Assembly: GCF_001306035.1 (NCBI RefSeq) | Contig: NZ_LGCM01000014.1 | Span: 1-57,500, forward strand | Length of the DNA: 57,500 nucleotides | Reading direction: 5' to 3' | Source of the DNA: Levilinea saccharolytica | Lineage (GTDB): Bacteria > Chloroflexota > Anaerolineae > Anaerolineales > Anaerolineaceae | Shown here: positions 1-57,500 of the stretch, in pieces | Numbering within the stretch: position 1 is the stretch's first letter | Layout: every line of letters begins with the position of its first letter | Translations under genes and position numbers: made by a program | The notes under the pieces: model-generated | Told to the model about the DNA's origin: nothing | Database searches by the model: none | Seen by the model: the letters and a program-made list of their open reading frames with translations, nothing else

Positions 1-2394
1 CCCTCCAACACCCCCAGCCCCGTGCCCCCTACGGCGCTGCCCCTGCCCCCCTCCGGCGATTGGGCCCTCCTGCCCAAAAACGTAGGGGACATGCAGCAGC
101 TCTATCAATTGCAGCTCTCCCCGCTGGGAGCCGTCGCGGATATCGCTTATGCGCCGGATGGAACCGTATTGGCCGCCGCCGGGCGCAGCGGTGTGATGCT
201 GTACCAGGCCGACACCCTCACCCCCCTGCGGGCACTGCTGCCCGAAGCCCCCTATAACGCCCTGGCCTTCAGCCCCGACGGCCGCCGCCTGGCGGCCGCC
301 CAGGGAGACCGCACCGTGCGGGTTTGGGAATGGGCCACGGGGGATACCGCCCTGCTGCTGCCCGAGGCGGGGTACAGCGTGTACTTCTCACCCGACGGCA
401 AAATGCTGGCGGCCGCGGCCGATGAGATGGCCTCCTCCGATTGGAATGCACCCACCAAAACCACCCTGAATCTGTTTGACGCTCAAACCGGCAAACTGCT
501 CAAAACGCTCACGGCCACCGCTCCCTTTGACAGTTGGAGCAACACCATGCCGGAGACCATCGGGGTGTTTTTCAGCGCCAACGGTCAGCGCGTTCAAGCC
601 GCCAGCAACCTGGGGGATGTGCACATCTGGGATGTCGTCAGCGGTCAGCGGCTCAATTCCTCCATCAGCAGCACCACCCGCGACCGTCTGAGCAGCGGGC
701 GGTGTTCCGCCGAAAACACCTACGGCAGCACCTTCCTGCTGGCCTGCTTCATCTCCTACCTGGATCCGCCCTGCACCGAAAGCAGCCCCAACTGCAATCC
801 GGTGGGCAAGCTGCGCTACGAAATCGGCACCTGGGACACCAGTCAGATTAAACGCCTGTCCAACCAGATCATTTACGATGCACCCGACACCTTCGATAAT
901 CTGGTCTACAACGCCGCCCGCAGAGAAATGGGCTGGCTGCAAAGCGGGCAGATCCATTTTTGGAACCTGGGCAGCCCGACCCCCAAAACCCCCATTCACA
1001 GCCTGTCGCCCTGCCCAGAATGCACGTACCTGCACATGGCCCTCAACCCCGCCAGCGGCGGGAACACCCTGGCCGTGGCCTACGGCGGCACGCTGGAGGT
1101 GTGGGATGTGCCCAGCGGCCAAAGGCTGAGCGCGCTGGAAAATGACACCCGCCAGATCTTCACGGCGGCCCTGGGTCAGCGCGAAGGTCAGCCTGTTTTG
1201 GCAGCCGGTCTGACCGACGGCAGCCTGGCGCTGTATCCCCTGGGGGCGGTCCCCGTCCCTGCCGCCGAACTCAAACCGGCTGTGTCTCGCGCCGCCCATC
1301 CCAAAGTGGTGCGCCGCCTGGCCTTCGCCGAGGACGGAAAAAGCCTGTTCAGCGCCGACGAAGACGGCGGCGTTCAGCGCTCTTCCCTGAGCGACCTGAG
1401 CCTGCTGCGCACCTACCCTTCGCAGAATGACGCCTTCGCCCTGGCCCAAACCGGCGGCAGCCCGCAGGTGGTGGTGGTCACTTCCGGCGCTTACAGTCAG
1501 GGTGCGGAGTTTCGCCTGCTCAGCCAGGAAAACGGCCAGACCCTGCGCAGCATCGCCAGCCCCTACGGCCGGTTGGAGACCAGCCGAGATGGGCGCTGGC
1601 TGGCTGTGGGGCTGGATCAGCCCACCCTGTGGGACCTGAGCACAGGCAGCCTGCTGCGCCAGTTCAGCCCGCCCCAGCCGGGGACGCTGAATTATTTCGC
1701 GGTCAACGCGGATGCCAGCCTGCTGGCGGCCAGTCAGGATCAGGCCTTCATTGTGTGGAACGTCAACACCCAGCAGAGCTTCACCATCCCCACCGACGGC
1801 CCCACCGCCACGCGCCTGGTCTTCAGCCCCAACGGCTGTCTGCTGGCGGCCGGGGATGCGGGCGGCGTTATCCGCATGATTGATTTGAAAACGCAAAGCG
1901 TGGTATCTCAATGGCAGGCGCACCTCAGCCAACTGCGTGATTTGCAGTTCAGCGCAGATGGGCGGCTGCTGCTCAGCCTGGGCGGCGACGGCATTGCCCG
2001 CGTATGGGGGCAGCCCGGCGCCCATTTGCTGCCCGCCGGTTCGGCCCCGACCAGCCCCGCCTGTCAGCTCTCTGGCCCGCCGCTCACCTCCACCCCCGTC
2101 ACGCCCACCCTCTCGCCCACGCCCATCCCCGCCACGCTGACCCCCACCCAGGTCACCTTTTACCGCACGCTTGCGCTCACCGACCCGCGCACCACCGGCG
2201 CGGATGTGCTGCAATTGCAGCAGCGGCTGCAGGCCCTGGGGTACAGCGAGGTGGGCATTCCGGACGGCATCTTTGGCGAAAAAACAGGCCAGGCCGTGCG
2301 CAATTTTCAGCAGCGCAACAACCTGGTCGTGGACGGCGTGGTGGGGCCGCTGACCTGGAAAGCCCTGTTCAGCAGCTCGGCGGTGTCGAAATAA
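1..2394 (+). CDS. WD40 repeat protein with C-terminal peptidoglycan-binding domain (5' end cut by window)
   Basis: The frame is open to the left edge of the window. The first visible residues are a Thr/Pro-rich linker of the kind that follows a lipoprotein or membrane anchor, so the true start is probably outside; the first GTG inside is at 22. Repeated blades of the type 'FSPDG..LAAA...G.V.VWD' run from about residue 35 to 680 of the visible part, enough for one or two beta-propellers. After a second Thr/Pro linker, the last 70 residues form a PG_binding_1 domain (pattern 'DVLQLQQRLQALGY' ... 'DGIFGEKT' ... 'VVGPLTWKALF'). This would be a cell-surface scaffold that touches peptidoglycan; partners are unknown. 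The 3' end overlaps the converging ferredoxin gene by 26 bases. The domain assignment is secure; the cellular role is not. Confidence 0.85.
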   Translation, partial: PSNTPSPVPPTALPLPPSGDWALLPKNVGDMQQLYQLQLSPLGAVADIAYAPDGTVLAAAGRSGVMLYQADTLTPLRALLPEAPYNALAFSPDGRRLAAAQGDRTVRVWEWATGDTALLLPEAGYSVYFSPDGKMLAAAADEMASSDWNAPTKTTLNLFDAQTGKLLKTLTATAPFDSWSNTMPETIGVFFSANGQRVQAASNLGDVHIWDVVSGQRLNSSISSTTRDRLSSGRCSAENTYGSTFLLACFISYLDPPCTESSPNCNPVGKLRYEIGTWDTSQIKRLSNQIIYDAPDTFDNLVYNAARREMGWLQSGQIHFWNLGSPTPKTPIHSLSPCPECTYLHMALNPASGGNTLAVAYGGTLEVWDVPSGQRLSALENDTRQIFTAALGQREGQPVLAAGLTDGSLALYPLGAVPVPAAELKPAVSRAAHPKVVRRLAFAEDGKSLFSADEDGGVQRSSLSDLSLLRTYPSQNDAFALAQTGGSPQVVVVTSGAYSQGAEFRLLSQENGQTLRSIASPYGRLETSRDGRWLAVGLDQPTLWDLSTGSLLRQFSPPQPGTLNYFAVNADASLLAASQDQAFIVWNVNTQQSFTIPTDGPTATRLVFSPNGCLLAAGDAGGVIRMIDLKTQSVVSQWQAHLSQLRDLQFSADGRLLLSLGGDGIARVWGQPGAHLLPAGSAPTSPACQLSGPPLTSTPVTPTLSPTPIPATLTPTQVTFYRTLALTDPRTTGADVLQLQQRLQALGYSEVGIPDGIFGEKTGQAVRNFQQRNNLVVDGVVGPLTWKALFSSSAVSK

Positions 2395-3301
2395 GGCTGT
2401 GCACCTCCAAAGGCGCGCCTTTTTGCGGGTCGAGAACCAGCGCCAGGGCCTCCTGGGGGCAGTGGCTGACGCACACGCCGCAGCCCATACAGGCGGCGGC
2501 GTCCACCTGGGCGGGGCCCGCCGCGGCGGAGACAGCCCCAAAGGGACACACCGCCTCACATTCTCCGCAGCCGGCGCACAGATCGTCATCCACTTGAGCG
2601 CGGTATCCCGAAGGAATCAGCATGGGCGTACCGCCGCGCTGGGCCTGCATGGCCCCGCAGCAGCAGGAACAGCAGTTGCAGATGGCGTAAAAGCGCCCCA
2701 GGAGGGCTTCTTTGAAAAAGGCGTGGTGCACATGCCCGCGCCGCTCTTCGGCTTCCAAAACCGCCAGAGCCTCGGCGCTGCTCACCCGCCGCGAACGCTG
2801 GGGATGGTGTTCGATCACCATGCTGACGAAAGGCTCCCCCACCACCAGGCACACGTCCAAAGGCAGGCAGGGGTTTTCGCGCGCCGCGCGGCAGGGGCAG
2901 TCCAACAGGGCCAGATGGTCTGGCATCTCCAGGATCAGATCGCGGGCATGCTGAAAGGGGATCACCTGTTCCGGCAGGGCGGCCGCAATCGGCTCGCGCA
3001 CCGTCACCCATTCGCGGGCAGCCTGCAGCGGGATGACCTTGCCGTGGTAGCCCTCAGCCCAGGCCAGGCCGCCTTTCGAAATCCCCTCGGGGGCGGCTTT
3101 GGGCGGGAACCAGCGCCGCCACAGCGCCCGCAGGCGCAGCCACAATTTGGCGGGCTGGCGCGTCCCCAGCCCGTTGCCGATATAGGCGTAGGGGAAGCGC
3201 ATATAAAACCACCCGTGCAGCCATTCGGTCACGGGGTAATTCTTTTTGGCTTTGGCTCTGCGAAAAAACTCCAGGGTCGAAGGCCGCATCCAAGGGGACA
3301 T
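2369..3301 (-). CDS. 4Fe-4S ferredoxin-domain protein with extra Cys clusters
   Basis: 310 residues. The C-terminus carries two classical 4Fe-4S motifs (C242, C245, C248, C252 and C271, C274, C277, C281, each ending in CP), which mark a 2[4Fe-4S] electron carrier domain. The N-terminal 230 residues are less usual. They contain a 'CPCR....C.....C' group (C135, C137, C145, C151) and a dense run 'CNCCSCCC' (six Cys, 208-215), which could bind another cluster or metal. No signal peptide or membrane segment is evident, so it is probably cytoplasmic. It is a single gene converging on the WD40 gene, with no redox partner beside it, so its electron donor and acceptor cannot be read from context. I do not recognise a specific named enzyme. 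Confidence 0.85.
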   Translation of the reverse strand: MSPWMRPSTLEFFRRAKAKKNYPVTEWLHGWFYMRFPYAYIGNGLGTRQPAKLWLRLRALWRRWFPPKAAPEGISKGGLAWAEGYHGKVIPLQAAREWVTVREPIAAALPEQVIPFQHARDLILEMPDHLALLDCPCRAARENPCLPLDVCLVVGEPFVSMVIEHHPQRSRRVSSAEALAVLEAEERRGHVHHAFFKEALLGRFYAICNCCSCCCGAMQAQRGGTPMLIPSGYRAQVDDDLCAGCGECEAVCPFGAVSAAAGPAQVDAAACMGCGVCVSHCPQEALALVLDPQKGAPLEVHSLISTPPSC

Positions 3302-3391
3302 GGCGTTTCCTCCGTTCGGCGGGGTCTGCTTTCATTGTAACGAGAAAGCTCCCCCCCGACAAGCACAGTCAAAAAAAGGAGAATCCATCCG

Positions 3392-4228
3392 ATGGCCGCT
3401 CAATCCATACAAACCCTGGTGATTGCAGAGCATGTGCGGCTGTACTGCCCCCCGGAAGAAGCCCCCTATGTGGAATTGGCTGCCGAGGCGATCCGCCAAT
3501 CCCTGCCGCTGGTCGAATCCCTGTGGGGTCTCCAGCCCCCGCGTCAGGTTCGCGTGTACCTGCATGCCAATTGGCTGCGCGCCCTGCTGCACGGCGCACC
3601 GCTGGATGGAAAGCTGGCGGTGCTGCTGACGCTGCCCTTTCGGTACGTCTTCCTCAACCGCCTGTGGAAGCTGGCCGGGGGTTGGACGCAGCGCTTTCCA
3701 ATGGTCAGTCTGGTCACGGTCAAATCACCGCCCCACCTGCGCCAATCCGATACGAACCTGGGGCAAAAGCTGTTTGTCAAAATCGAGGACGAGGCCGATA
3801 AATTCCGCGTGGTACTTTCCCACGAGCTGACCCACGCTTACAGTCTGCACCTGCGGCTGCCGGTATGGCTGAGCGAGGGCATGGCCATGCTCACCTCCGA
3901 CCGCCTGCTGGGCATGCAGACGGTGCTGCCCGAAACCCTGGAATTTACCCAGCGCGCCGCCCAGCGCCAACACCAGCGTTTTGAGGCGCGCATTTCCCTC
4001 CGCAAGCCGGAGCAGATCCTGGAAATGTACGCCCGCGGCTACTGGATCACCCGCTACCTGCTGGAACAGCAGCCGGATGCGCTGCGCTCGGTTTTGGCCA
4101 AACCCCTGAACCCCGCGGATTTGGAGAACCAGTTGGCCAGGGCTTTGGGATGGCCGCGCGGCCAGTTCTGGTGGCACATTAACGCCGCCGTGCTCCGCGC
4201 CTACCCGCCCGGCAACCCCGGCGCTTAA
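3392..4228 (+). CDS. Peptidase MA-like metalloprotease domain protein
   Basis: 278 residues. A gluzincin-type zinc site is visible: HELTH (H144, E145, H148) followed after 13 residues by a 'WLSEG' with the likely third ligand E162. This arrangement is typical of the peptidase_MA_2 / DUF-type HExxH proteins common in Chloroflexota. There is no signal peptide, so a soluble intracellular protein is likely. The start at 3392 is supported by an AGGAGA ribosome-binding site ten bases upstream. It stands alone between two oppositely oriented genes and is followed by a strong hairpin terminator. Substrate unknown; many members of this group have no demonstrated protease activity. Confidence 0.75.
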   Translation: MAAQSIQTLVIAEHVRLYCPPEEAPYVELAAEAIRQSLPLVESLWGLQPPRQVRVYLHANWLRALLHGAPLDGKLAVLLTLPFRYVFLNRLWKLAGGWTQRFPMVSLVTVKSPPHLRQSDTNLGQKLFVKIEDEADKFRVVLSHELTHAYSLHLRLPVWLSEGMAMLTSDRLLGMQTVLPETLEFTQRAAQRQHQRFEARISLRKPEQILEMYARGYWITRYLLEQQPDALRSVLAKPLNPADLENQLARALGWPRGQFWWHINAAVLRAYPPGNPGA

Positions 4229-4232
4229 AACC

Positions 4233-4271
4233 AAAGCGCGGCTGCCGCCAAAAACCAGCCTGCCGCGCTTT
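4233..4271. terminator. Bidirectional rho-independent terminator
   Basis: Ten-base inverted repeat (aaagcgcggc / gccgcgcttt) around a 19-base loop. It is followed by more T on the + strand and by TTTGGTTTTAA on the - strand. It sits between the converging metalloprotease gene and the small CxxC protein gene and can serve both. Confidence 0.7.
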
Positions 4272-4299
4272 TTGGGTCTGCGTCCCGCAGACGCCGCGC

Positions 4300-4488
4300 T
4301 CAGTCTTCGTGGGGAGCCAAATGCTCCGCCCCCGGCAGTTTGCCGACCAATTGCCCAGGGTGGTGAATCAATACCGGCAAATGCTCCGGGCAAATCCAAA
4401 ACTGCTCATCCCGATAAGTCAGCCCCAGCAAGGGGATTTCCTGGCTGCTGCGTTCGCACACCAAACACTTCTTTTGATTTTGATCCAT
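4300..4488 (-). CDS. Small CxxC zinc-ribbon-like protein
   Basis: 62 residues. The ATG at 4488 is chosen over a longer frame because GGAGG lies seven bases upstream. The protein has 'CLVCER' near the N-terminus and 'ICPEH' about 25 residues later, giving a CxxC...CxxH pattern that could bind zinc in a treble-clef or zinc-ribbon fold. The rest is rich in His and Pro. It lies divergently from the cytochrome cd1-like gene, 131 bases away. No family name is recognised; it may be a small metal-binding or regulatory protein. Confidence 0.65.
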   Translation of the reverse strand: MDQNQKKCLVCERSSQEIPLLGLTYRDEQFWICPEHLPVLIHHPGQLVGKLPGAEHLAPHED

Positions 4489-4619
4489 GACGGCCTCCGT
4501 ATTGTCAGTATAGGGGCTTTGCACTGCGGCCTGTTTGTGCCAGCGCAAAGAAACCCGACTAATTTTATCTTAAACTGACAATATATGGCCGCCTGCCGCT
4601 CATCAAAAGGAGATCTTCC

Positions 4620-6194
4620 ATGAAATCGCTTTGGAAACCCGTTTTGTTCGCCTCCGCTCTGTTCCTGGTGGTCTTTTTGGCCGCCTGCGCCGCTCAGACC
4701 CCCGCCCCCGAACCCACCGGCGCGGCCCAGGCCCAGGCCGAGGGCGTGGCCCTGGTCAAGGGCAAACAGGTGCAGGAATATTACCTGGATTCCTGCTCCG
4801 GCTGCCACGCCCCCGACCGCCGCGGCGCCACCGGCCCGGCGCTGCTGCCCGGCCGCCTGACCGAAAAGGATGCTTATTATTTTGATGTGATCAAAGAAGG
4901 CAAGCCCGGCACGATCATGCCCCCCTGGAAGACGCAGCTCTCCGATGCCGAAATCACCTCGCTGGTGGCCTTCATTCGCTCCGAAGCCGCCGCCTCGGCC
5001 TCCGAATGGACCGAGAAAGACATCTGGGGCAGCCTGACGGTCATCACCGCCGAGGACAAACTGCCCAGCGAGCCGGTCAAGCCCATGAACCTGGATAACC
5101 TCATGCTGGTCACCGAGCGCGAAAATCAGGGCATCGCCGTGATCAACGGGGATACCCACGAACTGCTGGGAACCATCCCGGCCTCCTACCGCGCCCACGG
5201 GTACAGCTTCCACCCCACCCAGGAGCGCTGGGCCTACAACATGGGCCGCGACGGCTGGGTGTTTAAGATTGATCTGTACAGCCTGAAGCCCGTGCGCAAG
5301 ATTCGCATCGGCCTGGATGCGCGCGCCCTGGCCATTTCAGATGACGGCAAATATCTCATCGCCGGTAATTACATGCCCGCCAGCCTGGTGATCCTCAACG
5401 CCGACACCCTGGAGCTGGTGATGTATTACTCCACCCACACCACCGACAATGAAGGCAAAGAAATTGACTCGCGCGTGGCCACCATCATGGACACCGCCCC
5501 CGACCTGGTCGGGCCGTATTTCCTGGTGGCGCTCAAAGAGGCCGGGCAGGTGTGGCGCATTGACTGGTCGAAGCCGGATTTCCCCCTGGTCAAGCTGGAA
5601 AAAGTGGGGCACATCCTGCACGACGGCTTCCTCTCGCTGGATAACCGCACCTTTTATCTGGCCGCGCAAACCGACAACTGGATGGCCGCCATTGATGTGG
5701 ACAGCATGAAGCTGATCAAGAACATCGAAACCGGCGTCATCCCCCACCCGGGTTCCGGTGCGGCCTGGGAAGCCGACGGCCATTCCTACGCCGCCACCAC
5801 CCACGCCGGGGAAGGTAAAGTCACCATCTGGGATACAGACACCAACGAGATCGCAGCCGCGGTGGAGACCTCCGGTGCGGGCCTGTTCCTGCGCGTGCAG
5901 GAAAATTCGCCCTACGTCTGGGCCGACTCGGTGTTCTCCAAAGAGCCGAATAAAATCACCGTGATCGAAAAGACCGCCCCCTTCCAGGTGGTCAAGGTCA
6001 TCAGCGAAGGCAAGCGCACCCTGCACCCGGAGTTCACCGCGGACGGCAAATTTGTCTACATCGCCGACTGGGACGGGGATATCGTGCGCGTGTACAACGC
6101 CGAGACCTTCGAAAAGGTGGCCGAGATCACCGGCATTCACACCCCCACCGGCATTTTCAACAGCCACCGCCGCGCCGAAACCATCGGCCACTAA
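4620..6194 (+). CDS. nirS: Cytochrome cd1 nitrite reductase-like lipoprotein (NirS-type)
   Basis: 524 residues. The N-terminus is a lipoprotein signal with lipobox LAAC (C23), so the enzyme would be anchored outside the cytoplasmic membrane. Residues about 45-125 are a cytochrome c domain with CSGCH (C59, C62, H63) and a candidate distal Met at 100. Residues about 155-520 form the eight-bladed cytochrome d1 propeller. Family landmarks are present: an 'H...MGRDG...IDL' stretch with H193 as the likely d1 haem ligand, 'LHDG' with H334 and 'HPGSGA' with H376. The latter two have the spacing of the paired active-site histidines of NirS. 'HPEF.ADG' and 'TPTGIFN' also match the d1 C-terminus. NirS reduces nitrite to NO. 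NirN/NirF relatives are the main alternative, but both active-site His are kept. No d1-haem biosynthesis genes lie in the window. A hemerythrin-domain gene follows 46 bases downstream. Confidence 0.75.
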   Translation: MKSLWKPVLFASALFLVVFLAACAAQTPAPEPTGAAQAQAEGVALVKGKQVQEYYLDSCSGCHAPDRRGATGPALLPGRLTEKDAYYFDVIKEGKPGTIMPPWKTQLSDAEITSLVAFIRSEAAASASEWTEKDIWGSLTVITAEDKLPSEPVKPMNLDNLMLVTERENQGIAVINGDTHELLGTIPASYRAHGYSFHPTQERWAYNMGRDGWVFKIDLYSLKPVRKIRIGLDARALAISDDGKYLIAGNYMPASLVILNADTLELVMYYSTHTTDNEGKEIDSRVATIMDTAPDLVGPYFLVALKEAGQVWRIDWSKPDFPLVKLEKVGHILHDGFLSLDNRTFYLAAQTDNWMAAIDVDSMKLIKNIETGVIPHPGSGAAWEADGHSYAATTHAGEGKVTIWDTDTNEIAAAVETSGAGLFLRVQENSPYVWADSVFSKEPNKITVIEKTAPFQVVKVISEGKRTLHPEFTADGKFVYIADWDGDIVRVYNAETFEKVAEITGIHTPTGIFNSHRRAETIGH

Positions 6195-6240
6195 CCCAAA
6201 CCATCTCAGCTTCGGCTGAGTTACCCAGGAGTCAACAAGT

Positions 6241-6798
6241 ATGCAGGCAACTGAAATCTTAATGTCCGAACACCGCGTCATCGAACGCGTCATCGCCGCC
6301 CTGGAAAGCGCCGCCAACCAGCTGGACGAAGGCCAGCCCCTTCGCCCCGGCTTCTTCCTGGACGCCGCCGACTTCATTCAAGGTTTTGCCGACGGCTGCC
6401 ACCACCGCAAAGAAGAAGGCGTGCTCTTTAAGATGCTGGGCGACCACGGGCTGCCCGCCCAGGGTGGGCCGGTGGGGGTGATGCTGGCCGAACACGCCCA
6501 GGCGCGCCAGATCACCGCGGTCCTGCGCAGCGCCGCCCAAAGCCTGGAAGCCGGGGACGCCAGCGCGCGGCCGGATGTGACCCGCAGCGCCCGCGCCTAT
6601 GCCGCCCTGCTGCGCCAGCACATCCTCAAAGAGGATACCATCCTCTTCCCGGCGGCCGACCGCGTCATCCCTGCCGAGCTGCACGCCGCCGTGCTGGACG
6701 GCTTTGAGCACGTTGAACATGAGGAAACCGGCGAGGGCGTGCACGAGAAATATCTGGCGCTGGCCCAATCGCTGGAAGTGGAAGCCGGTTTAGGGTAA
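6241..6798 (+). CDS. Hemerythrin HHE domain protein
   Basis: 185 residues forming a four-helix hemerythrin-type fold. Candidate di-iron ligands are H11 in 'SEHRVIERV', H54 and E58 in 'CHHRKEE', H85 in 'LAEHAQ', and H127 with E131 in 'RQHILKED'. Such cytoplasmic HHE proteins bind O2 or NO, or repair iron centres damaged by NO. It lies directly downstream of the cytochrome cd1-like gene in the same orientation, which makes a role in NO sensing or detoxification plausible; this is inference from position. It is followed nine bases later by a methyltransferase gene, so the three may share a transcript. Confidence 0.85.
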   Translation: MQATEILMSEHRVIERVIAALESAANQLDEGQPLRPGFFLDAADFIQGFADGCHHRKEEGVLFKMLGDHGLPAQGGPVGVMLAEHAQARQITAVLRSAAQSLEAGDASARPDVTRSARAYAALLRQHILKEDTILFPAADRVIPAELHAAVLDGFEHVEHEETGEGVHEKYLALAQSLEVEAGLG

Positions 6799-6807
6799 GA
6801 TGGCCGC

Positions 6808-7578
6808 ATGATGATGTACGATTCTTTCAGCAGCGATTACGACCGCTTTGTCTCTTGGCCGGGGCGGCTGGCTTTTGAGCTGCCCTTCTTGGAACAGTTT
6901 CTCTCCGGCCTGCCCCAGCCGGTGCGGGTGATGGACGCCGCCGCCGGAACGGGCATGCACACTCTGGCCCTGGCCCAGCGCGGCTACGCGGCTGCCGGCG
7001 CCGACCTGAGCACGGGTATGGTGGCCCGCGCCCGCCAAAACGCGGCCCAGGCCGGGCGGACGGTGCGCTTTGAGGCCGCCGGTTTTGGCGAGCTGGCCGC
7101 AGCTTTTGGCCCCCACAGCTTCGACGCCCTGCTCTGCCTGGGGAACTCCCTGCCGCACCTGCTCACCCCGCAAGCCCTGGCCGCGGCTCTGGCCGATTTC
7201 GCCGCCGTGCTGCACCCCGGCGGGCGGCTGCTGATCCAAAACCGCAATTTTGACGCCGTGCTGGCCCGCCGCGAACGCTTTATGGAGCCGCAGGCGCACC
7301 GCGAAGGCGAGGCGGAGTGGATCTTCCAGCGCTTTTATGATTACGACCCCGATGGGCTGATCACCTTCAACATCCTCACCCTGCACCGCCCAACCCCCGA
7401 TTCCTCCTGGCAGCAGGCCGTCACCACCACCCGCCTGGCCCCGCAGCTGGAATCCGAGCTCAGCGCCGCCCTGCGCAGCGCCGGGTTTGAACACCTCTGC
7501 AGCTTCGGCAGCATGGACGGCTCTGCCTTTGACCCCGCCGCCAGCGGCAACCTGATCCTCAGCGCCGTGCGCGCCTGA
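6808..7578 (+). CDS. Class I SAM-dependent methyltransferase
   Basis: 256 residues. It opens with a 'YDSFSSDYDRF' motif, common in small-molecule and ubiquinone-type methyltransferases, followed by the SAM-binding motif I 'VMDAAAGTGMHTLAL' near residue 45 and an acidic residue ending strand 2 ('GADLS'). The Rossmann-like core is complete and the length is normal. Three ATG codons in a row leave the exact start uncertain by two residues. It is nine bases after the hemerythrin gene, suggesting co-transcription. The methyl acceptor cannot be inferred. Confidence 0.85.
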   Translation: MMMYDSFSSDYDRFVSWPGRLAFELPFLEQFLSGLPQPVRVMDAAAGTGMHTLALAQRGYAAAGADLSTGMVARARQNAAQAGRTVRFEAAGFGELAAAFGPHSFDALLCLGNSLPHLLTPQALAAALADFAAVLHPGGRLLIQNRNFDAVLARRERFMEPQAHREGEAEWIFQRFYDYDPDGLITFNILTLHRPTPDSSWQQAVTTTRLAPQLESELSAALRSAGFEHLCSFGSMDGSAFDPAASGNLILSAVRA

Positions 7579-7601
7579 GCCTCCAACACACACAAAACCG
7601 T

Positions 7602-7618
7602 CCCCCGTTAACCGGGGG
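7602..7618. terminator. Possible weak terminator hairpin
   Basis: A six-base GC stem (cccccg / cggggg) with a five-base loop, lying between two converging methyltransferase genes. There is no T-tract on either side, so it is only a weak candidate. Confidence 0.3.
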
Positions 7619-7642
7619 GCGGCGTGATTCTCAGCCCAAACC

Positions 7643-8218
7643 CTAATCCGCCTGCTTTTCCACCACCACCCATACCGTGCCGCGGCCTTTTTGAATGCGC
7701 ACCTGCGCCTGCGGCAGCGCAAACAGCGCCGCCATCTTGCGAGCGTTGAGAATGCGGCTGCGCATGCCCGCCAGCTTTTCCGCCACCGCGATCAGCTTGA
7801 CCCCAAAGGTGTCAATATCTGGCTCTTCCACCACCAGCCGCCCCCCGGGGCGCAGCACGCGGAAGAGCTCCTTCGCCGTCTGCGCCTGGTCGATCACATG
7901 GTGCAGTGCGTCCACCATGAGGATGCGGTCAAAATGATCCTGCGTAAAGGGCAGTCCTTCGGCCAAAGCCTGCGCGGCCTGAAGCCCCGGCTTCGTCTGG
8001 GCCTGCTTCAGCATGGCCGGTGAGGCGTCCGTCACCACCACCGCCGCCGCGCCCGCGCCCGTCAGCGATTGGGCGATGCGCCCCGTGCCCCCCGCGGCGT
8101 CCAGCACGCGCAGACCTCGCAGATCCCCCAGCAAATCTTGCAGCCCAGCCTGGATGCCGCCGCGAATGAAGCGCTCGTACACCGGCGCAAAGTGGTCAAA
8201 ATGGTCAAATCCGCCCAT
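7643..8218 (-). CDS. Class I SAM-dependent methyltransferase
   Basis: 191 residues from the ATG at 8218, which has an AAAGGAGAT ribosome-binding site seven bases upstream; a longer frame from 8248 lacks this. It starts 'FDHFDHFAPVYERFI', then shows motif I 'VLDAAGGTGRIAQSL', an acidic strand-2 end ('VTDASPAM') and the 'ILMVDALHHV' and 'RVLRPGGRLVV' motifs of the UbiE/Methyltransf_11 group. Soluble, cytoplasmic. It is a single gene facing the other methyltransferase. The substrate is unknown; small-molecule or quinone methylation are possibilities. Confidence 0.85.
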   Translation of the reverse strand: MGGFDHFDHFAPVYERFIRGGIQAGLQDLLGDLRGLRVLDAAGGTGRIAQSLTGAGAAAVVVTDASPAMLKQAQTKPGLQAAQALAEGLPFTQDHFDRILMVDALHHVIDQAQTAKELFRVLRPGGRLVVEEPDIDTFGVKLIAVAEKLAGMRSRILNARKMAALFALPQAQVRIQKGRGTVWVVVEKQAD

Positions 8219-8381
8219 AGCGCATCTCCTTTGAAAAGATTGTAACATCCCCGCCGCGATCCAACCCTAACAACATGCCGATCAGTTCTTCACAATTTCT
8301 AAATCTGGTTGCTGTATCCTCTATCTAGTCTTCAATCGAAGATCAAAACACAGCAAACCATTTAGAACTTAGGAGATCGAA

Positions 8382-8993
8382 ATGAAAACCTGGATGAAAA
8401 TTTCTCTCGGCGTGTTCGCCGGAATCACGATGATCGCCCTGACAGCCGCCTTGCTGCTGCCCACCCAGAACGTCGCAGCTGCCGCCATCGAACGGCGCGG
8501 CGGCCCCAATAACGGCCAACCCGGAAACGGCAGCGGCATTGGAAATGGCAACGGGAATGGAAACGGCACCGGCACCCCGCTGCAAAACCCTGCCGCCACT
8601 CCGCTCACCGCCGCCGAAGCGCAAGGCTTGCAGGATGCCATTTTGGAAGAATACGGCGCGCTGAATCTGTACCAGGGGGTGATGGACACCCTGGGGGCCG
8701 AGCTGCCCTTTACGCAAATCGCCCGCTCCGAGCAGCAGCACGTCAACGCCCTGCTGCGCCAGGCGCAGATCTACGGCGTGGAAGCCCCCGCCAACCCCGG
8801 GCTGGCCCAACCGGTGAGTTTTGACAGCCTGGCCGAAGCCTGTCAGGCGGGTGTGCAGGCCGAGATTGCCGACGCGGCCCTCTACGACACTTTGAAAGCC
8901 GTCACCACCCACACCAGCCTGCTGCAAGTGTACGATAACCTGCAAAGCGCCTCGTTGAACCAGCACCTGCCCGCCTTTGAGGCCTGCCAATAA
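8382..8993 (+). CDS. DUF2202 ferritin-like exported protein
   Basis: 203 residues. An N-terminal hydrophobic signal segment (about 5-35) suggests export. A Gly/Asn-rich linker follows (about 41-65, tandem GN dipeptides). Residues about 75-203 are a DUF2202 ferritin-like four-helix domain with candidate metal ligands E89/E90 in 'DAILEEYGALNLY', E117 and H120 in 'RSEQQHVNALL', and matching Glu/His in the second half. DUF2202 proteins are diiron-type helical bundles of unproven function, often extracytoplasmic. The start has TAGGAGAT upstream. It is monocistronic and ends at a strong hairpin shared with the peroxiredoxin gene. Confidence 0.8.
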   Translation: MKTWMKISLGVFAGITMIALTAALLLPTQNVAAAAIERRGGPNNGQPGNGSGIGNGNGNGNGTGTPLQNPAATPLTAAEAQGLQDAILEEYGALNLYQGVMDTLGAELPFTQIARSEQQHVNALLRQAQIYGVEAPANPGLAQPVSFDSLAEACQAGVQAEIADAALYDTLKAVTTHTSLLQVYDNLQSASLNQHLPAFEACQ

Positions 8994-9022
8994 GCTGAAA
9001 AATCCTCACAATGAATAAGAAG

Positions 9023-9045
9023 CAGCCGCCCCTTCGGGGCGGCTG
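9023..9045. terminator. Hairpin terminator between converging genes
   Basis: Perfect ten-base inverted repeat (cagccgcccc / ggggcggctg) with a three-base loop, followed by TTGT on the + strand. It lies between the 3' ends of the DUF2202 gene and the peroxiredoxin gene, so it probably stops transcription from both sides. Confidence 0.6.
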
Positions 9046-9085
9046 TTGTATGTACTCCCAGCCCATATCCAATGAAAATGATCGG

Positions 9086-9796
9086 CTAAAACGCATCCTC
9101 TGGCTTCCACTCTTTCCAGACCTTACCCACCAGGTGGGGGCCCGGGCTGAGAGTGGGTTTGCCCGGCTGCCAGCCCGAAGGCGTCACTTCGCCGGTCTTG
9201 ACCACGTGTTGGAAGGCTTTCACCTGGCGAATCAGTTCGCTGACGTTGCGCCCAACCTCGGGGGTCAATACCTCCATCGCGCGGATGTTGAAATCAGGGT
9301 CAATGATGAACCGCCCGCGGATATCCACCCCGGCGTCTTCGTCATACACCCCATACACGCTTCCAACTCGTCCGCCGGCGTCCGAAAGCAGCGGGAAAGG
9401 CACGCCGCCCGGCACCATCTTAGAGAGTTCTTCTTCCTGCCAAATTTTGTGGGAGAAACGGCTGTCGGTGCTGAGCGCGAAGATCTCCACACCCATTTCT
9501 TTCAATTCCGGATATTTGACGGCAACTGCCGACAATTCGGTCGGTCAAACAAAGGTGAAATCACCCGGATAGAAGCAAATGACGATCCATTTGCCCTTAT
9601 AGTCTGAGAGTCTCACGTTCTTAAAGCCGCCGTCCACAAACGCGGCCAGTTCAAAATCGGGAGCGGGTTTGCCCACGCGTGCAAGCATTTTCGAGACCTC
9701 CTTTCCTAAAGTTACGGTTAAAGGTTCCTGATTGGGAGCCTCCAAAGCGATGGGGCCTTTGGAGGGCTTGACACAGCCGTCTTTGGCTTCTGCCAT
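9086..9796 (-). CDS. Selenocysteine-containing peroxiredoxin (AhpC/Prx1-like), in-frame TGA at 9545-9547
   Basis: 236 residues if the TGA at 9547-9545 is read as selenocysteine (Sec84). The frame is unbroken on both sides, and the TGA falls exactly where the peroxidatic Cys belongs: '[18 protein letters not shown]', against the family signature FYP.DFTFVCPTE. The downstream half is fully conserved ([25 protein letters not shown]). It would reduce peroxides through a selenolate. The usual resolving Cys in 'GEVCP.GW' is Thr here (GEVTPSGW), and no Cys remains after Sec, so it would act as a one-Sec enzyme needing an external thiol. A SECIS-like hairpin follows the TGA. Two starts have strong Shine-Dalgarno sites: 9796 (AAAAGGAGG) and 9688 (AAAGGAGG; this would place Sec at residue 48, the usual position). 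The alternative, a nonsense mutation or sequencing error, would have to hit this one codon by chance. Confidence 0.85.
9516..9535 (-). promoter_or_regulatory. Candidate bacterial SECIS element
   Basis: On the minus strand, 12 bases after the TGA, the RNA can fold as UUG-U-CGGC-[AGUU]-GCCG-U-CAA. This gives a three- plus four-base-pair stem with one U-U mismatch and a four-base loop with G in second place. A G in the first two loop positions, about 16-37 bases from UGA, is the known bacterial SECIS pattern for SelB binding. An alternative stem, CCGAC/GTCGG starting directly after the TGA, is mutually exclusive with it. Confidence 0.6.
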
Positions 9797-9843
9797 ACTG
9801 CCTCCTTTTGGGTCAAGCTGGATATGGGGGGTGTCCTTTATTG

Positions 9844-9872
9844 ATTATAGCAAGGTTTCCAAATCAAAACAA
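9844..9872 (-). promoter_or_regulatory. Sigma-70-type promoter of the peroxiredoxin gene
   Basis: Minus strand TTGTTT (9872-9867), 17-base spacer, TATAAT (9849-9844). Transcription would begin near 9837, about 40 bases before the ATG at 9796. Confidence 0.55.
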
Positions 9873-9986
9873 ATGGAACAGAGCTAAATTTCCCCCAAAT
9901 TATCAGGTAATTTTCCAACATACAGGCTGGCCTGCGCCCGCCAAAACGGGTACAATCCACAAATCCCCCTTTTTGGAGCCGTCCCC

Positions 9987-10982
9987 ATGCCCCTCCCCTG
10001 GACCCAACCGCAGTGGCTGGAAGAAGCACAAGATTGGATTCGCCAACAGGCTGACCGCCTGGGGCTGTCTTTGCTGACGCCCATCCGCCAGGAGCATGTG
10101 CGCCCCTGGTCCACGGTGCTGACTGCCGAAAGCCAGCGAGGCAGGCTGTTTTTCAAGGCCAGCGCGCCTTATCTGGCCCACGAGGCGGCCCTCACCCAGG
10201 CGCTTGCCGCATGGCGGCCCGACTGCATGCTGCCGGTGTTGGCCGCCGATGTGGAGCGCGGCTGGCTGCTGCTGCCGGATGCGGGCACACCCCTGCGCGC
10301 CCACCTGCACACCCCGGCTGACCTGCGCCGCTGGGAAGACCTTCTGCCGCTCTTTGCTGAAGTGCAAATGGAACTGGCTGCCCGCGCCGCCGACCTGCTG
10401 CGCCTGGGCATTTTTGACCGCCGCCCCGTCCGCCTGGCCGCGGATACCGCCGCCCTGCTGGAAGACGGCGGCGCGCTGATCACCGGCGGCGAAGACAGCC
10501 TGACCCATGAGCAGGTCGCGCGCCTGCGCCAGCGTCTGCCCGCCCTGGGCGCCCTGTGCGCCGAGCTGGCCGCCAGCGGGCTGCCCGACACGCTGCACCA
10601 CGATGATTTTCACGATGCCAACATCTTCGTGCACAGCCAGGGCTGCTGGTTCACCGACTGGGGTGAAAGCGCCCTGGCTCACCCCTTCTTTTCGCTGCTG
10701 GTGACTCTGCGCAGTGTGGAAAACCGCCTGGGGCTGCTGCCCAGCGCGCCGGAATGTGTGCGCATGCGCGACGCCTATTTGGAAGCCTGGAGCGGTTTTG
10801 CCCCCCGCCCGGCCTTGCTGGAAATTTTTGCCCTCTCACAGCGCGCCGCCATGCCCGCCCGCGCCCTCACCTGGCATTGGGTCATCCGCCACCTGCCGGC
10901 TGACCTCGTGCCCGAATATCAAGATGCGGTTCCGGCCTACCTGGGCGAATTTTTAGCGCTGGAAGAAACTCACACGAATTAA
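9987..10982 (+). CDS. Aminoglycoside phosphotransferase (APH)-family kinase
   Basis: 331 residues with the protein-kinase-like APH fold. The catalytic loop 'HHDDFHDANIF' (base D207, N212) and the metal-binding 'DWG' (D224) are intact, so it should be an active kinase. The N-terminal lobe has a recognisable nucleotide-site Lys in 'RLFFKASA'. The family phosphorylates aminoglycosides, choline, homoserine, sugars and many other small molecules, and this member's substrate cannot be read from sequence or context. It is a single gene on its strand, with nine bases separating its 3' end from the converging modA-like gene. A resistance function should not be assumed. Confidence 0.8.
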   Translation: MPLPWTQPQWLEEAQDWIRQQADRLGLSLLTPIRQEHVRPWSTVLTAESQRGRLFFKASAPYLAHEAALTQALAAWRPDCMLPVLAADVERGWLLLPDAGTPLRAHLHTPADLRRWEDLLPLFAEVQMELAARAADLLRLGIFDRRPVRLAADTAALLEDGGALITGGEDSLTHEQVARLRQRLPALGALCAELAASGLPDTLHHDDFHDANIFVHSQGCWFTDWGESALAHPFFSLLVTLRSVENRLGLLPSAPECVRMRDAYLEAWSGFAPRPALLEIFALSQRAAMPARALTWHWVIRHLPADLVPEYQDAVPAYLGEFLALEETHTN

Positions 10983-10991
10983 ACGGCGGCC

Positions 10992-11783
10992 TTATTCCCC
11001 GGCCAGAAAGCCGTATTTGGCCAGAATCTGCTGCCCCTCGGGGGAACGCACCAGCGCAGCAAATTCTGCGGCCAAAGCCGGATCCGCGGCATCCTTCAGC
11101 ACGGCGATGGGGTACACCGCGGTGACGTTGAGCGCCTCAGGAATCTGGAACTGCACCACCTGTGCAGCGGCTGACTGTGAAAGGTCGCTGGCATACACAA
11201 TCCCCGCGTCCGCCTCGCCCAAAATCACCTTGGTCAGCACGGCCTTGACGGTGCTCTCATACGACACCACATTCTGAATCACCCTGGCCTGAAAATCCGC
11301 CCCAAAATCCCCGTCCTGACTGGCTTTTTCCAAAAATTCCAGGGTGTATTGACCCACCGGAGCCTCGGCCGCGGCCAAAACCAGCTTGACGCCCGGGCGC
11401 GCCAGGTCTTGCAGGCTTTGCAGCCCCGCCGGGTTTTTCAGCGGCGCGATCACCACCAGCCGGTTGCGCGCAAAGACAGCCGATCCGCTTTCTGCCACCC
11501 GTCCGGCCTCGGCTGCAGCCGTCATCTGCTGCATATTGGCGCTGGCAAACACATCCGCCTGCGCCCCGCTGACAATTTGCTGGGCCAGCTGCGACGAAGC
11601 CGCAAAGCTGAACTGCATACGCACGCCGGGATGCAGGGCTTCAAAACGAGCGCCAATTTCCCCAAACGGCTCGGTCAAAGAAGCCGCCGCCAAGACGGTG
11701 AGTTCCTGCGCCGACGCCGGTGGGGTCGCGCACGCCGATAATAATCCCAGCAAGATCAAAAAGATGAAACCTGCTCGCCGCAT
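10992..11783 (-). CDS. modA: ModA-type molybdate/tungstate-binding lipoprotein (orphan)
   Basis: 263 residues from the ATG at 11783, which has AGGAGA eight bases upstream; the longer frame from 11840 begins inside a palindrome. Lipobox LSAC gives a lipid-anchored binding protein. The ModA motifs 'LTVLAAASLTEPF', 'FSFAASSQLAQQI', 'GAQADVFASAN', 'LVLAAAEAPVGQYT' and 'GEADAGIVYASDL' are all present, so it should capture molybdate or a related oxyanion for an ABC importer. No modB or modC lies in the window, so it must work with a permease encoded elsewhere or have another role. It converges on the APH-family gene. Confidence 0.85.
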   Translation of the reverse strand: MRRAGFIFLILLGLLSACATPPASAQELTVLAAASLTEPFGEIGARFEALHPGVRMQFSFAASSQLAQQIVSGAQADVFASANMQQMTAAAEAGRVAESGSAVFARNRLVVIAPLKNPAGLQSLQDLARPGVKLVLAAAEAPVGQYTLEFLEKASQDGDFGADFQARVIQNVVSYESTVKAVLTKVILGEADAGIVYASDLSQSAAAQVVQFQIPEALNVTAVYPIAVLKDAADPALAAEFAALVRSPEGQQILAKYGFLAGE

Positions 11784-11829
11784 CACGCGTTTCTCCTGGT
11801 TCGCTGCATGGGTGGGATGGATAAATCGC

Positions 11830-11854
11830 TTTATACTCATTTTATGAGTATAAA
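11830..11854. promoter_or_regulatory. Perfect 11-bp palindrome in modA / glycerate kinase intergenic region
   Basis: TTTATACTCAT - TTT - ATGAGTATAAA: two eleven-base arms with a three-base spacer. It lies between the divergent modA-like and glycerate 2-kinase genes. Each arm includes a TATACT sequence that could act as a -10 box, so a dimeric regulator bound here could control either gene. It is not a clear match to the ModE consensus I remember. Confidence 0.5.
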
Positions 11855-11939
11855 GATTATATCACGCCTGCCGCAGTGAGGTTTGCGTCTGCCGAAAAAG
11901 CGGTAGAATGAGGACATCGCCAAAAAAGCAAAGGCCCCC

Positions 11940-13307
11940 ATGAACCCCGACTCCCTGCTCACCCACACCCTGCGCGCCCACCCCCACGGATCGCAAATCA
12001 CAGCAGTGATGGCCGCGGCCCTGCAGGCCGTGGATCCCTACGCCGCCGTGCAGCGCGCCCTGACCCTGCAAGACAGCCAACTGTGCCTGCACGGGCAAAC
12101 CTGGAACCTGGATGATTTTGAACGGGTTTTTCTGACAGCTTTTGGCAAGGCGGCTTATCCTATGAGCCTGGCGGCAGAAGCGGTGCTTGGCCCGCGGCTG
12201 ACCGCCGGAGAGGCCGTCACCAAAGACGGCCATCTGCCCCCCCAAAACCAACTGCGCCGCACCCGTCTGCACCTGGCCGGGCACCCCGTCCCGGATGAAC
12301 GCAGTCTGCAGGCCGCCCAGGCGGTGCTGGCCTTGCTCGATTCGGCCGGCCCGCGCGATTTGGTCCTGTGTCTGATCTCCGGCGGCGGCTCGGCCCTGCT
12401 CACCGCCCCCGTCCCCGGCGTGGGGCTGGGTGATCTGCAAACCCTCACCCAACTGCTGCTGCGCTCCGGCGCGCCCATTCAAGACATCAACACCCTGCGC
12501 AAGCACCTCGACCAGGTGAAAGGCGGGCGGCTGGCCCAGCGCGCCGCACCCGCGCCCATCCTCAGCCTGATCCTCTCAGATGTGATCGGCGACCCCCTGG
12601 ATGTGATCGCCTCCGGCCCCACCGTCCCCGACCCCAGCACCTATGCCGACGCCTGGGGCATCCTCCAGCGTTACGGACTGCAAGCTGCCCTGCCCGGCGG
12701 ACTGCGCGCCTATCTGCAAGCCGGTCTGGCTGGAAAAATCCCCGACACACCCAAACCCCAAGACCCGCTGTTTGCCCGCACCCAAACCGCGGTCATCGCC
12801 AGCCTGCCCCAGGCCGCCCAGGCCGCCGCGCAGTGCGCCCAGGGGTTCGGCTTTCACACGGCGGTGCTCACCACCTGCCTGCAAGGGGAAGCGGCTCAGG
12901 CGGGGCGCTTTTTGGCTGCCGTCGCCCGGCAGGTGCGCACCGATGGTCAGCCGCTGCCCGCCCCAGCCTGCCTCATCGCGGGCGGCGAAACCACCGTCAC
13001 CGTGCGCGGGGACGGGTTGGGCGGGCGCAACCAGGAACTGGTGCTGGGCGCGGTGGCAGACCTGGCCGGGCTGCCCGACGTGTGCCTGATCAGCCTGGCC
13101 ACCGACGGCGGCGACGGCCCCTCCCCGGCGGCGGGGGCCGCGGCCAGCGGCGAAAGCCTGGCGCGCGCCCAGGCCCTGGGGCTGAACCCCGCGGACTTTT
13201 TGGAGCGCAGCGATTCGTTTGCCTTCTTTAGCGCGCTGGATGATTTACTTTTGACCGGGCCCACCCAAACCAACGTCAACGATCTGACTTTTGTATTCGT
13301 TTTCTAG
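11940..13307 (+). CDS. Glycerate 2-kinase (GckA/TtuD, MOFRL family)
   Basis: 455 residues. The DUF4147 N-terminal domain carries 'LCLISGGGSALL' (near 143) and 'INTLRKHLDQVKGGRLA' with the conserved Lys and Arg. The MOFRL C-terminal domain carries 'IAGGETTVTVRGDGLGGRNQELVL' split over its core, and 'SLATDGGDGPSPAAGA'. The family phosphorylates glycerate to 2-phosphoglycerate with ATP, feeding glycolysis from serine, glyoxylate or sugar-acid breakdown. Length and motifs are normal. The Shine-Dalgarno site is weak (AAAGG). It is preceded by the palindrome at 11830-11854 and followed 59 bases later by a methyltransferase gene. Confidence 0.9.
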   Translation: MNPDSLLTHTLRAHPHGSQITAVMAAALQAVDPYAAVQRALTLQDSQLCLHGQTWNLDDFERVFLTAFGKAAYPMSLAAEAVLGPRLTAGEAVTKDGHLPPQNQLRRTRLHLAGHPVPDERSLQAAQAVLALLDSAGPRDLVLCLISGGGSALLTAPVPGVGLGDLQTLTQLLLRSGAPIQDINTLRKHLDQVKGGRLAQRAAPAPILSLILSDVIGDPLDVIASGPTVPDPSTYADAWGILQRYGLQAALPGGLRAYLQAGLAGKIPDTPKPQDPLFARTQTAVIASLPQAAQAAAQCAQGFGFHTAVLTTCLQGEAAQAGRFLAAVARQVRTDGQPLPAPACLIAGGETTVTVRGDGLGGRNQELVLGAVADLAGLPDVCLISLATDGGDGPSPAAGAAASGESLARAQALGLNPADFLERSDSFAFFSALDDLLLTGPTQTNVNDLTFVFVF

Positions 13308-13366
13308 GTGTTTTCAGATACAATTACAATATCGGAGTTTTTCCACCCCGCTCAGGAGCTCATGGT

Positions 13367-14104
13367 ATGTCCCCCCTCAAAAGCCGCATAGATTATAACC
13401 AGATCGCTTTTGACTACGCCCGCCACCGCCGCGTTCACCCCGAAATCATCAGCGAACTGGTCACGGCCGCCAACATCAACAGCAAAACCCGCGTTCTCGA
13501 AGTCGGCTGCGGCACAGGAAATTACATCAACACCCTCCAGGAAATCACCCGCTGCCGGTCCTGGGGGATTGATCCGCACGAACAAATGCTGTCCATCGCC
13601 CGCGAAAGCAACCCCAATGTCACCCATCTCAGCGGATCCGCCGAAAACCTGGATTTTCCCCCGGAATCGTTTGACCTGGTCTTCTCGGTGGACGTGATTC
13701 ATCATGTGAATGACCGTGAAAAGCATTATCAGGAAGCTTACCGGGTGCTGGCCAAAGGCGGCCGCATCTGCACCGCCACCGATTCCGAAGAGATCATCCG
13801 CAACCGTATGCCCATGACTGTGTATTTCCCCGAAACGGTCGAGGTGGAGCTGAAGCGTTACCCGCGCATCGCCGATCTGCGCGAATACATGCGCGCGGCG
13901 GGCTTTACCTCCCTCTCCGAAACGCTGGTCTCATACCGCTACACTCTGACGGATGCGGGCCGCTACCGCGACAAGGCCTTTTCGGCCCTGCACCTGATCT
14001 CCGACGAAGCTTTCCAACGCGGCATGGAACGCCTGGAGCGCGACCTCCAACGCGGGCCGATCACAGGCGTATCGCGTTACATCTTGTGTTGGGCGGTGCG
14101 TTGA
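13367..14104 (+). CDS. Class I SAM-dependent methyltransferase
   Basis: 245 residues. 'INQIAFDYARHRRVHPE'-like opening, then motif I 'VLEVGCGTGNYINTL', strand-2 acidic end 'GIDPHEQML', and 'SFDLVFSVDVIHHV' plus 'RVLAKGGRICTAT', which place it in the Methyltransf_11/25 group. The start at 13367 has AGGAG eight bases upstream; the ATG at 13362 is in another frame and ends quickly. The 3' end is four bases from the converging HD-GYP gene. Substrate unknown. Confidence 0.85.
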   Translation: MSPLKSRIDYNQIAFDYARHRRVHPEIISELVTAANINSKTRVLEVGCGTGNYINTLQEITRCRSWGIDPHEQMLSIARESNPNVTHLSGSAENLDFPPESFDLVFSVDVIHHVNDREKHYQEAYRVLAKGGRICTATDSEEIIRNRMPMTVYFPETVEVELKRYPRIADLREYMRAAGFTSLSETLVSYRYTLTDAGRYRDKAFSALHLISDEAFQRGMERLERDLQRGPITGVSRYILCWAVR

Positions 14105-14108
14105 CCCC

Positions 14109-17100
14109 CTAAATGATTTTGGTCAACAAAGCCAGCGGGTCGGCCATCATTTGCGGGTCCGGCCCGCTTTCGTCTGTAAACGCTTGCTGTTCCAGCAGTT
14201 CCAGGAAAACCTGCACCACTTTGGGGTCAAAATGCTTGCCACTTTGCTCGCGGATGTATTCAATGACCTTTTCTTCGGGCCAGGCCGGGCGGTAGGGACG
14301 GTCGGAGCGCAGCGCATCCCACACATCCACCACCGAGAAAATCCGCGCCGCCAGGGGGATGGCTTCGCCCGCCAGCCCTTCGGGGTAGCCGCTGCCGTCC
14401 CAATGTTCATGATGATAATGGGGGATATCCAGAGCCGACTGTAAGAAGGTGATCGGCCGCAGCAGTTGGTAGGCATACACGGGATGCTGGCGCATGATCT
14501 CCCATTCCATCGTGGAAAGCATGCCCTGCTTCAAGAGCACGCTGTCGGCGATGGCCATCTTGCCGATGTCATGCAGCAGCGCCCCGCGCCAGATGGGGCT
14601 CAGCTCTTCCTCCGCCACCCCCATCGCGCGCGACAGGCGCAGCGTCCAGTTGGCCACACGCAAGCTGTGACCCTGGGTTTCTTTATCGCGCAAATCCAAG
14701 GCCGCCGACCAGCCTTGAATGGTGGCCTGGTAAGCCTCAGAAAGCTCCTCGTTGGAGTGCATCAGGGATTGAATCAGCTCGCTGCGGTCCAGTGCCAAAG
14801 CCACCTGCCGCGCCAGGGATTCCAGGAATTCCGTCCATTCGGGCGTGGGCAGCTGCCGCTGGCGGTGGAAGGTCTCCAGCACACCTTTGATCGAATTTTT
14901 GACGATCAGCGGCACAGCATAGTAAGAGCGGAAGTTTTCCACCTCAATCCAGATCGGCTCCTGCACATGCCCCTCGGAGCGCAGCAGATCGGGGATTTGG
15001 ACCGTCCTGCGTTCCAGCACAGCGCGCCCGCCCTCGCCCTGACCCAGGCGTAGAGCCACATTTTGGAAGGAGGGGTCGCGGAACCCCGTGCCCGCCGCAT
15101 AGCGCAGCAGCCCCGCTTCCGGCTCGAACAGCAGGATATCGGCCGCATCCGCCTGCCCCTGGGAGACAATTTGCTCCATGAGGGCATCCAGGGTCTGGTT
15201 GAGGTCGGGCGTGGCGCTGATGGTGGCGCTGATGGTGCGCAGCAGGCTCAGGCGCTGCAGGCGGCTCTCGGTCTGCTCCGCCAGAGTGGCGCGCTGAATG
15301 GCGCTGGCAGCCAGATCGGCGATAGCGCGCAGCAGCTGAAAATCTTCGCCGCGCACGGTGTGGCGCCCGCCGATGAAGAGCGCGCCGATGGGGTTGCCCT
15401 CGGCCAGCAGCGGAACCAGGGCCACCGCGCGCATCTCCGCCGCCGCTTCCGGCAGCAGCATGCGGGCGGCGTCGGTCTGCACCTGATTGCTCAAGTACGC
15501 CTTGCCGGTGAGAATCACGTTGCCGATGGCGGATTCATTCAGCGGCATGCGCACGCCGGTCAGGCGCTCGGCCTGGGCGCCGCGGGCCAGTTCAATCACC
15601 ACCTCGGATGAGAAGGCGTCCAACAGGGCCACGGCCACAATATCGGCCTCAATCAGCACCAAAATCTCATCCAGCAGGGTGGTCAGTGTTTCGGCGCGCG
15701 TGGGTGTCTCGCGCAGGGCAAAGGCCATGGCCGCCAGGCTTTCGCGCTGGCGCTGGCCCAGCTTGCGCTCGGTGATATCCTGCAAGGTGCAGTCAAAGCA
15801 CACCGGCAGGCCGGTTTCATCGTCATACAGCACCTTGGCGTTCACCAACCCCCAGAAGGTGCTGCCGTCGCGCCGCCGCAGCAGCAGTTCCACACCGGTC
15901 ACCGCCCCTTCGGCCAGCATGCGGTCTGAGAAGGCCTTGCGCTCCTGCGGCTGCGCATACAGGTCGCAGGTGTGCACCTGACGGGCTTCTTCTTCACTGC
16001 GAAAGCCGAACATCTGGCGCAGGGCCGGGTTGGTCGTCAGGAAGGATCCTTCTGGCCCGGGGGTGGTGCGGTACACCCCCACGGGGATATTCTCCACCAG
16101 GGTACGGTAGTGCTCCTCGCTGTCGCGCAGCATCTCTTCGGTGCGTTTGCGTTCGATCACCAGGGCGATCTGGCGCGAGACGAAGGTCAAAATGTCCTGA
16201 TCGCGCTCGGTGTAACGCAGATTATGCTGGTAGGTTTGCACCACCAAAGCCCCCAGGATTTTGCCGTCCCCACGGCGCAAGGGCACGCCCAGCCAATCCA
16301 CCGAATCGGCGCCCTTTTGTTCCACCTCGCCCGCGGCCACCAACTGGTCAAAGACTTCGGGGGTAGCCAGCAACGCGCGGCCGGAGCGCAGCACATATTC
16401 GGTCAGTCCGCGGCGGATGCGCTGCGGTTCGGGGGTGCTGTCAAATTCATCCACAAAGTAGGGGAAGTAGATCTGCTCGCTTTCCTCATCCAACAAGGCG
16501 ATGTAGAAATTGTCCGCTGGAATCAGGTCGCTGACGATGGTATGCACCGCGAAGTAGAGCTGATCCAGGTTTTCCACCAGGTTCACCGTCTCGGAAATGC
16601 GGTACAAAGTTTGTTCCAACTGCTCGGCCCGTTTGCGCTCGCTGACATCGCTGAGCGAAATTTGCAGAGCCGGCCGGCCCTGGTAATCAATGGGCATCAC
16701 CACCAGCTCTACCCAGGCCTCATTCGGCGCCAAAAAGGCTTTGCGGCGCGAAGGCGGCCCATCCGCTTCTGCTTCCGGCTCCCCCTTTTCGCCAAAGCTG
16801 CGCGATACCCACATTTCCCGCCGCAGATGATAGCCGCCGTCCAGCAAGTCCAACGCCTGGCGGAAAATATCCACACGCGCATCCAGAGGCAGGTCTAACC
16901 GCGCCAGAATTTCATCCGCGGAAATCTGGCTGACATCCTCGCGGAACAAACGCGCACGCACAATGGCGGCCTGGTTGGCAAACACCACCCGCCCGGCCTG
17001 CAGGATGACCATCTCCTGCGGCGACTGATCTACCAGGGCCTGATAGGCTTCTTCGGCCAGCTTGCGATCGGTGATATCCTGTCCGCCGCCGTAAAACAGC

Positions 17101-18149
17101 AGCGGCATGTGATTTTCGGGATCTCGCAGCACCTGGCTGTGATGCCGCAGCCAACGCATTTCGCCGCTGCGGGTGTACACGCGAAATTCATCGGCCCCAG
17201 GGTCGCCGTTAAAGGCCCGTTCGCGCAGGCGGCCCATTTTGGGCACATCGTCGGGATGAAGCAGATAACGCCAGCCGCCCAGCGCTAACGCCTCTTCCAG
17301 GGAGTAGCCGGTGATGCGCTGGAATGAATCGGTGACCCATTCCACGTGGGCTTTGCCGTCCGGCCCAATGCGGAATGAATAGGCATAGTCTGAAACCAGT
17401 TCAGAAATGCCGCGGTAGCGCTCTTCCGATTGACGCAGGCGGGCTTCGGCCTCTTTTTGTTGGGTGATGTCGCGCAGAGAGAGCAAGGTGGCCGGCTGCT
17501 GTTCCCAGGTCAGCGCGGCGCGCCGCATTTCCGCCAGGGCGTGCATCTGCCCCCCAACCCACACTTCCGCCGTCTGCCCATCCGCCAACGTGCGGATGCG
17601 CCCGTCCAACCCGCTGCCGATCAGCGCTTCGGGGGTGCTGTCAAATAAACGCAGGGCTTCCGGGTTGGCAAACAGCACGCGCCCATCCGCCCCCAAAATG
17701 AGCATGCCCTCGGAGTTTTTCTCAATCACCAGGCGCAGATCGCTCAGGGTACGGCTGCGTTCCACCGCCATGCGCTGGCGCTCATAGGCGTAGCGCAGCG
17801 AACGGATCATCAGGGTGCGGTTGAGCTCTCTTTTTTGCAGGAAATCTTCGGCCCCTTGCCGCACCGCCTGCCAGGCGAATGCGTCGTCCTCTACGGAGGA
17901 CAAAACTACCACAGCCGCGTCCGGAGCGCGCCGCCGCACCTCGTGGACAGTCTCCAGGCCGTTACAGCCGGGGATATCCAGGTCAATGATCACGATACTG
18001 AAATCACCCTGAGACAGGCGCTGCAAACCCTCTTCTAAAACGCCGCACACTTCCAGTTTCAGCGGGAGAATATCCTCGCCCACCCCGGACAACAAACCTT
18101 CCACCAGGGTGAACCCTCCGCGCTTCATTTGAATCAAAAGTGCATTCAT
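14109..18149 (-). CDS. Multisensor REC-PAS-GAF-HD-GYP protein, cyclic-di-GMP phosphodiesterase-like
   Basis: 1346 residues, no membrane segment. Order, with rough positions: receiver-like domain 1-125 (D56 in 'IIDLDIPG', 'VVLSS', K106); PAS 135-235; PAS/PAC 245-365; PAS 370-510; GAF 520-680; PAS 685-810; GAF 815-965; GAF 975-1130; HD-GYP 1140-1320. The HD-GYP active site is intact: 'LLHDIGKMA', 'HHEHWDGSGYPEGL', 'VDVWDAL'. HD-GYP domains hydrolyse cyclic-di-GMP. The receiver domain lacks the acidic pair that normally follows strand 1 (MKR in place of EDD), so phosphorylation may be altered. Several PAS and GAF domains imply integration of many small-molecule, redox or light inputs. It converges on a methyltransferase gene, and no histidine kinase lies beside it. 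Confidence 0.9.
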   Translation of the reverse strand: MNALLIQMKRGGFTLVEGLLSGVGEDILPLKLEVCGVLEEGLQRLSQGDFSIVIIDLDIPGCNGLETVHEVRRRAPDAAVVVLSSVEDDAFAWQAVRQGAEDFLQKRELNRTLMIRSLRYAYERQRMAVERSRTLSDLRLVIEKNSEGMLILGADGRVLFANPEALRLFDSTPEALIGSGLDGRIRTLADGQTAEVWVGGQMHALAEMRRAALTWEQQPATLLSLRDITQQKEAEARLRQSEERYRGISELVSDYAYSFRIGPDGKAHVEWVTDSFQRITGYSLEEALALGGWRYLLHPDDVPKMGRLRERAFNGDPGADEFRVYTRSGEMRWLRHHSQVLRDPENHMPLLFYGGGQDITDRKLAEEAYQALVDQSPQEMVILQAGRVVFANQAAIVRARLFREDVSQISADEILARLDLPLDARVDIFRQALDLLDGGYHLRREMWVSRSFGEKGEPEAEADGPPSRRKAFLAPNEAWVELVVMPIDYQGRPALQISLSDVSERKRAEQLEQTLYRISETVNLVENLDQLYFAVHTIVSDLIPADNFYIALLDEESEQIYFPYFVDEFDSTPEPQRIRRGLTEYVLRSGRALLATPEVFDQLVAAGEVEQKGADSVDWLGVPLRRGDGKILGALVVQTYQHNLRYTERDQDILTFVSRQIALVIERKRTEEMLRDSEEHYRTLVENIPVGVYRTTPGPEGSFLTTNPALRQMFGFRSEEEARQVHTCDLYAQPQERKAFSDRMLAEGAVTGVELLLRRRDGSTFWGLVNAKVLYDDETGLPVCFDCTLQDITERKLGQRQRESLAAMAFALRETPTRAETLTTLLDEILVLIEADIVAVALLDAFSSEVVIELARGAQAERLTGVRMPLNESAIGNVILTGKAYLSNQVQTDAARMLLPEAAAEMRAVALVPLLAEGNPIGALFIGGRHTVRGEDFQLLRAIADLAASAIQRATLAEQTESRLQRLSLLRTISATISATPDLNQTLDALMEQIVSQGQADAADILLFEPEAGLLRYAAGTGFRDPSFQNVALRLGQGEGGRAVLERRTVQIPDLLRSEGHVQEPIWIEVENFRSYYAVPLIVKNSIKGVLETFHRQRQLPTPEWTEFLESLARQVALALDRSELIQSLMHSNEELSEAYQATIQGWSAALDLRDKETQGHSLRVANWTLRLSRAMGVAEEELSPIWRGALLHDIGKMAIADSVLLKQGMLSTMEWEIMRQHPVYAYQLLRPITFLQSALDIPHYHHEHWDGSGYPEGLAGEAIPLAARIFSVVDVWDALRSDRPYRPAWPEEKVIEYIREQSGKHFDPKVVQVFLELLEQQAFTDESGPDPQMMADPLALLTKII

Positions 18150-18307
18150 GCGCCAACCCGGAGCCGAATGAATTTAATTCGCAGACTGTCCCGTATCCAG
18201 CGAAACGGATCCTGCGGGGGAAAACACTTCAACCGCCTAAACCTCATCCGTCGTGACCCTTTCAACCGACAAAAGATAATTGCGGGGCACAGCCAAGGCA
18301 GAAACGC

Positions 18308-18616
18308 TCAACTGCCGGACTGTCCCATCACCCAGGTTTCCAGCCAATCCTGCCGCAGCACGGGGTCAAACTCCACGATGCGGTGTGTGGCCACCCCAGC
18401 CTGCAAATAGGGATCTTGATTAAAAAAGGCTTCGATTTCTTCGCGTGATTCAGCCCGCCCCACGGCAATGCCCCCCACGCGCGGAACCTGCGGCCCCGAC
18501 AGCAGCAAAAGTCCGCGGTCGTAGCCCTCGCGCAGGAAAGCGCGGTGCGCAGCTACCACCTCGCCCAGGCCTTCCGCCGGAACGGTGTAGGTGATCTCAA
18601 TCAAAAAGTGCTTCAT
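18308..18616 (-). CDS. YciI-like protein
   Basis: 102 residues with the YciI ferredoxin-like fold: 'HFLIEITYTVP' opening, 'HRAFLREGYDRGLLLLSGPQVPRVGG' split over the core (with the conserved His and the LLxSGP motif), and 'FNQDPYLQAGVATHRIVEFDP' at the end. YciI-family proteins are small dimers, some with dehydratase- or isomerase-like activity and many uncharacterised. It lies 158 bases from the HD-GYP gene and 135 bases past the end of the nucleoside array, so it is probably transcribed separately. Confidence 0.8.
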   Translation of the reverse strand: MKHFLIEITYTVPAEGLGEVVAAHRAFLREGYDRGLLLLSGPQVPRVGGIAVGRAESREEIEAFFNQDPYLQAGVATHRIVEFDPVLRQDWLETWVMGQSGS

Positions 18617-18717
18617 AAGCCCTCCCCAGAAGGATGATCCACACTCCCATTATAAAAGAAACCAGAGCCTCATCGCGCTCCAGCCGCGGCCTAACCGTCT
18701 ACCTTACCAGATTGTAA

Positions 18718-18740
18718 GGGGCGGCGCAGATGACCGCCCC
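18718..18740 (-). terminator. Possible terminator of the nucleoside array
   Basis: A seven-base stem (ggggcgg / ccgcccc) with a nine-base loop, ten bases after the last gene of the array. On the minus strand it is followed by TTACAATC, so the T-tract is weak. Confidence 0.4.
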
Positions 18741-18751
18741 ACCCAAGGGAT

Positions 18752-19648
18752 TTATTCCCAACGCAGCCGCGCCAGCCGTTCTTCCGCTCGCGCGCGCAGA
18801 TTCTGGGTATCGTACAAGGCCCCAAACTGCTCCAGGGCAAACGAGGCCGCCACCGCACCATACCCCCCGGCCTGCTGCAAACTGCCGGTCTCAGCCAACC
18901 CCACGATGAACCCGCCGCAGTAGGCGTTGCCCGCGCCGGTCACATCCACCACCCGCGCCGCCGGGGCCACAGGCACCGGCAGGGGAGAACTCTCTGCGCT
19001 GCCCACCAGGCTGCCCAGCGCGCCCATGCGCAGGGCCGCCGTGCGCGCCCCCGCCGCCAGCAGTGCCGCCAGCACCCGTTCCGGCTGAGTCTCGCCGGTC
19101 AGAGCGCGGCCTTCATTCAAATTGGGCGAAACCACATCCACCAGGCGGGCATATTCCCCAAAGCGGCCCAGGTTTTCGGCGGTGCAGAAGCCGTCGTACG
19201 GCTCCCACAGGATCAGGCCGCTGCCGCGCTGACGCAGGGCTGCCGCCCACACCGGAACCTGATGCGGCGGGCAGTGCAGATGCACCGAGCGCAGGGGCGG
19301 CCAACCCGCCGGAATCTCATCCACACGCGGGAAGGTATCCACCAGCTCCTGAAAATCGGTGCGGAAGACCTCGTTGCGGGTTCCGTCTGTCTCAAACAGC
19401 TGCCAGGCGCGCGGGGTTTTGATGTGTTCGCGCACAATCAGCCCGCCCAGGTCAAAACATGCGCCCAGGGCCTGCAAAACGCTCGCCGGGCAGTCGGGGC
19501 CCACTGGGGTCAGCAGACCCACCGTCTGGCTCCACACGCGCATGCCCATCACCGCGTGCACAGCGCCCCCGCCCAGGCGGGCCATGTGCGCCTGCCCGTC
19601 GGGGAGGATGATGTCATCTAAAATCACCGACCCGATGGATATATCCAT
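18752..19648 (-). CDS. PfkB-family protein with GAGN motif (Mak32-like), copy 1
   Basis: 298 residues, ribokinase fold. N-terminal 'SVILDDIILPDG' and 'LGGGAVHAVMGMRVW' replace the usual GG..N.A sugar-binding stretch. The C-terminal anion-hole motif reads 'VDVTGAGNAYCGGF', so the catalytic Asp of GAGD is Asn. The same features occur in the paralogue at 22650-23567, and as I remember in yeast Mak32-type proteins. PfkB enzymes phosphorylate sugars or nucleosides with ATP; this change may reduce or alter activity. The start is one base after the stop of the nucleoside hydrolase gene upstream, so the two are translationally linked. It is the last gene of the 19-kb array. Confidence 0.8.
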   Translation of the reverse strand: MDISIGSVILDDIILPDGQAHMARLGGGAVHAVMGMRVWSQTVGLLTPVGPDCPASVLQALGACFDLGGLIVREHIKTPRAWQLFETDGTRNEVFRTDFQELVDTFPRVDEIPAGWPPLRSVHLHCPPHQVPVWAAALRQRGSGLILWEPYDGFCTAENLGRFGEYARLVDVVSPNLNEGRALTGETQPERVLAALLAAGARTAALRMGALGSLVGSAESSPLPVPVAPAARVVDVTGAGNAYCGGFIVGLAETGSLQQAGGYGAVAASFALEQFGALYDTQNLRARAEERLARLRWE

Positions 19649-19649
19649 C

Positions 19650-20558
19650 TCAGCGCAGGCCTTCCATCAAAATTTGCATGAAACCGTCGCGGTGGATGCC
19701 CAGACCCACATCCGTGTTGGGCTGGCTGCGCCGCAGGGCAAAATCAGCCACCGTGCGCCCGCGGGTCAGCGTGCCGTTCAATTCCACCGCCACATAGGCC
19801 GGGCGGGTGGGCACCAGGCCGGGGTCAATCACCGCTGCCACGGTGCAGGCGTCATAAATATGGGCGCTCTCCTGGCCGTTAAACTGAGCCAGGCCCATCT
19901 CATGTTCCATCACCAAAGCCGCGGCCTGCGCCCAGGGGGTGCCCAGGCTGCGCACACGCTGGGTATCCGCGCGCGTCACCGGCGCCTGGTCGGTCACCTC
20001 CAAGCCGATCATGGTGATGGGAATGCCCGCCTGCCAGACCACAAAGGCCGCCTCAGGGTCGGCCAGAATGTTAAATTCGGCCGAGGGGGTGTAATTGCCC
20101 TGGGTATACGCGCCGCCCATGGTGACAATGCGCGGGATGCGCTGCGCCAGGCGCGGTTCAATGCGCAGTGCCAGAGCCAGGTTGGTATGCGGCCCTACCG
20201 GCAGGTAAATGGTCTCCGGCCCGGCCGCGCTCATGTAATAATCAATCAAGAACTGCACGGCGTGCTGGGGCTGCGGCTTCAGAGAGGTTTCTGCCAGGGG
20301 CAGCACGGCCTCCTGGGTGGGGGAGGAGGAAATCATGGGGTGCACCAACGGCAGAGCCGCGCCGCTGTAGACAGGCACGTGCTCCAAAGCCCCCGCGCTC
20401 ATGGTGCGCAGAGTGTTTTCCAGGGTGGTGCTGAGCGGCGCGTTGCCGTGCACCGCCGCCACCGCCACCAGTTCCAAAGCCGGGTGGTGCCCCGCCAAGA
20501 GGATCGCCGCGGCGTCATCTGCGCCAGTATCTACGTCTAAAATCACTTTCTGAGCCAT
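19650..20558 (-). CDS. Nucleoside hydrolase (IUNH family), Tyr at active-site His position
   Basis: 302 residues. The calcium/ribose-binding signature 'DVDTGADDAAAIL' (D8, D10, D14, D15) is intact, as are 'GPHTNLALAL', 'MGGAYTQGN' and 'AEFNILADPEAA'. These enzymes cleave the N-glycosidic bond of nucleosides to ribose and base. At the position where group I enzymes have HD, this one has 'IYDA' (Y235, D236), so base activation must differ and the base specificity is open. It follows the BtpA-like gene after 63 bases and precedes a PfkB-type gene by one base, consistent with hydrolysis followed by sugar phosphorylation. Confidence 0.85.
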   Translation of the reverse strand: MAQKVILDVDTGADDAAAILLAGHHPALELVAVAAVHGNAPLSTTLENTLRTMSAGALEHVPVYSGAALPLVHPMISSSPTQEAVLPLAETSLKPQPQHAVQFLIDYYMSAAGPETIYLPVGPHTNLALALRIEPRLAQRIPRIVTMGGAYTQGNYTPSAEFNILADPEAAFVVWQAGIPITMIGLEVTDQAPVTRADTQRVRSLGTPWAQAAALVMEHEMGLAQFNGQESAHIYDACTVAAVIDPGLVPTRPAYVAVELNGTLTRGRTVADFALRRSQPNTDVGLGIHRDGFMQILMEGLR

Positions 20559-20621
20559 ATTCCCTCACAAGTTACCCAGGGGGCCAGACAGCGCAGGATG
20601 CCGTCCAGCCCCCCGCCAGTG

Positions 20622-21437
20622 TTACCGGTTTCGCACCGCGTCCATAAAGGCTTGAATACGCGGCAGTTCCCATTCGGTCAACAGGGCTTCGCGCGTCCAG
20701 GCGCTGCCGGGCTTAAACGTGCTGCTCACAATCACGCCGTCGGCGTGCTGCAAAGCCTGGGCCACGTTTTCAGCTTTGGCGCCCCCGCCCAAAAGCAGCG
20801 GCACGCCCAACTGCGCGGCGCGCACCTCGGCCAGCATCTCTAACGATTGGGCAAAGGACAGGCCGGTGAGCACCATGCCGTCCGCGCGGCCAAACACCGC
20901 CGCCTGGCGCGCTTCTTCCGTCAGCGGCATGCGCCCCAGCGGCTCGCCGCTGCGGTCGTAGACATCCGCCAGGATGTGCACATCGCCAGCGCCGATCTGT
21001 TCGCGGTATTGGATGGCGTCATAGGCCAACCCCTGCAGAATGCCCTCGGCCTTGACCATCACGCCCACATACACCTTGAGGCGCACAAACTGCGCCCCCA
21101 TCGCCGCAGCGATCGCCAGCGGTTCGCGCGCCCCGTGAGCCATCAGGCACACCCCCAGGGCCAGATCGGGGAACTCACGGCGCAGGGCCGCCCCCACCAC
21201 CGCCACCGCCGCCGTGGTGTAGGGCTGCACGGCAGGGGCCACGGGGGTATCGGCCACGTCTTGAATATACAGAGCCGGAACGCCCGCCCGCACAGCCTTT
21301 TCGGCGTTGCGCAAGGCAAAATCCACCGCCGCCGATACGGGTTGGGCCGCCGGATGGCGCGACCCCGGCAGGGGCGGCAAATGCAGGGCGGCGATCACCG
21401 CGGGCTGCCCCGGCGTGAATAAAGTCGGTGTGCTCAT
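20622..21437 (-). CDS. BtpA/SgcQ-family TIM-barrel protein
   Basis: 271 residues from the ATG at 21437, which overlaps the stop of the SIS gene as ATGA (a GTG at 21455 is the alternative). 'VIAALHLPPLPGS', 'ALYIQDVAD', 'GVCLMAHGAREPLAIAAAMGAQFVRL' (conserved in parts), 'HILADVYDRSG' and 'GVIVSSTFKPG' identify the BtpA family, a (beta/alpha)8 barrel related to phosphate-binding isomerases and aldolases. The name comes from a photosystem I biogenesis factor, but bacterial SgcQ-like members sit in sugar operons with unknown reactions. Its place after the SIS gene suggests it acts on a phosphorylated sugar; this is inference. Confidence 0.8.
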   Translation of the reverse strand: MSTPTLFTPGQPAVIAALHLPPLPGSRHPAAQPVSAAVDFALRNAEKAVRAGVPALYIQDVADTPVAPAVQPYTTAAVAVVGAALRREFPDLALGVCLMAHGAREPLAIAAAMGAQFVRLKVYVGVMVKAEGILQGLAYDAIQYREQIGAGDVHILADVYDRSGEPLGRMPLTEEARQAAVFGRADGMVLTGLSFAQSLEMLAEVRAAQLGVPLLLGGGAKAENVAQALQHADGVIVSSTFKPGSAWTREALLTEWELPRIQAFMDAVRNR

Positions 21438-22585
21438 TCCTGCCAGCTTTCCCACATCTCGCTGGAGCGAATGCGGCTGATGCCGCCGCCACCTTCCACA
21501 CTGCGGCCGCCGGTGAAAGCGCGGAAGAAAGGCTCGCCAATCACGTCCGCGCGGTAGGCGGCGAAGAGTTCGCCGGGGATGCTGGCGATGAGCGGTGAGA
21601 ACATCTCATCCACCTCCGCCAGGTACAGGCTGCGGGCGGCCTGTTCGTGCAGGGCTTTGGCGCTCTTGGGGGCAATCGCCGCCACGCGCCGGCCGATGGC
21701 GCGCGCCGCCACAGCCGATTCCACAATGCGCGACAGGTCGCGCTGACCGGCGGAGATGAAGAAGGTGGGGGTGGCCTCTGCGCGGGCAAAATACTGCAAA
21801 TGGCACCACTCTTCGGTCTCCTGGCCCAGGGCCGGGTCGCCGGAGGCTTCCAAAATCTTGGCAGCTGAGAACAGCGCCGTGCCAAAGTTGGCCCCGCCGC
21901 CCACAAACACGAACTCGTTGGCGTCTTTCCATTCCTCCGCCAGGGCCTTGGCCGCGGCGTCATTGGCCTGAATGGTCTCTTCGGCGGCGGCAGCCAAAGC
22001 GCGAATTTGGGCGCGCACTTCGCCGGCCTTGGCCGAGGTCAAATGTCCGCGCACCTCACCGATGCGCACCGCGATGAGCAGCAGGCCCAACTGGCTGGCA
22101 AAGTAGCTGCGCACCCCAGGCACATGCACGCCTTCCGGCTCGGGGAAGGGCGGCTGCACGGTCAGCAGCACCCGCTGGGCGGCCTGCGCCACGCGGCTGC
22201 CGGGGGTGGCCGTCAGCGCCACGGTGGTGGCCCCCGCCTGCCCACCCATGGCCAGGGCCTCGGCCGTGCGCGAAACCGCGCCCGAAACCGAAATGCCAAT
22301 CACCAGGTTGGTATTGGGCCCGCTGCGGGGGATGTAGCCCGCGCCGTAGCGCGCAAACTGCAAAGCCGTCATGGGTTCGTCCGGCAGGCCCGCCAGGCGC
22401 TCAAAGGCCAGTTCGCTGCCCAAGGCCGCGTGGTGCGAATCGCCGCAGCCGGTCACAAAAACGCGCTTCAAAGAAAGGCACAGCTCGTGATCCAACGTGG
22501 CCCGCGCGCTTTCATCTACCGCCTGAAAAATGGCCTCCAACAAAGCTGGCAAGCTTTTGATCTGATCTACCATCGCGTTGCTCAT
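21434..22585 (-). CDS. SIS-domain sugar isomerase/deaminase-like protein
   Basis: 383 residues with two SIS subdomains. The first starts 'KRVFVTGCGDSHHAAL' and continues 'LVIGISVSGAVSRTAEAL' (phosphosugar-binding Ser/Thr loop). The second has 'FVFVGGGANFGTALFSAAKILE' and 'ETEEWCHLQYF', the layout of GlmS C-terminal and AgaS/FrlB-type enzymes that isomerise or deglycase amino-sugar phosphates. The start has AAGGAGA upstream. It is 64 bases after the PfkB gene and overlaps the next gene by four bases. It probably converts a phosphorylated sugar or sugar-amine made by the kinases of the array; the exact substrate is not readable. Confidence 0.85.
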   Translation of the reverse strand: MSNAMVDQIKSLPALLEAIFQAVDESARATLDHELCLSLKRVFVTGCGDSHHAALGSELAFERLAGLPDEPMTALQFARYGAGYIPRSGPNTNLVIGISVSGAVSRTAEALAMGGQAGATTVALTATPGSRVAQAAQRVLLTVQPPFPEPEGVHVPGVRSYFASQLGLLLIAVRIGEVRGHLTSAKAGEVRAQIRALAAAAEETIQANDAAAKALAEEWKDANEFVFVGGGANFGTALFSAAKILEASGDPALGQETEEWCHLQYFARAEATPTFFISAGQRDLSRIVESAVAARAIGRRVAAIAPKSAKALHEQAARSLYLAEVDEMFSPLIASIPGELFAAYRADVIGEPFFRAFTGGRSVEGGGGISRIRSSEMWESWQE

Positions 22586-22649
22586 CTGATTCGTCTCCTT
22601 TAATCGTAATTCGTATCGAGATTCCCGTATCCAATAGGCGCCGGTCGGC

Positions 22650-23567
22650 TTACAGCCTGCGTTCCCGCAGACCTGCCAGACGGCGCTGAGCCTCAGCCTG
22701 CACGGCGGGGGTCACCACCGGCACGCCTACCTGTTCCACCACAAACGAGGCGGCCACCGCCCCATATTTCCCGGCCAGGGCCCAATCGCCGGTCTCGCAC
22801 CAACCCACCAGCAGCCCGCCGCAAAAGGCGTTGCCCGCTCCCACCGGGTCCACCACCTGCACCGCCACCGCGGGGATGTGCACGCGCTCCGGGTTGTCCG
22901 CCTGAGCCAGCAATGTGCCTTCGGCCCCCATGCGCAGCGCCACGCGGCGCGCCCCAGCGTCCACCAGGGCTTGCAGCAGCGCTTCAGGGGTGCGCTCACC
23001 CAACATGGAGGCAGCTTCTTCCAGGTTGGGCGAAAACAGGTCGGGGCCGCTGACCAAAGCCCGCACCTGGGCGTCGCTCATGGGATGATCCGCCGGGCGG
23101 AAGACCTCCACACTGACCACAGCCCCCAGGGCTTTTAGATCCGCCACCAGGGCGGATTCGCCCTCATGGGGATGCACCCCCAGGTGAAAGCCTTTGGCGC
23201 GGCGGTATGCCTGCGGCAGGCGCTCGACACTGCGGCGCAGCTGCACGCCCAAAACCTGCCCCGGCACGCGCCACACCTGCACGCGCCGCCCATCCTCTTC
23301 CAGGGTTTGCCAGGCGCGCGGGGTGGCCAGCTCTGAAACATGCAGGCCGCTGGAGTCCACATCACAAGCGCTCAGCCAGACGCGCACCTCCGGCGGCAGG
23401 TCGCGGCCCACGCCGGCATCTAACCCCACCCGCGGCGCCCACAGGCGCATGCCAAAGGCGGTTTGCGGCCCGCCCCCGCCCAAAACGCCCATGCGCGTTT
23501 GCCCATCGGGGTAAACGATGTCATCCAGGATCACATTGAAGGTCACATAATCCACACCCACGCTCAC
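22650..23567 (-). CDS. PfkB-family protein with GAGN motif (Mak32-like), copy 2
   Basis: 305 residues, GTG start overlapping the stop of the previous PfkB gene (GTGA). It shares with the protein at 18752-19648 the opening 'VILDDIVYPDGQTRM', 'LGGGGPQTAFGMRLW', 'ATPRAWQTLEEDG' and the C-terminal 'VDPVGAGNAFCGGLLVG', with Asn in place of the catalytic Asp. The two are clear paralogues of a divergent PfkB branch. The fold and ATP site look complete. It could be a kinase with a changed mechanism, a binding protein, or a regulatory partner of the normal PfkB kinase it overlaps. Confidence 0.8.
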   Translation of the reverse strand: MSVGVDYVTFNVILDDIVYPDGQTRMGVLGGGGPQTAFGMRLWAPRVGLDAGVGRDLPPEVRVWLSACDVDSSGLHVSELATPRAWQTLEEDGRRVQVWRVPGQVLGVQLRRSVERLPQAYRRAKGFHLGVHPHEGESALVADLKALGAVVSVEVFRPADHPMSDAQVRALVSGPDLFSPNLEEAASMLGERTPEALLQALVDAGARRVALRMGAEGTLLAQADNPERVHIPAVAVQVVDPVGAGNAFCGGLLVGWCETGDWALAGKYGAVAASFVVEQVGVPVVTPAVQAEAQRRLAGLRERRL

Positions 23568-24511
23568 ACCCCGCTTCCCGCGCTGGGATTGTTCGCATCC
23601 CGCTTCAACAGCTCCACGACCTCATTCCAGGTGGGCAGTCCGCTGCGCGCGCCCACCTGCTGCACCACGCAGCTGGCCGCCGTCACCCCAAAACGCAGCG
23701 CCTCAGGCACCGACCACGAACGGGCCAGGGCTGCCAGAAAACCAGCGTGGAAGCAGTCGCCCGCGCCGGTGGTATCCAACACGCGCACGGTTTCGGCGGA
23801 GGCCTGCCAATGCTGCCCGGCGGCAAAAGCCTCCGCGCCCTGGCTGCCCAGGGTCACCACCACCAGCTGCGGCCCCCAACCCAAAAGGGTCTTGGCGGCT
23901 GCATCCGTGTCGGCTTCACCCGTGGCGTGTTCCAGCCCGTCGCGGCTGCAAAAGACGATGTCGCTCTGGCTGAGAGCCTGTTTCAGCTCTGCCCCGCGCG
24001 CCGGGGCCGAAGCCTCCAGATCCACGGCCACCTGCCCCCGCCCGGCGTGAACCGCCGCTGCGAAAGGCGAAAACCAGTGCGCCTCCACAGGCAAAGCGTA
24101 GGCGAAGCGCGCCGAAGCCAGCGCCGTGCGCAGCTCGCGATCCAAAGGCGGCAGCTGCGAATGCACGGGGGCGATGAGGATGGTGCGTTTGCCGTCGGGT
24201 TCCACCACAATCACGGTGAAATCGGTGGAACGGCCCAGCACGGTGCGCGCCATCTCCGTGTGCACCCCAAAGGTCTCAAATTCTTCGATGAGATGCTCGG
24301 CGTTTTCGTCGCTGCCCAGCACGCCGCTCCAGGCCGTGCGCAGTCCCAAGCGCGCCGCCGCGCAGGCAGCGTTGGCCACCAGCCCGCCCCCAAAGCGCCC
24401 GCCGTAACGCACCACCAGCTTTTCATCGCTCTTGGGCAGCCGCGGCGCATGCAGCACGATGTCTACGGCTGCCCCGCCCAAACAAATCAAATCATAGGGA
24501 TCGCTGGCCAT
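23564..24511 (-). CDS. PfkB-family carbohydrate/nucleoside kinase
   Basis: 315 residues from the ATG at 24511, 13 bases after the nucleoside hydrolase stop; a longer frame would overlap that gene. Canonical ribokinase motifs: 'YGGRFGGGLVANAACAAARLGLRTAW' in the N-terminal part (split over strand and helix), 'STDFTVIVVEPDGKRTI', and 'VLDTTGAGDCFHAGFLA' with the catalytic Asp. It should transfer phosphate from ATP to a sugar or nucleoside, most likely the ribose freed by the neighbouring nucleoside hydrolases. Length and motifs are normal. Confidence 0.85.
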   Translation of the reverse strand: MASDPYDLICLGGAAVDIVLHAPRLPKSDEKLVVRYGGRFGGGLVANAACAAARLGLRTAWSGVLGSDENAEHLIEEFETFGVHTEMARTVLGRSTDFTVIVVEPDGKRTILIAPVHSQLPPLDRELRTALASARFAYALPVEAHWFSPFAAAVHAGRGQVAVDLEASAPARGAELKQALSQSDIVFCSRDGLEHATGEADTDAAAKTLLGWGPQLVVVTLGSQGAEAFAAGQHWQASAETVRVLDTTGAGDCFHAGFLAALARSWSVPEALRFGVTAASCVVQQVGARSGLPTWNEVVELLKRDANNPSAGSGV

Positions 24512-24524
24512 ACTTCGCTCGGTT

Positions 24525-25451
24525 TCACCGCAAGGTGCGGTAGAGAGTTTCCTTCCATTTGGGAATATCAATCTCCCAACACACTTCCACATTGGCCGCG
24601 CGGTTCAGCACCCCGCGCTCATCCACCACCGTCATGCCGCGCGTGACCTCGCTTAAGATTTCTACATCCACATAGTGGCTGCTCTGGCGCACGGACACGC
24701 TGGGGTCGAGGGCCACGGCCATGGTCACCGGGTCGGGCAGGGGCAGGGCCGGGTCTTTGAGCCAGGTGCGGTTGGTTTCAATCGCCTGACGGTTGCAGTC
24801 CAGCGAAAAATCGGCCAGCACCGTGCCAAAGCCGCGCACTTCGGCCATATCCGCCTCAGAAAGGTTGGCCTCGCCGCGGCACAGCTCCCAACCCACCATC
24901 ACCAGGCGCAGCCCGGAGTGGAAGACCATCTTGGCCGCTTCGGGGTCCACCCAGATGTTAAACTCCGCCGCCGGGGTGACGTTGCCCAAGGTGGCCGCCG
25001 CGCCGCCCATCACATAGCACACGGGGATTTTCTGGGCTAGATCCGGCGCCAGCGCCAAAGCCAGGGCCACATTGGTCAGCGGGCCTAAGGTCACCAGGGT
25101 GATCTCGCCGGGGTGCGCGCGCACAGCGTCAATCAGCGCCTGCACAGCGTGCCCCTCGGCCAACGGGCGGCGCGGAGCGGGGTAATTCATGCCGCCCATG
25201 CCGTCTGGCCCGTGGAAGAAATAAGCATAAGAAGCCTCGCGCAGCAGGGGTTTGGCCGCCCCCAGGTACACCGGGGTGTCTTTGCCGCACAGTTCCACCG
25301 TGTAGCGCGCGTTCACCGCGCACATCTCCACCGGCACGTTGCCGGAGACCGTCGAAATGCCCACCACGTCCACATCCGGCCAGCGCAGCGCCATCAGAAT
25401 GGCCACCGCATCGTCCGAAGCCGTATCCGTATCAATCCAGAATTTGCGCAT
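24525..25451 (-). CDS. Nucleoside hydrolase (IUNH family), no active-site His
   Basis: 308 residues. The metal/ribose signature reads '[15 protein letters not shown]' (D7, D9, D13, D14), with '[13 protein letters not shown]', '[27 protein letters not shown]' (in its usual place) and 'MVGWELC'. The position of the group I His is Pro here ('PLPDPVT', P239, D240), as in non-canonical IUNH groups. The family releases ribose from nucleosides. The start is ATG with AAGGAGA upstream and a gap of 34 bases from the preceding hydrolase gene. The base specificity probably differs from the paralogue next door. Confidence 0.85.
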
Positions 25452-25485
25452 GTCTGCTCTCCTTGCCCGGCTGCCTTTGGATGGA

Positions 25486-26421
25486 TTAATAGCGCGTCAG
25501 GCGCTCATGCAGCAGCCCCAATTCGGCCACCGCATCCACGCCCACGCACACCCGCGCAGGGCGGCGGTCGCCCCACTGCCGCGCGCGGTCCGCGATGGTG
25601 AAGCCCGCGCAGCGCCCGGACGTCTCCACATGCACCGGCCATTCTTCCGTCTGGAAGAAATCCGGGCGCAGCAAATAGGTGATGGTGGAGGGGTCGTGGG
25701 TGTGCACGCTGCCGTTCATGCCGTAAAAGTCATGGTGAAAGCCCTGGTACACCGGCAGCATTTTCTGCAGCAGGCGCGTGTAGGGGGTATCCGCTTTGAA
25801 AATGCTGTCGAAAAACGCAGGGGTCATCATCACGCGGGTAGTTACGTCCAACCCCACCATCACCACCGGCCAATCCGCGCCAAACACGCGCTCCGCCGCG
25901 TGGGCGTCGTGGAAGATGTTGGCCTCCGCCACCGGCGAAATATTGCCCGGCACGGTGGCCGCCCCGCCCATCAAGACCACCTCTTTGACCAGACCGGCGA
26001 TTTTGGGCTCCAGCATCAACGCCAGGGCGATATTGGTCAGCGGCCCCAGCGGCGCCAGGGTGATTTCGCCTGGGTTTTCCAGAACCGTCTTGACGATGAA
26101 CTCGGCGGCGCTCATCCCCACCGGCTGGCCCTGAGGGGCGGGCAGGTGGGTGTTGCCCATGCCGTCCTCGCCGTGCACCGGCGCAGCGATCAGCTCGGCA
26201 TCCACCACCATCGGCCGCCCCGCGCCGGAAGCCACGGGCACATCCGGCCGCCGGGCCAGCTCCACCAGCCGCAGGGCGTTGGCGGTGCAGTTCTCAATCA
26301 CCGAATTGCCAAACACCGTGGTCAGGCCCACAATTTCCAGTTCCGGCGAGTTAAAGGCCGTCAAAATAGCCATGGTATCGTCTATGCCGGGGTCGGTATC
26401 AATCAACACTTTTTTCGCCAT
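25486..26421 (-). CDS. Nucleoside hydrolase (IUNH family), canonical active site
   Basis: 311 residues. Signature '[15 protein letters not shown]' (D8, D10, D14, D15), '[13 protein letters not shown]', '[26 protein letters not shown]', and the active-site 'HTHDPS' (H240, H242, D243) are all intact. It is the most standard of the three hydrolases in the array and should cleave purine or pyrimidine ribonucleosides to ribose and free base in the cytoplasm. The start has TTGAGGAGA upstream. It is 34 bases from both the YjbQ gene before it and the second hydrolase after it. Confidence 0.9.
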
Positions 26422-26455
26422 GTCTGTCTCCTCAAAAATCGGGCCCCCGCCCCGT

Positions 26456-26866
26456 TTAAACGTCCGCCATCACGCGCACGATCACCCGCCGCTGGCGCGG
26501 TCCGTCAAATTCACAAAACAGAATGCTCTGCGAATGTCCCAAAGCCAGCTGGCCGCCGGTCACGATCAGGGTCTGGCTGACCCCCAGCAGGCTGGACTTG
26601 ATATGCCCGGCGGCATCCGCGGGGGTGTCGTATTGGTGCTTAAAATCCACGCGGGTGGGAACCAGCCGCCGCAGCTCATCCAGCAAATCCACGGCGGTGG
26701 CGGGATCCATGCCGCTGTTGTTGATCAAACCGGCTGTGGTGTGGGGCACGTACAGCACGCAAATGCCCTCCTGCACTCCGCTGGCCTTGACCACCTCTTC
26801 CACCGCCGCAGTGATATTGGTCAGGCTTTCTTTTTCTGGTGTATCCAGCACAATCGTCTTCAACAT
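26456..26866 (-). CDS. YjbQ/UPF0047 family protein
   Basis: 136 residues, the full length of the family. Hallmarks: 'LYVPHTTAGLINNSG' with the conserved His-Thr-Thr, 'KHQYDTPADAAGHIKSSLLG' with His ligands, and 'GTGQ/GGQLALGHSQSILFCEFDGPR'. YjbQ proteins are trimers with a His-rich pocket; weak thiamine-phosphate synthase activity has been reported for some, but the true role is unsettled. It is embedded in the nucleoside array, 18 bases after a PfkB gene and 34 before a nucleoside hydrolase, so a role in handling a phosphorylated sugar or nucleoside product is possible. Confidence 0.9.
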   Translation of the reverse strand: MLKTIVLDTPEKESLTNITAAVEEVVKASGVQEGICVLYVPHTTAGLINNSGMDPATAVDLLDELRRLVPTRVDFKHQYDTPADAAGHIKSSLLGVSQTLIVTGGQLALGHSQSILFCEFDGPRQRRVIVRVMADV

Positions 26867-26884
26867 CGCATCCTCGCTTCCGAA

Positions 26885-27820
26885 TTATGAATGTCCCAAT
26901 AAAACCGCGTCCACTTCTGCACGGGTGGGGACTTGCCGCCCCGACCCCATTTTTTGCACCTTGGCGGCCCCCATCGCGTTGGCAAAAGCCGCCGTGCGCG
27001 CCAGCGGCCAGCCGGAAAGCCAGCCGAAAATCAGCGCCGCCGCGAAGGAGTCGCCCGCCGCGGAGGTGTCCACCACCGGCACAGCAAAACCAGGGTGATC
27101 CGCGCGCTCCTGCGCAGTGAAAATACTGCACCCGTGCGGCCCGCGCTTCACCACCACGCCGCTCAACCCGCGCGCCAACAGCGCGTTCACGCGGGCTTCC
27201 TCGCTGCCGCCCTGGGGACTGACCGAAGGCAGTTCCTCATCCGTCAAGAGCAGCACGGAGGTCCGTTCCAGAGCAGCCTGCTGATAGGCAGGCTCAGCGC
27301 TGGCGAAAAACGGCCCGGGGTCAAAAAACACCGGCAGTCCCTGCTGACGCGCCTGGGCCATCCCCGCCAACATAGCCGCGCGCACGCGGGTTTCGTGCAG
27401 GGTGTAGCCCCAGCCGATCAGCGCCTGAGCCGAGGCCACCGCCGCGCTCCAGACAGGCAGCAGCGGCACTTCGGCCCCCTGCCCGTACGCGCCCAAAAAG
27501 ACGTGTCCGCCGCCGTCCGCGGCCACCAGCGAAACCACCGTGGTGGTGGTGCCCTGGGTGGAGACGCTGCGGGTATCCACGCCTTCGGCTTGCAGCGCGG
27601 CCAGCAGCGCCTGGCCGGACCAATCGTCTCCCACCGTGCCCAGGGCGGTCATCGCCATCCCCAGGCGCGCCCCGGCGATCAAAAAATTCCCAGCCCCGCC
27701 CGGTTCGAGCTGCACTTTGCTGGCCACCTGATGCTGGCCAGCCGCCGCCGGCAGGTGGGGGATTTCGGTCACCAGATCGGTGACCAGGTCGCCAATGGAA
27801 ACCACGCGGATTGCGTTCAT
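26885..27820 (-). CDS. PfkB-family kinase
   Basis: 311 residues. 'VVSIGDLVTDLVTEIP' opening, 'LEPGGAGNFLIAGARLGM' sugar site, 'TTTVVSLVAADGGGHVFLG' core strand and 'VVDTSAAGDSFAAALIFG' with the catalytic Asp intact (AAGD in place of GAGD). It should be an active ribokinase-type enzyme. A TATAAT sequence on the minus strand at 27832-27827 ends seven bases before the ATG, and only a weak Shine-Dalgarno (AGG) is visible, so an internal, possibly leaderless start of transcription is conceivable. The gap to the upstream kinase gene is 59 bases. Confidence 0.85.
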   Translation of the reverse strand: MNAIRVVSIGDLVTDLVTEIPHLPAAAGQHQVASKVQLEPGGAGNFLIAGARLGMAMTALGTVGDDWSGQALLAALQAEGVDTRSVSTQGTTTTVVSLVAADGGGHVFLGAYGQGAEVPLLPVWSAAVASAQALIGWGYTLHETRVRAAMLAGMAQARQQGLPVFFDPGPFFASAEPAYQQAALERTSVLLLTDEELPSVSPQGGSEEARVNALLARGLSGVVVKRGPHGCSIFTAQERADHPGFAVPVVDTSAAGDSFAAALIFGWLSGWPLARTAAFANAMGAAKVQKMGSGRQVPTRAEVDAVLLGHS

Positions 27821-27879
27821 GATTGGATTATACCTGCTATATCAAGTTTTTGTGCAGCAATCCCCCGATCAATGGGGTC

Positions 27880-28887
27880 TCACCCAGGGCAAGACAGGGC
27901 AGCCAGCACCTCGGCTGCGCCGTCGCAAAAAGCCCCGCCCATACGCGCTTCGCTGCGCGCCCGCAAAAAGGCGCACACCTGCGCTGCCCCGGGCATCTTC
28001 ATCCCCGCGCCGTACTGGGTGGTAGCCAGGGCGCCCAACGCGCTGGCCAGAGTCCCCGCTGCCGCCAGGCTGAGCCCGCGCCGCAGGGCAAACAGCAGCC
28101 CAGCGCTGAAGGCATCACCGGCGCCGGTGGTATCCACGGTTTCAATGGGGAAAATGGGGAAGAAGCACTTTTCGCCCTGGCTGCTGCCCAACCAACAGCC
28201 CTGCGCGCCGAGCTTGACCGCGCCCAGGCCCACCCCGTACGCCATGAGGGCATCCAGGGCGGCTTCGGGCTGCTCGCTGCCGTCCAGAGCATGCATCTCT
28301 TCCAGGCCGGTGATGCACACGGCCAATTGGGGCAGCAGCCGCCGCATGCCCTCCGGCGAGCGCAGCACCGGTTCCAGGCCGCTGTCCAGGCTGAGGGGCA
28401 CGCCCATTTGCGTGCCCAGGGCGGCGGCCTTCCAGGCGGCCTCAGCCTGCGGCGGCTTCAGAAAGGCGTAGCCGGAAAAATGCAGCACACCCACACCTTC
28501 CAGCATCTCCGCGTTGATGTGCTCCGGCGGCAGCTCTTCATTGGCCCCGCGGAAGGAGAACATGGTGCGTTCCCCGTCCGGCGTGGATACAATCATGGCC
28601 AGGCCTGTGCCCCGCGCCACGCGCGCCACCCGCCGCAGGTCAATCCCTTCGGCTTCCAGCGGTCGGGTGACCTGCTCAGCCCAGGCATCGCGCCCCAAGG
28701 CCCCCACCAGGCCGGTGCGCAGCCCCAGGCGGGCCAGGGTGACAGCAGAGTTGGCCACCGCGCCGCCCACCTCCACCTCCACAAAATCCGAGAGACCGTC
28801 ACCCCCCGGCGGGGGATAACGGTGAATGGCCATCATGGTATCCACATTGAGATCGCCGAACAAGAGCACGTCCAATTCAGGCCCCAT
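27880..28887 (-). CDS. PfkB-family kinase
   Basis: 335 residues from the ATG at 28887, which overlaps the end of the TrpF-like gene by 11 bases; a longer frame would run through that gene. 'DVLLFGDLNVDTMMAI', 'VEVGGAVANSAVTLARLGLRTGLVG' (sugar site), 'GLAMIVSTPDGERTM' and 'TVDTTGAGDAFSAGLLFA' are canonical. It is an active-looking carbohydrate or nucleoside kinase. Its overlap with the TrpF-like gene indicates coupled translation, and the two may act in sequence on the same phosphorylated compound. Confidence 0.85.
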   Translation of the reverse strand: MGPELDVLLFGDLNVDTMMAIHRYPPPGGDGLSDFVEVEVGGAVANSAVTLARLGLRTGLVGALGRDAWAEQVTRPLEAEGIDLRRVARVARGTGLAMIVSTPDGERTMFSFRGANEELPPEHINAEMLEGVGVLHFSGYAFLKPPQAEAAWKAAALGTQMGVPLSLDSGLEPVLRSPEGMRRLLPQLAVCITGLEEMHALDGSEQPEAALDALMAYGVGLGAVKLGAQGCWLGSSQGEKCFFPIFPIETVDTTGAGDAFSAGLLFALRRGLSLAAAGTLASALGALATTQYGAGMKMPGAAQVCAFLRARSEARMGGAFCDGAAEVLAALSCPG

Positions 28888-29575
28888 ATGCGCTGCCCCC
28901 CGGTGCGGCGCGCACCGCGCGCACAAAAGCCGCCACCCGCGCCATATCCTTGACCAGCGGATCGCCGGGCACATTGGTGGCTGTGTTGGAATCCACCCCC
29001 CAGGGCTGCACGGCGGCGATGGACGCGGCCACGTTCTCCGCCGAAAGCCCGCCCGCCAGGATGACGGGGATTTTCACCGATTCGACAATGCGGCGGCTCA
29101 AACGCCAATCGTGGGTGGCGCCGGTGGCCCCCACCCCCGGAAAACCGCTCACCTTGCTGTCCAGCAGCAGCAGATCCGACACCTGGGCAAAGGCCTGGGC
29201 CGCCGCCACACTGGCCTCATCTTCCACCGGCACGGCCTTCATGAGCTGCACGCTCTCCGGCAGAAGGGAGCGCAGCCGGCGCATGCCGTCCACATCCACA
29301 TCGTAGAGATCGGTGGATACGTGCACGATATCCGGCCGCACCGCCGCTGCCATGCGCACGATCTCGTCCACATCCGTAGACATGGTGAGGGCCACACTGC
29401 GCGTGCCGCCGGGCAGCGCTTCCACAATGGCGCGCGCGGCGGCGAAATCCAGCTCGCCGTGCACCAAACCGTAGCGCCCGGCCACAAAGCCCACCTGCTG
29501 CACGCCCATTTCTGCCGCCGCGGCGGCCTCTTCGGGGCGGGTGAAGGCGTAAATTTGAATCACACAGTCTGCCAT
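28877..29575 (-). CDS. TrpF-like (phosphoribosylanthranilate isomerase-fold) protein lacking the catalytic Cys
   Basis: 232 residues, TIM barrel. Alignment by eye with TrpF: 'IQIYAFTRPEEAAAAAEMG' matches K-I-C-G-I-T-RPEDA, so the catalytic general-base Cys is Tyr9. The catalytic Asp is kept in 'LLLDSKVSGFPGVGATGATHDW' (D139), as are the phosphate-binding 'ILAGGLSAENV' and a variant C-terminus 'WGVDSNTATN' where TrpF has GVDVSSGVE. There are no other trp genes here. It sits among nucleoside genes and overlaps a kinase gene. A reaction on a phosphoribosyl or N-ribosyl compound other than tryptophan synthesis is likely; the product is unknown. Confidence 0.8.
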   Translation of the reverse strand: MADCVIQIYAFTRPEEAAAAAEMGVQQVGFVAGRYGLVHGELDFAAARAIVEALPGGTRSVALTMSTDVDEIVRMAAAVRPDIVHVSTDLYDVDVDGMRRLRSLLPESVQLMKAVPVEDEASVAAAQAFAQVSDLLLLDSKVSGFPGVGATGATHDWRLSRRIVESVKIPVILAGGLSAENVAASIAAVQPWGVDSNTATNVPGDPLVKDMARVAAFVRAVRAAPGGSAYGA

Positions 29576-29596
29576 GGTTAAACCTCGTTTTCCGTC

Positions 29597-30922
29597 CTAT
29601 ACCGGATAGGTGGCGATGCGGCTGCCGGGGACGCGCTGGTTCAGCCGCCCCAGCCGTTCGGCCACCTCGCGCATCACGCGCGCCTTGTCAATCGTGCGCA
29701 GTTCGCGCCCGCGCATGAGCACCTTGCCGTTACATAAAACCGTATCCACATCCGAGGCGCGTGAGGAATACACCAGATTGGCGGCGGGGTCGTATCGCGG
29801 CCAAACGTGCACGGCGTCCTGCCGCACCAGGGCGATATCGGCCAGCTTGCCGACCTGCAGCGCGCCCAAATCCTGCTCCTGGCCCAAAACGCGCGCACCG
29901 CCCTCAAAGGCCAGCCCCAGGGCCTGCCCCACCGGGAAGGCAGTGGAATCACCGCCCATGTACTTTTCCAGCAGGGTCAACAGGCGCATCTGTTCCAAAA
30001 TATCCAGGCTGTTGCTGCTGGTGGCCCCGTCGGTGGCGATCCCCACCGGGATGCCGTGTGCCAGCAGCCGCCGCACGTCGGCCGTGCCGCTGGACAGCTT
30101 CATGTAGGTCTTGGGCGCGCGCCCCACCCCCACGCGGCGAGCAGCCATCAGCTCCAAATCCGCGTCCGTGGGGTAACAGCAGTGCGCAAACAAAGCGCGC
30201 CCGTCCAAAATGCCCGTCTCGGCCAGCAGCGCCGGAGGGGTCAGGCCGTACTGGCGCAGGCACAAATCCACCTGGGCCTGGGTTTCCGAAACGTGCAGAT
30301 GCACCCCCACGCCCAGTTCCGCTGCGCGGCGCGCGCACAGGCGCAGGAAGTCCGGCCCGCAGGTGTAGGGCGAATGCGGCCCCATCCAGGTGACAATACG
30401 CCCGTCCGCCGCTCCTTGCCACTCGCGGATGAAGGCCGCTGTGCGCTCCAACTGCGCTTCACCCTGGTGTTCAAACACAGCCCAGGCCAGATGCGCGCGC
30501 ATGCCGCTTTCCACCGCGGCGCGGGCGACCTCATCCATAAAGAAGTAATGGTCGGCCACGCAGGTCACGCCGCTCTCGATCATCTCGGCCATGCCCAAGA
30601 GCGCCCCCCAATACACATCCTCGGCGGTCAGGTTGGATTCCAAAGGCCAGACGTAATCGTTAAACCACGATTCCACGCTGACATCCTCCACCAGCCCGCG
30701 AAACAAGACCATGGGCACGTGGGCATGGGTGTTGATCAGCCCTGGGATAGCCAGCATGCCGCGCGCCTCAATCACCTCGCCCGCGGCGGCCCCCAAACTG
30801 CCCCCCGCCGCCACGGCCTGAATGCGCGCGCCTTCCACGGCGATATCCTGATCGGTCTCCACCCAGGCGCGTTCCCCTTCCGTCCGCAGCACGTCACAAT
30901 GCCGGATCAGCACGTCCACCAT
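29597..30922 (-). CDS. Amidohydrolase, MtaD/SAH deaminase-like (TRZ/ATZ family)
   Basis: 441 residues. Metal ligands are visible: 'GLINTHAHVPM' (HxH), 'VGVHLHVSETQ', 'ALFAHCCYPTD' and 'GIATDGATSSN' (Asp). The ends form the small beta-sandwich typical of the superfamily. The closest remembered relatives are 5'-methylthioadenosine/S-adenosylhomocysteine deaminases and other aminohydrolases of N-heterocycles. In this array it would deaminate an imported nucleoside or the base released from it. The start has AAAGGAGG six bases upstream. It is 24 bases after the ADP-ribosylglycohydrolase-like gene and 21 before the TrpF-like gene. Confidence 0.85.
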   Translation of the reverse strand: MVDVLIRHCDVLRTEGERAWVETDQDIAVEGARIQAVAAGGSLGAAAGEVIEARGMLAIPGLINTHAHVPMVLFRGLVEDVSVESWFNDYVWPLESNLTAEDVYWGALLGMAEMIESGVTCVADHYFFMDEVARAAVESGMRAHLAWAVFEHQGEAQLERTAAFIREWQGAADGRIVTWMGPHSPYTCGPDFLRLCARRAAELGVGVHLHVSETQAQVDLCLRQYGLTPPALLAETGILDGRALFAHCCYPTDADLELMAARRVGVGRAPKTYMKLSSGTADVRRLLAHGIPVGIATDGATSSNSLDILEQMRLLTLLEKYMGGDSTAFPVGQALGLAFEGGARVLGQEQDLGALQVGKLADIALVRQDAVHVWPRYDPAANLVYSSRASDVDTVLCNGKVLMRGRELRTIDKARVMREVAERLGRLNQRVPGSRIATYPV

Positions 30923-30946
30923 GCCAGCCTCCTTTTGCCCGCACGC

Positions 30947-31954
30947 TTAGCGTGCCAAATTTTTCTCCGCCAAGGCCAGCAGCCCTTTGGCCGTGGCCTC
31001 AAAGTCGTATTCGGGGTTGGCCTGGCGCAGCTTGGCCAGCACATCGCGGTCAAAGGCCTCGACACCCTTCCAGGCCCCGGCGATGGCGCAGGCCATGGCC
31101 GCCACGGTGTCAGCGTCGCCGGAAAGCCCAGCTGCGTACATAGCCGTGCGCTGCGGGCTGCCGTCCGCCATCACCAGCACCCCAAAGGCCGCCGGAACCG
31201 ATTCGCTGATGGCCAGGGTGCAGCCGATGACGTCATAGATTTCCTGCAAGCGGGCGCGTTCGGGCAGCTTGGAGCGGGCAATTTCCACCGCCAGGTCAAT
31301 GCGCCGCGAAACCGAGGCCCCCATCCACGGGCAGCCGTGCTGACGGCCCAGGTCGGCGGCCCGCTGGCCCGCGCCCACGATCTCATCCAGGCTGGCGCCC
31401 GGCCGCAAAGCCTCAGCAATCGCCCCTGCCACCGCCGCCGCGCCGGAGATGGCGATGTCGGTGTTGTGGGTGGGGATGCAGGAGCGCCAGGCGTCTTCCA
31501 CCGCGCCCTCCACATCGCCGGGGTGAATCAGCCCCACGGGGGCCACGCGCATGGATGCGCCGTTGGTGTCGCCGCGGCTGCCGGTTTCGTACAAATCGCC
31601 GCCGCTCTTCAGGGCCAGCACCGCTCGGCGCGTGGACGGCCCCACATAGGGGGAATGGTCGCCGTCAATGCGGTCGTACCAGGCCACCACCGCCCGCGCT
31701 GCCCCTTCGGGGGTCACCTTGCCGTCTTCTAAAATGGCCTGCGCCAGGGCAAAGGCCTGTTCGGTGTCGTCGGTAATGCGTCCGGCGGGCAGACCGTGGT
31801 GCACGGGGTGGCTGTCCGGCGCGGAGCGCAGCGTATCAATCCAACCGCCGTGCAGGTCCCAGGTAGCCTGCGGGCTTAACATGGCCGGCATGGCCCAGGC
31901 GTCGCCCAGGGCCTGCCCATACATACCGCCTAAAATGTGTTCATACAGTCCCAT
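30947..31954 (-). CDS. ADP-ribosylglycohydrolase (DraG)-family protein
   Basis: 335 residues from the ATG at 31954, which has GGAGGAG six bases upstream. 'HILGGMYGQALGDAWAMP' and 'GRITDDTEQAFALA' (T61, D62, D63) at the N-terminus and 'GDADTVAAMACAIAGAWKG' near the C-terminus are the paired Mg-binding motifs of DraG enzymes. The family cleaves ADP-ribose from protein or small-molecule acceptors; metabolic members sit beside PfkB kinases and probably hydrolyse N-ribosides. Its place just after a nucleoside transporter and before a deaminase favours a small-molecule N-glycoside substrate; this is inference. Confidence 0.85.
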   Translation of the reverse strand: MGLYEHILGGMYGQALGDAWAMPAMLSPQATWDLHGGWIDTLRSAPDSHPVHHGLPAGRITDDTEQAFALAQAILEDGKVTPEGAARAVVAWYDRIDGDHSPYVGPSTRRAVLALKSGGDLYETGSRGDTNGASMRVAPVGLIHPGDVEGAVEDAWRSCIPTHNTDIAISGAAAVAGAIAEALRPGASLDEIVGAGQRAADLGRQHGCPWMGASVSRRIDLAVEIARSKLPERARLQEIYDVIGCTLAISESVPAAFGVLVMADGSPQRTAMYAAGLSGDADTVAAMACAIAGAWKGVEAFDRDVLAKLRQANPEYDFEATAKGLLALAEKNLAR

Positions 31955-32004
31955 TCCACTCCTCCATGTGCAGCAAACTTGCCGTACAGCGTGAATATAC
32001 AACG

Positions 32005-32055
32005 CAGCGCGGAGGCCCGAGGAGGCAACTGCTCCCCGCCACAGCCTCCGCGCTG
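32005..32055 (-). promoter_or_regulatory. Strong intra-operon hairpin between transporter and catabolic genes
   Basis: A twelve-base perfect inverted repeat (cagcgcggaggc / gcctccgcgctg) with a 27-base loop in the 116-base gap between the second permease gene and the ADP-ribosylglycohydrolase-like gene. No T-tract follows on the minus strand (GCGTTGTATATTC). It could be a partial terminator, an RNA-processing site or a stabiliser that sets different levels for transporter and enzymes. Confidence 0.5.
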
Positions 32056-32070
32056 TTTCCTTCGCGGATA

Positions 32071-33048
32071 TCAGTCCCCGCTGGCTTTGGCGGCGATCTC
32101 CGCTTCGCGTTGTTGGAATTTATGCATGCGCTCGCGCACCTGAGCTTGCGTGCGCAGCGCATACACCACCAGGGCCACGATCGTGGCCACATACGGAATC
32201 ATCTGCACCAACTGCGATGGGATCTTCAGCGAACCCAGCTGGTTGCCCAGCGCGTCAGCCAGACCAAAAATAATCGCGGCGATCAAGGTGCCCAGAGGCT
32301 TGCGCCCGCCCAGGTAAATAGCCGCCAGGGCGATGAAACCGCGCCCCGAAGTCATATCGCGCTGGAAAATGTTGAGATACGCCATCGAAAGGTTCAGCCC
32401 GCCCAGCGAAGCCAGAAAACCGCTGAGCAGCAGGGCGATGGCCCGCACCTTTTTGACGTTAATGCCCAGGGAGGCCGCGGCTTCGGGGTTTTCGCCCACC
32501 GCGCGCAGGTGCACCCCCAGGCGGGTTTTATACAAGAACACCGACACCAGCCAGGTGAGCAAGAAGGCCAGGTACGTGAAAATGCTGTGCCCGCTGAGCA
32601 CGGTGCCGAAAAAGGGAATGTCCTTGAGCAGGGGGATGTTGATCACCGGCACAGCGCCGCTGGCCAGCGAGGACGAGTTGCCCTTATCGCCCGTGAGGAT
32701 GTACAGCAGGAAGATGGTCCCGCCGGTAGCCATGATGTTCAGAGCGATACCGGCCAGGATGATATTGGTGTTCATGGAAAGGTGGAAGAAGGCCAGCAGC
32801 GCGCTCAGCGCCACCCCGGCCAAAATCCCCGCCAGCAGCCCCAGCCAAACGCTCTGGGTGTAGGCCGAAACCACCACCCCCGTAAAGGCCGACACCAGCA
32901 TGGTGCCTTCCAAAGCGATGTTGATCGAACCCGCCAGGTCTGAAATCAAACCGCCCAGAGCCGGCAGGATCACCGGCGTGCTGATGCGCAGCACACTGGC
33001 CGCGAACAGAGCTGAGAAAATTCCGCGAAGTACGACATCAAGCGGCAT
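32071..33048 (-). CDS. ABC transporter permease 2, BMP/nucleoside type
   Basis: 325 residues from the ATG at 33048 (GGAGG just upstream), overlapping the first permease gene by 11 bases. Eight to nine hydrophobic segments and the BPD_transp_2 motifs 'LGGLISDLAGSINIALEGTMLVSAF' (core pieces), 'MNTNIILAGIALNIMATGG' and 'GRGFIALAAIYLGGRKPLGTLIAA' identify the NupQ/YufQ-type inner-membrane subunit that pairs with the other permease to form the channel for nucleosides. Length is normal. Confidence 0.9.
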   Translation of the reverse strand: MPLDVVLRGIFSALFAASVLRISTPVILPALGGLISDLAGSINIALEGTMLVSAFTGVVVSAYTQSVWLGLLAGILAGVALSALLAFFHLSMNTNIILAGIALNIMATGGTIFLLYILTGDKGNSSSLASGAVPVINIPLLKDIPFFGTVLSGHSIFTYLAFLLTWLVSVFLYKTRLGVHLRAVGENPEAAASLGINVKKVRAIALLLSGFLASLGGLNLSMAYLNIFQRDMTSGRGFIALAAIYLGGRKPLGTLIAAIIFGLADALGNQLGSLKIPSQLVQMIPYVATIVALVVYALRTQAQVRERMHKFQQREAEIAAKASGD

Positions 33049-34177
33049 GGCTACCTCCTTCGGCAGCAGCAGCTGCGCCTTCTCCATTGCTGCGGCTGGC
33101 GGCGATGCGTTTCTGCACCATCGGCAAAACCCGTTCCGCCGTCACCAGCAAGATGATGATGGCCTGAATGACCAGCACCATTTCACGAGACATATCCGAA
33201 GCGCGCTCCATCACGTCCGCGCCTGCGCGCAAATAGCCGTAGGCCAGGCCGGTAAACGGAACCGCCAGCGGGTTGTTGCGCGCCAGCAGCGCCACCACCA
33301 CGCCCTCAAACCCCAACCCGAAGGTGATGTTCAAAATGAGCTTGGTATGAATGCCCATCGCCAGGTGCGCCCCGGCCAGCCCGGCGAAGATACCGCTGAC
33401 GGCCATCGCCAGGATGATGACTTTCTTAATGTCCACGCCGCCGTAGCGGGCGAACTTGAGGTTAATACCCACCATGCGCAGCTCGTAGCCAAAGGGGGTG
33501 CGGTACATCAGGAAATACACCACAAAGATGGCCGCCAGCATGATGTAGAGCATGATCGTCAGGTTGGTTTGGTTCACCAGAGTCTGCCGCACACCCTCCA
33601 GCCCAGGGATGGGCGGGAAGAAGTTGGGCAGCACGCCTTCTTTGGGGAAGAAATCCGAAGCCGTGTAGCCCGCGTTGGGCGGCTTGATATAAAAGGTCAG
33701 CAGCCATTCGTAAATCTTCAGCGCAATCGTGTTGAGCATCAACGATGAAACCAGCTCGTTGGCGTTCAGATTGGCCTTCAAGATGCCCGGGATGGCCCCC
33801 CACAAAAAGCCCACCACCATAGCGGCCAGCAGGGCCAGCGGCAAGCGCAGCGCGGGCGGCAGCGGCACATACAGCGAGACCACACCCGCCGTCAGCGCAC
33901 CCAGAACCATCTGCCCCTCGGCCCCCAGCGAAAACAGCTCGGCTTTAAACACGATGGCCGTGGCCAGGCCCAAAAAGATGAGCGTAATCGATTCCTCCAG
34001 CCAGTCGCCGATGCGGTTCAGGCGCGTCAGCGGGCCGAGCAGGAAGGAACGGTACGCATTGAGCGGGTCCTCGGAGACAAACAGCGTGATGATAAATCCC
34101 AACAGCAGCGCCAGACCCACGGCAGCCACAATGCGCACAGTCTCCCGGACGATGGGGTTTGCCATCCAACGTTTCAT
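33038..34177 (-). CDS. ABC transporter permease 1, BMP/nucleoside type
   Basis: 379 residues. The ATG overlaps the stop of the ATPase gene (ATGA). It contains about ten membrane segments, with 'FSLGAEGQMVLGAL', 'LNANELVSSLMLNTIA' and 'GLGFEGVVVALLARNNPLAVPFTGLAYGYLRAGA' (in parts) typical of NupP/YufP permeases. The C-terminus is charged and then Ala/Gly-rich. It forms the membrane channel together with the next permease. Substrates of this transporter class are purine and pyrimidine nucleosides. Confidence 0.9.
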   Translation of the reverse strand: MKRWMANPIVRETVRIVAAVGLALLLGFIITLFVSEDPLNAYRSFLLGPLTRLNRIGDWLEESITLIFLGLATAIVFKAELFSLGAEGQMVLGALTAGVVSLYVPLPPALRLPLALLAAMVVGFLWGAIPGILKANLNANELVSSLMLNTIALKIYEWLLTFYIKPPNAGYTASDFFPKEGVLPNFFPPIPGLEGVRQTLVNQTNLTIMLYIMLAAIFVVYFLMYRTPFGYELRMVGINLKFARYGGVDIKKVIILAMAVSGIFAGLAGAHLAMGIHTKLILNITFGLGFEGVVVALLARNNPLAVPFTGLAYGYLRAGADVMERASDMSREMVLVIQAIIILLVTAERVLPMVQKRIAASRSNGEGAAAAAEGGSHAA

Positions 34178-35718
34178 AGAACTGCCTCCATCTCTTCCTT
34201 GGTTTGGCGCTTAATCCCTAACATGTATAAGCCCAGCTCTTCTTCACTCACGCTGGCTGCGTCTGGAAATACGCCGGTGATCTCGCCCTCGTACATGACG
34301 ATGATGCGGTCCGACAGGCTCATCACCTCCGACAGGTCGGCGGAAATCAGCAGCACCGCTTTGCCGTCCGTGCGCTGTTTCACCAGCTGGTCGCGCACAA
34401 ACTCGGTGGCGCCCACGTCAATGCCGCGGGTGGGCTGCGCTGCGATCAGCAGAGCCGGGTCCGAGGTGAACTCGCGCGCCACAATCACCTTCTGCATGTT
34501 GCCGCCCGAAAGTGATTTCACCGGCAGCTTGCCGTTGGGGGTGCGGATGCCGTATTCCTGGATCAAATCCGCGCTCTGTTTTTCCACCACCTTGTAGTCA
34601 ATGAACAGCCCGCGGTGAAACGGAGGCCGGAAATAGCGGTCTACGATCAGGTTTTCGTCAATCGAAGCCGTCAGCGCCAGCCCGTTGGTCAGGCGGTCTT
34701 CGGGGATGTGGGCCACCCCCGAAAGGCGCACGGTGCGCGGGTTGGTGTTCAGGATGGCCTTGCCGTTGACGCTGGCCGTGCCGGTGGCCGCCGGGCGCAG
34801 CCCCGAAAGCGTTTCGGCCAGCTCGGTTTGGCCGTTGCCTTCCACCCCGGCAATGCCCAGCACCTCGCCGCCGTAAACATTGAACGATACGTTGTGCAGC
34901 ATGGTGCGGCCCGTCTCGGACACGTAAGAGAGGTTATGCACCTCCAAAACCTTCTTCCCGCGCGTCACGGGCGGCTTGTTGACCTGCAAGAACACATCGC
35001 GCCCCACCATCATGCGCGCCAGGCTCTCGCGCGTTGCGTCTTCGGTCTGCACCACGCCCATCACCTTGCCGCTGCGCATCACTGTCACCCGGTTGGAAAT
35101 CTCTTTCACCTCGCGCAGCTTGTGAGTGATGAAGATGACCGTCTTGCCCTGATCCACCAATTTGCGCACCGCCGCGAACAATTCCTGGGTTTCCTGCGGC
35201 GTCAAAACCGCAGTGGGCTCATCCAAAATCAGCACCTGCGCCCCGCGGTAAAGCGTCTTGAGAATTTCCACCCGCTGGCGCATGCCCACATTGATCGAAT
35301 CCACCACAGCCTCAGGCTCCACGCGCAGGCCGTACTGCTGCGAGAGTTCCCGCGTCACCCGCAGCGCCTCGGCCTGATCCAGCAAGCCGTTGCGCAGCGG
35401 TTCCTGCCCCAAGACGATGTTTTCAGCCACGGTGAAGGACGGCACCAACATGAAATTCTGGTGCACCATGCCCACGCCCGCGGCGATGGCATCGTTTGAG
35501 GAGTGAAAATGAACCGGCTGGCCGTCCAACAAGATTTCCCCCCCGGTGGGGCGCTCCATGCCGTATAAAATTTTCATTAAAGTGCTTTTGCCCGCGCCGT
35601 TTTCACCCACCAACGCGTGGATCTCACCGCGGTCCACGGAGAAGTTGACGCCGTCATTGGCCACCACTCCATTGGGATAAATCTTTACGATTTCACGCAT
35701 TTCAATTAAAGCTGCCAT
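34174..35718 (-). CDS. ABC transporter ATPase, BMP/nucleoside type (two ABC domains)
   Basis: 514 residues from the ATG at 35718, with GGAGG five bases upstream; the longer frame from 35772 has no such site. The first ABC domain has Walker A 'GENGAGKST' and Walker B 'LILDEPTAVLTP'. The second has a degenerate Walker A ('GVEGNGQTE'), the signature 'LSGGNMQKV' and 'LLIAAQPTRGIDVGA'. This asymmetric double ATPase is standard in the RbsA/NupO class that powers sugar and nucleoside import. It precedes two permease genes by overlapping stop/start codons. Confidence 0.92.
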   Translation of the reverse strand: MAALIEMREIVKIYPNGVVANDGVNFSVDRGEIHALVGENGAGKSTLMKILYGMERPTGGEILLDGQPVHFHSSNDAIAAGVGMVHQNFMLVPSFTVAENIVLGQEPLRNGLLDQAEALRVTRELSQQYGLRVEPEAVVDSINVGMRQRVEILKTLYRGAQVLILDEPTAVLTPQETQELFAAVRKLVDQGKTVIFITHKLREVKEISNRVTVMRSGKVMGVVQTEDATRESLARMMVGRDVFLQVNKPPVTRGKKVLEVHNLSYVSETGRTMLHNVSFNVYGGEVLGIAGVEGNGQTELAETLSGLRPAATGTASVNGKAILNTNPRTVRLSGVAHIPEDRLTNGLALTASIDENLIVDRYFRPPFHRGLFIDYKVVEKQSADLIQEYGIRTPNGKLPVKSLSGGNMQKVIVAREFTSDPALLIAAQPTRGIDVGATEFVRDQLVKQRTDGKAVLLISADLSEVMSLSDRIIVMYEGEITGVFPDAASVSEEELGLYMLGIKRQTKEEMEAVL

Positions 35719-35923
35719 ACCACCTCCGTACGGTAAGGAACGGGAGCCGTCTTTAAGCGCTGGTTCACCCACCGCCTCCGTCCAATTTCACAGCCTTTTT
35801 AAGGGTTCCGGGTCGAGCAGGATCGTCAGCTCAAGGCTGACCGCAGTCCTTATTTCCAAAAGAAAGCTGCCAAACGCGCAAAGAACGCCCGCCGTTCAAG
35901 CGGTGCCTTACACGAAAAAATGG

Positions 35924-35955
35924 GGGGCGGGCCAGGCCGCAGCCTGGCTCGCCCC
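35924..35955 (-). terminator. Rho-independent terminator/attenuator after the binding-protein gene
   Basis: A fourteen-position GC-rich stem (ggggcg.gccaggc / gcctggc.cgcccc, one mismatch) with a four-base loop, followed on the minus strand by CCATTTTTTCG. It lies between the binding-protein gene and the ATPase gene. It should stop most transcripts after the binding protein, which is needed in excess, with read-through into the rest. Confidence 0.8.
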
Positions 35956-35971
35956 GCTGATTACTGGGTGA

Positions 35972-37057
35972 TTATTTGAAAACGGTGTCTACAACAATCT
36001 TGCCTTCCAGCAGGTCTTTTTCGGCCTGGGCAATTTTGTCTTTCACGTCCTGGGGCGTGAACTCATCGTAGTACTTGTTGTAGGCCAGACCCACGCCGCC
36101 TTCGGCGACGCCCAAAGCTTCAGCCTTGCCGAATTCCAGCTTGCCTTCCACATACAACTTCAGCGCGCGGTACAGGCTGTTGTCCACGTTCTTCATCATG
36201 GAGGTCAGGATCACTTTGGCCTTCTCAGCGTCGGTGCCTTCAATGATCGTGGCCTGATCGGAATCCACGCCGATGGCGTAGCGGCCCACTTCCTGCGCCG
36301 CCTGGAACACACCCTCACCCGTGCCGCCAGCCACCTGGAAGACGATATCAGCGCCCTGCTGGAACAAAGCCAAAGAGATTTCCTTACCCTTGGCCGGGTC
36401 GTTCCAACCGCCAGCATACTGCACGATCACACCCGTCTCCGGATCGAGACCAGCATCCTTGGCGCCCTGTTTGTAGCCGACAATGAAGTCGTTGATCACA
36501 GGGATGTCCTGGCCGCCAACCGTGCCCACGATCTTCTCAGGGTTCATGCCTTCAATGCCCGACTGGGTCATCAAACCAGCATACAGGCCCGCCAGATAGG
36601 AGCCTTCGTTCTGCTTATAGGTGACCGAATACACGTTCTTGCAATCGCAGGCGGCGTAGTCCACGGACACATCATAGATGATGAATTTCTTGTCCGGGTA
36701 CTTGGGGGCCACGATCTGAAGGAATTCGGACATCTGGTAGGTGCCCAGAATCATGATGTCATATTCTTCGTTGGCGGCGGCATCTTCCAACGCCGGCTGC
36801 CAGCGGGCCGGGTCTACACCCGCTTCGATCGTCTTGACATCCAGACCAAATTCCTGCTGAGCTTTGGTCACGCCGCGCACAGCCGAATCAAAGAAGGACT
36901 TGTCGCCCTGAACGCCGTTGATCAGGTTCACCACTTTAATTTTCTTGGCTTCCGGCTGGGCCGGGGTGTCAGCGGCGGGGGCCGCAGCGGGGGCGCAGGC
37001 GGTCAAAATCATGGCCGCCATGACCAGAACGCTCAAAATCACCATCATCTTCTTCAT
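35972..37057 (-). CDS. BMP-family nucleoside-binding lipoprotein
   Basis: 361 residues. Lipobox LTAC (C21) and an Ala/Pro linker give a lipid-anchored extracytoplasmic binding protein. BMP (PnrA-like) motifs: 'VNLINGVQGDKSFFDSAVRGVTKAQ' (core pieces), 'YDIMILGTYQMSEFL', 'NEGSYLAGLYAGLMTQ', 'VGTVGGQDIPVINDFIVGY', 'VFQVAGGTGEGVFQAA' and 'YAIGVDSDQ'. PnrA-type proteins bind purine nucleosides, and others bind further ribosides. It is the first transporter gene of the array, followed by a strong terminator-like hairpin, so it is probably the most abundant product. The Shine-Dalgarno site is TAGGAGA. Confidence 0.92.
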   Translation of the reverse strand: MKKMMVILSVLVMAAMILTACAPAAAPAADTPAQPEAKKIKVVNLINGVQGDKSFFDSAVRGVTKAQQEFGLDVKTIEAGVDPARWQPALEDAAANEEYDIMILGTYQMSEFLQIVAPKYPDKKFIIYDVSVDYAACDCKNVYSVTYKQNEGSYLAGLYAGLMTQSGIEGMNPEKIVGTVGGQDIPVINDFIVGYKQGAKDAGLDPETGVIVQYAGGWNDPAKGKEISLALFQQGADIVFQVAGGTGEGVFQAAQEVGRYAIGVDSDQATIIEGTDAEKAKVILTSMMKNVDNSLYRALKLYVEGKLEFGKAEALGVAEGGVGLAYNKYYDEFTPQDVKDKIAQAEKDLLEGKIVVDTVFK

Positions 37058-37183
37058 GTCTTTCTTCTCCTATAGTCGTTGTTTCATTCAACACACCAAT
37101 TTTGGATCGAACCTGCAAATGGTTTACCAAAACAGATCAGAAACCGCTCCAACCACCTCCTTTCATATGAAGATGTCCAGCGG

Positions 37184-37930
37184 TTATTCACGGTGATGCT
37201 GCCGCACCGGCTGCACCACAAATTCATAACGATCCCCGCGGTACATCAGGCGGGTCACTTCCACCGGCACCTGACTTTCCAAATAGGTGACGCCTTCGGC
37301 CACCAACAGGGGGTATCCCACGCCGGTCTGCAAAATTTCCGCCTCATACTCGGTGGCTGTGGCCGGTTTTAAGACCTGCTCGGCATACCCCAGGCGAAAG
37401 CCGTAGTGCTGCTCAAATAAATCGTATAAAGACCCGTTTTCCAGGTCTTGCTGATCCAAATCGGGGCACATGCACACCGGCACGTAAGAGACGTTCAGCG
37501 CCATGGGTTCATCATTCGCCAGACGCAGGCGTTCAATCATGAAAGTCTCTTCGCCAGGCAGCAATTGGAGCAAGTGGGCCACCTTGGTCGAAGGCACCTC
37601 GCGGGTCTGGCGCAGAATCCGGCTGCTGGCCTGCATGCCGCGCTTGCGCATCTCCTCAGAAAAGCTGGTCAGGCCGGCAATGCCGTAGCGCACGCGCTTT
37701 TGGGCCACAAACGTGCCTCGCCCCTGCAGGCGGTAGACCAGCCCCTGGGCGATGAGCGCGTTAATAGCCTGGCGAGCGGTGTTGCGGCTGACGCCGTAAC
37801 GCGCCACCAGTTCGTTTTCGGAAGGCAAACGGGAACCCGGCTCCAGATCGTCCCCTTCGATCCGCTGCCGGAGGTTTTCACTCAGCTGCAGGTACAACGG
37901 TTTATAACTGTGCCGGTTTAGGTAATCCAC
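37184..37930 (-). CDS. GntR-family regulator (HutC/UTRA type) of the nucleoside array
   Basis: 248 residues, GTG start with AGAGGA eight bases upstream. The N-terminal winged helix is typical: 'LYLQLSENLRQRIEGDDL.PGSRLPSENELVARYGVSRNTARQAINAL' in sections, then 'GRGTFVAQ'. The C-terminal UTRA domain (about 85-245) carries 'ERLRLANDEPMALNVSYVP', 'LYDLFEQHYGFRL', 'YPLLVAEGVTYLE' and ends in RGDRYEFVVQP. UTRA domains bind sugar or nucleotide-like effectors. It heads the array and is preceded by a strong promoter with a palindrome at the start of transcription. It probably represses itself and the transporter/catabolic genes until a metabolite binds. Confidence 0.9.
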   Translation of the reverse strand: MDYLNRHSYKPLYLQLSENLRQRIEGDDLEPGSRLPSENELVARYGVSRNTARQAINALIAQGLVYRLQGRGTFVAQKRVRYGIAGLTSFSEEMRKRGMQASSRILRQTREVPSTKVAHLLQLLPGEETFMIERLRLANDEPMALNVSYVPVCMCPDLDQQDLENGSLYDLFEQHYGFRLGYAEQVLKPATATEYEAEILQTGVGYPLLVAEGVTYLESQVPVEVTRLMYRGDRYEFVVQPVRQHHRE

Positions 37931-37940
37931 AAGCTTGTCC

Positions 37941-37956
37941 TCTTGTACCTACAAGA
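37941..37956. promoter_or_regulatory. Candidate GntR operator
   Basis: TCTTGTA-CC-TACAAGA: seven-base arms, perfect inverted repeat. It covers about +2 to +17 of the predicted transcript of the GntR gene, a position suited to repression. GntR/HutC-type operators are short TA-rich palindromes of this size. No second copy is seen in front of the binding-protein gene. Confidence 0.6.
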
Positions 37957-37964
37957 TTACAACC

Positions 37965-37993
37965 ATTATAGGAAAGCGCGCCGTGAGAGTCAA
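37965..37993 (-). promoter_or_regulatory. Sigma-70 promoter of the GntR gene
   Basis: Minus strand TTGACT (37993-37988), 17-base spacer, TATAAT (37970-37965). This is nearly consensus. Transcription would begin near 37958, right at the candidate operator. Confidence 0.7.
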
Positions 37994-38021
37994 TATGCTT
38001 TCCGCTGGATTCGGCCTTTTA

Positions 38022-38050
38022 TTGGTTTTCTTTCCGAAACTCCGTATAAT
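38022..38050 (+). promoter_or_regulatory. Sigma-70 promoter of the acyl-CoA synthetase gene
   Basis: TTGGTT (38022-38027), 17-base spacer, TATAAT (38045-38050). It is divergent from the GntR promoter and about 55 bases before the chosen ATG at 38109, which supports that start over the longer open frame from 37935. Confidence 0.6.
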
Positions 38051-38108
38051 GATCTCAAGTTTGGCAGCGCGGTTCACCCACACCTTACCCCCCCAGCCTG
38101 GAGACTGC

Positions 38109-40211
38109 ATGAGCGATCCTTCTCTTGTCCCCTTTTTTCAGCCGCAAGGCGTGCTGATCATCGGCGTATCCCGCGACCCCACTAAGCTGGGCTACGCCCT
38201 GGCCCGCAACCTGGTGCAAAGCGGCTACGGCGGCGCCATTCATTTCCTTAACCCCAAAGGCGAAACCCTCTTTGGCCGCCCCATCCACACCCGCGTGGCG
38301 GATGTCCCCGACCCGGTGGACCTGGCCGTGGTGCTGGTTCCGCCGCCCGCCGTGCCCGACACCCTGCACGCCCTGGGGCAGCGCGGCATCCAAGCGGCCA
38401 TCCTGGCCACCGGCGGATTCCGCGAAACCGGCCCCGAAGGCGCCGCCCTGGAACAGCGCTGTGTCGAAATTGCCCGCTCCTACGGCATCCGTCTGGTGGG
38501 GCCCAACTGTGTGGGCCTGATCAACACGCATCTGCCCCTGGACACCACCTTCCTTCAGCCGCCACCGCCGCCCACCGGCGAAATTGCCTTCCTCTCCCAT
38601 TCCGGGGCCATCTGCGCCGCCGTCATTGATTGGGTGCGCGGGCAGGGCATCGGCCTGTCCCATCTGGACAGTCTGGGCAATCAGGCTGACCTCTCTGAAA
38701 GTGATTTCCTCCAGCCGGTGGCCGAAGACCCCCACACGCGCGTGATCACCCTGTATCTGGAAGGTGTGCAAAACGGCGCGCAGTTTGTGGAAAAAGCCCG
38801 CCAGGCCGCCCGCCTGAAACCGCTGGTAGCGCTGAAGGTGGGGCGCTTTGAGGCCGGCCGCCGCGCCGCTGCCTCGCACACGGGCGCGCTGGCCGGGGCC
38901 GAAGCCGCCTTCGACGCCGCTTTTGCCCGCGCCGGGGTGCTGCGGGCCAACACCACCGAAGAGATGTTCCAATGGGCGCGCGCCCTGGCCTGGTGTCCGC
39001 TGCCAAAAGGGCGCAATGTGGCCGTGCTCACCAACGCGGGCGGCCCCGGCGTGACCGCCGCCGACGCGCTGGAACAGGCCGGGCTGACTCTGGCCCAGCT
39101 GGCCCCCCACACCGAAAGCGCCCTGGCCGCCCTGCTGCCCGCCGCCGCCAGCACCCACAACCCCGTGGATATGCTCGCCTCGGCCACCCCCGAACAGTAC
39201 GCGGGCTGCCTGCGCCTGCTGCTCGACGACCCCGGCGTGGATATGGTGCTGTTCATCACCCCGCCGCCGCCCCCCGCCACCACCGGCGGGGTGGTCAAGG
39301 CCGTCATCCCCATCGTGCAGACCTGCGACAAACCTGTGGTGGCCGCGCTGATGGGCGACCGCCAGATTCAAGAGGGCGTCGAGCTGGCCCGCGCCGCGCG
39401 CATCCCCGAATACCGCTTCCCCGAAGCCGCCGCTTCGGCCCTGGGCGCACTCTGGCAGCGGGTTGTGCTCTTGCAGCGCCTGGAGGAGGCCATCCTCACC
39501 CCGGCCGCGCTGCGGCCCGAAGCCCTGCAGGAGATGGTGCAGGGCACCCCCGCGGGCGAGTTCTTCCCCGCCGAAACCGCCGCCGGGCTGATGGAAGCCG
39601 CCGGGCTGCCCACTCTTCGCATGCCCCTGGCCCACAGCCCCGCCGAAGCCGCCCAGTTGGCCGCCGAATTGGGCTTCCCGGTGGTGCTCAAGCTGGCCTC
39701 GCCGGATATCTCGCACAAATCGGATGTGGGCGGGGTGGTGCTGAACCTTAACACGCCCGAGGAGGTGGAAGCGGCCTACGAGTTGGTGTTCCAGCGTGCC
39801 CGCGCCGCCCGCCCCGAAGCCCATCTGGAAGGCGCGCATTTGCAGCGCATGGTCGGCGCGGGTCAAGAAGTGATCCTGGGCGTGGTGCGCGACCCCCAAT
39901 TTGGCCCGCTGGTGATGTTTGGCTCCGGCGGCGTGGAGGTGGAAGGACTGAAAGATGTGGCCTTTGCCCTGGCTCCGCTGACCCGCGAAGACGCCGAGCG
40001 CATGATCGAGCGCACATGGGCCGGGCGCAAGCTGGCGGGCTTCCGCAGCCTGCCCCCCGCCGACCGTGAGGCCGTCATCCAGGCCCTGCTGCGGTTGGCG
40101 CAGCTGGCCGCCGCCTGCCCGGAGATCGCCGAGGTGGAAATCAACCCCCTGCGCGTGCTGGCCCCTGGGCAGGGCGCCGTGGCCGTGGATATCCGCGCCC
40201 GCAAAGCCTGA
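38109..40211 (+). CDS. ADP-forming acyl-CoA (acetate-CoA) ligase, fused alpha-beta
   Basis: 700 residues from the ATG at 38109 (GGAG eight bases upstream, promoter at 38022-38050). Order: CoA-binding domain 5-130 ('GVLIIGVSRDPTKLGYALARNL' split), CoA-ligase domain 145-440 with 'AFLSHSGAICAAV', 'LDSLGNQADLSESD' and 'ASHTGALAGAEAAF', and ATP-grasp domain 480-700 ('FPVVLKLASPDISHKSDVGGVVLNL' in parts). The enzyme converts acyl-CoA, ADP and phosphate to acid, CoA and ATP, and in fermenters makes ATP from acetyl-CoA. With the NifJ gene at 52751 it would complete pyruvate to acetate. It is monocistronic, ending at a strong terminator. Confidence 0.9.
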   Translation: MSDPSLVPFFQPQGVLIIGVSRDPTKLGYALARNLVQSGYGGAIHFLNPKGETLFGRPIHTRVADVPDPVDLAVVLVPPPAVPDTLHALGQRGIQAAILATGGFRETGPEGAALEQRCVEIARSYGIRLVGPNCVGLINTHLPLDTTFLQPPPPPTGEIAFLSHSGAICAAVIDWVRGQGIGLSHLDSLGNQADLSESDFLQPVAEDPHTRVITLYLEGVQNGAQFVEKARQAARLKPLVALKVGRFEAGRRAAASHTGALAGAEAAFDAAFARAGVLRANTTEEMFQWARALAWCPLPKGRNVAVLTNAGGPGVTAADALEQAGLTLAQLAPHTESALAALLPAAASTHNPVDMLASATPEQYAGCLRLLLDDPGVDMVLFITPPPPPATTGGVVKAVIPIVQTCDKPVVAALMGDRQIQEGVELARAARIPEYRFPEAAASALGALWQRVVLLQRLEEAILTPAALRPEALQEMVQGTPAGEFFPAETAAGLMEAAGLPTLRMPLAHSPAEAAQLAAELGFPVVLKLASPDISHKSDVGGVVLNLNTPEEVEAAYELVFQRARAARPEAHLEGAHLQRMVGAGQEVILGVVRDPQFGPLVMFGSGGVEVEGLKDVAFALAPLTREDAERMIERTWAGRKLAGFRSLPPADREAVIQALLRLAQLAAACPEIAEVEINPLRVLAPGQGAVAVDIRARKA

Positions 40212-40233
40212 GCCGTTCATCCCTTTAAATCAA

Positions 40234-40266
40234 AAAGAGGCCGGGGTCTAGAACCCCGGCCTCTTT
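40234..40266. terminator. Bidirectional rho-independent terminator
   Basis: Fourteen-base perfect stem (aaagaggccggggt / accccggcctcttt) with a five-base loop, with A-rich and T-rich ends. It serves the acyl-CoA synthetase gene on + and the lipoprotein gene on -. Confidence 0.85.
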
Positions 40267-40270
40267 GTGT

Positions 40271-41248
40271 TTACGGCTGGCTGATGAAGCGCCAGACCGT
40301 GTCCAGGGACTGCAGGGCGGTCAAATTTCGCACCGGCCAGGCCTGCTTCATCATTTGCGGATCGTCAAAAAAGCTCTGGGCATAGGTCAGGTGAAAGCCG
40401 TCGCCCCACAGCCCGTGCGAAGGCAAAGGCTGCACCGCCGCCCAAAAATTCCACAGCGGCAGGTCAAAATCATAGGCCACGCGCGCCACAGCGGCATTAA
40501 TGCGGTGCTCGCCTTCCAGGTTGTCGGCTTTGGTAGCCAAAATGGGTACAATCCCGCGCTCCACAAAAAAGGTCACCACCTGACGCAGATAATCTTCATA
40601 CAAGCTCACCGGGCGGTTGCTCCACCATTGTTCCATGCTGATGAAGACGATGGAAGGGTTGTGCAGGCGCGTCTCACATTCCAGGGGGGTCTCGCCCTTG
40701 GCGCACACGGCTGGGTCGCTCTTCAGCGGGCTGAGCACCGAAGCCACATTAAACCCGCCGCGCACCGCCGCGCTGCGGCGGCTGTAGCTGCCCTGGAACT
40801 GGGTGATGGCCCCTTCCAGATCGGTGTGTTCGCCCAGGCGGTACTTTTGGGGGTCGTCAAACACCCCCAGAAAATACGTATCCACGTTTTGGCAGTCGCC
40901 CACCTTAGAAAAGGCCTGCGGGTTGGTGCCCGCCGCCAGGCCGCGCTGATACAGGGCGCGCGCGCTTTCGCCCACCTCTGGGATCACCGGCCACTCCTGC
41001 CAGCGCTCCGGCGGCAGGGCGTGGGCATTGGCGGGGGTGGCGCTGGGCTCAGGCAGTCGGGTGGGGGGCAGCGCCGCTGTGACGCTGAGAAGGGGCAGGG
41101 GGGTGGGGGCAGCCGTGGGGGCAAGGGTCGGGCGGACCGCCGCGGGCGCAGCGGCAGGCATCGGGGTGGGCGCTTCAGGCCCAGCCGCACAGCCCGCCAG
41201 CAGCAAACCCAGCAGCGCCAGGCCCAACATCCATCGTCCAGGGGTCAT
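40271..41248 (-). CDS. SGNH/GDSL hydrolase-like lipoprotein
   Basis: 325 residues from the ATG at 41248 (AAGGAG ten bases upstream). Lipobox LAGC, then an Ala/Pro/Thr-rich linker to about residue 80. The folded part has 'FSKVGDCQNVDTYF' (block I-like, with Asp where GDS has Ser nearby), 'SIVFISMEQWWSN', 'VPILATKADN' and 'WGDGFHLT' (D and H of block V). This layout matches SGNH-type proteins seen in Chloroflexota, some with an incomplete catalytic triad. It would sit on the outer face of the membrane. Substrate unknown; a carbohydrate- or peptidoglycan-esterase role is possible. Confidence 0.65.
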   Translation of the reverse strand: MTPGRWMLGLALLGLLLAGCAAGPEAPTPMPAAAPAAVRPTLAPTAAPTPLPLLSVTAALPPTRLPEPSATPANAHALPPERWQEWPVIPEVGESARALYQRGLAAGTNPQAFSKVGDCQNVDTYFLGVFDDPQKYRLGEHTDLEGAITQFQGSYSRRSAAVRGGFNVASVLSPLKSDPAVCAKGETPLECETRLHNPSIVFISMEQWWSNRPVSLYEDYLRQVVTFFVERGIVPILATKADNLEGEHRINAAVARVAYDFDLPLWNFWAAVQPLPSHGLWGDGFHLTYAQSFFDDPQMMKQAWPVRNLTALQSLDTVWRFISQP

Positions 41249-41300
41249 TCCACAGCACTCCTTCTCGTCATGCGAATCGCCCCATTGTACCATCCCCGGC

Positions 41301-42746
41301 CTAAAACGGCCCCAATTTGAGCACCACCGCCAACCATAAGAACACCAGCGTCACCGGCAGCACCACCGCCCAAAGCGGGGCTGTCCAGCGCATCCAGCGC
41401 GAATAGCGCAGGTTGGCCAGCCCCAAAACAATCAGCAGCACCGGATTGGTGGGGTAGGCCAGGTTGGAAAAGCCGTCGCCAAAGCAGTAAGCCGTAACCG
41501 CCACCTGACGGGTGACGCCCACCAGGTCGGCCAGCGGCAGCAGCAAAGGCATCAGCAGCACAGCTTTGGCCCCGGCTGAACCGATGAAAATCTCAATCAC
41601 CAGCGCCAGGGCATACACCAGCAGGGCCGCCGAAAGCGGGGTGGCCCCCTGCAGAGCCTGGGCCGCGGCGTTTAATATGGTGTCCATCACCCCGCCCTGG
41701 GTGATGATGAACTTGACGCTGCCAGCCATCAGAATCAGCGGTATGCCGGGGGCCAGACCCAACATGCCCTGACCCAAGGCCGCCCACACCCGGCGCGGTT
41801 CACGGCCAGAGAGCAGCCCCGCTCCCAAGCCCGCCGCAAAGAACAGTACCCCCACCAACGGCAGGGAATAATCTGAAAGGCCCGGCACAATCGGCCCCAG
41901 AACCAGTACCAGCACAATCACCCCCACCCCCATCCCAAACCACAGCACCGCCCTGCGGCGCACCGGCGCGCCCCCGGCGAAATCGCTCGTGCCAAAACGC
42001 CCGCGGTGCTCCTGATCTTCGCCAAATACCAGCGAGCGCTGCGGACCGCGTTCAATACGGCGCGCGTAACGCGTCAGAAACACAGCCACCAGGACATACA
42101 CGATCAGGAAGAAGGGCAGCCGGAAGAGCGCGCCCGAAAACAGGGGCAGCCCGGCCAGCTTTTGGGCCACGCCGATGCTGAAAGGGTTCGAGATGGCCGC
42201 GCTGAAGCCCATGTTGGTGGCTAAAATGCTCATGCCCAGCCCCACCAGCAGGTCCCAGCCCAGCGAATAGGACAAAGCCACCATCAGCGGCACCAGCGGC
42301 ACCACCTCTTCAAACAGGCCGAAGAAGGCCCCCATGGCCATGAAAAAGAAGGTCAGCACCCACAGCAGCACGTATTTACGCGCCCCAAAGGCGCGCACAA
42401 TGCGCCCCAGGGCGGCCTGGAGGATGCCCGAATCATCCAGCACAGCAAAGCCCCCACCCACCAGCAGGATAAACACCGCGATGGTGATCAGCACCAGAGC
42501 GTCTGGCCCGCCCAACACCTCCAGCGGCGCGGTCAGCCAGCGCCAGGGAGCGTAATCGGGGCGGGGCGTGGGCTGGTAGGAGCCGGGCACAATCACCTGG
42601 CGGCCGGCCTCCTCAACCCGCGAAAAGCTTCCCGCGGGTAAAACCCGGGTCAAAATCCCCGCCGCCAACATTAACGCCAACAAAATAAACACCGATTGAC
42701 TAAAGGCGCGCGCCGAAATGGTCGTCCCAGCATGCTTATCGCTCAT
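41301..42746 (-). CDS. YfcC/DcuC-family carboxylate or amino-acid transporter
   Basis: 481 residues with about twelve hydrophobic segments. 'FVLLVGGGFAVLDDSGIL', 'FFMAMGAFFGLFEEVVPLVPLMV', 'ILATNMGFSAAISNPFSIGVAQKLAGLP' (in parts) and 'EIFIGSAGAKAVLLMPLL' mark the YfcC (C4-dicarboxylate anaerobic carrier-like) family of the ion transporter superfamily. Relatives move short-chain or dicarboxylic acids or arginine/ornithine. The start has AAGGAG six bases upstream. It lies 52 bases before the SGNH-like lipoprotein gene in the same orientation and may share its transcript. Confidence 0.85.
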   Translation of the reverse strand: MSDKHAGTTISARAFSQSVFILLALMLAAGILTRVLPAGSFSRVEEAGRQVIVPGSYQPTPRPDYAPWRWLTAPLEVLGGPDALVLITIAVFILLVGGGFAVLDDSGILQAALGRIVRAFGARKYVLLWVLTFFFMAMGAFFGLFEEVVPLVPLMVALSYSLGWDLLVGLGMSILATNMGFSAAISNPFSIGVAQKLAGLPLFSGALFRLPFFLIVYVLVAVFLTRYARRIERGPQRSLVFGEDQEHRGRFGTSDFAGGAPVRRRAVLWFGMGVGVIVLVLVLGPIVPGLSDYSLPLVGVLFFAAGLGAGLLSGREPRRVWAALGQGMLGLAPGIPLILMAGSVKFIITQGGVMDTILNAAAQALQGATPLSAALLVYALALVIEIFIGSAGAKAVLLMPLLLPLADLVGVTRQVAVTAYCFGDGFSNLAYPTNPVLLIVLGLANLRYSRWMRWTAPLWAVVLPVTLVFLWLAVVLKLGPF

Positions 42747-42882
42747 GTTTGTCTCCTTGAGTAGATGATGGGATAAGTGTACACCCGCGGTGCAGCGCCT
42801 GGCCCGTTTTTTTACCCCCCATTAAGGCATTCTCCTTTATAATGTCAGCGGTGTCCGACCCCACGGGCCAAGGAGCATCCAT

Positions 42883-43572
42883 TTGAACGAACGTATTCTT
42901 CAAGAGCTGCGGCGGCTGGTCGCGCAAAATCAACCTATCCAGGTGCTTAGCTTTTACCAGGAATTTCCTATCACCTCGCCCCTCATCCTCAACCGCTTCG
43001 CGCAGGGAGTCCTCCAGGCCAACGTTCAAGGTCCGGGCGCGGTGTGCCTGTGCTGGCAGTCGCAGGTGTGGCTTTTGGCGGCCCCCCCGCTGGAAGCCGT
43101 CAAAGCCCGCGTGCTCTCCTTTCACCTGCCCAGCGGCCGGGTGGAACTGGACGCCTTTTCGCAAGCCAGCAGCGCCATCAGCCGCCGCATGGTGGTGCGG
43201 GTGGCCCCGCCCGAACCTCTGGCGGTGGATTTATTGGATGTGCAGAAATCATCGCCTGCCCTGCTGACCGACATCTCAATGGACGGCGCCGGGCTGATGG
43301 TGCCCGTACAGCCGCCGGTGAAGATCGGCCAAAACCTGCACCTGCGCATACACTTTCCCCAGGGCGAGGTGGAAGCCCGCGCGCAGGTGAACACCCTCAC
43401 CCAAAAAGGCGGTCATCTGCGCTTGAGTACGGTTTTCACCGGCCCCGTCACCCCCAAAACCGCCCTGCTGCAGTACATTGCCGAGCGCCGCCGTCAGCTC
43501 ACCGCGGAGCTTGAGCAGCTGTATCAAGAGCGGCTGAAGCAGTGCGCCGATGAAGAGGCGGGCAGCTTATGA
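42883..43572 (+). CDS. PilZ-domain cyclic-di-GMP receptor-like protein
   Basis: 229 residues, TTG start with AAGGAG nine bases upstream. Residues about 1-95 resemble a YcgR-type N-terminal domain. Residues about 97-205 are a PilZ domain with the cyclic-di-GMP signature: 'SRRMVVRV' (RxxxR) and 'LTDISMDGAGLMV' (DxSxxG). A short coiled coil ends the protein. It should bind cyclic-di-GMP and change the behaviour of a partner. The stop overlaps the start of the DedA-fusion gene (ATGA), so that membrane protein is the natural candidate partner. Confidence 0.85.
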   Translation: MNERILQELRRLVAQNQPIQVLSFYQEFPITSPLILNRFAQGVLQANVQGPGAVCLCWQSQVWLLAAPPLEAVKARVLSFHLPSGRVELDAFSQASSAISRRMVVRVAPPEPLAVDLLDVQKSSPALLTDISMDGAGLMVPVQPPVKIGQNLHLRIHFPQGEVEARAQVNTLTQKGGHLRLSTVFTGPVTPKTALLQYIAERRRQLTAELEQLYQERLKQCADEEAGSL

Positions 43573-44834
43573 TGGTTCAAATCCTCGAATTCCTGCGCCA
43601 TATCATCGAAAGCATCATCCTGCAGATGGGCTACCCCGGCATCGCCCTGGTGATGTTCCTGGAGACGGTTTTCCCCCCGATTCCCTCTGAACTGGTGCTG
43701 CCGTTTGCTGGTTCGCTGGCCGCCGCCGGGCGCTTCTCCCTGCCCGCGGTGATCCTCATCGCCACCCTGGGGGCGCTCAGCGGGGCGGTGGTTTTTTACC
43801 AGTTGGGCGCGCGCGTCCCCGAGGCGCGGCTGCGCGGCTGGGTGCGGCGCTTTGGGCGCTACGCACTCATCTCAGAACAAGACCTCGATCACACCCTGTC
43901 GTTCTTCCAACACCGCGGCCCGCTGGTGGTTTTCTTTGGCCGCCTGATGAGCCTGGTGCGCAGCCTCATCTCCATCCCCGCGGGCATGTTCCACATGCCG
44001 GCTGGAAAATTCCTGCTGTATTCGGTCCTGGGGACGGGTTTGTGGAATCTGGTGCTCTCCCTGGCGGGCTACTGGCTGGCCGAACGCTGGGCCGAGGTGC
44101 TGGTGGTGGTGGAAGCCTGGGAAGATACCCTGCTGATCCTGCTGCTCATCACCGTCCCGCTGCTGTTCTTCCTGCGCCGCTTCCAGCGCCACCGCCGCGA
44201 CCAGCGCATCCGCGCCGGCAACCTGCCGCCCGCCACGCCCTTGCCAGCCGAACGCCTGCGCGCCTTTTCACAGGTATGGCAGCCGCGCGCCCAGGCCGCC
44301 GCCCAGGCCCAGGATGTGCCCGCCGCTCTGGTGCTGGCCGTTCTGCTGGATGAAGCCCAGCGCTACGACCGCTGGGACCGCCTGCAGGACGCCGCCATGC
44401 GCCTGGTACTGGGCGCCCCCCGCGCTTTTCAGACCCTGCTGCGGCGCGTGTGGCAGATCCTGAGCGGCAAAGCGCTGGAAGACCAATCCTTCGGCCCCTC
44501 CCAGATGACCCTGCGCGTGCAGCGGGAATTGACCGAAAGCCAATACCTGCCCGCGCTCACCGAACCCGGCTGGCAGGGCCTGCTGCGCCGCGGACAGGAC
44601 GAGACTCAGGCCGCCCATCTGGTGGCTGCTCGTCTGCGGCAAATCCGGGATCACTGGCAAGCCCAGGGCGTTGACCTCAGCCAGCAGTGGGATGTGTTGG
44701 GAACGCTGTACAGCATCGGTCTTACCAGTGAGCGCGGCATCCACGCCCACCCCCAGGCCAACCACCGCGGGCAAGCCATCGCCGCCGCCGCCCAATCCTC
44801 TCCCCTCGCCGGGCCCCTCACCGACGGAGCCTAG
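43569..44834 (+). CDS. DedA-family membrane protein with C-terminal lysozyme-like domain
   Basis: 421 residues. Residues 1-200 are a DedA/SNARE-associated protein: 'GYPGIALVMFLETVFPPIPSELVLPFAG' (in parts), 'FGRLMSLVRSLISIPAGMFHMP' and a last membrane segment near 195. DedA proteins include lipid scramblases and undecaprenyl-phosphate carriers. A basic linker follows, and then about 180 residues not found in ordinary DedA proteins: 'LVLAVLLDEAQRYD', 'SFGPSQMTLRVQREL' and 'QWDVLGTLYSIG', which resemble a goose-lysozyme/transglycosylase-like fold. The start overlaps the PilZ gene stop. The C-terminal assignment is tentative. The topology of the tail relative to the membrane is not clear. Confidence 0.8.
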   Translation: MMVQILEFLRHIIESIILQMGYPGIALVMFLETVFPPIPSELVLPFAGSLAAAGRFSLPAVILIATLGALSGAVVFYQLGARVPEARLRGWVRRFGRYALISEQDLDHTLSFFQHRGPLVVFFGRLMSLVRSLISIPAGMFHMPAGKFLLYSVLGTGLWNLVLSLAGYWLAERWAEVLVVVEAWEDTLLILLLITVPLLFFLRRFQRHRRDQRIRAGNLPPATPLPAERLRAFSQVWQPRAQAAAQAQDVPAALVLAVLLDEAQRYDRWDRLQDAAMRLVLGAPRAFQTLLRRVWQILSGKALEDQSFGPSQMTLRVQRELTESQYLPALTEPGWQGLLRRGQDETQAAHLVAARLRQIRDHWQAQGVDLSQQWDVLGTLYSIGLTSERGIHAHPQANHRGQAIAAAAQSSPLAGPLTDGA

Positions 44835-44856
44835 CATCCCTCAAGGAAGGTAAGCA

Positions 44857-45765
44857 TTGTCACTCCTCATCACACGCTACATGGGCGAACTGGCAGCCTT
44901 GGCAGCTGCCATGATCTGGTCGGTCTCTTCCATGATCTGGGCACAGTTGAGCCGCAAACTAACCGCCCTGGAGCTAAACCTGCTCAAGGGCGTGCTGGCG
45001 GGGATCATGTTCCTGGGGGCGATGGCCGTTTTGGGCGAATTTGTGAACCAGGTTGCCCCGCTGGCCTTCATCCTGCTGTGCATCTCCGGCTTCATCGGCA
45101 TCGGCCTGGGCGACACGGCTTACATGAAAGCCCTGCAGGCCATCGGCGCCCGCCGCACCCTGCTGATGGGCACCCTGTCGCCGCCTATGACCGGCATCAT
45201 CGCCTGGATCTTCCTTGGCGAAACCCTGCCCCTGCGCGCCTGGGTTGGCATTCTCATCACCATCCTGGGCGTGGCCTGGGTCATCACCGACCGCACCCCG
45301 CAGCCTGAAAACGCCCCCAACAACTTGCGCGCCGGGATTATCTTTGGGCTGATCTCCGGCCTCACCCAGGCGGTCGGCTCGGTGCTCTCACGCTTCGCCT
45401 TCATGTACACCGATATTTCCCCCCTCACCAGCGCCCTGATTCGCATGTCGGCCGGTTCGCTGCTGCTGATTGTGTGGCTGATCACCCTGCGCCAGCCGGT
45501 GCTGCAATGGGTGCGCCAGCCGGGGGCCGCCAAATTGTGGGGGTTGATCCTCATCGCTACCTTCAGCGGGGCCTTCATCGGCATGTGGCTGCAGCAAGTT
45601 TCGCTCGACCGCGCCCTGGCCGGGGTCAGCCAGACTCTCATCTCCACCAGCCCTCTGTTCGTGCTGCCCGTGGCCGCGCTGATGGGTGAAAAGGTGAGTG
45701 CGCGCGCAGTGGTGGGGGTGCTCATCGCCCTGGTGGGGGTGGGGCTGCTGTTTGGGGCGGGCTAA
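44857..45765 (+). CDS. EamA/DMT-superfamily transporter
   Basis: 302 residues, ten hydrophobic segments in two EamA repeats (about 8-140 and 158-300). 'GELAALAAAMIWSVSSMIW' opens the first repeat and 'GIIFGLISGLTQAVGSVLSRFA' the second. Each ends with the usual 'GE' motif ('IFLGETLPLRAWVGI', 'ALMGEKVSARAVVGV'). The family exports or imports amino acids, nucleosides and other metabolites. The TTG at 44857 has GGAAGG six bases upstream; an ATG at 44881 is the alternative. It is 22 bases after the DedA-fusion gene and may be co-transcribed with it. Substrate unknown. Confidence 0.85.
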   Translation: MSLLITRYMGELAALAAAMIWSVSSMIWAQLSRKLTALELNLLKGVLAGIMFLGAMAVLGEFVNQVAPLAFILLCISGFIGIGLGDTAYMKALQAIGARRTLLMGTLSPPMTGIIAWIFLGETLPLRAWVGILITILGVAWVITDRTPQPENAPNNLRAGIIFGLISGLTQAVGSVLSRFAFMYTDISPLTSALIRMSAGSLLLIVWLITLRQPVLQWVRQPGAAKLWGLILIATFSGAFIGMWLQQVSLDRALAGVSQTLISTSPLFVLPVAALMGEKVSARAVVGVLIALVGVGLLFGAG

Positions 45766-45863
45766 CCCCCCTGGTCATCCGGCCAGTTTTTGGCCAAATG
45801 TGCAACGAACGGCGTAGAGGCGCGTATATACTGTAGAACCAAAATCTACAGGAGTGTGTTTCT

Positions 45864-46652
45864 ATGAAAATTCGTATTTTTGCTGCATTAACCGTACTGG
45901 CCCTGACTTCATTGGCCTGTTCGTTCAGTATGGCCCCCGTCAACATCGATACCGACAAGATCGTTGAAGATATCACCACCCGCATTCCCGACGGCATCAA
46001 AGGCTCCGGCAATCTGGTGACCGAATCGTACCCGGTCAGCGGCTACGATCAGATCTACTTTGGCGGCGTCGGCAAGCTGAATCTGGTGCAGGGCGATGAA
46101 GAAGGCGTCACCCTGGAAATTGATGACAACCTGCTCCCTTACGTCATCGTGGAAGTCCGCGGCAGCACCCTGCACATCGAATTTGAAAAGAACTTCACCA
46201 TCACCAACACCATCCACGTTGAATTCACGGTCAAGGTCAAAGATCTGAAATCGCTGGAACTGGCCGGGTTTGGCGACGTGCAGGCCGATCAGCTGCAGGC
46301 CGATGACCTCAGCCTGACCCTCAGCGGCGCGGGCAACCTGGAAGTGGATGATTTGCAGGCTCAGAACGTGGATATGCGCCTCTCCGGCTTCGGGGCTATG
46401 CGCCTTCAGGGGCAGGTCGAGAGCCAGAATGTGACCCTTTCAGGCGCGGGCGATTATCAGGCTGGGAAGCTGCAAAGCGCCAAAGCCGATGTGCGCCTTT
46501 CGGGCTTCGGCAGCGCCACCCTGTGGGTGACGGACGAACTGGCTGTGGATCTGACCGGAAGCGGCAACCTGGAATATTACGGCACGCCCAAGGTCACCCG
46601 CCAAAACGTGGACGGCTTCGGCCGCGTGCAAAGCCTGGGCAGCCAGCCCTAG
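45864..46652 (+). CDS. DUF2807 (GIN domain) lipoprotein
   Basis: 262 residues. Lipobox LACS, followed by a DUF2807 beta-helix/propeller-like domain (about 55-255). Recurrent 'LSGAGNLEVDDL', 'LSGFGAMRLQG', 'LSGAGDYQAGKL' and 'LSGFGSATLWV' repeats alternate 'GAG' and 'GFG'. These domains occur on bacterial surfaces with unknown binding partners. The start has CAGGAG upstream, and a TATACT at 45827-45832 could be its -10 box. It is monocistronic, ending in a strong terminator. Confidence 0.8.
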   Translation: MKIRIFAALTVLALTSLACSFSMAPVNIDTDKIVEDITTRIPDGIKGSGNLVTESYPVSGYDQIYFGGVGKLNLVQGDEEGVTLEIDDNLLPYVIVEVRGSTLHIEFEKNFTITNTIHVEFTVKVKDLKSLELAGFGDVQADQLQADDLSLTLSGAGNLEVDDLQAQNVDMRLSGFGAMRLQGQVESQNVTLSGAGDYQAGKLQSAKADVRLSGFGSATLWVTDELAVDLTGSGNLEYYGTPKVTRQNVDGFGRVQSLGSQP

Positions 46653-46677
46653 AGCCTGACTGTATGTAAGAATCAAA

Positions 46678-46712
46678 CGAGACCGGCCTGAGGGTAAACC
46701 AGGCCGGTCTCG
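46678..46712. terminator. Bidirectional rho-independent terminator
   Basis: Thirteen-base perfect stem (cgagaccggcctg / caggccggtctcg) with a nine-base loop. On + it is followed by TGTTTTGATT and on - by TTTGATT. It separates the converging DUF2807 and coiled-coil genes. Confidence 0.85.
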
Positions 46713-46736
46713 TGTTTTGATTCGTTCAAGGCGGCC

Positions 46737-49178
46737 TCAGCCGCCGTCGCGGCGCAGGAAGCTCCACCAAGTGCGCTGGGGGGCGGTGCGGCGGCCCCAC
46801 TGCTCTTCCAAATGTCCCTGGCTCAAGGCGTTCAGGCGCGACACCAGCTGGGCGCGGTTCATGCGGATGGTATCCGCCTCGCGCTGCACCTGTGCCGCCC
46901 GCCGGTGGATCTGTTCCAGCTCTTCCACGGCGCTTTGGGGCTTGCGGCGCGCCAGCGGCTCGGCGAATTGGGTCATGTGATCCTCTTCCTGCACCAGGCG
47001 CATGCGCTGGGTGGAAAGCACATCCGTGTTGGTGTTGCCCGACACCCAGGGCAGCTGGGGCAGGGCTTCTTCGGCCCGCAGCAAAGCCGCCCGCGCCGCC
47101 GTCAGGGCGCCGGCGGCGGCTGTCTGCATCTTTTGGGTACGGTCCACATCCTGCGCAGCCCGTTCCAACACCCCGCGCAGCTGCCCGCGCAAGGCCACCC
47201 CGCGGTCGGCATAGGCGCTCATGCGGTTCAGGCTGAGGTGCGGAACCCCGTCCACCTCGGCGATCCACTGGTTCACCGGCGTCACCCGCCCGCGCAGCAG
47301 CTCTTCAAAGTCCAAAAGGCGGTCCTGGCTGTAGCGCTCCACATCCTGCAAATGACCGCGCATATCTTCCTGCAGCTCGCGCACCAAAATGGTGACCTCT
47401 TTCAGCGCGCGCTGATAATCGTTGTGTATGGCCGCAGCCTGCTGGCGCAGCTTTTCGGCCTCATCCAGCAGCCCGCCGTAATTTTCACCCGCCAAATTGG
47501 CTCGGCGGCGCAGCTCGGCGTGAGTCTGCAAGCACTGTGCGGCGCGGGCGGTCAGGTCGGGCAGGCCGTTTTGGCGCACAAAGGGAATTTCATCAAAGAT
47601 GGTGAAGGCCAACACTTCCAAACAACGTTCGCGCTCGGTGCGTTCCTGATCCACGGCCGCCTGGGCGGTGGGGTAACCTTCATCCAGCTCTTCATAGGCG
47701 CGCTGCACCTGGGCCATGCTCTCCAGCAGCTCGGCAAAGCGGCTTTCCACCACCTCGGGCGAGCTTTCCACCAGAGACCAGTTGCCGTGCAGCCGCGCCA
47801 GGGCGTCGCTGAAGCCCACCGCACGCCCGCGCTCCTGGTACACCGGGTGGCAGGCCTGCAGCCGCCGCAGAAGCAGCCCCGCGCGCTTTTGCTGAAAAGT
47901 GACCCGATCGGCTGTAAAGCGCTGACGCAGGGCCTCAAAAGCCCGCCGCCGCTCTTCAAAGGCGCGGCGTTCACGGCGGGCGGCCTCAATCGGCAGCAGC
48001 CGCGGCATACGCAGTTCTTCCAGGCTTTCGGTGCGCTGACGAGCGTTGAGCCACAGCAAATCCTGGCGCATCTGGCGCGCCAGGGCCTCGGAAAGGTCCA
48101 TGCGGTAGCGCGCAGCGGGGACGGCCGACAGCCAGCGCGTCTGGTAGGCCAGTTCCTGATCTACCTGTTCGCAGTCCGCGGCGATGCGGTTGCGTTCGGT
48201 CAGCAGCTCGTTCAGTTGGGTTTCGAAATCTGCAACTTCCTGAACGAAATCGCGCAGGCGGGCTTCCACCGTGTGGTAATCGCCCGCGTCCAGGGCAGTT
48301 TCCAGCCGCCCCAGTTCCTGCATCAGCCCATCTAAGGCCACCGCGTTGGCTTTGGCAGGGCGGCGCACAGTTTCTTCGGCCAGGGCCTGCTGCAAACGGC
48401 TGAGGGACAGTCCCGCCATCTCCAGGCGCGGGCGCAGCAGAGCCTGGCGCTGTTCATGCTGCGAAAGCTGGGCTTTGATTTCATTTAATTGAAAGGCGCA
48501 GCGCTGGTTCAGCTTGTACGCTTCCACCACCTGAAAAGGGGTGGGCTGCACACCGTCCAGCAATTGAAAGGCGTGATCCAGGCATTGGGCGGTTTCTTCG
48601 AGGCGTTCGTACACCAGAGCGATGGCGGCCGCATAAGGCACATTCACGGCCTCGCGCAGCAGACTGTGGGCTTCATTCCGGCGCTGATCCACCGCGGTGC
48701 GCAGCTGCTCATCCATCCCCGCCAGGCGTGCCGAAAGCAAACGGGCCTGCTCCAGCATGTCCGCAGTCCGCTGCGACCAGCGGCGCATGCGCCGCTGTCC
48801 CCAGGCGTGGCGCAGGCGTTGGGCGGCTTCCACTGGGCTGGCCAACACCCCCCAGCGGATGGGGCGCTGAGTCAGGTCGCCCGCCGCGGGCAGCCCCGCC
48901 GCGCGGCGAATGTGGGCCAGGGTGACCAGGCCGTCCTGAACAGCTTTTTGGGTGCGCACCAGGGTGGCGGCGTAGGGGTCTTCTAAAGCAGTCGGCAGGC
49001 TGCGGGCAATTTGCAGCAGCTCGCGGCGCTGATCTCGGGCCAGGGTGAGAATCTCCAGCCGCTCTTGATCCCGTGCCAAAGCGCGGCTGCGCGCCGCCAG
49101 AACCACGGCGCGCACCCCCAAAACGCCCACAGCCAACGCCGCGGCGGCCACAGCAAGCAGGAGAGCAGCAATCTGCAT
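46737..49178 (-). CDS. Large membrane-anchored coiled-coil protein, family not recognised
   Basis: 813 residues. One N-terminal membrane segment (about 3-27), then almost entirely charged, heptad-like helical sequence rich in Arg, Glu, Gln, Leu and Ala, with few Gly or Pro. This gives a long cytoplasmic or extracytoplasmic coiled coil ending in 'TWWSFLRRDGG'. The topology recalls the cell-division regulator EzrA (N-terminal anchor plus spectrin-like repeats), but I see no specific EzrA patch and the length is greater. It could organise the envelope or division site. The gene is single, 48 bases downstream of the YcaQ-like gene on the same strand, so co-transcription is possible. Confidence 0.75.
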   Translation of the reverse strand: MQIAALLLAVAAAALAVGVLGVRAVVLAARSRALARDQERLEILTLARDQRRELLQIARSLPTALEDPYAATLVRTQKAVQDGLVTLAHIRRAAGLPAAGDLTQRPIRWGVLASPVEAAQRLRHAWGQRRMRRWSQRTADMLEQARLLSARLAGMDEQLRTAVDQRRNEAHSLLREAVNVPYAAAIALVYERLEETAQCLDHAFQLLDGVQPTPFQVVEAYKLNQRCAFQLNEIKAQLSQHEQRQALLRPRLEMAGLSLSRLQQALAEETVRRPAKANAVALDGLMQELGRLETALDAGDYHTVEARLRDFVQEVADFETQLNELLTERNRIAADCEQVDQELAYQTRWLSAVPAARYRMDLSEALARQMRQDLLWLNARQRTESLEELRMPRLLPIEAARRERRAFEERRRAFEALRQRFTADRVTFQQKRAGLLLRRLQACHPVYQERGRAVGFSDALARLHGNWSLVESSPEVVESRFAELLESMAQVQRAYEELDEGYPTAQAAVDQERTERERCLEVLAFTIFDEIPFVRQNGLPDLTARAAQCLQTHAELRRRANLAGENYGGLLDEAEKLRQQAAAIHNDYQRALKEVTILVRELQEDMRGHLQDVERYSQDRLLDFEELLRGRVTPVNQWIAEVDGVPHLSLNRMSAYADRGVALRGQLRGVLERAAQDVDRTQKMQTAAAGALTAARAALLRAEEALPQLPWVSGNTNTDVLSTQRMRLVQEEDHMTQFAEPLARRKPQSAVEELEQIHRRAAQVQREADTIRMNRAQLVSRLNALSQGHLEEQWGRRTAPQRTWWSFLRRDGG

Positions 49179-49226
49179 GAGGTTATTGTACGCGAAATCT
49201 GCTGGATAATGCGCTTAAAACTCAGA

Positions 49227-50444
49227 CTAATTATCGAAATTCTCAACAGAAAGGGCCGCCGCCAGCACCGCCGGAACCTGTTCGCAGGGCTGAACGCGGT
49301 CGGCCGAGCGCCAGGCCGCGCAGGAACGCAGCGAACGCGCCAGGCGAGCGGCACGGGCCTCATCCATCTGCACTCCCTCTTCCAGGAAGAACGAGCGGAT
49401 CTCCAAAATGCGCTCTTTGCGGTGCAGCTTGGCATCCAGGCGGCCAATCAGCTCGCCGCAGTCCAGAATGGGCAGTGAAAAATAGCCGTAGCGCCGCTGG
49501 GGAGCAGGCAGGTAACATTCGATGGTGTAATCGAACCCAAAAAATTCCTGAGCGCGGCTGCGGTCCCACACCAGCGGATCAAAAGGCGAAAGCAGGGCGG
49601 TATGGGTGGGCACCAGCTGGCCCGCGGCTGCCTGCTGAAGGCGTTCCTGGTGCGAGGCGTGCACCCAGCAGACATCATCCCAGCCCTCCACCGCCACCGG
49701 CAGCAGCAGACCGTCCTGCGCGGCGGCTTCCAACACCGCCTGCATGCCGTTCTTCTTCAGGCGGTAATAATCCGGCACCCAGCGCGAACGGGCCACCCCC
49801 AGGGCCTGCACCGACTTGAGCGCGAAGGCGCGCAGCGTCTCGTCCAGGGACGGGGTGTGCTCATCGCGCCAATCGGGCAGCACGCGCTCGCGCAGGTCGT
49901 AAACGCGCTGAAACCCCTGTCGGCGGGCAATCATCAGCTCTCCGGCGGTGTGCAGCCGTTCCAAAACCAGCTTCTCTTCCTTCCAATTCCACCAGCCCCC
50001 CTCTGGGCGGTTGGCAGCCTCAAAATCCGCCGAACGCAGCGGCCCCTCCTGGCGGATGCGGCCCAGCACCGCCTCGGCCGCATCGCGGTGTTCCTCCAGC
50101 CAATCGTCCACATTCCACCAGCCGCGCAGGCGGTCCACCATCATGCGGCGGAAATAGGGGTAATCTTCAATGGGGATGAAGCAGGCCGCGTGGGCCCAAT
50201 ACTCAAACAGATGCCCTTGGGCCAAAGCGTCTTCCAACCAGCGCGGATCATACGGCCCCAGGCGGCTCCACAGCACCAGATAGGGGCTGCGCGCCACCAC
50301 CGAGATGGTGTCAATTTGCAGCACGCCCATGCGGCGGATGGCGGTCATCACGTCTTCCGGTGCGGCGGGGGCGCTAGGCGGGGTCAGCAAGCCGAGGGCT
50401 GCCAGATGAAGCGCGCGGGCAGCGGAGCGAGACAGTTGCAGCAT
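49227..50444 (-). CDS. YcaQ-like winged-helix DNA glycosylase (HTH_42 family)
   Basis: 405 residues. 'MGVLQIDTISVVARSPYLVLWSRLG' (in parts) includes the QxD catalytic motif of YcaQ/AlkX glycosylases, followed by 'YWAHAACFIPIEDYPYFR', 'GEGPL/EGPLRSADF', 'LERLHTAGELMIARRQGFQRVYDL' and the C-terminal 'LLSPFDPLVWDR' and 'YTIECYLPAPQRRYGYF'. YcaQ unhooks interstrand DNA crosslinks and removes alkylated bases. Length and motifs are normal. It ends 26 bases before the 2H phosphoesterase gene's 3' end on the same strand, so the two may form a short repair or RNA-processing operon. Confidence 0.85.
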   Translation of the reverse strand: MLQLSRSAARALHLAALGLLTPPSAPAAPEDVMTAIRRMGVLQIDTISVVARSPYLVLWSRLGPYDPRWLEDALAQGHLFEYWAHAACFIPIEDYPYFRRMMVDRLRGWWNVDDWLEEHRDAAEAVLGRIRQEGPLRSADFEAANRPEGGWWNWKEEKLVLERLHTAGELMIARRQGFQRVYDLRERVLPDWRDEHTPSLDETLRAFALKSVQALGVARSRWVPDYYRLKKNGMQAVLEAAAQDGLLLPVAVEGWDDVCWVHASHQERLQQAAAGQLVPTHTALLSPFDPLVWDRSRAQEFFGFDYTIECYLPAPQRRYGYFSLPILDCGELIGRLDAKLHRKERILEIRSFFLEEGVQMDEARAARLARSLRSCAAWRSADRVQPCEQVPAVLAAALSVENFDN

Positions 50445-50470
50445 GGTTCATCCTCCAGCAGCGGGTGGAA

Positions 50471-51037
50471 TCAGGATAAGGGGAAAACGCCAATCGCGCG
50501 CCAGGCCAGGTCGCTTTTGCCGCGCTGCATGAGCTGCAGGGCGCGGATGGGAGCGGTGAAACGGCGCAAATGCCATTCACTGCGCTGCAGCTCGCTGAGC
50601 ATGGCCTCAGCCTTTTTGGGCTTCAGACGCATGGCCAGCGTCAGATGCGGGATAAACTCGCGGTGCTTATCCGTACCCAAAACGTCCATCAGCCGCGCCC
50701 GCACGGCCAGCATTTCGGCCGAAGGAACCGCCTGCAGGTAGACCACCGGATTGGCGCCGGTGAAGATATTAACACCCCCCAGGGTCAGCTCAAAAGCGGA
50801 AAGCTGCGGGGCCAGGTCGCGCAGCGCGCGCAGGGCGGCAGCCTCGTTGGCCGGGGTGGGCGGGCCAAAATGCCAGTAGGTTCCGGCCAGGGTCACATGC
50901 GGCGGAGTGATGCGGGCGGTCTTGGAATCGTACTGTTCACGCAGGGCCTGAATGCGCACCGCCAAGTCGCCTTCCAGGAAGGCGCCCACGAAAACGCGGT
51001 AAGCCAGCGGGCTGTCGTGTTCATATAAGGAAGACAT
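50471..51037 (-). CDS. 2'-5' RNA ligase / cyclic phosphodiesterase (2H superfamily)
   Basis: 188 residues from the ATG at 51037, with GGGAGG nine bases upstream; the longer open frame to 51592 is not supported. Two HxT motifs define the 2H active site: 'PPHVTLAG' (H47, T49) and 'PHLTLAM' (H131, T133). Between them, 'LGGVNIFTGANPVVYLQ' is typical of LigT/ThpR proteins. The family opens 2',3'-cyclic phosphates or joins RNA ends. Soluble. It is divergent from the LysM lipoprotein gene and 26 bases upstream of the YcaQ-like gene. Confidence 0.85.
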   Translation of the reverse strand: MSSLYEHDSPLAYRVFVGAFLEGDLAVRIQALREQYDSKTARITPPHVTLAGTYWHFGPPTPANEAAALRALRDLAPQLSAFELTLGGVNIFTGANPVVYLQAVPSAEMLAVRARLMDVLGTDKHREFIPHLTLAMRLKPKKAEAMLSELQRSEWHLRRFTAPIRALQLMQRGKSDLAWRAIGVFPLS

Positions 51038-51169
51038 TCCCAACAACCTCCCGTTCCCACACCGAGGAACGCTTCTTGCAACCCTTTTGGGCAGTGTTCC
51101 CCCTATTCTACCCGATGGTTCCGCGCCTGGCGGAAACTGGAGGGGGAAAATATCGCCTGGGCTTTGCGC

Positions 51170-51198
51170 TTGACGCTTTTTGTGGGTTATGCTACTAT
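51170..51198 (+). promoter_or_regulatory. Sigma-70 promoter of the LysM lipoprotein gene
   Basis: TTGACG (51170-51175), 17-base spacer, TACTAT (51193-51198). The leader would be about 100 bases and begins with a TGGTCA...TGACCA inverted repeat (51198-51222), which might form a hairpin or operator. Confidence 0.55.
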
Positions 51199-51302
51199 GG
51201 TCAAAAGTTCCATTTATGACCAACCTGCATGAAAATACCAGACTCCGGCGTCCGCAATTGTCCGCGCCAGTCCTTAAGGCCAGAAGAGAAGGAGAAACAG
51301 CT

Positions 51303-51920
51303 ATGAACAAAAGAGGATTTAGCCTGCTCGCAACCGCAGTCATCCTGGTTTTGTTCCTTTCCGCGTGTACGCTGTCCGCGTCGAAGGCGCCAGAAGTCAC
51401 CCCCACCGCCGAAGGGGCTTTTCCGTTTCCGGTGGAAACGCAGGGCAACCTGCTGGATGAATTGATGACGCAGACGGCCATGGCCAGCGGCGAAGGACCG
51501 AAAGCGGCGACCACCCCTGAACCTGAGTTAGAGCCCACCGAAACGCCCGAACCCGAAATCGCGGCGGTCATCCCCACCCTGGAACGCCCCAAGAGCTACA
51601 CCTTGAAAAAAGGGGAATGGCCCATCTGCATCGCCCGGCGCTTTGATCTGAACGTGGCCAGCCTGCTGTCCTTGAACGGCCTGGGCATGGACTCGAAGCC
51701 GGGGGTCGGCACGGTGCTGAATATCCCGCAGAGCGGCTCGTGGGATTCGGGCGCGCGCGCCCTGAAAAGCCACCCCACCGATTACACGGTGAAAGCCGGC
51801 GATACCATCTATACCATCGCCTGCGCCTTTGGGGATGTCTCTCCGGAAGGTATCGCCGCCGCCAATGGGTTGGAATCCCCCTACACCCTCACCGCGGGCA
51901 GCACCATCAAGATTCCGTAA
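51303..51920 (+). CDS. LysM-domain lipoprotein
   Basis: 205 residues from the ATG at 51303 (AAGGAGA nine bases upstream). Lipobox LSAC (C22), then a Thr/Pro/Glu linker to about residue 95. Two LysM-like repeats follow: 'YTLKKGEWPICIARRFDLNVASLLSLNGL' (in parts) and 'YTVKAGDTIYTIACAFGDVSPEGIAAANGL'. LysM modules bind N-acetylglucosamine polymers such as peptidoglycan, so the protein would link membrane and wall. A Cys in each repeat might form a disulphide. Divergent from the 2H gene and 99 bases before the Nudix gene. Confidence 0.88.
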   Translation: MNKRGFSLLATAVILVLFLSACTLSASKAPEVTPTAEGAFPFPVETQGNLLDELMTQTAMASGEGPKAATTPEPELEPTETPEPEIAAVIPTLERPKSYTLKKGEWPICIARRFDLNVASLLSLNGLGMDSKPGVGTVLNIPQSGSWDSGARALKSHPTDYTVKAGDTIYTIACAFGDVSPEGIAAANGLESPYTLTAGSTIKIP

Positions 51921-52019
51921 GCCGCAAAACCGTAACCATCGAGTATACTTGGGCGGGGGCCTTTTGCCCCCGCCTTTGCACGCCCACAACCTGAAGTCCC
52001 ACATTCAAAGGAACCGGCG

Positions 52020-52544
52020 ATGAAAATTCTCGCGCGCAAAACCACCTATCAGACCCGCGCCTTTAACATCCAGACGGTGGAGTTGGAGACTCCCGACGGC
52101 CGGCGCCGCAGCTATGATCTGGTGGATCACCGCGATTCCATCAGCATTGTGCCGCTGGACCCGCAAGGGCGCATCCTGTTTGTGCGCCAGTTCCGGCTGG
52201 GCTGCGCCGGGCCGCTGTTGGAGCTTCCGGCGGGTGTGTTGGAAAGCGGGGAAGACCCCCACAGCGGAGCCGCCCGCGAAATCCGCGAAGAAACCGGCAT
52301 GGCCGCCGATGAGTGGGTGCGGCTGGGCGAATTTTACCTGGCGCCGGGCTATGCCAACGAGAAAATGACCGTTTTCCTGGCCCGCAGCCTGCGCCCCGAC
52401 GCGCTGGCAGCGGATGATGACGAATTTTTGGAGCTAGTGGCCCTGCCCATCGCCGAGGCCTATGCCCTGGCGCACAGCGGCCAAATCCCCGACAGCAAAA
52501 CCCTGGCGGCCCTATTCCTGGCGGAACCCTTTTTGAAGGGATGA
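52020..52544 (+). CDS. Nudix hydrolase, ADP-ribose pyrophosphatase-like
   Basis: 174 residues. A perfect Nudix box is present: G-x5-E-x7-RE-x2-EE-x-G, starting at 'GVLESGE' near residue 76. The upstream 'VRQFRLGCAGPLLELPAGV' and downstream 'PGYANEKMTVFLA' are typical of ADP-ribose/NDP-sugar pyrophosphatases, which cut ADP-ribose to AMP and ribose 5-phosphate. AAGGA lies eight bases before the ATG. It is separated from the nucleoside array by about 14 kb, but its product would enter the same pentose-phosphate pool. Confidence 0.9.
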   Translation: MKILARKTTYQTRAFNIQTVELETPDGRRRSYDLVDHRDSISIVPLDPQGRILFVRQFRLGCAGPLLELPAGVLESGEDPHSGAAREIREETGMAADEWVRLGEFYLAPGYANEKMTVFLARSLRPDALAADDDEFLELVALPIAEAYALAHSGQIPDSKTLAALFLAEPFLKG

Positions 52545-52576
52545 ATCCGATTGTGACAGGAAACGTACAATTTGGT

Positions 52577-52597
52577 GATCAATAGTACTATTTGATC
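52577..52597. promoter_or_regulatory. Palindrome upstream of nifJ
   Basis: GATC-AATAGTACTATT-T-GATC: a twelve-base perfect palindrome flanked by GATC, 33 bases past the Nudix stop and 154 bases before nifJ. It might be an operator for nifJ. No named regulator is recognised and no convincing -35/-10 pair is seen beside it. Confidence 0.3.
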
Positions 52598-52750
52598 CCA
52601 CGGGTTCAGGATACACTCTGAAGTTGAATGTTTAGACAGCTTTCCAGAATGGAGCTGTCGCATTCGTGTGTATCCCGCTGGTGCGGGCTGCGTACCTTGA
52701 ATCGTATAAGACCATTCCAATGGTCACATTTCGTTTATGGAGTGATGCTC

Positions 52751-56332
<3,582 letters not shown>

Positions 56333-56349
56333 TCCAGGAGGATAAGCGC

Positions 56350-57354
56350 ATGGTAGACCTGAGCACACAATATTTGGGTTTGCAGCTGAAAAACCCCTTG
56401 GTGGCGTCCGCCTCGCCCCTGTCGAAAAAAGTGGATACCGTCCGCCGGTTAGAAGACGCCGGGGCCAGTGCCGTGGTGATGTACTCGCTGTTTGAGGAGC
56501 AAATCTCTCACGAAAGCCGCGCGCTGGATCATTTCCTCAGCACCGGCACCGAATCCTACGCCGAAGCGCTCACTTACTTCCCCGACATGCAGAGCTACAA
56601 CATCGGCCCAGAAGGCTACCTGTCGCTCATTCAGAAGATCAAAAGCGCGGTCAGCATCCCCGTCATCGGCAGCCTGAACGGCATTTCGACCGGCGGCTGG
56701 GTGGACTACGCCAAAAAGATCGAGGAAGCTGGCGCCGATGCGCTGGAACTGAACATTTACTATGTGCCCACCAGTCTGGACCTGACCGCGCAGGAATTGG
56801 AACAATCCTACGTGGATTTGGTCACGGATGTGCGCAAGCAGATCCACATCCCGCTGGCGATCAAGCTCAGCCCGTATTTCACCGCGCTGCCCAACCTGGC
56901 CAAACGGCTGGCGGGGGCCGGGGCCAACGGTCTGGTGCTGTTCAACCGCTTCTACCAGCCCGATCTGGATGTGGAAACCCTGGAAGTGGTGCCGAACCTG
57001 GTGCTGAGCACGTCGGATGAGCTGCGCCTGCCGCTGCGCTGGACGGCCATCCTGTACGGGCGGGTTCAGGCCGATCTGGCGCTGACCAGCGGCGTGCACA
57101 CCGCTCAGGACGTAGTCAAGGCGGTCATGGCTGGGGCCAAGGTCACCATGCTGGCTTCCGCCCTGCTGCATCACGGTGTGGGGCATTTAACCCACCTGTT
57201 AGACGGGCTGTCGCAGTGGATGGAAACCTACGAATATACTTCCATCCAGCAGATGTGCGGCAGCATGAGCCAGCAGGCCGTGGCTGAACCGGCGGCTTTT
57301 GAACGCGCCAACTACATGAAGGCCCTGCAAAGCTTTGACAGCCGCAAGTACTAG
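56350..57354 (+). CDS. Dihydroorotate dehydrogenase-like protein (NifJ-associated)
   Basis: 334 residues, TIM barrel with the FMN-binding layout of class 1 DHODs: '[17 protein letters not shown]', '[34 protein letters not shown]' (in parts), '[10 protein letters not shown]', '[15 protein letters not shown]' and '[24 protein letters not shown]'. In many anaerobes this divergent DHOD-like protein is encoded next to pyruvate:ferredoxin oxidoreductase, and its substrate is not established. AGGAGG precedes the ATG by eight bases, and the gene lies 17 bases after nifJ, so they are co-transcribed. It ends in a strong terminator. Confidence 0.85.
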
Positions 57355-57372
57355 AAACACACGCTGACGTTC

Positions 57373-57407
57373 AAAAAAGCCCTGGTGAAAGCTGCCAGGG
57401 CTTTTTT
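57373..57407 (+). terminator. Rho-independent terminator of the nifJ operon
   Basis: Thirteen-base perfect stem (aaaaaagccctgg / ccagggctttttt) with a nine-base loop and a six-T tract, 18 bases after the DHOD-like stop. Confidence 0.9.
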
Positions 57408-57445
57408 CATATCTGCTGTATATTCATATAGAAGGGAAAAGAAAA

Positions 57446-57477
57446 AACTCCCCCAGCAGGTAAAGACTGGGGGAGTT
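57446..57477 (-). terminator. Terminator for a minus-strand gene to the right of the window
   Basis: Eleven-base stem (aactcccccag / ctgggggagtt), ten-base loop. On the minus strand it is followed by TTTTCTTTTCCC. It implies that a gene oriented leftward ends just outside the window. Confidence 0.7.
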
Positions 57478-57500
57478 GATCTTCAAACGAATGAAGGAAG

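Follow-up and report, generated by a model that had tools for sequence, protein, structure and literature searches.

A probable selenocysteine peroxiredoxin gene of Levilinea saccharolytica, with two putative translation starts conserved among its relatives

The prxU locus and its reading frame

The window analysed is a 57,500-nucleotide stretch of Levilinea saccharolytica DNA (contig NZ_LGCM01000014.1, positions 1 to 57,500), and the gene under study, prxU, lies on its minus strand with the features collected in Table 1. An earlier note on this DNA had described a conserved AhpC/Prx1 frame with a single TGA at the peroxidatic codon, and this was borne out by translation and Pfam searches on the minus strand: the sole internal stop of the peroxiredoxin frame is the TGA of codon 84 (9547-9545), the AhpC-TSA domain (PF00578, 130.3 bits) runs across it, and the 1-cysPrx_C tail (PF10417, 35.6 bits) shares the frame of the AhpC-TSA part. 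The peptide quoted in that note, which named no strand, matched the minus-strand frame exactly, and the plus-strand frame translated over 9086-9796 gave no peroxiredoxin reading. As had been predicted, literal ORF calling splits the gene in two, into an 83-aa ORF (9796-9545) and a downstream 149-aa ORF with a TTG start, and the downstream half, said to be free of decay, continued intact to the TAG. The N-terminal cysteine arm, the loss of the resolving cysteine and the second start go beyond that note.

Table 1. Features of the prxU locus (positions in the window; all on the minus strand)
Feature	Position	Strand	Description and evidence
prxU	9086..9796	-	236-residue frame, TGA read as selenocysteine, TAG stop 9088-9086; translation, NF040737, PF00578, PF10417
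First Shine-Dalgarno AGGAGG (within AAAAGGAGG)	9801..9806	-	4 nt before ATG 9796-9794; sequence
N-terminal arm and linker, codons 1-36	9689..9796	-	conserved motif, Cys8 at 9775-9773; conservation, coding substitution pattern
Second, internal Shine-Dalgarno AGGAGG (within AAAGGAGGT)	9697..9702	-	8 nt before internal ATG
Internal start ATG, Met37	9686..9688	-	at the canonical start of peroxiredoxins; would give a short form of 200 aa
Cys74	9575..9577	-	10 residues before Sec; in 137/138 Sec sequences vs 0/8 Cys homologues
TGA codon 84, predicted selenocysteine	9545..9547	-	peroxidatic position (FTFV-U-PTE); translation; relatives 155/163 TGA, 8 Cys
Bacterial SECIS region, predicted	9518..9547	-	hairpin 9533-9518; synonymous covariation and isolated-hairpin folding
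SECIS stem pairs (numbered from T of TGA)	9533-9518	-	15-30, 17-28, 18-27, 19-26, 20-25; apical AGUU 9527-9524
Thr205	9182..9184	-	column of canonical C-terminal resolving Cys (GEVTPSGW); alignment to Prx1/Prx2

The product scored 387.6 bits against NCBIfam NF040737 (PrxU; cut-off 270) over residues 6-233 of 236, arm included, and is therefore a new member of the known PrxU family; against TIGR03137 (AhpC) it reached 187.6, below the equivalog threshold of 272. An AlphaFold2 model of the product had a mean pLDDT of 87.1, and the best structural matches listed for it were Tsa2 (Z 25.7), PRDX4 (25.6), Prx2 (24.8) and AhpC (24.4), a listing from which the absence of a fold family excludes nothing. 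The predicted activity is that of a thioredoxin-dependent peroxidase.

Within the window, prxU is neighboured by genes for a DUF2202 protein and a phosphotransferase-like protein, and a hemerythrin-domain protein (6241-6798, plus strand; PF01814, 79.8 bits) is encoded about 2.3 kb away. Across 80 loci, neighbour families within about 5 kb, each named from one identified member, included rubrerythrin (11 loci), desulfoferrodoxin (10), Fur (8) and an ODP-domain, flavodiiron-like family (6). These neighbours fit peroxide defence in anaerobes, with most loci showing none of them. The largest sense family (15 loci) looked by eye like common ABC transporters, and two of the larger clusters (20 and 9 loci) were dismissed by eye as antisense frames overlapping prxU.

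Decoding of codon 84

The assembly carrying prxU comprises 4.23 Mb in 65 contigs, with a completeness of 97.65% and an estimated contamination of 4.94%. All four of selA, selB, selC and selD, the search for which had been proposed in the earlier note, were present in it: a tRNA-Sec(UCA) above the cut-off (75.7 bits; anticodon TCA), SelA (435.2 bits), SelB (307.8 bits, or 334.3 with neighbouring matches in frame) and SelD (356.7 bits). The SelD gene (L018, G000:C10:81857-82789, minus strand) looks like a selenoprotein gene too, because it contains an in-frame TGA at CAG-TGA-ASKL, read as CAG-U-ASKL.

Relatives were compared at the peroxidatic codon. Sec or Cys occupied the column, a check that the earlier note had proposed: TGA stood there in 155 of 163 parsed relatives (near-duplicates included), and the other 8 had a Cys codon. 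The parsed entries consist of 126 (120 with TGA) and 37 (35 with TGA); L145 lies outside them, as does L143, which is cut by the end of its contig and starts within the codon. A 97%-identical gene (L119), from a second genome of the genus, has TGA at the same codon. Among 400 Chloroflexota genomes sampled, 16 had matches at E ≤1e-40, numbering 18 (peroxidatic Sec in 15, Cys in 3), and a Sec copy was carried by 14 of the 16, as it was by 27 of the 101 genomes sampled in the family; the family's 28 best matches (E ≤2.4e-84) had TGA at the codon in 27 cases, and one began inside the codon at a contig end. With a Sec copy in 14 of the 16 matching Chloroflexota genomes and in 27 of 101 family genomes, and the protein family catalogued as PrxU, the earlier remark that such a gene would be notable in a Chloroflexota-like background was too strong. 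In 299 genomes of Firmicutes, the phylum of the genome (G491, a Peptococcaceae record) that holds locus L098, 40 matches exceeded the PrxU cut-off, and TGA lay inside the match in 40/40; the place of the codon was checked in the 30 of these that were fetched, all with TGA at the peroxidatic codon. A pattern search of genome contigs returned at least 591 matches, 584 of them encoding relatives, and the best 80 of the 584 had TGA at the codon in 80/80, a figure biased to close relatives because only the best 80 were kept. No relatives in viral contigs were confirmed by the scan.

For the following comparisons, 109 Sec loci (120 Sec entries minus 11 at ≥90% nucleotide identity) were combined with 29 from the second phylum, Firmicutes, into a set of 138 Sec sequences, which is uninformative on TGA frequency because it was chosen for having TGA. 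The relatives are phylogenetically linked, and neither their counts nor the p-values are independent draws. In a quick tree of 146 sequences the 138 Sec sequences fell on one side; Sec monophyly is not claimed, because branch support was only 31 and the Cys branches were long. One relative (L030) has an additional TAA within the enzyme core. Trichlorobacter thiogenes (locus L097) is a carrier that has been cultured. A Cys-type relative (L038, G089:C13:40662-41297) occurs in a genome that also holds a Sec copy, and has the active-site Cys, F at -10 and a tail Cys three residues beyond the usual resolving position.

The hairpin downstream of the TGA was analysed by folding and by alignment. Folded in isolation, the prxU hairpin gave -5.7 kcal/mol (z -3.38), while longer windows of the single gene, covering the 41-61 nt after the TGA, stayed short of significance (z -0.4 to -1.5). 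In the alignment of the 109 Sec sequences, pair 20-25 was C-G in 109/109, and pairing was retained at 19-26 in 107, at 18-27 in 108 and at 17-28 in 104; position 16-29, a U-U mismatch in the L. saccharolytica gene, pairs in 73/109 relatives. RNAalifold predicted only the four pairs from 17-28 to 20-25, and pairs 15-30 and 21-24 rest on covariation. The loop pair 21-24, both members of which are third codon positions, was A-U in 60 sequences, G-C in 47 and G-U in 2 (n=109). Of 462 third-position pairs (within the first 150 nt past the TGA, codons ≤11 apart; median mutual information 0.049), the highest values were obtained for 21-24 (0.88), 18-27 (0.81) and 15-30 (0.60). Such covariation, measured here in related sequences, provides direct evidence that RNA pairing is under selection, and the predicted SECIS is convincing through the alignment only, not through single-gene folding. 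The prxU relatives thus provide a clean SECIS alignment with synonymous covariation.

Conservation of the TGA across many genomes and phyla effectively refutes the reading of prxU as an ordinary Cys peroxiredoxin hit by a nonsense mutation or a sequencing error: in one sequence taken by itself, a lone stop in the frame would give the same picture, and the assembly has 65 contigs and 4.94% estimated contamination, but TGA recurs at that codon in 155/163 parsed relatives, the 97%-identical gene among them, the hairpin covaries at synonymous sites, the Sec machinery in the genome is complete and the sequence after the TGA shows no decay. The claim of a probable selenoprotein is hence supported by Sec machinery, TGA conservation and SECIS covariation. 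The gene almost certainly encodes a true selenoprotein, and we hold with high confidence that prxU of this Chloroflexota member of the Anaerolineaceae specifies the Sec peroxiredoxin PrxU. SelB-type recoding of UGA84, guided by the hairpin 15-30 nt downstream, would place Sec at the peroxidatic position, a reading supported by the sequence comparisons.

Further candidate selenoproteins were observed in the same genome. In a second likely Sec peroxiredoxin (L186 / L195, G000:C34:77658-78416), an AhpC-TSA domain is fused to a CPDC-containing glutaredoxin domain, and its peroxidatic codon is TGA (FFPLAWTPI-U-TSQIP). Two other Chloroflexota (L196, L197) retain both this TGA and the fusion, and the protein fell short of the threshold in each of the 25 NCBIfam families listed out of 29. 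A Prx-like or SelL-related protein (L190, G000:C21:38511-38882) carries a TGA in frame, within a UPFC motif (UxxC), and did not reach the SelL-related cut-off.

Sec peroxiredoxins have been catalogued repeatedly, with 12 on a 2006 list (PMC1794560), 43 from the Sargasso Sea (PMC1088965) and 91 in 78 organisms in 2016 (PMC5029168), and the family is covered in a 2026 review (PMC13188914). The table of the 2006 survey gives only three selenoproteins for Chloroflexi (PMC1794560), and to a lineage with three entries in that table prxU adds a supported selenoprotein that plain reading splits.

Two ribosome-binding sites and the N-terminal arm

The internal start was assessed with a rule that required a Shine-Dalgarno core of ≥5 nt located 4-12 nt before an internal ATG, GTG or TTG, and the null was obtained by synonymous recoding of the same peptides. 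Such a core was present in 99/109 Sec loci (null mean 25.4, max 35; 200 trials), and the full AGGAGG in 74/109 (null 17.9, max 27); the 10 misses include L114, mis-located by the search motif, and L025 and L106, in which the spacing exceeds 12 nt. In the long forms of the second phylum, a set that leaves out near-duplicates and L180 (truncated where its contig ends) and in which L174 is the same gene as L098 of the first set, 18/20 had the internal core (null 4.2, max 10; 500 trials). A start codon (ATG, GTG or TTG) lay within the five-codon window in 126/128 loci, and where valine occupied the start column with no ATG nearby it was encoded by GTG in 14/14 cases, compared with 29.7% elsewhere (nominal p 4e-8). 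Both the start codon and the internal core were missing from L095 and L118, which are sisters in the tree.

The upstream region was compared by differences per codon position in 346 pairs from 27 family sequences. The Cys8 motif gave 0.198/0.154/0.579, the core 0.122/0.065/0.498 and the upstream leader 0.728/0.717/0.705 in the same pairs, while the linker was weakly constrained (0.475/0.474/0.587). This pattern indicates that the arm is translated and is under coding selection like that on the enzyme core. A core of ≥5 nt preceded the candidate first start in 113/126 relatives with the arm, a plain count without a null, in which the first start was taken as the best-SD candidate within 16 codons, a rule that favours a high count. 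The 3' end of the organism's 16S was not found in the assembly with one mismatch allowed, and its anti-SD was therefore assumed.

Selection seems to act on both starts, and the gene most likely yields one longer and one shorter protein: we put at roughly three in four the probability that ribosomes start at the two conserved sites, which would give a long form of 236 aa that carries the Cys arm and a 200-aa short form corresponding to the canonical enzyme. Long-form PrxU genes in several bacterial phyla would then probably specify two selenoproteins per mRNA by conserved dual initiation. PrxU was first reported by Sohling et al. in 2001 from Eubacterium acidaminophilum; its Sec there is reportedly residue 47, a position that would match the short form.

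Production of the long form only, with the internal AGGAGG acting as a ribosome pause or arising as a by-product of the conserved K-E-V peptide, would account for the finding that 90/99 internal cores share one reading phase, in which K/Q-E-V would encode the core. It is nevertheless improbable, as synonymous recoding yields a properly spaced core in a mean of 25/109 loci against 99 observed, 9 loci have the core in other phases (over Gly-Gly codons, for example), 126/128 retain a nearby start codon, with all 14 start-column valines that have no nearby ATG encoded by GTG, and the sister pair lost the core and the start codon together (a single event). Production of the short form only, with the arm an untranslated leader, is very unlikely: local matches to more distant relatives mostly start near query residues 33-41, where the internal start lies, and some PrxU genes have no arm, but the arm retains its frame and Cys motif, its codon-position differences resemble those of the core, unlike those of the leader, and 113/126 candidate first starts have their own core.

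If both forms are indeed made, mixed oligomers could, speculatively, allow adjustment of how many thiols are tethered, by a mobile arm, close to Sec sites that no longer have the usual resolving Cys. In a PrxU gene from Zixibacteria (L117), a signal-peptide-like stretch recognised by eye, preceded by an SD-like AGGAGG, replaces the Cys arm, and the internal Shine-Dalgarno and ATG are retained; judged by its sequence, this gene might make an exported protein as well as a cytosolic one.

Candidate partners of selenocysteine and comparison with known systems

The column of the resolving Cys, GEVCP in Prx1/Prx2, aligns with Thr in the prxU product. In the 138 Sec sequences this column contained Cys in none, Thr in 111 (with 2 more, L052 and L073, unparsed and read by eye as Thr), Met in 19, Ala in 3, Leu in 2 and Ile in 1, and a Cys elsewhere in the tail was found in 3/138. 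Loss of the resolving Cys is thus, on the alignment, general in this set. A tail Cys was present in all 8 Cys homologues, whose residue at -10 was F in 5, L in 2 and V in 1, never Cys. The sole Sec sequence of the 138 without Cys(-10), L182 (G532), has a C-terminal tail Cys instead, possibly a compensating change.

In the proposed catalytic cycle, the selenolate would reduce a peroxide, forming a selenenic acid, which, with the C-terminal Cys lost, would be resolved by a different Cys within the protein, by a thiol from outside it (thioredoxin, for instance) or by both. Cys74 is the best internal candidate partner because it is nearly universal in Sec sequences, and the arm residue Cys8 would be an accessory candidate. 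By inference, an external thiol that reduces Sec directly is as possible as a partnership with Cys74, and the role of Cys74 could instead be structural.

As a first idea, Cys8 was considered a simple stand-in for the resolving Cys, and this was weakened by short-only genes that have neither. The arm Cys taking the place of the lost C-terminal one accords with its presence in 126/138 Sec sequences (L177 counted; L180 and L179, with an unrelated upstream Cys, excluded), none of which has a C-terminal Cys in the usual column. It is doubtful all the same: the short-only PrxU genes L175, L178, L181 and L183 contain neither the arm Cys nor the resolving Cys and yet keep the active-site motif, so that Cys8 cannot be essential for resolution; the residue would also be absent from the predicted short isoform; and the AlphaFold2 model leaves the arm unplaced because linker residues 19-33 have pLDDT <50. 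Specific residues are thus offered for testing how Sec peroxiredoxins are resolved.

Altogether, a single gene appears to combine two conserved ribosome-binding sites with a conserved Cys arm in only one product and to have dropped the classical resolving Cys. A literature search with thin coverage of subscription journals found no report of a dual start in a selenoprotein or a bacterial peroxiredoxin, and the dual ribosome-binding sites are apparently an unreported feature of a known enzyme family.

The closest known system is PrxU itself (NF040737), with which the product shares Sec at the TxxU peroxidatic site; the passages of the PrxU literature available describe no internal start, arm Cys or loss of the resolving Cys. 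With AhpC and the typical 2-Cys peroxiredoxin Prx1, the product has the fold and the active-site motif in common, and it differs from them in having Sec for Cys and in having Thr where the resolving Cys would stand. The predicted SECIS resembles that of E. coli fdhF in being a short stem-loop 3' of the UGA inside the coding region and in its apical loop, GGUC or AGUU in the PrxU alignment, and differs in that the hairpin is encoded by Ala-Val-Ala residues of the peroxiredoxin. In its two in-frame starts and one common stop codon, prxU resembles bacterial genes with in-frame internal starts, from which N-terminal proteoforms have been described (PMC11005335, PMC9430671).
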